Assembly: GCA_001793945.1 (NCBI GenBank)
Contig: MGIW01000001.1
Span: 1-40,557 of the forward strand
Length of the DNA stretch: 40,557 bases
Reading direction: 5' to 3'
Source of the DNA: Candidatus Wolfebacteria bacterium RIFOXYD12_FULL_48_21
Lineage (GTDB): Bacteria > Patescibacteriota > Minisyncoccia > UBA6257 > UBA9933
The position numbers and the translations under genes are program-made. Position 1 is the stretch's first letter, and each line of letters opens with the position of its first letter. This document shows, in pieces, positions 1 through 40,557 of this stretch. The notes below the pieces were generated by a model, which ran no database searches, was not told the DNA's origin, and saw only the letters and a program-made list of their open reading frames with translations.

Positions 1-2765
<2,765 letters not shown>

Positions 2766-2988
2766 TACAAATTAACCCAAAAAATAAAATTGTTGATAAT
2801 ATTTTTTATACTATTTCTCTTGTTTGATTTCTATTCAATTATCAAGGAGACAGTCGATTCTCGCAACGGAGAGCGTGAGATATTTTTTGAAAAAAAATAT
2901 CCGCTTTCGCGGACACAACATTCGGGTCAAAGATTGAACCGTTTGTTATCCGCGTTGCCTCTTCTCTCTATTACTCAGCATGAAGATA

Positions 2989-3016
2989 AGTATATAGATT
3001 AATAGGCCCTTGTCAA
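2989..3016 (-). promoter_or_regulatory. sigma70-like promoter for 23S rRNA
   Basis: Minus strand TTGACA (3011-3016) - 16 nt - TATACT (2989-2994), about 215 nt upstream of the predicted 23S 5' end. Confidence 0.7.
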
Positions 3017-3142
3017 GGGGTTATTTGGGCTTACGGTGGACGGTTCACGGTTCACAGGAGGACGAGTTTTTATCGTTCACGGATAGTAGATCTGGTTCAT
3101 GGAAAAGCGCATATTTTCACCCCGAGCATATCCCCGCGAGCA

Positions 3143-3248
3143 TGTTATTCCGGCCTCCGAGCCGGAATCTATTTTGCGCTGGATTCCCGCCGGATCCGTC
3201 GGCTGACGGACCCGTGCCACGACACGGGGCCTGAGTGCGGGAATGACA
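3143..3248. repeat. modular palindromic element
   Basis: gttattccggcctccgagccggaatc ... ggatccgtcggctgacggac ... gcgggaatgaca. Confidence 0.75.
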
Positions 3249-3260
3249 ATTCCAACAAAA

Positions 3261-3282
3261 ATGCCCGCGTTTCCGCGGGCAT
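3261..3282 (-). terminator. rho-independent terminator
   Basis: atgcccgcg-tttc-cgcgggcat followed on the minus strand by TTTTTG; downstream of ORF 3307-3903. Confidence 0.7.
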
Positions 3283-3306
3283 TGGGCTCCTGTTTTCCTA
3301 CCACGA

Positions 3307-3903
3307 CTACCAGGTGTAGTTCCTCTTGATGTACGCAAGGTCCCTTTCAATGTACAGCCGCATGCATCCTCCAATCACTTCGCATGCCGTCGTGACATGA
3401 AACCGCTCTAATGGGCTCAGACCGCTTTCATTGTCGATATGATATCGCGCCCTTCTGTATGTTTCTTGATGCGGTATGAATGTAGAGTGCCCAGGATTGC
3501 GCAATACATTTTCCTCATGAAACATCCTGAGCGCCGAATCATATTCGCCGCCATCGCCGGGCTCATATCGCACAAATTGTATCAGCAGCTTAAATGGTTT
3601 TATCCAATTCGATCCCAGATCCGACAGAACGCATGCATCCAATGCTTGCGTAAGACGAGTCTGCCATCCGCGACTGCGTGCGATTTCCATGTTCTTTTCG
3701 TTATGTCGCCACGAAACCCAGTGTGGCTTTCTGCTTATCTCGTCGATTATCGCCGCTGCCAGTTCGCACGACAGCCATTCCTGCTGCGACGGGATTTCAC
3801 TTCTGCCCTCATGGGATGCGTACCAGATAATCTGCCACCACAGCATGGCCGCCAACTGCATGTCCTTGTCTTGCTCACTAACCTCAGCCGATTGATCTGC
3901 CAT
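3307..3903 (-). CDS. hypothetical protein (198 aa)
   Basis: ORF with SD-like GGAGG just upstream of ATG and terminator downstream. Confidence 0.6.
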   Translation of the reverse strand: MADQSAEVSEQDKDMQLAAMLWWQIIWYASHEGRSEIPSQQEWLSCELAAAIIDEISRKPHWVSWRHNEKNMEIARSRGWQTRLTQALDACVLSDLGSNWIKPFKLLIQFVRYEPGDGGEYDSALRMFHEENVLRNPGHSTFIPHQETYRRARYHIDNESGLSPLERFHVTTACEVIGGCMRLYIERDLAYIKRNYTW

Positions 3904-4009
3904 TTGCTCTTCCTCCGCGTGGTTTGATAATTAAATTGTTATCTGCTACCGAAAGAGTAGCCCTCGAGAGAACCATTGTCAAATGGCGGATTTCGAATCG
4001 TGTGTTGAT

Positions 4010-4088
4010 TGTCATCCCGAGCTCGCCGAGGGATCTGCTGCAGATTCCTCGACTCCTCCGTCGGCTGACGGATTCACTCGGAATGACA
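4010..4088. repeat. modular palindromic element
   Basis: tgtcatcccgagctcgccgagggatctgctgcagattcctcgactcctccgtcggctgacggattcactcggaatgaca. Confidence 0.8.
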
Positions 4089-4091
4089 GTG

Positions 4092-4125
4092 CAAAAAAAT
4101 ACCGGCTTAGCGCCGGTATCTTTCT
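4092..4125 (-). terminator. rho-independent terminator of dedA-like gene
   Basis: ataccggcttagcgccggtat hairpin with A-tract on plus strand (T-tract on minus). Confidence 0.65.
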
Positions 4126-4127
4126 TC

Positions 4128-4757
4128 CTATATAGTACCTTCTTTCCGCCCTTGCTTGCGCCGATAGTGATCCCATACCCACCAGCCAAGGCCGAGCAAA
4201 ATCAATGCGATGACCGCATAATCGAACTTCCTATAATATCGTTCCAAACTATGCCAATTTTCCCCAAGCACAAATCCGATCTTTGCCAGTACGAAGGACC
4301 ATACGAATGCTCCCGCGAAGGTCAGCCATGTAAACCGCCAAAGTGAATGCACCTTGATGACACCCAACGGAAACGAGATGAATGTGCGCACGACCGGTAA
4401 CATGCGCGATATCAATATGGCCCAATCGCCATATTTGTCGGTCCACACATGCGCGCGGGCTATTTCCGCCTGCACCCGTTCGCTACGGCGCATGGCCCGC
4501 CGGCCTCGAACCAGATACCCTATGTAATAAGAGCACAAGGAGCCGACCACATTACCGACCGTTCCGGCAAGCACCACCCACCAAAAGCCGAACACGCCTT
4601 GTGATACAAGGAACCCTGAAAACGGCAAAATGACCTCGGACGGAATCGGGATGTTCATCGACTCAAGGGCCGACAGCAAAAAAACTCCCACATATCCCAT
4701 TTGCGTTATCACTTCGAGCACCCAGTTTGAAATTATTGCAAGCAGTGTGTGAATCAT
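4128..4757 (-). CDS. DedA family / SNARE-associated membrane protein
   Basis: MGYVGVFLLSALESMNIPIPSEVILPFSGFL, multiple TM segments. Confidence 0.9.
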   Translation of the reverse strand: MIHTLLAIISNWVLEVITQMGYVGVFLLSALESMNIPIPSEVILPFSGFLVSQGVFGFWWVVLAGTVGNVVGSLCSYYIGYLVRGRRAMRRSERVQAEIARAHVWTDKYGDWAILISRMLPVVRTFISFPLGVIKVHSLWRFTWLTFAGAFVWSFVLAKIGFVLGENWHSLERYYRKFDYAVIALILLGLGWWVWDHYRRKQGRKEGTI

Positions 4758-4770
4758 AAATCAAGGAGTT

Positions 4771-4888
4771 TGTCATCCCGGACTTGATCCGGGATCCATT
4801 TCCATTTTGCGCGATACGCGCATCTATAATTTTTTATTGTGAGTTTCGCACATAGTTGAAGTGGATACCGGCCTTCGCCGGTATGACA
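4771..4888. repeat. modular palindromic element
   Basis: tgtcatcccggacttgatccgggatcc ... ggataccggccttcgccggtatgaca. Confidence 0.75.
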
Positions 4889-4890
4889 CA

Positions 4891-5901
4891 TTATGCTTTT
4901 CTTTTTTTGCTCGCATCGCCTCGCAACATCGCCGCGGCATCGTCCGGATCCACGACATTTACTTCAACGCCTGTTCCCAGTTCAAACCCTGCCGCAATAC
5001 TTGTTTTTGGCTGAATCTCGATGTGCCAATGATAATGCCCGTACTTTTCCTTATCCCGTATCGGCGCGGTGTGAATAAAGAAATTATAATCCGGGTCGCG
5101 CAACTGCACTTCGAGCAACAACAACGCTTTTTGCAAAGCATCTACGATAAAATGCATCGTTCGTTCATCGGTATCTTCGAAATAGGGGAAATGTTTTTTA
5201 GGGAACACCCGCAGTTCAAACGGTTCACGCGATACGAACGGCGCGAACACGATCGCCTCCTTGTTTTCGTACACCACCCGCTTTTTCCCCTTGCGCTCAA
5301 ATTCCACCATGGCGCAATGCACGCACTTTCCCGTCTTTTCAAAGTAGGCTGCCGAACCGCGCAACGACCGAAATACATCGGGTGGAATGATGGGTAATGA
5401 CAATATCTGATAATGCGGATGATAAATGGATGCACCTGCGGATGGGCCCCAGTTATGGAACATTGATATGTATTTTACGCATGCGTCGTTTGCCATAGCA
5501 TGGCACCGCTCCTGAAATGCCTTAAATACTCTGTTTGCCATTTCATCGCTCAAATGCGCAAAATTCGTATAATGATCGCGCGTGATAACAATATCGTGAT
5601 GGCCGACGCCTTCCATGACCTGATAGGGTCCTTTTTCCGATTTCATGGCACACAGTTCCCGATGCGCCAATACGGGAAACTTATTCGGGATTACCTGGAT
5701 AACCCAGCCTTTTTCATCGGTATAAAACAATACCGGCTCATCGTTGCCGTTTTTTTGCGGATCTTCAAATGGGCAAGTCGATCGTGCCACGCGCTTGCGT
5801 TTGGTCTTGGAGAAAAATTGTTCGGGACGAGCGGCACGCTTGGGAGCGATAACCACCCAATCGCCGGAAACCATGTCGCGACGGAATTCGGAGTTTTGCA
5901 T
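4891..5901 (-). CDS. galT: galactose-1-phosphate uridylyltransferase-like protein (HIT superfamily)
   Basis: RRDMVSGDWVVIAPKRAARPEQF, HNWGPSAGASIYHPHYQ and HYHWHIEIQP motifs. Confidence 0.88.
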   Translation of the reverse strand: MQNSEFRRDMVSGDWVVIAPKRAARPEQFFSKTKRKRVARSTCPFEDPQKNGNDEPVLFYTDEKGWVIQVIPNKFPVLAHRELCAMKSEKGPYQVMEGVGHHDIVITRDHYTNFAHLSDEMANRVFKAFQERCHAMANDACVKYISMFHNWGPSAGASIYHPHYQILSLPIIPPDVFRSLRGSAAYFEKTGKCVHCAMVEFERKGKKRVVYENKEAIVFAPFVSREPFELRVFPKKHFPYFEDTDERTMHFIVDALQKALLLLEVQLRDPDYNFFIHTAPIRDKEKYGHYHWHIEIQPKTSIAAGFELGTGVEVNVVDPDDAAAMLRGDASKKRKA

Positions 5902-5939
5902 AGAAGTTAGAGGTACGATGTAAGAGACAAGGGGGGGGT

Positions 5940-6009
5940 TGTCATTCCGGCCTCCGAGCCGGAATCTTATTTATAATTTATAAGATCCTGAAATAAATTC
6001 AGGATGACA
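5940..6009. repeat. modular palindromic element
   Basis: tgtcattccggcctccgagccggaatc ... gatcctgaaataaattcaggatgaca. Confidence 0.75.
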
Positions 6010-6020
6010 GACAATATAAT

Positions 6021-7895
6021 TTATTTCTTGAGTCTATTCTCATAATACCATCTAAACACATCGTATGCCACCGGTACCGCATTGCTTCCGCCTTCAAGCG
6101 CATCCTCTACAAGCACCAGCACCACTATCTTCTTTTCTCCTCCCACCGGGCCATACCCGGTAAAGAACGCATTTGTCTTTTGCTTCATCGATACCTGCGC
6201 AGAACCCGTTTTCCCTGCAACCACGAACGGCAACCCTTTAAGCAAGCGGGCCGTACCATAGTCCTTTTGCGTCGTCTCGATCATCCCCTTTTCTACCTCG
6301 TTCATCGAACCCGCTAAATGCGAAATATCGCGCAAAAGCTCGGGCCGTTGCTCATTAAGCGTATCCCCTTTTTCATTGACCATCTTTTTCATCACAAACG
6401 GACGGTACATCTTTCCGCGCGTCGAAATGGACGCGATGTAATTGATCAATTCCAGCGGCGTGACCGTCAAATCTCCCTGCCCGATGCTTACATTGTAGGT
6501 ATCGCCAATGCGCCACGGCAGATCGGTCCGTTCTTCCTTTTCTTCGATGCTCGGCAAAAACCCAACCTTTTCGCCCGGCATATCGATGCCTGTTTTTTCA
6601 TCCAACCCGAATGTGTGCCAATATGACCGGAGTCGCTCGATGCCAAGCCCTTTCACATCTTCGAACCCGCCCCCTGCGGCATAAAAATAAATATTGCTCG
6701 AACGAGCCAATGCGGAATATACATTCACCCAGCCATGCGCCTTCCAGTCGACGAAGCGCGAAGGCTGGTCGGGATGATAGGGGTTAGGGATTTCAATATA
6801 CCCTTTCGAATACACGCTCTTCGATGTATCCATGACCCCCTCCTGTAATGCCGCAGTCGCAACCAGCGGCTTGATGGTCGACGCCGGATTATACAGACCC
6901 GATACGACCCTATTAAACAGCGGCCTGTCCCGGTTGGTCAGGTCCTCCGCGGTGATGCGATTGTTATCAAAGGTCGGTAAACTCACCATTGCCAATATCT
7001 CTCCCGTATCCGGGTCTATGACGATACCCGCTCCGGCTGTCCTTCCCATGTTTTCCAACTGCTCCTTAAGTCGCCCATAGAAATAGGTCTGCAAACCACC
7101 GTCGATCGTCAAATATGCATTACTCCCCTGCTCCGGCGCAATTTCCGTCTCCTTTCCCAAGCTTTCATTTTTTGCATTCCGATAATCGATCAAAGCGCCA
7201 TTCTTTCCGCGCAGTGCGTCATCGTATTGCAATTCAAGCCCCGATTTTCCTATAAGGTCATTCAGGAGCAGATCCGAATCGCTTTGCATATCCTTAACCG
7301 ATACCAACCCGACATACCCCGTGACATGACTAAACATACCCGGCTCCTCGTATTGCCGCTTGAAATCATTTTCTATGTGCACATCGTCCGCTCCCATGTT
7401 TTTTATTTCAGCAACCTGCCCGATCGTCAGATCGCGCGCGATAACCATGGAACTTTGTCGTTCAAGATCTACGCGCGATAACCATACCCTCAGCTCATCT
7501 TTATTGACACCCACAATACGAGTAAGTTCATCCAACTCGCGATTCTGCTCTTCGGACTGTTTCTTGAAAAAATTCGATAGGTCAAGCACCACCCTAAATG
7601 TCGGAATGTTTCGCACTAATGGCGTACCGTTTCGATCGAAAAAAATGCCGCGCTCGGCCGGTTTTACCGTAATATCGCTCACATTAGCCATGGCGCGATC
7701 CTTATAAAACGCACCGGCATTTATACCCAATAAAAACACTTTTCCAAATGCCATGATCGCCATCAAGGCCGCTGCCGCTACGACCAGCGTAAATACACCC
7801 CGCGCAAGTGGTATTTCCACGCAATCCAAACTTGACGCCATGTCGTCGAGCACCGATTCTTCCAAAAAAAGCTCCGAATCCCGTTGCCTCCTCAT
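6021..7895 (-). CDS. mrdA: penicillin-binding protein 2
   Basis: Transpeptidase motifs NPASTIKP (S-x-x-K), SSN, KTGSAQ; start refined from TTG at 7901 to ATG at 7895. Confidence 0.92.
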   Translation of the reverse strand: MRRQRDSELFLEESVLDDMASSLDCVEIPLARGVFTLVVAAAALMAIMAFGKVFLLGINAGAFYKDRAMANVSDITVKPAERGIFFDRNGTPLVRNIPTFRVVLDLSNFFKKQSEEQNRELDELTRIVGVNKDELRVWLSRVDLERQSSMVIARDLTIGQVAEIKNMGADDVHIENDFKRQYEEPGMFSHVTGYVGLVSVKDMQSDSDLLLNDLIGKSGLELQYDDALRGKNGALIDYRNAKNESLGKETEIAPEQGSNAYLTIDGGLQTYFYGRLKEQLENMGRTAGAGIVIDPDTGEILAMVSLPTFDNNRITAEDLTNRDRPLFNRVVSGLYNPASTIKPLVATAALQEGVMDTSKSVYSKGYIEIPNPYHPDQPSRFVDWKAHGWVNVYSALARSSNIYFYAAGGGFEDVKGLGIERLRSYWHTFGLDEKTGIDMPGEKVGFLPSIEEKEERTDLPWRIGDTYNVSIGQGDLTVTPLELINYIASISTRGKMYRPFVMKKMVNEKGDTLNEQRPELLRDISHLAGSMNEVEKGMIETTQKDYGTARLLKGLPFVVAGKTGSAQVSMKQKTNAFFTGYGPVGGEKKIVVLVLVEDALEGGSNAVPVAYDVFRWYYENRLKK

Positions 7896-7901
7896 ATACA
7901 A

Positions 7902-7936
7902 AATAACGGTTAACTAATAACTTATAACTTATAACA
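7902..7936 (-). repeat. 7-nt-phased array (5 units) upstream of PBP2
   Basis: plus strand AATAACG GTTAACT AATAACT TATAACT TATAACA. Confidence 0.8.
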
Positions 7937-7970
7937 AAATGCCTCAATAATCCAGTATTTCGTATTTACT

Positions 7971-8005
7971 GTTATCGGTTACGGGTTATAGGTTTTTGGT
8001 TATTC
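7971..8005 (+). repeat. 7-nt-phased array (5 units)
   Basis: GTTATCG GTTACGG GTTATAG GTTTTTG GTTATTC; inverted relative to 7902-7936. Confidence 0.8.
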
Positions 8006-9352
8006 TTCGCTAAATGCCATTTCTTTTGGCGGGATCAGTGTCGGGTCGGTCGGGATCGTTACATGAAATATGCTTCCCCGATTCAGTTGCGACTCCGCCC
8101 AAATGTCCCCTCCATGGCGGCGCACGATATTTTTTGTAATGTACAATCCCAGCCCGGATCCATCGACGACCGTCTTTTGCGCATTATCCGCTCGGAAAAA
8201 CTTGGTAAAAAGCCTTTGCATTTCATCGGCAGGAATCCCGATACCCGTGTCTTTTACGCTTATTTCCACATATGGCTTATCGTCCAATTTTTTGATATCA
8301 ACCGTCACATCGCCATTCTCGATATTGTATTTTACCGCGTTGGAAACCAAGTTTGCCAATACGATACCCAATTTTTGCGGATCAATTGAAACGCCTACCG
8401 GATCTTGGGATTTTTTCAAATACAGTTTTATACCCATTTCCTTCGCATATGGCAGCAATTCCGCCAATACTGTTTCGGCAAATACATTTATATCCATCGC
8501 CTGGAAACTATACCCATATTGCCCCTCTTCTATCTGCGACACATCGAGCAGGTCATTGACCGTCTTTAATATATTACCTGCTGCAACAACGCCCATGGAC
8601 ACCATTTCGCGCTGCTCATCCGGCAATGTTACCTTCGCCAAAGACTCAAATATCCAATTGATGGATGTTAGCGGCGTACGCAACTGATGCGCCGCCACTT
8701 CGATAAACTCGCTCTTTGATTTTAGCATGGCGATCTCGCGTGTTCTATCGTGAATGATCTTTACAAACCCAAGTACCGTTCCACTTGGATCGGTAATGCG
8801 GTCCGTGGTAATGCGAAACTCTATCGACGGATTCGTAAATGACATGTCGACGACCTGCGGATACACTCCTCCCTCCGTCCTTCGCACCACCAATGGCGCT
8901 ATCGACGGATACAAAATCTGTGTCAACAATGCAAACTTTGGATCTTTTGCATTTTCCGGCGTGATCCGAGTACCCACCGCTTCCGCCGCCGTAAGTCCGA
9001 GCAGTTGACCCGCCGCCTTGTTCATCATGACCACTTTAAAGTTTTGATCGTAGGCGACAAGTCCATCGAGCAGATTTGCGACGATGCTTCCCAATTCATT
9101 GCGCTCCAGCTTTATTTCACCATTCAATCGAATAATGCGAACACCGTTCAAAAATATTATGGAGCCCATAACGGCAAAAATACCCGCGGTGATTACGATC
9201 CATTCCGCCCGAAGATAGAATGCGTTGATCCCCAGCAACACGATCGCGAGCGGCAAAAAATACCAGAACGGTCGCATTTCTGGAGCCTTAAGATATGATT
9301 TTTTTAGTGAAGGCGGCATGGGATTTTTTGTGTCAGTTCCACTCTCTGTCAT
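8000..9352 (-). CDS. sensor histidine kinase (TM, PAS, HisKA, HATPase)
   Basis: H-box AAHQLRTPLTSI, N-box NLVSNAVKYN, G boxes DTGIGIP and GSGLGLYI. Confidence 0.95.
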   Translation of the reverse strand: MTESGTDTKNPMPPSLKKSYLKAPEMRPFWYFLPLAIVLLGINAFYLRAEWIVITAGIFAVMGSIIFLNGVRIIRLNGEIKLERNELGSIVANLLDGLVAYDQNFKVVMMNKAAGQLLGLTAAEAVGTRITPENAKDPKFALLTQILYPSIAPLVVRRTEGGVYPQVVDMSFTNPSIEFRITTDRITDPSGTVLGFVKIIHDRTREIAMLKSKSEFIEVAAHQLRTPLTSINWIFESLAKVTLPDEQREMVSMGVVAAGNILKTVNDLLDVSQIEEGQYGYSFQAMDINVFAETVLAELLPYAKEMGIKLYLKKSQDPVGVSIDPQKLGIVLANLVSNAVKYNIENGDVTVDIKKLDDKPYVEISVKDTGIGIPADEMQRLFTKFFRADNAQKTVVDGSGLGLYITKNIVRRHGGDIWAESQLNRGSIFHVTIPTDPTLIPPKEMAFSEE

Positions 9353-9588
9353 TCCGGCGTCGTAATACTGTCATCCTGAACTTGTTTCAGGATCTCGTGG
9401 CAATGTGACAAGATTCCGGATCACTTGAAGCGCGAGACCTTATGCGCTTCGAGTATCCCGGCACATTGCACACTCTCCGTCAGCTGACGGATCGTTAGCA
9501 ACGCCGAGGGTCAAGTCCGGAATGACACACTCTCTGGATTCCCGTCCCCGATCAAGTCGAGGACAGGCTCTCACCCGCGGGAATGACA
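9347..9588. repeat. composite palindromic element cluster
   Basis: several nested units incl. tgtcatcctgaacttgtttcaggatc, ctccgtcagctgacggatcg, ending gcgggaatgaca. Confidence 0.75.
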
Positions 9589-9599
9589 ATACTTAGACA

Positions 9600-10727
9600 T
9601 TACTGCAAGTCCAAGCTATACAGCTTTCTATCGTATCGGTTGATGAATATTATTTTGTCTTCAAGCACGGTCAGGTTTGTTGCATCAATGGCCATATCAT
9701 CCCCTTCGTAAATCGCCCGAATTCCGTTGTTTGCAATATCTATCTGATAGATGCCGTCCTGAGTATATGCTCCGCGCTTCAGATAATCATCGGGCAAGGT
9801 CAACCTTGCAAACGCCGCCTGGTCGCGCGGAATTGCGCAATACATTTGCATCGGAGCCGTTATGACGCACTTATTTGGCAAGGTAATGAATTTTACCGCC
9901 GCCAGTTCCACTCCTTGGTCATTGATGAGCGCTAATTTATGCGCTCCGTTTTCCGCAGTAGTGAACTTAAGCGCACGCGTTCCGAATGGAGCCCATTGCA
10001 CCATCAAACCCCGATCAGACAAAAACTTCTTTACATTCTTTGTTTTCATATCGACGCGCCACAAATCCGACACATATTCCGCCGATGGCCGTTGCGCCAT
10101 ATACAGTACATCCTTTTGCGGCCAGTCTATCGTAAAATCATTTAGCGGAACCCCCAACACTTCGGTAAATTTCGCAGAATCACTTAGCCCGATCAAATCA
10201 GCCGTCTGTATGCGCAAGCGCATCGAATCGCCCACTGTAACAAAATATGCCGCCTCAGTTCCTGTCGGTGCCCATGTGACTTCCGATATTCCTTCGAGCG
10301 TAACCCCGGGCAATCGCTCTATCGCGTCGAATAAGCGAAATATGCTCCCTCCCGCTCCTTTTGATTCCACAAACACACGAGATCCATCGAACGACGGCCG
10401 CACCGTCGCGATGTTCGGGATCGATCGTTCATACACCAACTCGTCCCCTGCTTCGTCTACGCGCAATATGTTTCCCTCGCCATCCGCATACATCAATGCA
10501 GGCGCCGATGTCGCCGTGACCATCCAATATCCGGATACTTCCCTTGAGCTTATTACCCGCAAACGCTCCTGTTTCGATTCCAACGGCCGGATGACGCCCC
10601 CGCTTATGTCGGTAATAATATCGGCCACAACAGCCCTGTTGCGCCATGCAACATATGCGCCGAGCCCCAGCGCAATAACGCCCAATGCGATACTTACCCC
10701 AATGATTATCTTTTTATTTCTTTCCAT
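9600..10727 (-). CDS. membrane-anchored protein, probable beta-propeller
   Basis: N-terminal TM (KKIIIGVSIALGVIALGLGAYVAW) then repeated WD/TolB-like beta segments; start refined to MERNKK to avoid overlapping the upstream gene. Confidence 0.6.
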   Translation of the reverse strand: MERNKKIIIGVSIALGVIALGLGAYVAWRNRAVVADIITDISGGVIRPLESKQERLRVISSREVSGYWMVTATSAPALMYADGEGNILRVDEAGDELVYERSIPNIATVRPSFDGSRVFVESKGAGGSIFRLFDAIERLPGVTLEGISEVTWAPTGTEAAYFVTVGDSMRLRIQTADLIGLSDSAKFTEVLGVPLNDFTIDWPQKDVLYMAQRPSAEYVSDLWRVDMKTKNVKKFLSDRGLMVQWAPFGTRALKFTTAENGAHKLALINDQGVELAAVKFITLPNKCVITAPMQMYCAIPRDQAAFARLTLPDDYLKRGAYTQDGIYQIDIANNGIRAIYEGDDMAIDATNLTVLEDKIIFINRYDRKLYSLDLQ

Positions 10728-10735
10728 ATATGTAT

Positions 10736-11869
10736 TTACCACGACCCACCCGGTTTTGCAGAACAATCCCAATGCGGCACCACAGTAATGAGCTCATTTT
10801 TTTCATTCCGGTATGTCCTACTCCGCTCAAGCGAACACTCCGCGTCTGTCCTTTTATCCCGATAGGTCGCGCTACTATCGCTCCGTGTCGCTATTTTTTC
10901 AAATTGGTCTGGCCTATCCGCGAAAAACTTCGGATCAATAGCTGCCATGTCCCATTTATACCCATTTGCATGGGAATAATCCCCAGAGGCATGCTGCCCC
11001 TCCGTGACCGAAGTGATGCGTACCGGGATGCCCGAAGCTGCCATAGCAGCAATTGAATCAAGCGTCCCGCCCTGTACCCCCTCCAGTGATATACATCCTC
11101 TCGTACTCCCTCCCGGGGCACATTCCGGCGATAAAGTCACTCCACCAACAGAAGAAAGCCTGCTTCTTGCTGCGGCAGCCTCCACGGTGCCACCGCCCCC
11201 CCTACTTGCTGCCCCTCCGCCACCAAATCCTCCGCCACCCGGAGCTAATCCCCCGGACTCCTCAAAACCTACCTCCGTATTTGTGATCGGCTCGGTTACT
11301 ATTCGCTTCGACGGCTGTAATGTTCGTTGAATCCGATCAATGTCTACGATGTTCGGGTTGATAGTATTGAACAACACCTGCGCGCCGAAAAGCAACACGA
11401 TCCCTTTGAGCGCATTTTTAATATAGTCATTACTTTGCCTGATCTTTGATGGATCGGCTGACATGGTTCGCAATACGCCACCATACATAATAACGCCAAC
11501 CGCGACAATACCTACCAATCCCATAAGATATTTATAGATCAGAAACACCATATCCGCCGGGCCTTGTGCTCCCTGCAATATATCGGGGAGATAGCGCGTT
11601 ACATAGATCGAATTTGCCGCAGGCGCCGGAGCGGCGGCCGGTGGGGCGATTGTCGATATTACATCTTGCGATATCGGCGTTGCAGCCGCTGGGGTCGGAG
11701 CGGAGTATGGCGTTGCCGTCGCATTTGAAAAATCAACATCCACAACGGCATGCGCTTTTCCTATGAATAACAATGTGCACATGCCAATGACCATGCCACC
11801 AAAAACAATACCGCGATAGGCGCGTCTTATGACATGTCCTCTTGCAATGAAAAATGTTTTACTGTTCAT
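10736..11869 (-). CDS. VirB2/TrbC-like T4SS pilin domain fused to C-terminal M15-like peptidase domain
   Basis: Signal peptide, two TM segments (FLIYKYLMGLVGIVAVGVIMYGGVL; ALKGIVLLFGAQVLFNTINP), Gly-rich linker, then SHANGYKWD (HxxGxxxD) and terminal PHWD. Confidence 0.7.
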   Translation of the reverse strand: MNSKTFFIARGHVIRRAYRGIVFGGMVIGMCTLLFIGKAHAVVDVDFSNATATPYSAPTPAAATPISQDVISTIAPPAAAPAPAANSIYVTRYLPDILQGAQGPADMVFLIYKYLMGLVGIVAVGVIMYGGVLRTMSADPSKIRQSNDYIKNALKGIVLLFGAQVLFNTINPNIVDIDRIQRTLQPSKRIVTEPITNTEVGFEESGGLAPGGGGFGGGGAASRGGGGTVEAAAARSRLSSVGGVTLSPECAPGGSTRGCISLEGVQGGTLDSIAAMAASGIPVRITSVTEGQHASGDYSHANGYKWDMAAIDPKFFADRPDQFEKIATRSDSSATYRDKRTDAECSLERSRTYRNEKNELITVVPHWDCSAKPGGSW

Positions 11870-11891
11870 GATATCAAACTGTCATTAATAA

Positions 11892-12599
11892 TCAGGGTAA
11901 ATCTACGAGCACCTTCCCTGTCGCGCGTTCTATTGCCTTTCCCGGGTTCGTAACTGTCGCCTCGATGGTCGATTTTGCCCCGTCCCGCGGTTCGTTCCCT
12001 GCCGAGAAAAGCAGGCGCGGTTCTGCGGCAGTAGCCGCTTGCAATGCGCTTCCATCTACCGCCCATTGCATCCTTAGATCCTTCGCACTTGCCGCATTAA
12101 AAAAGAACGGCCATGCGTAAAACAAATTATCGCCTCGCGCAACCTTCTTTTGCGCGTACGGAATATCTATGACTACTTCCTGTTTCTTTACCGGAATGTC
12201 AAAGAGTTTAGTCACGGTCTGCCCCTTATAGTCGGGAAGTATTATTTTTATACTTAGCACATCTCCTCCGTACTTTTTATTGTATACGGTCAGCTGGCGG
12301 ATACCCAATCCATTCACTTCGTTCTTCAACAGTTTGCCATCAACATACCAGCGCACTATGGTCTTGGAAAGGTCCGCAACCTTTCCGTTTTCTACCAGCT
12401 CAAACCCAATTGCCAAAAAACTTTGATAGGTCGGGAATGCTTTCCCTTCGTACCATGCTGGTACGAAGGTCTTTGTTTGCCAACTTGTCATGAACTCCGC
12501 TTCCGCATGCGCGGGAACGACAGACCCCAACATGCCCGCAAACATGGCGCCGATCAATAGAAACCCATATCGTATTGTGCGAACTTTAAGATATTTCAT
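11892..12599 (-). CDS. exported hypothetical protein of T4SS-like cluster
   Basis: Signal peptide MKYLKVRTIRYGFLLIGAMFAGMLGSVVPAHAEA; internal start preferred. Confidence 0.6.
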   Translation of the reverse strand: MKYLKVRTIRYGFLLIGAMFAGMLGSVVPAHAEAEFMTSWQTKTFVPAWYEGKAFPTYQSFLAIGFELVENGKVADLSKTIVRWYVDGKLLKNEVNGLGIRQLTVYNKKYGGDVLSIKIILPDYKGQTVTKLFDIPVKKQEVVIDIPYAQKKVARGDNLFYAWPFFFNAASAKDLRMQWAVDGSALQAATAAEPRLLFSAGNEPRDGAKSTIEATVTNPGKAIERATGKVLVDLP

Positions 12600-12636
12600 T
12601 CGTATATATATCCACCGCTCATTACCGCATTTTGAT

Positions 12637-13044
12637 CTATGCGCGTGCGGCACTCGTAGCCGGGGCGGTTGCCATTTTCTTCGCGCCTGCCACCGATTCA
12701 AGCGCGCCAAATTTCTCCGGACGGTTGATCATCCAAATCCCCATAGCGGTGCCAATGAACTTTCCCGGAGCAAGTCCGCCAGTTGCCGCATCGATCACTG
12801 CACAAACCGGCGTAACGATCAATTTCTTTATCCCCTTTCCGCCACGCAATAGCATATACATTTCGATGAGTGCCGCCATGGCGGCATTCATAATCTCCGT
12901 AATCATTATACCAGCTCCCGCTGTAAACACCAAAATAGCCGCCTCAAACAATTCTTCGATACCAACCAGCATCAATACCAATATCGTCTCCGGGAGCCCT
13001 ATTATTTTTTGTGGGGATTCTTCGGGCATAGGTTTATATGTCAT
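12637..13044 (-). CDS. small membrane protein of T4SS-like cluster
   Basis: Two hydrophobic segments; ATG lies in the terminus of a palindromic element (alternative start near 13029). Confidence 0.6.
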   Translation of the reverse strand: MTYKPMPEESPQKIIGLPETILVLMLVGIEELFEAAILVFTAGAGIMITEIMNAAMAALIEMYMLLRGGKGIKKLIVTPVCAVIDAATGGLAPGKFIGTAMGIWMINRPEKFGALESVAGAKKMATAPATSAARA

Positions 13045-13132
13045 TCCGAGTCTTTCGAGAAATATGCAGCCGGGCTCAGATCCCTCGGCTCCTCCGTCCG
13101 CCGACTGGCGGACGGATACACTCGGGATGACA
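13039..13132. repeat. modular palindromic element
   Basis: tgtcattccgagtctttcgag ... cagatccctcggctcctccgtccgccgactggcggacggatacactcgggatgaca. Confidence 0.8.
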
Positions 13133-13154
13133 AGCCATACGGGAACGCCATATG

Positions 13155-14906
13155 TTATTTGTTTTCTTTTGCCATTTCCAACAGTTGCTCCGGATCGGTG
13201 GTTATGATCCTATCTTCAAAATAAGACGGGATCACCTTGATTGCCACATGCTTGAGCCCGACAAGAAAGATTCCCTCGCCGATACCCGCAGAAAGTACAA
13301 GACTTTTTTCCGCTTCGCTCAGCGAAAATGTCTTCGCCAGAATATCTATGCTTGATGGCGCCTGTTTCAGCAACAACTGCAACGACGAGTTGGTGACGAT
13401 CGGCACGCCATACGGCGAACCCATGAAATCGTCCACATTTTGCGTAATTGTGGTCATGCCCAAATAATATTTTCTGCATCGCTTTGCGAGTGAAAACAGA
13501 AATGCGGCGCTGTCCGCGTGTTTCATCAGCACCCATGCCTCGTCGATAATAAGGATGCGCTTTTTCATTTGCGCACGGATGAGGTTCCAAATATAGCTCA
13601 GCATCATATACATGGCAATCGGACGCAATTCTTCTTCCAAGTCGCGCGTCGAGAATATTACCAGTCTATTTTTTATGTCGATGTTCGTCGCGCGATTTGC
13701 AAACCCCGCATATGTTCCTTGCGTAAACTTATACAACTTTGCGGCCATGCTTTTCCCGCCCTCCATGTTTTCAAGCACGGTCTGCAGATCGCTCAACAAC
13801 GGCGCTTCAAGTTTTGAAAAATCCTTAATGTCTGCAGTGATCCCCCGCGACGCGTAGGTTTCGTTGATCGCGCGGTCCAACAGCGCATCTTCCTCGGGCG
13901 ACACCTCGCCCATCATCAGTTTCAAAAGGCCAACTACATTTAAGATATGTGAACGGAATGTATCGGCAGGGTCTTCGCCTTCCGGCACCACCGGAATATC
14001 CAATGGGTTGATGGCCGTATCGGATGTCAACGAGATCTTCAACAGACTCCCGCCGACCGCATCGGACAATTTTTGATATTCATTTTCCGGATCGATTACG
14101 ATAACATCGATGCCCAGCATCAACGACCGCAATATTTCCAACTTCGTACTATATGATTTACCGGCGCCGGATTTTGCAAACACGACCTGGTTCGCGTTTT
14201 CCAACGAAAACCGATCGAAAATGATCAGCGAATTATTGTGCTGATTAATGCCATACAATACGCCCTTATCTGAGGTAAGGTCTTCGGACACAAACGGAAA
14301 CAACGATGAGATCGGACTCGTGTTGAGCGCCGTGTGAATATCGAGTCTATCTTGCCCGATCGGCAATGTCGAAATAAACCCTTCAATATGTTGAAAAATA
14401 GACGGTTTTACATAGACCATTTGACTCTCGAGCATGGAGGCAATACGGCTCTCCGCCCGGGCCAACTCGTCTACGGAAGATGCGTAAATAGTTATATAAA
14501 CCCCTACATCAAACAATTTTTCTTCCGCTTGCTGAAGCTGATCGCGCAATGCTTCTATGTCCTGATATGCCGTTTCGAGCGCCGGATCGCGTACCAACCC
14601 CTTTTCATCGCGTTCGGAAAGCTGCGCCTCCACCTGCGTTACCTTGCGACGCAATTTACTCAACGCGGTCGATGTGTCGATTGGATGCACAAAAATGGAA
14701 ATGTCCAGCAGGTTTGGCAAGTTAATGATCACATCAAACCATCCGGTCGAAAGATACCGCGGGTAGGTAAACACAAAAAGCGTTTTTACGAATGTATCGC
14801 CAAGCCGTATATAATTGGGGTTCGCCTCAAGCGCAGCGGGAGCGATAACATTTTTTACATCGTCGTCTCCTCCTTCGTATGCCTGGGGTAGGGTTATTTT
14901 TTCCAT
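13155..14906 (-). CDS. VirB4-like conjugation/T4SS ATPase
   Basis: Walker A FAKSGAGKSYSTK, Walker B RILIIDEAWVLM; possible longer start at 14927 inside the adjacent repeat. Confidence 0.88.
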   Translation of the reverse strand: MEKITLPQAYEGGDDDVKNVIAPAALEANPNYIRLGDTFVKTLFVFTYPRYLSTGWFDVIINLPNLLDISIFVHPIDTSTALSKLRRKVTQVEAQLSERDEKGLVRDPALETAYQDIEALRDQLQQAEEKLFDVGVYITIYASSVDELARAESRIASMLESQMVYVKPSIFQHIEGFISTLPIGQDRLDIHTALNTSPISSLFPFVSEDLTSDKGVLYGINQHNNSLIIFDRFSLENANQVVFAKSGAGKSYSTKLEILRSLMLGIDVIVIDPENEYQKLSDAVGGSLLKISLTSDTAINPLDIPVVPEGEDPADTFRSHILNVVGLLKLMMGEVSPEEDALLDRAINETYASRGITADIKDFSKLEAPLLSDLQTVLENMEGGKSMAAKLYKFTQGTYAGFANRATNIDIKNRLVIFSTRDLEEELRPIAMYMMLSYIWNLIRAQMKKRILIIDEAWVLMKHADSAAFLFSLAKRCRKYYLGMTTITQNVDDFMGSPYGVPIVTNSSLQLLLKQAPSSIDILAKTFSLSEAEKSLVLSAGIGEGIFLVGLKHVAIKVIPSYFEDRIITTDPEQLLEMAKENK

Positions 14907-14921
14907 GGTGGTGGTTAGTAT

Positions 14922-15010
14922 TGTCATTCCGAGCCTTTCGAGGAATCTGTTTTTGCAAACTTCAGATCCTTCGGCTCCTCCGCCAGCTGGCGGATGCGCT
15001 CAGGATGACA
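14922..15010. repeat. modular palindromic element
   Basis: tgtcattccgagcctttcgaggaatctg ... cagatccttcggctcctccgccagctggcggatgcgctcaggatgaca. Confidence 0.85.
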
Positions 15011-15025
15011 CATTCGGTCTTTTTA

Positions 15026-15679
15026 TTACTGTTTTGCAATACCCAGTCCTTTCTTTTCGGTCGGCGCAGGGTTGTACAGATTATAAAACAATTCTATCAA
15101 CTCTTCATCGTTCAACGCGACCGCACGCAAGCCGATACCTGCGAGACCTGCAACTACATGGTCTGCCCGTTGCTCCAATTGACCGATCGCCTCATCTAAT
15201 GATACTTGCTCACCGGCCGCTTCTGCCGCACCCGACTTCTTTCCAATGAAGGGGATATTTTTCAGCAGCCCGCCGGTCGTTACGATCATAGCTCGGTCAT
15301 ACGGGACGACCACAAAGAACGATTTTCCCATAATATCACTTTGCTCCACAAACGATCTGATAAATTCACTATATTCGGTTATCTGCTCCCGCAATAGTTC
15401 GTTTGTTTCCGCTTCTTGCCTGATTGCGAGCCCATCGAGATAGCCTTTTATATTCAGTCGACGCGAATGCACGATGATCTGCAAAGAAAAATCGAGTGAG
15501 TTTATGAACTCCTGATATGCCCCTAAAATGATGTTTTTATCTTCTTCTGATTTCAACGCAAAATTGATCCCGCTTACCAATAGGATCTTTCGCAATGCGC
15601 CTCCCTTTAAAATAACCGTTCCATTATGGACCCGCTCTACATCCACGAATTGTTGCGTTGCTTGTGTTTCTTGTGGCAT
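15026..15679 (-). CDS. TraC-like / VirB4 N-terminal-like protein
   Basis: Lies between PrgI-like and VirB4 genes; sequence (VDVERVHNGTVILKGGALRKILLVSGINFALKSEEDKN) resembles VirB4/TraC N-terminal domains. Confidence 0.6.
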   Translation of the reverse strand: MPQETQATQQFVDVERVHNGTVILKGGALRKILLVSGINFALKSEEDKNIILGAYQEFINSLDFSLQIIVHSRRLNIKGYLDGLAIRQEAETNELLREQITEYSEFIRSFVEQSDIMGKSFFVVVPYDRAMIVTTGGLLKNIPFIGKKSGAAEAAGEQVSLDEAIGQLEQRADHVVAGLAGIGLRAVALNDEELIELFYNLYNPAPTEKKGLGIAKQ

Positions 15680-15709
15680 TGTTTTTTGATTATATCATAT
15701 CGCCGCCTC

Positions 15710-16258
15710 TTATCTAAAATCGACCCGTTTTGCTGCTTCTTTATCACCCGTCCTTTTTCTAAATATGCTTACCCGCTCCGTGACCACTGCCGGTATATTC
15801 CTTTCCCGTTGCGGAATCGGATTTTTTGTCGTCGCAAGATCGCCTGACAGCTTATTGATCGAAGGCATTTGCGCAGTAAACTTTTTAAGCGTGTTCCGCT
15901 TATCGACTATATGCTCTTCGGGCATCGGGGCCGCTTGGGGCACCCCCTTTAATTCGGAGAATTCAAATGTTCGTTCCTTCGTTTCGCGCCGCCATAGATA
16001 CAACCGCGGCTTCCAAAAAAACCCCGCGGCTGCAAACGCCACCTTGGTCAACGGCTGACCGTTGACCTTTACCAACGCGAGCGCAAGCGTTCCTCCGACC
16101 GAAATGATCGCAATGATTGCACCCGCCAAAAAAGGAAGTAGTGTGAACGCGACAAAAGCCACCACACCTCCTCCTACAACATACAACAGTTGTCGCAACG
16201 AAAACGGTCCGGCTATCTTGTCTTCTATTTCTATAAATTGGGGTATCTGGAATTGCAT
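15710..16258 (-). CDS. PrgI family (VirB3-like) membrane protein
   Basis: MQFQIPQFIEIEDKIAGPFSLRQLLYVVGGG typical PrgI start with two TM segments; ORF track extends to 16324. Confidence 0.8.
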   Translation of the reverse strand: MQFQIPQFIEIEDKIAGPFSLRQLLYVVGGGVVAFVAFTLLPFLAGAIIAIISVGGTLALALVKVNGQPLTKVAFAAAGFFWKPRLYLWRRETKERTFEFSELKGVPQAAPMPEEHIVDKRNTLKKFTAQMPSINKLSGDLATTKNPIPQRERNIPAVVTERVSIFRKRTGDKEAAKRVDFR

Positions 16259-16262
16259 TGCT

Positions 16263-16297
16263 TCGCGACTAATGACTTTTAACTCATGACTACTAAC
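16263..16297 (-). repeat. 7-nt-phased array (5 units) upstream of PrgI-like start
   Basis: plus strand TCGCGAC TAATGAC TTTTAAC TCATGAC TACTAAC. Confidence 0.8.
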
Positions 16298-16318
16298 GGG
16301 TGCAGACAATGCTTCTTT

Positions 16319-16415
16319 TGTCATTCCGATCCGCCAGTCGGCGGACGAGGAATCTGCTTTTTAGATTCAGATCCTTCGACTCCTCCGCCAGCTGGCGGAT
16401 GCGCTCAGGATGACA
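16319..16415. repeat. modular palindromic element
   Basis: tgtcattccgatccgccagtcggcggacgaggaatctg ... cagatccttcgactcctccgccagctggcggatgcgctcaggatgaca. Confidence 0.85.
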
Positions 16416-16425
16416 TACGCGCACA

Positions 16426-17538
16426 TTATTTCTTATCTTCCGCTCTCTCTAATGTGCGCAGATCGATGACATCTTCATTTATCGGTATGTCCGCGAGGCG
16501 CGGCTCCCCTCCTTGTGGCGGCATCGGCGCGGCGACTTCCATTCGCTGCGGCGTCTTCATAACCACCGCCGAAGATGTTTCCGGCATAAGCGGTACGGGC
16601 ACGATCGGCGATCGATCCGCTACCCCAGCCTGCGACATCGGTTGCGGTTCCTGCGCGATCGGCGTAGCTGCGATAGGCTCACTGTGCATAAGATCTATGA
16701 CCTTGGGCTCAAAATCAACTTCATGCTCCTGTTTTGTGACCGGCGTAAACGCCGTTGCATCTTTTTGTTCTTGCGCCGGCGCACCAAATATATCCTCAGG
16801 GGCTTTTGCGCTCGTATAATGCACAACCCGTACCGGCCGTTGCTCTGTCGTTGCAGCTTCTTGAGGTCGCACTCCAACCCCTTCCACCATGCTCACTTCC
16901 GCAGTGACCCCCACTCCTTTCGGCTTTTGCCCTTGTGTCTTTCCAAACCCGAACATACCGCCAAACGAACTCAACGCACGCCTTTTTTGCGCGATTGGCT
17001 GCAGTTCCGCTTCGGAATGGATCATAGTTGGGCCCTCTACTGCCGGCGCCTCGCCTATGCGCACCTTGCGAATATCCACCTCTGTATTGGTCCTTTCTGC
17101 CGGAGAAGCCGCCACTTCGGTTGCCACCATCGCCGGAACCGATTCCATGGTCACCGACTCTTTTTTAACAAACCCAGATCCGCTCTCGGCAACGATACGC
17201 GGGCCATTACCCGACATATCCCCGTATAATTTCAGAATATCTCCTTTGATCAACAAAAATATTCTTTTATCCATTTGAAAGATGACGCGATCGATCGCCT
17301 GTGGATCCATACCGGGGATGGACCTGAGTTCGCTTGCAAGGTCGTTGAATTGCGTAAAACCAAGCATAATATTTCCGGCTACGATCAAAACCTGTTCCGC
17401 AACTTCGTCCGAAAGCCCCGTTTCTTCGCAAGCCTTCCAAATGATATCGCCGTTTTCCGGCGAGAAGAACGCCTCCTTCAATGATTCAGGAACATGCTCC
17501 CATCGGTCATAGATTTGTTCATTAGTTACTGTCAACAT
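16426..17538 (-). CDS. hypothetical protein of T4SS-like cluster
   Basis: Long ORF; helical N-terminal region then low-complexity Pro/Ala-rich tail; start refined to MLTVTNEQIY. Confidence 0.6.
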   Translation of the reverse strand: MLTVTNEQIYDRWEHVPESLKEAFFSPENGDIIWKACEETGLSDEVAEQVLIVAGNIMLGFTQFNDLASELRSIPGMDPQAIDRVIFQMDKRIFLLIKGDILKLYGDMSGNGPRIVAESGSGFVKKESVTMESVPAMVATEVAASPAERTNTEVDIRKVRIGEAPAVEGPTMIHSEAELQPIAQKRRALSSFGGMFGFGKTQGQKPKGVGVTAEVSMVEGVGVRPQEAATTEQRPVRVVHYTSAKAPEDIFGAPAQEQKDATAFTPVTKQEHEVDFEPKVIDLMHSEPIAATPIAQEPQPMSQAGVADRSPIVPVPLMPETSSAVVMKTPQRMEVAAPMPPQGGEPRLADIPINEDVIDLRTLERAEDKK

Positions 17539-17550
17539 GGTTTTATTCTT

Positions 17551-17696
17551 TATCATTCCCGCCTCCGCGAGGATGACACTCAAGTGCATTGTCATTCCCG
17601 TCCTTCGACAAGCTCAGTCCGCCAGCCGGCGGATCCGGCGGGAATCCAGTAGCCATAGGAAAGGGCTCTGGATCCCGTTTTTCAACGGGATGACAA
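17551..17696. repeat. composite palindromic elements
   Basis: tcattcccgcctccgcgaggatgaca; tgtcattcccgtccttcgacaagctcagtccgccagccggcggatccggcgggaatcc; ggatcccgtttttcaacgggatgaca. Confidence 0.75.
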
Positions 17697-17716
17697 CCTT
17701 TGGGTATTTAGAAACC

Positions 17717-20005
17717 TTACACTTTCTTTTCTTCTGATTTTTTCTCTTCTTTCTTTTCGCTTTCCCCATATAACCTGCGCCCCGCCGATTTTCTCATCGC
17801 CTCCTGCATGCGTATCATGTGCTGATAATCCTCATATTCCGGCAGTGCGGTAAACTCCGTGTTATGGCTCGTGTGCAACAGCTTCATTTGCGCTTCGATG
17901 TTGGTCGATAGCTTATCTCCGCCGATCTTCTTGAATGTCTTCATATCATTCTCTTCGATCCACTTCAGCATAGCCCCCATGTCTTTTGCCTTGGCAATGT
18001 CATCGTTGCTCGCCTTCAATTCTTTCATGATCGAAATCAACTCCTTGTTCGTTTCGCTCCCTATCATGTCGCCCTTGGATTGCCGTATGCCTTCGATGAC
18101 GCCCATTTTCACTTCATTGCCTATCTGCTCAACCTTTTCCATAAACTTACGCATATCGGCGCCTTTACCAATGCCTTTCGTTGCGGCTCCGATCGCGCCC
18201 GGCTCGTTCAACAGCAGCGAAGTCAATGCCTCATGCCCATACTTCCCATCCTTATAGAAATCGGATCCCAATGCTTCGTAATCTTTTTTGGAATACCCCG
18301 CATAAAACTTCTTTGCGGCGTCCCTGTATCCGCTTTCCGCCGCAATCTTTTCTTTCTTTAGCTGCTGCAAGTGGTCCTCTGCGACCTGTTTGCCAAATCC
18401 TTGCGCCGTTTTTACCACTTCTTCCGTTTTCTTTATTTCCGAATCTATTTCAGTATGGTCTATCTTGCCGTGCTCATCGAGCATTTCCTTGTTGCGCCCT
18501 GCCGCCTTCACAAAATTGCCATGCGCTTTTTCGCCGCCATATTTAGTGAATACCGCTTCGGTCGACGGATCTACAATATCACGATCAAGGAACTGCTCGT
18601 TGACCTTGGACAATTTGCCCTTCGCCATAAGCTGCTGCGCAGCAAATACCTTTTCATCGGCAGCCATCGTACTGTAGCGCAATGCGAGATCATCGTCGGA
18701 CATGCCTTTGAACTTATCGTCATAGGTCTTTTTAAGTGCCACCTGTTGCGCTGCAGTAGCCCCTCCCAATGCACGCCCCGCAGCACCGGCAACGCGGCCA
18801 CGCAAGCCGCCCTTTTCACCTTCGTATTTGCGCATCGCAGCCGCTCCGCGCCCAATGGCGGCCACCGGGCGTGCTACCGCACGCCTGCCGGCACGCTCCG
18901 CCTCGCGCTGTGTTCCCGTGCGGAATCCTTTGATCCTATCTTGACCCCATGTAGTCATGGTGCCAATCATATCCTTTCCACCCTTTGCGCCGGAAATACT
19001 GATGCCGTTTGCGGCGATCAGAGACATGGCCATGAACATAACGGCCATTACCATTTGGATCACCGAGCTTAGATTGAACAGTAGCCCATCACCAAATGCA
19101 TATGCGGCCGTGCCCGCCTCTTGCCCTGTGGGAGCGGCGCTTCGAAACGCGTTCAATGATGTCAAAGACAGCCACACAAAAAATATCATCACCGGTGGAA
19201 ACATGGTCCAGCGTATAAAATCGTTCCACCATTTGTCCCAATGCTTTTTTGTGCCCGGAAATATCCATGCGACGAAAATGACGGGGGTCAATACCAACAT
19301 GAACGAAAGTATGAAAAAGCGCACGAACAACATAACCGCCATCGTCAACAGAATGATCGAGCCGATGATCGTAAATATAATGGCAAAGACCATGCTGCCA
19401 ATAAGACTAAAGGTGGATGCCGTAAACTTTTCTATCGATGCAAGACCGGAGCCCGCATTTTGTGTACTCAAAAACCCGGAGATATCAAATGCGCCCGCAA
19501 GCGCGGACGATATGGCAGTGCCTTTCAGCCCCGACTGTTCGAGAAAAAACTCCGTTACCATGCCCGATATATCGAGGAATACCCCGGGAATTACCAAACT
19601 GAAATTGACCAGCAATGCAATGACGATCAATCGCGGGAGCGCCTTTTTCATGCCATAGGTCTGGGAATCAAGCATGGTTGCAAATGCAATAATGATCAGC
19701 GCTATGACCAACGCAAGATCGGCCACATTGACCAATACCGTCCACCCCTTAAATAGGAAGATGTTTGAAGCCGGGTCGAGAATGGCGTTGTTCAGCCCCA
19801 TCGCAAGCTCTATCAACATGCCACCCAGCATAAAGATCTTTTGAGCGATCCATGTGACCACAGCCAAAATGACCTGCATGATCTTTACGATCACAGTTCC
19901 GCCAATGGCACTAATAATATCGGCATGTGCACGACGAACGAGCGCCAATTCTAAAAAGGCACTCAACAGTCCAATCGAAAGAATTTTTTTATAGATCGAT
20001 TTCAT
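17717..20005 (-). CDS. VirB6/TrbL-like polytopic membrane protein with long hydrophilic C-terminal tail
   Basis: Signal peptide, about 7 hydrophobic segments, then ~400 aa charged tail; position in cluster. Confidence 0.65.
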   Translation of the reverse strand: MKSIYKKILSIGLLSAFLELALVRRAHADIISAIGGTVIVKIMQVILAVVTWIAQKIFMLGGMLIELAMGLNNAILDPASNIFLFKGWTVLVNVADLALVIALIIIAFATMLDSQTYGMKKALPRLIVIALLVNFSLVIPGVFLDISGMVTEFFLEQSGLKGTAISSALAGAFDISGFLSTQNAGSGLASIEKFTASTFSLIGSMVFAIIFTIIGSIILLTMAVMLFVRFFILSFMLVLTPVIFVAWIFPGTKKHWDKWWNDFIRWTMFPPVMIFFVWLSLTSLNAFRSAAPTGQEAGTAAYAFGDGLLFNLSSVIQMVMAVMFMAMSLIAANGISISGAKGGKDMIGTMTTWGQDRIKGFRTGTQREAERAGRRAVARPVAAIGRGAAAMRKYEGEKGGLRGRVAGAAGRALGGATAAQQVALKKTYDDKFKGMSDDDLALRYSTMAADEKVFAAQQLMAKGKLSKVNEQFLDRDIVDPSTEAVFTKYGGEKAHGNFVKAAGRNKEMLDEHGKIDHTEIDSEIKKTEEVVKTAQGFGKQVAEDHLQQLKKEKIAAESGYRDAAKKFYAGYSKKDYEALGSDFYKDGKYGHEALTSLLLNEPGAIGAATKGIGKGADMRKFMEKVEQIGNEVKMGVIEGIRQSKGDMIGSETNKELISIMKELKASNDDIAKAKDMGAMLKWIEENDMKTFKKIGGDKLSTNIEAQMKLLHTSHNTEFTALPEYEDYQHMIRMQEAMRKSAGRRLYGESEKKEEKKSEEKKV

Positions 20006-20047
20006 GTGTACTCGTCGACGACCAAAGACCCTTTCTATCGTTCAGAC

Positions 20048-21580
20048 TCAGGAAGCGGGGGCCGCCATCAGATCGATACGGCTCTTGCATTGGGTAAATC
20101 TGCTCTGAACATCCCGCAATGTTGCTAACTGCGTTTCCCTATCCTTTATGGCACTATCATTTTTGCCATCCGGATTTTGTAATTCCAGCTGAACTGCAGC
20201 CCGATCAGACACGCTATACTTACTCAAATACGCCGTGACTTTACCATCCATGATCGATGTATCCCTGATCGATCCCGTCATAGTTTGCAGTTGTGCAATG
20301 ACTGCGTTTCCTTCGGTCACTACCGGCTGGAGCTGACTTATGCGCGCCGTCAATGTATTCAAAATCGACTGTTGCGCCGCAACCTCGGCTGTCGTCGTTT
20401 GCGGAACACAAACCTTGTTTACATCCAACAAATCTAATTGCGCAAACAGATCAAGTATCTGTTCCGTATATGTTTTTGTCGTCTGTTTTTCCGTCAACAA
20501 CTGCTGATAAGGAACCGTGATCGTTTGTATTTGCGCAATAAGATCCTTTTTCTGGCTTTCCAGTTGTGCATCTACCATGTCGCCATATTCCAAACTCGCA
20601 GGATCGTAGCTGGCCGCCGCTCCGCTCGATGAACCCGTCATGGCGGCCACGCCTTCGCGGGTAAGCCGATTGATGGCCGCATTTACCAGCGCCGATGTCC
20701 ACGATTCTATGTTTGCAGCCCAATCTCCATCGGAGCCCATCGCCTTTACTAATGCCCCCCCTACGACACTTCCCGGTGTCTGTACTGCTTCCTTGGTACA
20801 TGTCATTGCCTGCTGGGCATATGCGTAGCATTCTTCTATATCTCCACCTCCGCCGGCGATGCAATCATCATACAGCTGCTGTCCATCATTCTCCACGCAT
20901 GTACTTACCGACAAAAATCCTTGCCCAGCAGCAGATTGCTGACGCCGCTGGTCTTCGTTAAATGCAGTCCTTAGATTGATCTCGTCGTCGAACATGACCA
21001 ATTGCATATAGAGATTGTTTTGCGGCTTGATCGATTCACCATAGGCAAGCCAACCTCCATTTTGGAAGTTGTCGTAAAAATCCTGCACATTCGCCACGAT
21101 GTCGGAAATAGTACAATTGACGCGCTCCCTATTGAACCGTGTCTCGGGGATCAATGCAACGCGCAGCTGTAGGGCAAACGGCTCGCAAATGTCGGAAAGC
21201 TTGGCATCTTTAATGACCGAGTCAAATGCAATTTCCCCTGCTTCTTTCATAAACCCATTCCAATCGGAAATAAACTTTGGATCGCCGCCGCCTTGGACCC
21301 ACTTTACGGTCTCGTCGACCGTATAGTCGATGATGCGCTTGGCAATAACATCTCGCATGGTCTTTTGCCAACCTTCCTCTATCCATTTCGCTGCTCTTGC
21401 CGCATATTCCCCAATATCTCCCGCGTATTGAAGGATGCCGGTACCAAAGGCCGCAAGGTCAAATGATGTATCCAAAAAACCCAAAGCGGCATGCGCCTGT
21501 CGAGGAGTGCCTAAGGCCGGCACCAGTACAGTCAATGCAATAAATAGAATCGCGATACATTTTTTGAAATACATATTCAT
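20048..21580 (-). CDS. exported hypothetical protein of T4SS-like cluster
   Basis: Signal peptide (CIAILFIALTVLVPALGTPRQAHA), Cys residues, coiled-coil-like C terminus. Confidence 0.65.
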   Translation of the reverse strand: MNMYFKKCIAILFIALTVLVPALGTPRQAHAALGFLDTSFDLAAFGTGILQYAGDIGEYAARAAKWIEEGWQKTMRDVIAKRIIDYTVDETVKWVQGGGDPKFISDWNGFMKEAGEIAFDSVIKDAKLSDICEPFALQLRVALIPETRFNRERVNCTISDIVANVQDFYDNFQNGGWLAYGESIKPQNNLYMQLVMFDDEINLRTAFNEDQRRQQSAAGQGFLSVSTCVENDGQQLYDDCIAGGGGDIEECYAYAQQAMTCTKEAVQTPGSVVGGALVKAMGSDGDWAANIESWTSALVNAAINRLTREGVAAMTGSSSGAAASYDPASLEYGDMVDAQLESQKKDLIAQIQTITVPYQQLLTEKQTTKTYTEQILDLFAQLDLLDVNKVCVPQTTTAEVAAQQSILNTLTARISQLQPVVTEGNAVIAQLQTMTGSIRDTSIMDGKVTAYLSKYSVSDRAAVQLELQNPDGKNDSAIKDRETQLATLRDVQSRFTQCKSRIDLMAAPAS

Positions 21581-21614
21581 GATCGTGTAGTCGTTGCTTT
21601 ATTATAACCGATTT

Positions 21615-22451
21615 TTAGTGCAAACCCAATTCGGCCGCTTTTTCATTTAGCATCTTTTGTATATCGATCTTTTTTGCATACACATTGGGCAATCTATCGA
21701 TGCCGACATACGCGCGTATCGGGTCTTCTTTGCATGTACCAAATGCTCCATAAATATCCCCCAGCTCCTTGAAATATCCAAGAATCATTTTATGCATGGC
21801 GACCCACGATGACGGCACGACCATGCTTTTATACGATTCAAATACTTCCCCATAGACCTTGCTCAATTCGGCATTTTTCGCCGATGCACCACTGCCGAAG
21901 CAATCTTTCTGAAAATTATCTATCAATTCTTGAGATGAGCGAACCGCGAGCCGATCTGCATCGGCATTATAAAAATATTTCCCTGTGATTCGGCTAACGC
22001 CATCCATATAGCGTACTTTTGCGCTTTTTGAATTATCTGCCGTTATCTTAAGATCATTTGAATCGATTGCCGTCACAAATATCGTGTTGGGAACACTCCG
22101 TATAGTTTCCTCGATCATGGCGCGTGTTTCCGGATTGCTCGTATCCAATCCGTCGAATGGATTTTCGCCACCTTGGTCCATTTGTCGCATCTTTAGGAAC
22201 ATTGATTGCGCGACCATGCGTGTTATGTTGCCCTGCGCATCCGTGGGCGCATATGCCGAACCGACACTTTGCAACAGCCTACCCCCGTCAGGCCCACCTG
22301 ATTGCAACGGATCGCTCAAGCCAAGCTTGTTTCCGATCTTTTTTATATCTACTGCATCGCTAATTCCCGGCGCATTATTCGCAAAAAAATAACCACCCGT
22401 AATGATGCCTGATGCAACCAAAAAAGTAAGCACAAACTTCACCTTATCCAT
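21615..22451 (-). CDS. membrane-anchored hypothetical protein of T4SS-like cluster
   Basis: N-terminal TM (FVLTFLVASGIITGGYFFA) then soluble domain. Confidence 0.6.
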   Translation of the reverse strand: MDKVKFVLTFLVASGIITGGYFFANNAPGISDAVDIKKIGNKLGLSDPLQSGGPDGGRLLQSVGSAYAPTDAQGNITRMVAQSMFLKMRQMDQGGENPFDGLDTSNPETRAMIEETIRSVPNTIFVTAIDSNDLKITADNSKSAKVRYMDGVSRITGKYFYNADADRLAVRSSQELIDNFQKDCFGSGASAKNAELSKVYGEVFESYKSMVVPSSWVAMHKMILGYFKELGDIYGAFGTCKEDPIRAYVGIDRLPNVYAKKIDIQKMLNEKAAELGLH

Positions 22452-22501
22452 TATCAGTATTATAGCAATAGTTCCTTTCTAAAACAATTTTCGCAATCAT
22501 A

Positions 22502-24055
22502 TCATCCTCTTGAAAATATCACCGAGTAATATATTCCGACATATTTTGAAAAATAATCTTCGATCAATGGTGCCATAAGCCGTTCGATCGGCGCATGGTC
22601 ATCGGTCAATACCATTGCCTTCTCATCTGTGACCCGATAACCGGCGACCAGTTTTTTTGCAAGCACTTCTCCGCCGGGTAATCGGGCTATCCATTCGTGC
22701 AATTCCGCATCAGAAAACATATTGGGCGGACCATTCACTCCTACTAAAATTATATTTTGCGGTTGTCGAGCGTCTTTACCATACGCGAACACATAATATT
22801 CACCAAATACAGCGCCAAATGTCTTTGCCATGCTCTGAAACAATCGGGCATCGGTTCCTTCAAGCGAAGCAATGATGTTGATCGCATAGATTCCGTCCGG
22901 GTTCAGCCTCGACTTCACCAATCGATCAAATTCTATCGTCGTCATGTGCCACGGGATCGAAATGAGCGAATTATACACATCGGAAAATATGAGGTCATAT
23001 TTTTTATCCGTCTGCTGTAAAAACACCCTGCCGTCGGAAATTTCCGCACGCACCGGATATTCTTTTAGCCGAAAATAATCCTCTGCGGCCTGTTGCACCT
23101 TCGGATCTATCTCTACGGTCGTCACATCCGCTCCTTTATAAAAATCGGCTATGTTTTTTGATAGCGCATACGACCCTCCACCCAATAATAGTGCGCTGTG
23201 GATGTTTTTATTTATCACGGAAAAAATAGGATATATCTCGGGATATATATCGAGTTGTTGTCCGTCCAACCCCTCCATACTATGCGCATCGGCATCCAAA
23301 AATAGAACGCGAACCCTCCCATTGTCTTTCAACTTACTGTCAACGACGCGAATCTTATAATATTCGCTTTCCGCTACAAACACGCTACCCTTTCCGTCGG
23401 TAAACAAATGCATCGCATATGTCATCATTCCTACTATCAAAAACAATACGGCTATCGATAGCACTCTCTTTTTTTTAAGCCGAAATAATATCGCGGCATT
23501 TATCAGTAACACCACAGCAATCGCCAGCACCGTCGCTGTGCTACCGAGATACCCAATAAAATAGAACCCGGTCAGAAATGTTCCCATAATACCACCCAGC
23601 GACCATGCCGCCGATATTTGACCGGATCGAGCCCCTGTCGCATCAATATTTTGCAAATGCAGCTTCAATATTCCCGGGTATAATGTTCCAAAAAATCCAG
23701 CGGGCACGCAAAACAATATTGCCGCCAACAAAAATGTCGCTACCGATATCGGCAAACCTGACACCACCAATAGTGGAGAAAAATATGCGGCCAACGGTAT
23801 CAGAAATGTCGCCGTTGACGCCGCGATGAACAAAGTGGCAAGCGATTCCCGCGATCCATGCCGATCCGCATAGATCCCTCCCCAATAATTTCCGATCGCC
23901 GTGCCCAATAATACGACACCAATGACCGATGTCCATGTATATATAGACGACCCCACATAGGGAGCCATGAGCCGCGTCGCGATCAGCTCAACCGTCATCA
24001 ACGCAAACCCTGCCATGAATGACGATACGATCAATATGTTTACGCTTTTTTTCAT
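22502..24055 (-). CDS. fused MFS-like/spermidine synthase-like protein
   Basis: N-terminal TM helices then LLLGGGSYALSKNI...DVTTVEIDPKVQQAAEDYF...DLIFSDVYN. Confidence 0.85.
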   Translation of the reverse strand: MKKSVNILIVSSFMAGFALMTVELIATRLMAPYVGSSIYTWTSVIGVVLLGTAIGNYWGGIYADRHGSRESLATLFIAASTATFLIPLAAYFSPLLVVSGLPISVATFLLAAILFCVPAGFFGTLYPGILKLHLQNIDATGARSGQISAAWSLGGIMGTFLTGFYFIGYLGSTATVLAIAVVLLINAAILFRLKKKRVLSIAVLFLIVGMMTYAMHLFTDGKGSVFVAESEYYKIRVVDSKLKDNGRVRVLFLDADAHSMEGLDGQQLDIYPEIYPIFSVINKNIHSALLLGGGSYALSKNIADFYKGADVTTVEIDPKVQQAAEDYFRLKEYPVRAEISDGRVFLQQTDKKYDLIFSDVYNSLISIPWHMTTIEFDRLVKSRLNPDGIYAINIIASLEGTDARLFQSMAKTFGAVFGEYYVFAYGKDARQPQNIILVGVNGPPNMFSDAELHEWIARLPGGEVLAKKLVAGYRVTDEKAMVLTDDHAPIERLMAPLIEDYFSKYVGIYYSVIFSRG

Positions 24056-24960
24056 AGTGCAATCTTTATCAACTCATAGATATCTTTCATGGAAAGATCT
24101 TGTGGCCGTTTTTTCGCATCGATGCCGGCGCGCTTGAGCACATCCGCGACCGCATTCTTATCGCCCTCTTTGCCGGCGAGATTGTTAGCTATGGTCTTGC
24201 GCGGCTGGGTAAATATTTTCTTTATGAACGCATAATATACATCCCCTTTTACCTCTTCCGTTTGCCGAACATCCAGCCGCACCGTTGCGCTGTCAACTTT
24301 CGGAGGCGGGTTGAAATCCTTTTTCGGAATGATGTCGACAATGACCGGCTCGGCCCAAAACCGCACGCTTGCAGCGAGTAAGTTCATGTGCGGCACGGCC
24401 GCGCACATGCGCTCGGCGACTTCCTTTTGTATGGTCATGACCACCCGGGTTGGCTTATGATCCAAGCCCTCAATAACCCGCAACAGATATCCTGTTATAT
24501 AGTAGGGAATGTTGCCAACGATTTTGTAGTTAATTTTGCAGTGCTTGTCATTCCGAGCAACTCCGCCAGCAGGCGGAGTTGCCGAGGAATCTGTTTCATT
24601 AACTACAGATCCCTCGGCAACCCATTCGGCAGGCTCAGGGCAAGGCTCACCGGGATGACAACTCAGCTCTTCAACCACCATTGGCAACAGTTCCAGCGCA
24701 TTGCCTTCGATGACCTCGAATGCGCCCCTGTTCGCGAATGCGGAAAACTTCTTATTCAGCGGATCTATAAGCGCTTTATCGCGCTCAAGCGCCGTTACAC
24801 GCGCACCTGCTTCCAATAGGTATTGCGTCAATTCGCCATGACCCGGACCGATTTCTATCACAACATCGCCCTCGTTTATTTCGAGTGCGTCTGCCACTTT
24901 CTTCAGCTTCTCTTCGTTAATCAAAAAATGTTGTCCCAGCTTTTGGCCCATATGTTCCAT
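24052..24960 (-). CDS. rsmA: 16S rRNA dimethyladenosine transferase RsmA/KsgA, carrying in-frame palindromic-element insertion
   Basis: KLGQHFLINEEKLKKVADAL, VIEIGPGHGELTQYLLEAG, GNIPYYITG; ATGA overlap with downstream gene. Confidence 0.92.
   Translation of the reverse strand: MEHMGQKLGQHFLINEEKLKKVADALEINEGDVVIEIGPGHGELTQYLLEAGARVTALERDKALIDPLNKKFSAFANRGAFEVIEGNALELLPMVVEELSCHPGEPCPEPAEWVAEGSVVNETDSSATPPAGGVARNDKHCKINYKIVGNIPYYITGYLLRVIEGLDHKPTRVVMTIQKEVAERMCAAVPHMNLLAASVRFWAEPVIVDIIPKKDFNPPPKVDSATVRLDVRQTEEVKGDVYYAFIKKIFTQPRKTIANNLAGKEGDKNAVADVLKRAGIDAKKRPQDLSMKDIYELIKIAL
24546..24660. repeat. palindromic element inside rsmA coding sequence
   Basis: tgtcattccgagcaactccgccagcaggcggagttgccgaggaatctg ... 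cagatccctcggcaaccc ... ccgggatgaca. Confidence 0.88.
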
Positions 24961-24961
24961 A

Positions 24962-24996
24962 GTAGCACCAACAACCTATAACCGACAACCTATAAC
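24962..24996 (-). repeat. 7-nt-phased array (5 units) upstream of rsmA
   Basis: minus strand GTTATAG GTTGTCG GTTATAG GTTGTTG GTGCTAC, 1 bp before the ATG. Confidence 0.8.
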
Positions 24997-25017
24997 AAAA
25001 TACGGTAAGTATCGCTG

Positions 25018-25171
25018 TGTCATTCCGAGCCCATTCGACTTCGCTCAGGGTAAACTGTAGCCGAGGTATCTGCAGTAAAAACTCTGGATCCCGTATCAGA
25101 GTACGGGATGACAATACTGGACTCAGGTCCCTCGGTTCCTCCGCCAGCCGGTGGATGCACTCGGAATGACA
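25018..25171. repeat. nested palindromic elements
   Basis: outer tgtcattccgagcc...ggtatctgcag / ctcaggtccctcgg...ctcggaatgaca interrupted by ggatcccgtatcagagtacgggatgacaa. Confidence 0.8.
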
Positions 25172-25176
25172 ATACA

Positions 25177-25226
25177 GTTCGGCAATAAAAATTCGGCATG
25201 TGAATGCCGAATTTTTATTGCCGAAC
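25177..25226. terminator. perfect 23-bp hairpin, probable bidirectional terminator downstream of pcrA
   Basis: gttcggcaataaaaattcggcat-gtga-atgccgaatttttattgccgaac. Confidence 0.75.
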
Positions 25227-25265
25227 TCCATATTCCCTTTTTCCTTTTCCTTATTTTCCACTCTC

Positions 25266-27059
25266 TTAATCCATCTCTATGTACCGTTCTTCATCATCGA
25301 ATCCCCTTCCGCCTTCAAACTCCATCAGGCCCGACGGGATTTCGCTCAAGAATCGGGATGGCAGGTGGTAGAATGTAAGGTACAACTCCCTGCGTGCGCG
25401 CGTCATGGCCACATACATCAAGCGCCGTTCTTCTTCTATTTCGCTTTCGTTGTGATATGACATTTGGTGCGGCAACAGCCCATCGTTCACACCCACCACA
25501 AACACCGCGTCGAACTCGAGACCCTTTGACATGTGAATGGTCATCAAGTTTACAATATTATCTTGCACCCTTTTTAAATCCTTTTTCTTTACCGTATCGG
25601 TCGCTTCAAGCAGCGAAATGCGTTCCAAAAAATCTTCCATCTTCTCGAAACCGCTCGCAAACTCGATAAGCTCCTTGATGTTCTCGATGCGTTCCACCGA
25701 GTTGGTCTGCGTTCGTTCGATGTAATTGAAATAATCGGTCACCATCAATATGTACCCGATCAATTCCACCGGCCGCAACGAGGCGGCCTTTTGTGGAAGC
25801 TCTTCCTTGAGCTGTGTGTATGGTTTTTTCAAAAAGCTTTTCTTTAGCCTATCCAAACTCACGCTATCTTGCGGGTTTGACCCATAGCGCAACGCGGCCA
25901 CAATGTCTTTGATCTCTTTGCGTTCATAGAACTTCAGCCCTCCAAATATGCGGTACGACATGCCCCGCTCAATGAGCGCCTGCTCCAACGCGCGCGATTG
26001 CGCGTTCGTGCGATATAAAATAGCCAACGATCCATAATCAGAAAACAGCCGGATCGCGTCGAGATGCCCCGCAACCCATTCCGCTTCGCCATCGGCGCTG
26101 TATTGCTCTATGACCTTGACCTTGCCCCCTTCGGGGTTGTTCGTCCACAGCGTCTTCGACTTTTGTAAGTGGTTGTGCGAAATGACCGCCGATGCCGCCT
26201 TGATGATGTTCGCGGTCGAACGATAATTTTCTTCGAGCAATACCACCTTTGCGTCAGGCCAATCCTTTTCGAAATTCAAGAAGTTCCTAAAATCGGACCC
26301 GCGAAACTTAAAGATGGACTGCTGGTCGTCGCCCACCACACTCAGGTTCCTGTACTTGCTCGCCAACAACTTGATGAGCATATACTGGGCCGTATTCGTG
26401 TCTTGGTACTCGTCAACCAAAATATACCGGAACCGCTCCTGATACCCATCCAGTATTTCCGGATTGCCCAAAAAGAGCATGACCGGCTTTTGAATGAGAT
26501 CGTCGAAATCGAATGCATTGTTGTTTTGCAATGCCTGCTCGTACAGCTTGAACAAGCGGTAGACCAACTCGTCTTCCGCTTCTTCCGGGTCCACCATTTC
26601 ATCTTTGATCTTCGAAAACTCCCTGCGTAATACCAGCGGGGTCAACCGCTTGGCGTCCCGCTCGGAAAGCCCGGCGCCGGCCACCACCTTTTTGATCAGT
26701 GACTTGCTGTCATCGGCATCGAAAATGGTGTAGTTCGCCGTGCGGCCAAAAATGCGCGCTTCCTTTTTCAGTATGCGCGCGCCAAACGAATGAAAGGTGC
26801 CGAGAAACAGCTCCTTGACCCGCAGGTCCGTAAGCTCCTTTGCCAGCTGATGTACGCGCTCGCGTACTTCGCCGGCGGCTTTATTGGTAAATGTGATCGC
26901 GATGATGCTTTCGGGCTGTACACCCCGCTGCAACAGCGAAATAAGCCTACTGGTCAGCGTTTTTGTCTTTCCCGAACCTGCACCGGCAACGATGAGCAAC
27001 GGACCTTCGCCATGCTCCACCGCCGTGCGTTGTTTGTCGTTCAATTCATCAAATGTCAT
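25266..27059 (-). CDS. pcrA: UvrD/PcrA-type ATP-dependent DNA helicase
   Basis: Walker A AGAGSGKTKTL, LVDEYQDTN, VVGDDQQSIFKFRGSD, TIHMSKGLEFDAVFV, YVAMTRARREL. Confidence 0.93.
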   Translation of the reverse strand: MTFDELNDKQRTAVEHGEGPLLIVAGAGSGKTKTLTSRLISLLQRGVQPESIIAITFTNKAAGEVRERVHQLAKELTDLRVKELFLGTFHSFGARILKKEARIFGRTANYTIFDADDSKSLIKKVVAGAGLSERDAKRLTPLVLRREFSKIKDEMVDPEEAEDELVYRLFKLYEQALQNNNAFDFDDLIQKPVMLFLGNPEILDGYQERFRYILVDEYQDTNTAQYMLIKLLASKYRNLSVVGDDQQSIFKFRGSDFRNFLNFEKDWPDAKVVLLEENYRSTANIIKAASAVISHNHLQKSKTLWTNNPEGGKVKVIEQYSADGEAEWVAGHLDAIRLFSDYGSLAILYRTNAQSRALEQALIERGMSYRIFGGLKFYERKEIKDIVAALRYGSNPQDSVSLDRLKKSFLKKPYTQLKEELPQKAASLRPVELIGYILMVTDYFNYIERTQTNSVERIENIKELIEFASGFEKMEDFLERISLLEATDTVKKKDLKRVQDNIVNLMTIHMSKGLEFDAVFVVGVNDGLLPHQMSYHNESEIEEERRLMYVAMTRARRELYLTFYHLPSRFLSEIPSGLMEFEGGRGFDDEERYIEMD

Positions 27060-27071
27060 AGAGTAATCGCG

Positions 27072-27109
27072 AATAATGCGAATAAAAATTTAATAATGCG
27101 AATAAAAAT
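27072..27109. repeat. 18-bp direct repeat pair (period 20) upstream of pcrA
   Basis: aataatgcgaataaaaat at 27072-27089 and 27092-27109. Confidence 0.8.
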
Positions 27110-27167
27110 CCAAATACAATCTTCACGCTTCTTGCGTGCTTTACAGTTTACCCGACTCTGCGCGCAT

Positions 27168-27505
27168 TGTCATCCTGTCGTATTATTCATTTATTATGTG
27201 TCATTCCGAGCCGCATTGTCATCCCGTACTCCGATACGGGATCCATTTCAATTTTGTGCGGAACGCACAATAAAATAATTTCTATTGCGCGTATCGCGCG
27301 AGCGTGGTACTGGATTCCGGCCTGCGCCGGAATGACAAAGAGTGTCAGCGTCATCCCAAACGCGGGCCCCGTGTCCCCGTATCGCGGTACGGGGCAGGCT
27401 CCGCACGGGTCCGTCAGCCGACGGATCCAGCGGGGATCCAGATTTTTGCAGCGGCGACGCTTGGATATTCAAACTCTGGATTCCGGCTCGTGGGCCGGAA
27501 TGACA
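27168..27505. repeat. large composite of palindromic elements
   Basis: multiple TGTCATyC...GATGACA units, incl. nested truncated starts at 27168, ~27202 and ~27212, ending ggccggaatgaca. Confidence 0.75.
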
Positions 27506-27599
27506 ATTCGATGCAATTTGACATATCTACAAAAAATATGCTTTTATACGAACAGTAGTTTCATCAATTTCATATCACTCTTAGAAAGGGAGGAATGTC

Positions 27600-28295
27600 A
27601 TGGCATTTGTCATTTGGGCTGTTTTATGTGTTGTTTGCGGTTGGGTCATTTTTGCGGACGCTTGTTGCTTGGGACGCGTCGAAAACATCAAGCACCCCGT
27701 TCTCAAGCGAGTAGCGGATATCGGGCTTCTCTTGGCATTTCTCGCCATCGTCGCGTCGCCCCTGTATTACGAATTCCCTAATTACGGGTCTTCCAAGGTG
27801 GTAACATTCAAGGACGACCGAGTAACGGAACGCCCGTTTGGCGCATTTGTATGGGAGTTTGGCGGAGCGTTTTCGAACATCCCCAACAACATCGGGATAA
27901 CGAGCAGTGTAACGCTTGCTGTTGACAGTCCGAAAGTTCGCACATTGCGGTACACCATCGACGCCCGGATCATCAACCCTACATTGTTCTTCGCGAAAAA
28001 GGAACGGCGGCACATGTTCGCGGTTAACGCACAAGCCAATCCGGTAGACACGAAGCAACTCGTTGCTTCCAGCGCCGACAATACGAATGAAACGGTAGAG
28101 GGCGAGATCACGGATCTGGTCGCCTACCAAATGTTCGAGTTCAATAACATTTTCTCGAACGGGCTTGCGATGCTCAATAATCCGCTCAACCCGGTACAGC
28201 AGGATGCGTTCAAACTCCTGATCGAATGCTTCATCAACGCCAACCTTGAACAGGATGGCATTGCGGTAAAGACCAGCCCCTTCACGATCGAGTGA
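27600..28295 (+). CDS. hypothetical membrane protein (231 aa)
   Basis: SD aaagggagg upstream of ATG, two N-terminal TM segments, terminator downstream. Confidence 0.65.
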   Translation: MAFVIWAVLCVVCGWVIFADACCLGRVENIKHPVLKRVADIGLLLAFLAIVASPLYYEFPNYGSSKVVTFKDDRVTERPFGAFVWEFGGAFSNIPNNIGITSSVTLAVDSPKVRTLRYTIDARIINPTLFFAKKERRHMFAVNAQANPVDTKQLVASSADNTNETVEGEITDLVAYQMFEFNNIFSNGLAMLNNPLNPVQQDAFKLLIECFINANLEQDGIAVKTSPFTIE

Positions 28296-28321
28296 TCTTC
28301 GGTTATGCGCTTAGCGCAAAA

Positions 28322-28347
28322 GCCGGCCACCATGGCCGGCTTTTTTT
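28322..28347 (+). terminator. rho-independent terminator
   Basis: gccggccaccatggccggc followed by ttttttt. Confidence 0.85.
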
Positions 28348-28354
28348 ATTTCGG

Positions 28355-28558
28355 CAGATTCCTCGACTGCAGTTTACCCTGAGCGAAGTCGAATGGGCTC
28401 GGAATGACAATCTCTTACATTCCGCCATCTGGCGGACGAACGGGCTCGGAATAGCATTCTCTGTCATTCCGAGCGGAGAAGTACTCTTCGCAGTCGAGGA
28501 ATCTGCAGTGTTTTTGCTACAGATCCCTCGGCTCCGTTTCACTACGCTCGGGATGACA
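28355..28558. repeat. composite palindromic elements, left flank of GIY-YIG gene
   Basis: includes 47-bp copy (28459-28505) identical to 28900-28946 and 40-bp copy (28370-28409) identical in inverse to 25018-25057. Confidence 0.85.
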
Positions 28559-28580
28559 TGCCGAGCTTCGTAATCGAAAG

Positions 28581-28862
28581 TTATATCTCCTCGTACAAAT
28601 CACTCCAGCTCGGGTTCACTATTCCGATCAATTTAATTTTCTTTTCTCTTCTCCAATTCTTGAGCTGTTTTTCTCGCTCAATCGCGACACACACATCATT
28701 AGTTTGTTCAAAATAAACAAGCCTGCCAATATTGTATTTTCCCGTGAAACCTTCTTCAACCTTATGTTTATGCTCCCAAACCCTTCTTTTCAAATCGTTT
28801 GTTACCCCGATATAGAGTGTGCCTGAATTATTCGTAAGAATGTAAATGTAATAATGTTTCAT
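28581..28862 (-). CDS. GIY-YIG nuclease family protein
   Basis: MKHYYIYILTNNSGTLYIGVTNDLKRRVWEHK; start set at Met13 of the track ORF because the first 12 codons lie in the repeat. Confidence 0.9.
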   Translation of the reverse strand: MKHYYIYILTNNSGTLYIGVTNDLKRRVWEHKHKVEEGFTGKYNIGRLVYFEQTNDVCVAIEREKQLKNWRREKKIKLIGIVNPSWSDLYEEI

Positions 28863-28865
28863 ACA

Positions 28866-28946
28866 GCTACAGATCCCTCGGCAAGCTCGGGATGACACGC
28901 TCTGTCATTCCGAGCGGAGAAGTACTCTTCGCAGTCGAGGAATCTG
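28866..28946. repeat. palindromic element, right flank of GIY-YIG gene
   Basis: cagctacagatccctcggcaagctcgggatgaca + tctgtcattccgagcggagaagtactcttcgcagtcgaggaatctg. Confidence 0.85.
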
Positions 28947-28948
28947 TT

Positions 28949-30481
28949 TTATATTTCCCGTATCCGATATTGGAATGCTTCGCTTAGGTGCTCGTTCGTT
29001 ACCGTTTCTGCGGATTCAAGGTCTGCAATGGTGCGGGCCGTCTTGAGCATGCGGTAATATCCGCGCGCCGAGATGAACGACTTTTCAAGCATTTGTTTCA
29101 CGAACTTTTTTCCGTTGTCATCCAACTGCACGACCGTGTCTACCAACTTTGAGGGCATTTCTGCGTTGGTGTATATCTTTGGCGTTATGTCCGCGAATCT
29201 CCGCGACTGGATTAACCGTGCACACAGCACCTGCTCGCGCACGGCGTCGCTTTCGTCCGATGCTTTTTCTTTTGCCAAGTCCGCCACTTTTACGCGCGGG
29301 ACCTTTATTTGAATATCGATGCGATCGAGTAACGGACCCGATAGCTTGCGCTGGTAGCGGGTCACTTCGTGCGCGCCGCAATGGCATGCCTTTTCGTCAT
29401 CGCCATAGTAACCACACGGGCAGGGGTTCATGGCCGCAACCAGCGTAAAGCGTGCGGGGAATTTCAATACGCTCTTTGCGCGCGCTATGCATACATCTCC
29501 GTTTTCGAGCGGCTGACGAAGCGATTCAAGCAGATCACGCCGGAACTCGGGCAACTCATCGAGAAACAATATGCCCCGATGCGCAAGACTGATCTCGCCC
29601 GGCCGCGGGTTCGCGCCGCCGCCGATGACCGACACCGGCGATGCGCTGTGGTGCGGTGCACGAAATGGACGCGTCATCGAAAATACATCACCGTTGGCGA
29701 TGCCCGCCGCGCTATAGACTTGCATGACCTCTATAGCCTCATTCATGGCAAGCGGTGGCAATATGGACACCAACGCCTGCGCCAGCATCGTCTTTCCCGC
29801 TCCCGGCGAACCGCTCATCAATAAGTTATGCCCGCCCGCCGCGGCGATCATCAGCGCACGCTTTGCATTTGCCTGCCCTTTTATCTCCGAAATATCCGTA
29901 CTGTAGCCACCCGTGTTCCATAGCAATTCCGTAGGCTCTTGCGCCTCTATGGGCTTGCGGCCTTCCAAGTGGTCGATCAATCCAACCATATCAACAACCG
30001 GTATCACGGTCACATTTTTGACGATCGCCGCTTCGCGCGCATTTCCCGATGGTACGAATACATAGCGGATACCCAACCCTTTGGCAAGACGCGCTATGGC
30101 AAGCACACCGTTGACCGAGCGCAGCTTCCCGTCGAGCGACAACTCGCCGACGAACATTTTGTCACCCGTTTCGAATTCCTTAATCTGTTTCGTCGCCAAC
30201 AAATACCCCACTGCAATGGCGAGGTCATATTGCGAGCCCGCCTTTTTTATGTCGGCCGGGGCAAGGTTTATGGTAATGCGCCTATTTTCCCTGTTGGGCG
30301 GCTTGATGTGCGAATTTTTCAGCGCCGCGTTTACCCGTTCTTTCGCCTCGTTTAACGCCTTATCGGCAAGCCCGACTATCGTAAATGAATGGAGACCGAC
30401 ATTTATGTCGGTCTCCACTTCGATCAATTTTGCCTCGATTCCTTCAAGCTCCGCGGAATATACCTTTGAAAAGTGCTCCAT
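28949..30481 (-). CDS. YifB/ComM family Mg chelatase-like AAA ATPase
   Basis: GSPGAGKTMLAQAL, HRGILFLDELPEF, AAMNPCPCGYYG. Confidence 0.95.
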   Translation of the reverse strand: MEHFSKVYSAELEGIEAKLIEVETDINVGLHSFTIVGLADKALNEAKERVNAALKNSHIKPPNRENRRITINLAPADIKKAGSQYDLAIAVGYLLATKQIKEFETGDKMFVGELSLDGKLRSVNGVLAIARLAKGLGIRYVFVPSGNAREAAIVKNVTVIPVVDMVGLIDHLEGRKPIEAQEPTELLWNTGGYSTDISEIKGQANAKRALMIAAAGGHNLLMSGSPGAGKTMLAQALVSILPPLAMNEAIEVMQVYSAAGIANGDVFSMTRPFRAPHHSASPVSVIGGGANPRPGEISLAHRGILFLDELPEFRRDLLESLRQPLENGDVCIARAKSVLKFPARFTLVAAMNPCPCGYYGDDEKACHCGAHEVTRYQRKLSGPLLDRIDIQIKVPRVKVADLAKEKASDESDAVREQVLCARLIQSRRFADITPKIYTNAEMPSKLVDTVVQLDDNGKKFVKQMLEKSFISARGYYRMLKTARTIADLESAETVTNEHLSEAFQYRIREI

Positions 30482-30512
30482 TAGATTTTTATGAAAAGTG
30501 CTGATTAGGTTT

Positions 30513-30610
30513 TGTCATTCCGATCCGTCGGCTGACGGACAAGGAATCTGCAGCAATGGGCTCAGATCCTTCGGCTCCCCCGCCAGCTGGCGGATGCGCT
30601 CAGGATGACA
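30513..30610. repeat. modular palindromic element
   Basis: tgtcattccgatccgtcggctgacggacaaggaatctg ... cagatccttcggctcccccgccagctggcggatgcgctcaggatgaca. Confidence 0.85.
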
Positions 30611-30619
30611 CAGGAACAC

Positions 30620-30970
30620 TTAGATAGTTTCCCCTTCCCGTGCCAACCTCTTGCATGAGCGACACAATCGGGATGTGCTGTTTATTTGTATCATCTCCGC
30701 ACCGAGATCTTCTCCGCACTCCTCGCACTTGCCATAGGTTTCCTTGTCGATTTTTCCCAATGCAAGATCAATGTCTGCTAATCGCTGACGCAATTCCTGT
30801 GATGCCGAAGATTGGTTTTCCCATGCTTCGGATTCATCTGTTTCTTCTTCAAGCGAATCGACATCACTTCCAAAGTCCTCGCCCTTTTCCAAAGTGTCGA
30901 TTTTCACCTCAAGCAATGCTTTTTCATCTTCAAGCTCGTTTTTTATGGCTTCCAGTTTTTCTTTGTTCAT
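30620..30970 (-). CDS. TraR/DksA-type zinc finger protein
   Basis: ALGKIDKETYGKCEECGEDLGAEMIQINSTSRLCRSCKRLA. Confidence 0.88.
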   Translation of the reverse strand: MNKEKLEAIKNELEDEKALLEVKIDTLEKGEDFGSDVDSLEEETDESEAWENQSSASQELRQRLADIDLALGKIDKETYGKCEECGEDLGAEMIQINSTSRLCRSCKRLAREGETI

Positions 30971-30986
30971 ATGTTTTTTGTCATTA

Positions 30987-31370
30987 CTAAATGAATTTGA
31001 ACAGAAACGGGAACAATACGAAATATCCCAACAGCCCCAATCCGATCACGCCAATGACTATTCCTGCGGTTATCATTACCGTCTTTGCCGCTCCGGATGA
31101 TGCCTGCGGTTGCGCTACGGGTACTGCAGGAGCCTCAAACATCGATTTTTCCGGACCGGTATATGCAGGCGCAGCCCCGGGTCGCATCTCTTCCTGCCGT
31201 TGCGAAGCAATGGTTTCTTGCGCGCCTGCGGTTGGGACCTCGCCTCCGCCCTCCTTGAATGCCTTGATGTCCGATTCCATCGTGCGAATGTCTATTTCGA
31301 GCGCCGGCGGTTCAGGAACCTTTGCATCCTGCTTATCCATAGGCGTTGTCGGGTTTGTTTGCATATCCAT
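30987..31370 (-). CDS. hypothetical C-terminally anchored membrane protein
   Basis: C-terminal TM (TVMITAGIVIGVIGLGLLGYFVLFPFLF); start refined to downstream Met. Confidence 0.55.
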   Translation of the reverse strand: MDMQTNPTTPMDKQDAKVPEPPALEIDIRTMESDIKAFKEGGGEVPTAGAQETIASQRQEEMRPGAAPAYTGPEKSMFEAPAVPVAQPQASSGAAKTVMITAGIVIGVIGLGLLGYFVLFPFLFKFI

Positions 31371-31379
31371 GCAGATAGT

Positions 31380-31407
31380 ATAAAGGAAAAAGGAAAAAGG
31401 AAAAAGG
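31380..31407. repeat. 7-nt tandem array (4 units) upstream of 30987-31370
   Basis: ATAAAGG AAAAAGG AAAAAGG AAAAAGG. Confidence 0.85.
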
Positions 31408-31495
31408 GGTGCGCGCGCCAATATTGATTTTTTTATATTGATACGATAAAGTATAGGGGCATTTTAGATCATGTTGCATGTTTCAAGAAGCCCGC

Positions 31496-31567
31496 GCCCC
31501 CATCGTCTAGTGGTCAGGACAACAGGTTTTCATCCTGTAAAGAGGAGTCCGATTCTCCTTGGGGGCA
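31496..31567 (+). tRNA. tRNA-Glu(UUC)
   Basis: cloverleaf; anticodon arm ACAGG TTTTCAT CCTGT. Confidence 0.93.
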
Positions 31568-31570
31568 CAA

Positions 31571-31605
31571 AAGAAAACAGACACCGTAATGGGTGTCTGT
31601 TTTCT
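31571..31605 (+). terminator. rho-independent terminator after tRNA-Glu
   Basis: aagaaaacagacacc-gtaat-gggtgtctgttttctt. Confidence 0.8.
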
Positions 31606-31645
31606 TGTTTTGCTTCCGAACTTTCTTTTTATACCATTTTTCCCC

Positions 31646-31651
31646 TATAAT
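31646..31651 (+). promoter_or_regulatory. consensus -10 box (TATAAT) 8 bp upstream of ATG of GT2 gene
   Basis: cccctataattatcccatATG; no SD visible. Confidence 0.5.
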
Positions 31652-31659
31652 TATCCCAT

Positions 31660-33144
31660 ATGAAACGATTTTTCGAGATTCTGCCCGGCGTCCTTTCGTG
31701 GACGACGCTCATTGGCGTGGCGCTGCTTTCCTGGCTTACTCCTGTCGGTATGGCCATTTTTATCATATTTTTTGATGTCTACTGGTTTTTGAAGACCTTC
31801 TACCTTTCCATCCACCTCCGCATCAGCTACCGCAAGATGCGCAACAACATGGAAATCAATTGGCTCGAGAAACTCAAAACCGATCCAGCGACGACGGCAT
31901 GGCCCGACATCTACCACTTGATTGTGTTCCCATTCTTTGATGAACCCTATGAGGTCATCAAAGAGTCGTTTGAGGCCCTTACGCGCATAAACTATCCGCT
32001 CGACAAATTCATCGTTGCGATCGGCACCGAGGAAAAGACCGGCGAAGCATCAAAGCAAACTTTGGATCGCATTGCCGAAGAATATTCAGATACATTTTTC
32101 AAACTGATTGCCACCGTCCATCCGAGCAATCTACCGGGAGAAACTCCGGGTAAAGGGTCGAATGAAGCATGGATCGCACAGCAGGTAAAACGGGAGGTCA
32201 TTGATCCGCTTCATATCCCCTATGAGCACATCGTCGTTTCTTCGTTCGATATCGACACGCAGATCTTCCCCGATTATTTCGGCGTTTTAACGCATGCGTT
32301 TTTGACGACCGAAGATAATCTGCACGCAAGCTACCTGCCTATTCCGTTCTTTTTGAATAACATCTTTCAGGCGCCGGCAATCGCGCGCGTCATTTCATTT
32401 TCCGCATCCATTTACCATATGATGCAGCAGGCGCGTCCGCATCGCCTTACGACCTTTTCTTCGCATTCGATGCCGTTCAAGGCTTTGGTCGATGTCGGTT
32501 TTTGGAAAAAGGATATCGTCAGCGAAGATTCCCAGATCTTTTGGCAATGCTATTTACATTATAACGGCAACTATAGGGTCATCCCGCTTAATTACCCGAT
32601 ATCCATGGATTCCAATGTTGCGCCTTCGTTTTGGCGCACGATGTTAAACCAGTATAAGCAGCAACGCCGATGGGCATGGGGAGGCGTCGAAAACATTCCG
32701 TATCTCATGACCGGCTTCATGCGGAACAAACAGATCCCGTTCAAAAAGCGGTTCTCTTGGGCATTTTTCTATATCGAAGGCTTCCACTCATGGGCAACCA
32801 ATGCGTTGATCATCTTTACACTTTCATGGCTTCCAATCTTGTTAGGCGGACCGGAGTTTCGTTTTTCGCTCATTTCCTACTCCCTACCAAAGGTCACCAA
32901 TCTAATCATGAACTTTGCTGCCATCGGCATCGTGACTTCCGCGTTTCTCGGCATTGTCCTATTACCGCCAAAGCCTATTTGGTTCAAGAAGCATCACTAT
33001 GTATGGTTTGTTCTGCAATGGGCATTCCTTCCGCTCACCATGATCATCTTCGGGTCCATCCCTGCCCTTGATGCGCAGACCCGCGGCATGTTTGGCGGTA
33101 AGTTTCGCCTCGGTTTTTGGAGCACACCTAAGCATCGAGGTTAA
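31660..33144 (+). CDS. glycosyltransferase family 2-like membrane protein
   Basis: N- and C-terminal TM helices; FDIDTQIFPDYF, SEDSQIFWQ, QQRRWAWG motifs. Confidence 0.82.
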   Translation: MKRFFEILPGVLSWTTLIGVALLSWLTPVGMAIFIIFFDVYWFLKTFYLSIHLRISYRKMRNNMEINWLEKLKTDPATTAWPDIYHLIVFPFFDEPYEVIKESFEALTRINYPLDKFIVAIGTEEKTGEASKQTLDRIAEEYSDTFFKLIATVHPSNLPGETPGKGSNEAWIAQQVKREVIDPLHIPYEHIVVSSFDIDTQIFPDYFGVLTHAFLTTEDNLHASYLPIPFFLNNIFQAPAIARVISFSASIYHMMQQARPHRLTTFSSHSMPFKALVDVGFWKKDIVSEDSQIFWQCYLHYNGNYRVIPLNYPISMDSNVAPSFWRTMLNQYKQQRRWAWGGVENIPYLMTGFMRNKQIPFKKRFSWAFFYIEGFHSWATNALIIFTLSWLPILLGGPEFRFSLISYSLPKVTNLIMNFAAIGIVTSAFLGIVLLPPKPIWFKKHHYVWFVLQWAFLPLTMIIFGSIPALDAQTRGMFGGKFRLGFWSTPKHRG

Positions 33145-33159
33145 TAATTTCTTACCATT

Positions 33160-33831
33160 ATGTCCCTATCCCGCATCCTGCACCACCCGCTTGGACTCAT
33201 TGGTTTGGTTTTTTTCCTGAGCGCTGCCCCTTCCGTTTTTCTTCCTTTTTCGTATCTTTACCAGCACATTTCTCTTCCTTTCCGAACTATCATACTCTCG
33301 CTTGTCGCGCTTGTGTTTCTCATGCTCGTGCCCATGGCTGTGATCGTTTTTCTTTTTGAAGAAAAACTTTCCGCTTATGGGTGGCGGCTTCCTGTCGATA
33401 CGCACGCATCGCGCAGACTTATCATAGCGAGTACGCTCGTTCTCCTCCCCTTTATCTTCTACTTGAGCACGCAGGATATCTTTCACGGATATTATTCCCG
33501 ATATGGCATTGGCTTTTTGGAATTTCTTGTGACCGGCGGCATATTCACTTTCCTCTATTATCTTGCCGAAGAATTTCTGTTCCGCGGATTCCTTTTCTTC
33601 GGGCTTTGGCCGCGGCTTGGCTACCACAGTTTTTGGATCATTGGTTCTCTATTCGCATTTCTCCATATCACAAAACCGCCCGCCGAAATCATACTGTCTT
33701 TTTTTGCCAGTATTATTTTTTGCTACCTATCCCTTAAGACAAAATCATTTCTTCCGGCTGCAATCGTACACTTCATCATCGCCGTCGTACTGAATGTATT
33801 AACTATTCTTATTCCCCCGCTCAACGGCTAA
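33160..33831 (+). CDS. CPBP family intramembrane metalloprotease
   Basis: EEFLFRGFLFFG and FLHITKPP motifs in polytopic protein. Confidence 0.85.
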   Translation: MSLSRILHHPLGLIGLVFFLSAAPSVFLPFSYLYQHISLPFRTIILSLVALVFLMLVPMAVIVFLFEEKLSAYGWRLPVDTHASRRLIIASTLVLLPFIFYLSTQDIFHGYYSRYGIGFLEFLVTGGIFTFLYYLAEEFLFRGFLFFGLWPRLGYHSFWIIGSLFAFLHITKPPAEIILSFFASIIFCYLSLKTKSFLPAAIVHFIIAVVLNVLTILIPPLNG

Positions 33832-33833
33832 TA

Positions 33834-36050
33834 TTATTCGAGATGCACCCTGTCGTGAAACCGCGCGACAACATCTTTCAGTTGCGGGTGTTCCGCAAGA
33901 TCGGGATCCTTTTCCAGCACACTCTCTGCGGCCTCACGCGCACTCTTTACCAGTTTTAAGTCCTGCAGCGAACGCATTGCCAGATCGGGCAACCCCGTTT
34001 GCGATTGGCCCATAAACTCCCCGGGGCCGCGCAAGGCAAGGTCCTTTTCCGCAAGCTCAAACCCGTTCTTCGCGTGCACCAACGCCTCGAGCCTGTCCTT
34101 TGTCGGCTGCGCCGATGAATCGGTAAACAGCAGGCAAAACGATTGATGCTCCCCTCTTCCTACGCGCCCTTTGAACTGGTACAACTGCGCGAGGCCAAAC
34201 CGATCCGCCCCTTCAATCATCATGATCGTCGCATTGGGAATATCCACACCAACCTCGATTACCGAGGTTGCCACCAATACATCAATCTCGCCTTTTTTCA
34301 TTTTTTTCATAACCTCCGCTTTTTCTTCCGATTTTAACTTCCCGTGCAACATCGCGACGCGCATATCGGGAAATATCTTTTTCGATAGCTTGTCGTATTC
34401 TTCCTTGACCGTTTTTGTATCCACCGCAAACCATCCGCCAGTTGGCGGACTTCCTTTTGTTTCATCCTCTTCGGTTTTTTCTATGCGCGGACAGATAACA
34501 AACACCTGCCTGCCCTTTTTTACCTGTCCGCGTATGAAAGCATACGCATCCGTGCGGCTTGCGGGCGGCACTATTTTGGTAATGATGTCCTTGCGCCCCT
34601 TGGGTAGCTCACCAATGATCGATACATCCAGATCGCCGAACAGTGTCAATGAAAGCGTACGCGGAATGGGCGTGGCGGACATGGACAAAAAGTGCGGCAA
34701 CAGCCCACCATCCCTTTTCCCCTTCGACAAGCTCAGGGCTTTAGTGTGCCCTGCGAGCGCCTGACGTTGCTTTACGCCAAACCGATGCTGCTCGTCTATG
34801 ACCACCAATGCAAGATCGCTAAACACTACGCCTTTTTGTATCAGCGCATGCGTACCTATGGCTATTTTTATCTCTCCGGTCGCCAGTTTTTTTACCGCAT
34901 CCGCCTTTTTCATCTCGCTTTCCAGCCCCTCCCCAAAAAATACCTTCGCACCCGAAGCGGTCAACAGCACCACCCCTTTCTCGAAGTTTCCAAATATTTT
35001 TTTGAATGTATGGTAATGTTGCGTGGCCAATATTTCTGTCGGCGCCATGAATGAGGCTTGTCTGCCCGCATCCGCTGCAATGATCGCCGCCAGTACCGCG
35101 ACGATCGTCTTTCCCGACCCTACATCGCCCTGCAACAAACGATTCATCGGGTGCGGACGCGCAAGGTCGCCGCTAACCTCCCGCATGACCTCCTGCTGCG
35201 CATCGGTCAACTCGAACGGCAGCTGTGCAAGCAATTCCGCAAATCTCGATCCTTCCGCAACGCACGCATATGCGTTTTCCTTCGCGAGTCGCGATCGCTC
35301 AAGTATGTTTACCAACTGCAAATAAAAAATATCCTCAAACGCAAATCTGCGGCGAGCACGCAGTACATCCTTCATGATTTCCGGATAGTGAATCAAACGC
35401 AATGCATCGTTCAGCTCCGTGACATCGGCGCGCTTCAACATTTCCTCCGGCAATGTTTCGGGGATATATTCCAGCCCATCCAAAAGCGGCTTTATCAAAA
35501 ACCGCAGTCCTTTCGAAGTCACGCCTTTTGTTTCCGGGTAGATCGGCACCAATCGTCCCGTATGTTTACACGCTTCTATTTCTTCCCGATATTCCGCCGC
35601 ATCTTCCATAAATTGCTCATCATCTTCCGAAAAGCCAACAATCTCGTATGAAGGGTGTGAAAATCCTATTCCTGCCTTCCCTAAGCTCACCTTCCCCGCA
35701 AGATTAATGACCATGCCTTTTTTAAGCATTGCCACAAGAAACTTCTGATTGAACCATGTTGCCCGCACGCTTCCCGTTGCATCTACCACGGTCGCCTGAA
35801 TGATAAACATCTTTTTCCTGAAAGACCGTAGTATTTTAATCTCCTGTATAACTCCTTGAATTGTAGCTGCCTCTCCCGGGACAAGATCTACGATGTTTGC
35901 TATCTTTGAAAAGTCTTCGTATCGGGACGGAAAATGCCACAATAGGTCTCGGACCGTTTTTAGCCCCAACTTTTCCAATCGCAGCGCAAATGCCGGCCCC
36001 ACGCCTTTTACATATCGCAATTCAGTTTCCAACCGAATATCCGTGGTCAT
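33834..36050 (-). CDS. recG: ATP-dependent DNA helicase RecG with two short in-frame repeat-derived insertions
   Basis: LLQGDVGSGKTIVA, VIDEQHRFGVKQRQ, SMSATPIPRTL, QFKGRVGRG. Confidence 0.95.
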   Translation of the reverse strand: MTTDIRLETELRYVKGVGPAFALRLEKLGLKTVRDLLWHFPSRYEDFSKIANIVDLVPGEAATIQGVIQEIKILRSFRKKMFIIQATVVDATGSVRATWFNQKFLVAMLKKGMVINLAGKVSLGKAGIGFSHPSYEIVGFSEDDEQFMEDAAEYREEIEACKHTGRLVPIYPETKGVTSKGLRFLIKPLLDGLEYIPETLPEEMLKRADVTELNDALRLIHYPEIMKDVLRARRRFAFEDIFYLQLVNILERSRLAKENAYACVAEGSRFAELLAQLPFELTDAQQEVMREVSGDLARPHPMNRLLQGDVGSGKTIVAVLAAIIAADAGRQASFMAPTEILATQHYHTFKKIFGNFEKGVVLLTASGAKVFFGEGLESEMKKADAVKKLATGEIKIAIGTHALIQKGVVFSDLALVVIDEQHRFGVKQRQALAGHTKALSLSKGKRDGGLLPHFLSMSATPIPRTLSLTLFGDLDVSIIGELPKGRKDIITKIVPPASRTDAYAFIRGQVKKGRQVFVICPRIEKTEEDETKGSPPTGGWFAVDTKTVKEEYDKLSKKIFPDMRVAMLHGKLKSEEKAEVMKKMKKGEIDVLVATSVIEVGVDIPNATIMMIEGADRFGLAQLYQFKGRVGRGEHQSFCLLFTDSSAQPTKDRLEALVHAKNGFELAEKDLALRGPGEFMGQSQTGLPDLAMRSLQDLKLVKSAREAAESVLEKDPDLAEHPQLKDVVARFHDRVHLE
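34434..34449. repeat. TCCGCCAGTTGGCGGA core inside recG
   Basis: same near-palindromic 16-mer as in many intergenic elements; encodes ..GSPPTGGW.. Confidence 0.7.
34721..34738. repeat. CCTTCGACAAGCTCAGGG unit inside recG
   Basis: encodes ALSLSKG on minus strand; same unit at ~17602-17617. Confidence 0.7.
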
Positions 36051-36123
36051 ATTTTCCTATTGTACGGGATATTGGCATGGAGTGCCATCAGAGAAGCCAC
36101 TCATGCTACTTTAACCAAAAAAA

Positions 36124-36160
36124 GACCCTCTCTGCGAAGCCATGCTTCGCAGAGAGGGTC
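36124..36160 (-). terminator. strong rho-independent terminator
   Basis: 17-bp perfect stem gaccctctctgcgaagc-cat-gcttcgcagagagggtc with A-tract on plus side. Confidence 0.85.
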
Positions 36161-36306
36161 GAGATACGCGGCAAGCAGCCAGCATCATTCGTAATGGATC
36201 AATAATCCGGCAACAAATGTCTGCTCGTACAGCTTTTTGTCACTGCCGGGGACAATGGATACCGAAACAATCCTCCTGCGGGACTGCTTTTTCCATTGCT
36301 GCTTTT

Positions 36307-36597
36307 TTACCATGATCTCAGCGATGGCAGCATCCTGCCCCTTCGATTGCGATCGCTTACTTTGATGTATGCGGTGCTTTGCCCATCGTCATTGATACCG
36401 TCATGTGGAGTAGCGTGAGCCACGGGCGTAGCGTGAGCCACGGGCGTAGCGTGAGCCACGGGCGTAGCCGCCACCGTCTCCGGTATTTTTACCTGCATAT
36501 ATATATAGGCAATCAAAAACAATAGCAAAGCGCAACCCATCATTATATGTATACCGATGGGTGTCTCCCTTTCCGGTTTTTCCTGTTTTGAAGCCAC
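36307..36597 (-). CDS. small single-TM hypothetical protein with (AHATPV)n repeat
   Basis: GTG start preceded by AAAGGAGG; the longer track ORF would run through a tRNA and its terminator. Confidence 0.6.
   Translation of the reverse strand: MASKQEKPERETPIGIHIMMGCALLLFLIAYIYMQVKIPETVAATPVAHATPVAHATPVAHATPHDGINDDGQSTAYIKVSDRNRRGRMLPSLRSW
36410..36467 (-). repeat. 18-bp tandem repeat, ~3 units
   Basis: gtagcgtgagccacgggc x3 encoding AHATPV. Confidence 0.9.
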
Positions 36598-36734
36598 TTC
36601 GCCACCTCCTTTAAGTGCATTGTTTTGCGGCGTATTTGCCACGGGTATTAGTACTACTTTCCGTATACCACATAATATACAACATTGCAAGTTTTTTATG
36701 ATCTTCGGCTGTCCGACTTCACGCAGGAGCAAAA

Positions 36735-36772
36735 AAGAACACCCGAGCCAACCGGCTCGGGTATTCTTTTTT
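36735..36772 (-). terminator. rho-independent terminator after tRNA-Arg(GCG)
   Basis: acacccgagccaaccggctcgggtattcttttttt; T-tracts on both sides. Confidence 0.8.
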
Positions 36773-36774
36773 TG

Positions 36775-36846
36775 TGCCCCTGTGTGGAATCGAACCACAA
36801 TTTTAACTTCCGCAAAGTCATGTCCTATCCATTGAACGACAAGGGC
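36775..36846 (-). tRNA. tRNA-Arg(GCG)
   Basis: cloverleaf GCCCTTG...TGACT TTGCGGA AGTTA...GTTCGATTC...CAGGGGCA. Confidence 0.85.
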
Positions 36847-36847
36847 A

Positions 36848-36882
36848 AAATAACTGATGGCAATTAACTAATGACTTATGAC
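36848..36882 (-). repeat. 7-nt-phased array (5 units) upstream of tRNA-Arg
   Basis: plus strand AAATAAC TGATGGC AATTAAC TAATGAC TTATGAC. Confidence 0.75.
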
Positions 36883-36965
36883 GAGAAAGCTTAAGGCAAC
36901 CTCGCTTTGTCATTTATTAATGCCTTTCAGTTATAGCAAATCCTATTTCATTTTACAATATTCCG

Positions 36966-37550
36966 TCAGATACCAATCAAACGCTCGAGAAATTCGAAGA
37001 ATGTTACCTCTATTTCGCCATGGGGGACCTTTTTATCCAAGGCCTCCCGGATCTTTTGCTCATCCTCCGCATGGATGAATATCTTTATATAATGATGCAC
37101 CTTTGATTTTGTCTGCAACACCAATTCGTGATATTCATCGGAAAACTCATGGATGTCGTAGAGCGTGATCGTTGAATATTTATATGTCTTGTGTCCTTCG
37201 ACCGTCACTCCTCTTTCGTCGATCGTAAAATCCCACATCTTCGGTTTTTCTCCGGCGAACATAAATATGGCCAGCTCGGCTATGACAATAAACACGGCAA
37301 ACAAAAAGTTCTTCTGCCACAACGCAATGGCGATCAAAACAATAGCAACGGCCATGCTTGCCCAATACCATGTAGTGCTTTTTTCAATATGCTCCGCCTC
37401 GGGTGCCTCCCATGCAATCATCACACCCATGGACTCTTCTTGCGCAGCAGCCGCATTGTCTGTTTGCTCCTCCGCGATCTCTTCGATATATTCCTCCTCT
37501 GCTATATCTTCAGCAGATCGTTTAAGAAAAAATGTGTTTTCCTTTTCCAT
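36966..37550 (-). CDS. hypothetical membrane protein
   Basis: Two TM segments flanked by acidic N-terminal region; start refined to MEKENTFF. Confidence 0.6.
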   Translation of the reverse strand: MEKENTFFLKRSAEDIAEEEYIEEIAEEQTDNAAAAQEESMGVMIAWEAPEAEHIEKSTTWYWASMAVAIVLIAIALWQKNFLFAVFIVIAELAIFMFAGEKPKMWDFTIDERGVTVEGHKTYKYSTITLYDIHEFSDEYHELVLQTKSKVHHYIKIFIHAEDEQKIREALDKKVPHGEIEVTFFEFLERLIGI

Positions 37551-37602
37551 GGTCTTATTATAAAACATAATACTTTAAAGCACCATAACCATGCCGTCCG
37601 AT

Positions 37603-37629
37603 AAAAAATGGCGGGGAATATTCCCCGCC
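37603..37629 (-). terminator. rho-independent terminator
   Basis: ggcggggaatattccccgcc followed on minus by ATTTTTTA. Confidence 0.8.
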
Positions 37630-37647
37630 ACGCCCGCTCTTCAAAAC

Positions 37648-38007
37648 CTATGCCTTACCGCACATATCCTCCGGTATGACGACCGTCGTCAGTGGCTTCA
37701 ACTCTCGATACCGATAATATTCATCGCGATTCTCGATAACCCGTACAACGGTTCCCTTGCTTAGTTTTTTATAGCCGGAACCCCACCCTTCTTCGCTCAA
37801 ACCGCATATAATGCACATCCTTTCCGGAGGCAATGGATCTAGTCCGCTTACAGAGCATGGCGTCTGAACGAGCGCCTCATGCGTACACTCATTTCGCAAT
37901 CGATCGAGAAGCTCTCCCCTCTTTTTCTGCAGATCCTTTATCTGCGCCGTAATGGATATAATCCTATCCCGCAAATCGATGCCTTTCAGACCATCATCTC
38001 CGCTCAT
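37648..38007 (-). CDS. hypothetical protein with possible zinc-binding Cys/His motif
   Basis: SD GAGGTG; NECTHEAL...MCIICG. Confidence 0.65.
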   Translation of the reverse strand: MSGDDGLKGIDLRDRIISITAQIKDLQKKRGELLDRLRNECTHEALVQTPCSVSGLDPLPPERMCIICGLSEEGWGSGYKKLSKGTVVRVIENRDEYYRYRELKPLTTVVIPEDMCGKA

Positions 38008-38042
38008 TTTGCACCTCACTGTTATTGTTAATGACTGCCAAC

Positions 38043-38071
38043 AGGATATGAAATCGATGCCGCCCTGTCAA
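38043..38071 (-). promoter_or_regulatory. sigma70-like promoter for 37648-38007
   Basis: minus strand TTGACA (38066-38071) -17 nt- TATCCT (38043-38048). Confidence 0.6.
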
Positions 38072-38199
38072 TCAAAATCCTCCTGATGCCTTTCGGTATG
38101 CCTGTTTTGCAGATACTCATTCTATATACTAAAAGACTCAATACCGTCGACTCCGCAAGGACAAGCACTCTGTCGACATTTCAATTTTCCTACACAAAG

Positions 38200-38286
38200 C
38201 GGTAGGGGCGAGATTCGAACTCGCGATACCCTTTCAGGTATAACAGTTTTCAAGACTGCCGCCTTAAACCGCTCGGCCACCCTACC
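38200..38286 (-). tRNA. tRNA-Ser(UGA)
   Basis: class II tRNA with long variable arm; anticodon loop CTTGAAA. Confidence 0.93.
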
Positions 38287-38306
38287 GCCTTATGCACGAA
38301 ATAAAC

Positions 38307-39332
38307 TCACGATTTGAATAAGATTCTATTAAACCTATTCCTGTGCTTCAGATTGCTTGTCCCTATTACCTCAAAATATCTGATTATATCTGCCCTGCTC
38401 TCTAATTGAACGCTTCTATTATTGCGGATTTTAGGGGAAAAATCCAGCTCCCTTAGAATAGTGAATGTCGACTGCAACAAATACTCCGAAGCCGAAACGA
38501 ATGCCCATCGCGGATACTCATATGTCTTATTTTTTATCTTATGACGCTCGCCAAATATACACCCGTCCGTGTCAAATAATCCTCGTATACAATTCATCTT
38601 AAATGCATCATTTTTATTGATCCATTTTGGAATATCCGACCCATTTTTTAATTTGCTCCCTACCTTTAGCCCGATAGATTCACAGAAAGCGACCAATTTT
38701 ACTCTCGATACGATAACATCCGTTGTCGTGCGACTTTCCACAATCTGCAAGGATGGCTCGACATCAAAAAGGGTCTTGATCAAATTTTGAACAAATTTTA
38801 CGTATTCCGCATCGGTCTTGGAATTAAGCGTTACCCTAACCTGCGTTTTTGTCATCCCGCCGTCCCCCAGCATAATTCCGATAAATTCCGCCAGTCGTTC
38901 ATCCTCTTTTGGAATCTTGATTTCTTTAGGACAACAATTGCGCGGCGGATTAAATTTCCCCGTCTCATCCCACCATTTTGCCCATGCTTTCTTGCGTTTT
39001 TCCGGATCACCGCCGACCCTGCCATATTTCTTAAAATTCGATCTTCCGGCTATTTTTCCGCCAATAGATGTATACCAAAATGCGTCCCGAGTTGTTAGAT
39101 CAAGCGGCCTTTTAATTTTTGCAATTTCGCAAATTTTATCCAATCCTGATTCAGATATTGTATACCGCTCCCGCCTCCAGTCACTTAATGTACGCCTATG
39201 TATTCCCACTCTTTCCGCAAGCTCTATCCATGATAACCCTGATACATCCTTTGCATGGATTACAAATTCATTTTGCTTTCCCTTGGCAAAAATTATTCTT
39301 TTTTGGATTTTAGTATTAAACACCTCTTGCAT
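38307..39332 (-). CDS. HTH + LAGLIDADG-type endonuclease-like protein
   Basis: N-terminal HTH (SWIELAERVGIHRRTLSDWRRER) and paired motifs LAEFIGIMLGDGGM / CIRGLFDTDGCIF. Confidence 0.82.
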   Translation of the reverse strand: MQEVFNTKIQKRIIFAKGKQNEFVIHAKDVSGLSWIELAERVGIHRRTLSDWRRERYTISESGLDKICEIAKIKRPLDLTTRDAFWYTSIGGKIAGRSNFKKYGRVGGDPEKRKKAWAKWWDETGKFNPPRNCCPKEIKIPKEDERLAEFIGIMLGDGGMTKTQVRVTLNSKTDAEYVKFVQNLIKTLFDVEPSLQIVESRTTTDVIVSRVKLVAFCESIGLKVGSKLKNGSDIPKWINKNDAFKMNCIRGLFDTDGCIFGERHKIKNKTYEYPRWAFVSASEYLLQSTFTILRELDFSPKIRNNRSVQLESRADIIRYFEVIGTSNLKHRNRFNRILFKS

Positions 39333-39393
39333 TATTCCAGTTTACCAAAAAATTACTCTCGGGACAATAATTCCGCCTACACTATTTAACACA

Positions 39394-39423
39394 AAACCGC
39401 CGATCTGTGATCGGCGGTTTTGT
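39394..39423 (-). terminator. terminator after tRNA-Ala pair
   Basis: aaaaccgccgatctgtgatcggcggtttt. Confidence 0.8.
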
Positions 39424-39433
39424 CTTAATTTTG

Positions 39434-39506
39434 TGGACCTTACCGGGCTCGAACCGGTCACCTCTACATTGCAAATGTAGCGCTCTACCAGATGAGCTAA
39501 AGGCCC
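39434..39506 (-). tRNA. tRNA-Ala(UGC)
   Basis: anticodon arm CTACA TTTGCAA TGTAG. Confidence 0.94.
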
Positions 39507-39554
39507 TGGTAGTATTTTCCTTTTTACACCAAAACCCGTTAAAAATCAACAGGG

Positions 39555-39627
39555 TGGACCATACCGGGATCGAACCGGTTGCCTTCGCCATGCCATGGCG
39601 ACGCTCTACCAAGTGAGCTAATGGCCC
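39555..39627 (-). tRNA. tRNA-Ala(GGC)
   Basis: anticodon arm TCGCC ATGGCAT GGCGA. Confidence 0.93.
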
Positions 39628-39628
39628 G

Positions 39629-40306
39629 TTACATTTTACAGATAACCCTGCTTACTTCAATCAATTCGTTGAAAATATCTGCTGAAAAATAGTCAATCCT
39701 ACAAACTCCCTTGTAATTTACTTTCTTTGACGCCTTGCCTATAGTACGAGAATCCACTTGCGCTTTATAAAACAAACGCAAAGGTACCTTCGTACTATTT
39801 GACCAAAATTTTTCCAATTTTTTCACATTTTGATCCGCCCTACATTGAACAGTGCAGCGAAATTTACTCTCATCGAGAATATAACATTCCCTCAAAAAAC
39901 GCAAAAATAGCTTTATTATTTCAGGATCAGAATTACCAAACATTAACGACCCCCTATTGGTCTTTGATCCTTCGCCTAAATATAGCATAGCCAAAGCAAT
40001 TTTTGCAACATCACGGTTAAGAAGGGTAGCGTCTAAATGCTTTACCCTGTTATGAATCGACAGGAGATAATTCTGTCGATTCTTTTTGTTCACTAAAAGA
40101 GCTTTCTTTTGGGCCAGTTTTATATTTTTTGATATGTTTCCGTCGATTCTTTCTTTCTGCTTTTTAGACAAAGTAATATTTTTGAACCAATATGAAATAG
40201 TGCTCTTTGGTATAAAGGTATCCAAAGCTTTATTTATTTCATTATAGGTTTTCCCTCCTTTCCGCAATGAAATAGCTTTTGTTTTAATCAAGGCATCATA
40301 TGTCAT
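39629..40306 (-). CDS. HTH + degenerate LAGLIDADG-like protein
   Basis: N-terminal HTH-like (KTYNEINKALDTFIPKSTISYWFKN), IALAMLYLGEGSKTNRGSLMFGNSDPEIIKLFLRFL. Confidence 0.6.
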   Translation of the reverse strand: MTYDALIKTKAISLRKGGKTYNEINKALDTFIPKSTISYWFKNITLSKKQKERIDGNISKNIKLAQKKALLVNKKNRQNYLLSIHNRVKHLDATLLNRDVAKIALAMLYLGEGSKTNRGSLMFGNSDPEIIKLFLRFLRECYILDESKFRCTVQCRADQNVKKLEKFWSNSTKVPLRLFYKAQVDSRTIGKASKKVNYKGVCRIDYFSADIFNELIEVSRVICKM

Positions 40307-40418
40307 GTTAGTATAATTGTACCATTGAACTTATCCATGTGCAACATACTTTATTCTTGTTTCCTCGCATCCTTGATAAAAATCATTCCCCATGAAATAA
40401 TAGACGAGCAACGATAAC

Positions 40419-40490
40419 GCCCTTGTCGTTCAACGGATAGGACTACGCATTCCTAATGCGTCAATGGGGGTTCGATTCCCTCCGAGGGCA
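40419..40490 (+). tRNA. tRNA-Arg(CCU)
   Basis: anticodon arm ACGCA TTCCTAA TGCGT. Confidence 0.94.
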
Positions 40491-40497
40491 CAGAGCA

Positions 40498-40526
40498 TAA
40501 AATCCCGATACGATCGGGATTTTATA
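40498..40526 (+). terminator. terminator after tRNA-Arg(CCU)
   Basis: aaaatcccgat-acg-atcgggatttt. Confidence 0.8.
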
Positions 40527-40557
40527 GTTGCCCCAGTATTGTCACGAACTCATCAAT

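Follow-up and report, generated by a model that had tools for sequence, protein, structure and literature searches.

The window, by which we mean the whole stretch of 40,557 nucleotides analysed here, encodes an intact RecG helicase whose identity is supported by two family models and by its wedge, DEAD and Helicase_C domains, with the helicase motifs GDVGSGKT, DEQH, SATPIPRT and QFKGRVGRG all present. Within this gene lie two short modules, M2 at site 1 and M1 at site 2 (Table 1), which are read in frame as TKALSLSKGKRDGG and KGSPPTGGW, respectively. A first-pass annotation had reported two repeat-derived strings in frame in this 738-aa protein; both were found at the positions given there, and only their coding-strand readings had to be corrected, to the forms listed in Table 1. 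The M1 copy in recG folds as a 6-bp hairpin (z -4.3), and the folding of M2 alone was no better than that of shuffled sequence. An 18-nt tandem repeat was also observed upstream of the recG start, within a small minus-strand ORF.

Table 1. Positions of recG, its two modules and related repeats in the window.
Feature	Position	Strand	Description
recG	33834..36050	minus	ATP-dependent DNA helicase, 738 aa, intact; NCBIfam NF008168 2.4e-239, TIGR00643 above cut-off
Site 2, module M1	34434..34449	minus	16-nt palindrome TCCGCCAGTTGGCGGA; coding strand TCCGCCAACTGGCGGA, read as SPPTGG
Site 1, module M2	34720..34738	minus	plus strand CCCTTCGACAAGCTCAGGG; coding strand CCCTGAGCTTGTCGAAGGG, read as ALSLSKG
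Tandem repeat	36407-36468		18-nt unit GGCGTAGCGTGAGCCACG
Intergenic M1 copy	14979..14994		nested in CCTTCGGCTCC...GCGCTCAGG element
Further M1-type copies	starts 3195, 4057, 9476, 13097, 16330, 16384, 17618, 24562, 25140, 27410, 28421, 30524, 30579		
Intergenic REP	17588..17650		loop with nested M2 and M1; same REP with short loop in G003 by pairwise alignment
TGTC-type REP, example	4771..4801	plus	TGTC, 8-bp stem ATCCCGGA, 5-nt loop, CCA tail

Both inserts are missing from the RecG of three congeners of the source genome (G000; 879 kb, from a small-genome lineage), namely its sibling G003, whose RecG is the nearest at about 92% protein identity, and G001 and G002, as well as from the further family members compared. 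At site 1 the source protein reads ALSLSKGKRDGG against KG--------SGE in relatives, and at site 2 GSPPTGGW against GK----SW. The codon alignment with G003 gives the empty alleles directly. Site 1 is ACT AAA GGA AGC GGG GAA CTG in G003 and ACT AAA GCC CTG AGC TTG TCG AAG GGG AAA AGG GAT GGT GGG CTG in G000, a net gain of 24 nt made up of the 19-nt M2 and 5 nt more, while AAA GGA AAG AGT TGG at site 2 corresponds to AAA GGA AGT CCG CCA ACT GGC GGA TGG, a net gain of 12 nt in which the 16-nt M1 palindrome came with the loss of about 4 nt. The proposal that both stretches are lineage-specific insertions is thus borne out by the RecG alignment, and among the proteins compared there was no homologue in which both stretches are matched by equally long conserved residues.

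One insert precedes SATPIPRT and the other lies in the acidic stretch after ICPRIE. Since both sites vary in length within the family and are gapped against the solved RecG structures 1gm5 and 9wm0, the inserts are probably located in surface loops. Comparison with G003 (dN 0.038, dS 0.71; dN/dS about 0.05) indicates purifying selection on recG, and the two branches, with 7 and 8 amino-acid changes, are of about equal length. Together with the intact helicase motifs, these values suggest that the modules are tolerated as protein tags, as had been supposed.

The 16-mer M1 has 23 matches in the window against 0.28 expected from shuffles. The genome is also rich in palindromes of the form TGTC-ATTCCCGC-(4-6 nt)-GCGGGAAT-CCA; 11 such TGTC-type REPs were counted in the window and none in five shuffles of it. 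The search required the tag and a stem of at least 8 bp starting with AT, with neither a loop of up to 6 nt nor a CCA tail required. In the stretches sampled from G000 (about 705 kb) and G003 (504 kb), to which the in-gene counts below also refer, it returned 190 and 253 REPs, respectively, whereas 60 kb of G001 yielded 2 and 100 kb of G002 yielded 7. The loop was nevertheless at most 6 nt long in 155 of the 190 G000 elements, and 120 of them carried the CCA tail. Counts of TCCGCCAGYNGGCGGA were likewise 52/42 in G000, 33/25 in G003, 2/1 in G002 and 0/0 in G001, so that copy number goes with lineage. The intergenic elements of the window fit the published definition of CGTC-type REPs (PMC3733652), which asks for a CGTC, TGTC or CCTC tag, an AT-starting stem of 8-9 bp, a loop of 4-5 nt and an unpaired tail that is mostly CCA. 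The recG inserts comprise TCCGCC..GGCGGA and CCCTGAGC..GAAGGG, with neither tag nor tail, and are modules rather than whole REPs. Their description as sub-modules of the intergenic elements holds, M2 and M1 being nested in a single element of the window (Table 1, intergenic REP).

Three matches to the M2 18-mer with at most 3 mismatches were found in the window (0.04 expected from shuffles), and the exact 17-mer occurs in only three copies in the G000 genome. M2 was nevertheless present in 137 of 380 genomes of the phylum, against 0 of 380 for a reversed-pattern control, and the matches listed across many bacterial phyla include Sphingomonas, Microbacterium, Bacteroidetes and Chloroflexi among others. 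Amongst the all-bacteria loci, M2 is depleted in long ORFs, with 38 of 159 copies (24%) well inside them compared with 79% of random positions, and it is read in all five stop-free frames, as PELVEG, LSLSKG, FDKLR, PSTSSG and LRQAQG. This depletion and spread of frames agree with insertion at any position and later purging that spared in-frame copies. With its wide distribution, M2 is a REP-like module of about 19-24 nt.

M1 also occupies the loop in a number of the TGTC-form palindromes, and where the sibling lacks an M1 site it often retains the outer stem with a different loop, a pattern of loop exchange. For example, TGTCATTCTGA[TCCGCCAGCCGGCGGA]TTCAGAATCT corresponds to TGTCATTCTGA[ACTTGT]TTCAGAATCT, with an identical outer stem. 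Counterparts with equal flanks and a different loop were found for 23 M1 sites, the outer stem being at least 5 bp in 22 of them; about a dozen of these counterparts are anchored by synteny in the G000/G003 alignment, and for some of the 23 the counterpart may be a paralogous REP, not the orthologous site. Flank pairing of at least 5 bp was observed at 46% of M1 sites, compared with 20% after re-pairing the flanks between sites. Terminator-like hairpins take part as well, as in G003 AACCGTACGTCCG[TCCGCCAGTTGGCGGA]CGGACGTACGGTTTTT versus G000 AACCGTACGCCTTGGGCGTACGGTTTTT. Terminator-like hairpins with an M1 loop in G003 and a short loop in the sister genome can be seen at G003:C1:220233, G003:C1:189840 and G003:C3:127297. 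In the CGTC/TGTC-type REP palindromes, M1 is thus one loop module that can be interchanged with others. The suggestion that the modules move independently of the full element is upheld as far as their occurrence goes, single copies being found in coding genes, terminator-like loops and REP loops; movement itself is what we infer from presence and absence between species.

Module tagging is not peculiar to recG. A scan of 398 G000/G003 orthologue pairs (95,122 aa) for well-flanked indels of at least 3 aa yielded 32, and about eight of these, in recognised genes, are M1 or M2, seven in G000 and one in G003. Besides the two modules of recG, the tagged genes of G000 encode a ribulose-phosphate epimerase (Ribul_P_3_epim, K[SASGRR]W), a superoxide dismutase (Sod_Fe, [LALSNPEPVEG]), a GSDH-like protein ([LSSAEGFTPSEVEGLI]), ParA at its C-terminus ([LRQAQGDST]) and ParB ([LRQAQDMA]), and ParA is the tagged protein in G003 ([FDSAQDMA]). 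Apparent whole REPs were also observed in frame in a 1440-aa lamin-tail-domain protein (L079:14432-18751), with an ordinary loop (SDEILKQVQDDN) and, in one case, an M1 loop (SDEILIRQSADQDDN).

RecG was found tagged in other lineages of the order too. A third loop of the protein, following motif I, bears a PFD(Y/A/R)AQG(E/K) tag in four family members, G011, G010, G017 and G007, each from a different genus and all tagged at a single codon boundary; at the corresponding loci (L025, L026, L030 and L275) the module is CCCTTCGACNNNGCTCAGGGT in three and a decayed form in the fourth. Because the carriers are scattered on the RecG tree and G020, a close congener of G011, is without the tag, about three insertions are suggested. 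Three of the four modules are identical at their synonymous sites, whereas in the rest of the gene about half of the synonymous sites differ. The RecG of G044, from another family, carries M1 at site 1 followed by a second, M1-like palindrome, and in seven relatives (L274-L278, L280 and L281; G020, G007, G021, G018, G057, G045 and G047) the site 1 loop holds an in-frame inserted domain of about 140 aa, which was PDDEXK_3 (PF13366) in both of those tested (E 6e-34 and 2e-23). An M1 match in the RecG of L033 was rejected as chance, as it coincides with the conserved FGVRQRAE codons, and the match in L282 was set aside, there being no insertion at that place. The mfd gene was tried as a control and discarded, its model being above cut-off in no genome and mostly matching RecG.

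Taken together, these observations indicate that both recG stretches are orphan short palindromic repeat modules, inserted after the split from the sibling and kept in frame in tolerant loops, a reading to which we assign a probability of roughly 0.82. The modules would spread as non-autonomous mobile hairpins, most likely in the form of single-stranded or cruciform DNA by which hairpin tips are replaced or extended through template switching or break repair; the rare landings in genes would survive only in frame and in flexible loops, and the tags would be near-neutral passengers. The pattern of loop exchange indicates hairpin-dependent template switching or tip repair. For the two recG insertions themselves, no convincing hairpin was seen at either target site in the empty allele, so that loop replacement of the kind observed outside genes may not apply to them and plain insertion with a small deletion may be a second route. 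A MITE-like route would leave terminal inverted repeats with TA ends and a target-site duplication; in 185 M2 copies no consistent duplication was found other than an ACGG context in common, and an apparent duplication signal at fixed offset proved to be an artefact of that context, which is common to several loci. Direct repeats of at least 6 nt numbered 11 against about 3.3 expected, a figure that includes tandem and consensus cases. Direct repeats of three bases fit around several of the coding insertions, but as the boundaries there can be adjusted, no claim is made for them.

Other explanations have to be weighed against insertion of orphan modules. Local slippage or ordinary divergence of linkers, with a repeat match arising by chance, might be entertained given that both recG sites vary in length and that the L033 match shows chance resemblance to occur, but it is contradicted by the match counts: the inserts are identical over their full 16 and 18 nt to genomic repeats for which only 0.04-0.28 window matches are expected, and the reversed control is empty in all 380 genomes, which leaves this explanation scarcely credible. 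Mobilisation in trans by the RAYT (Y1) transposases of these genomes, as proposed for GTAG REPs, is in keeping with the distribution of Y1_Tnp (one in G000, four in G003, two in G002 and none in G001, the congener without TCCGCCAGYNGGCGGA) and with a correlation between M1 and Y1 counts among 121 relatives (Spearman 0.30, p 7e-4, uncorrected for phylogeny). We consider it unlikely, however, as the RAYTs examined are mostly flanked by different palindromes of their own (e.g. ATGTACGTCATCAGATGACGTACAT) rather than by paired copies of M1 or M2. Moreover, of the eight genomes in which M1 reaches 20 copies or more, three gave no Y1 hit, and GTAG occurs in neither module. RAYT-like Y1 transposases with their own palindromes, differing by locus, were noted at G000:C3:175046, G003:C1:301932, G002:C1:103218 and elsewhere.

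The recurrence of tags in RecG could also mean that its loops are preferentially decorated, with the peptide or the hairpin DNA modifying repair or recombination. Six tags were found in 56 RecG proteins against none in 30 GyrA; about 3.6 would be expected in the latter, so that the contrast is weak and the numbers are too few to decide on a preference. Tags are also found in SOD, ParB and other unrelated proteins, their peptide sequence and frame vary, and a hot spot is to be expected at a loop that tolerates a 140-aa domain; a function for the tags therefore appears distinctly improbable. A broader form of the orphan-module reading holds that M1 and M2 are the units of spread, minimal hairpin parasites of 16-24 nt that would exchange tips between palindromes (REPs, terminators and each other) across bacterial phyla with no transposase of their own, and also that RecG, which acts on branched DNA, would be tagged above chance by insertions that reached a shared codon boundary in separate lineages. 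This combination is tentative, being possible but rather doubtful.

Filled and empty sites are now available for modules of 16 and 19 nt, whereas the in-frame repeats usually described are longer, and about a quarter of the larger in-frame indels that distinguish two sister species can be put down to such modules. The exchange of loops on a retained stem, both in orthologous REPs and in terminator-like hairpins, makes the spread of transposase-less REPs testable. When metagenome proteins are annotated, peptides such as LSLSKG, PELVEG, FDKLR and LRQAQG need not be taken for motifs but can be identified as traces left by mobile DNA.

Among known systems, the intergenic elements of the window resemble the CGTC-tagged REPs described by Di Nocera et al. 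(2013; PMC3733652) in their TGTC/CGTC tag, in the 8-bp stem that starts with AT, in the loop of 4-6 nt and in the CCA tail. RPE-4 and RPE-6 of Rickettsia conorii and dRS3 of Neisseria belong to that group. Its members are reported to lack a transposase of their own and to occur within genes as well, often in DNA-repair genes, where a role in repair or recombination has been speculated upon. The recG inserts differ in consisting of just the loop module (M1) or of another module (M2), and in lengthening the protein by a net 4 and 8 residues, compared with the 20-30 encoded by most published inserts; the present host also belongs to a small-genome lineage not found among those named in the text of that survey available to us. 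The Rickettsia RPEs (Ogata et al., 2000, as cited in PMC2229807 and PMC3733652) are palindromic repeats lying in frame in genes of probably functional proteins, several per genome, and in-frame insertion into conserved protein genes is equally seen for the modules here, which are, however, much shorter, modular and found in many phyla; the likeness drawn here is one of insertion pattern. GTAG REPs and RAYT REPtrons are similarly short, many-copy palindromes, and RAYT genes are found in the genus, but the modules lack the GTAG tag, and the RAYT genes examined mostly sit between other palindromes. The GC clusters of yeast (PMC4478555) and the repetitive hairpin elements of sponges (PMC2800124), both in mitochondrial DNA, are short repeated hairpins that spread within a genome; these are organelle genomes, and no sequence relation is claimed. 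Among the papers searched, none prints the M1 or M2 sequences or their tags in such a context. In-frame REPs are thus known already, also in repair genes, and what is new here is the small size of the modules, the orphan loop module, the exchange of loops at orthologous sites and the repeated tagging of RecG.
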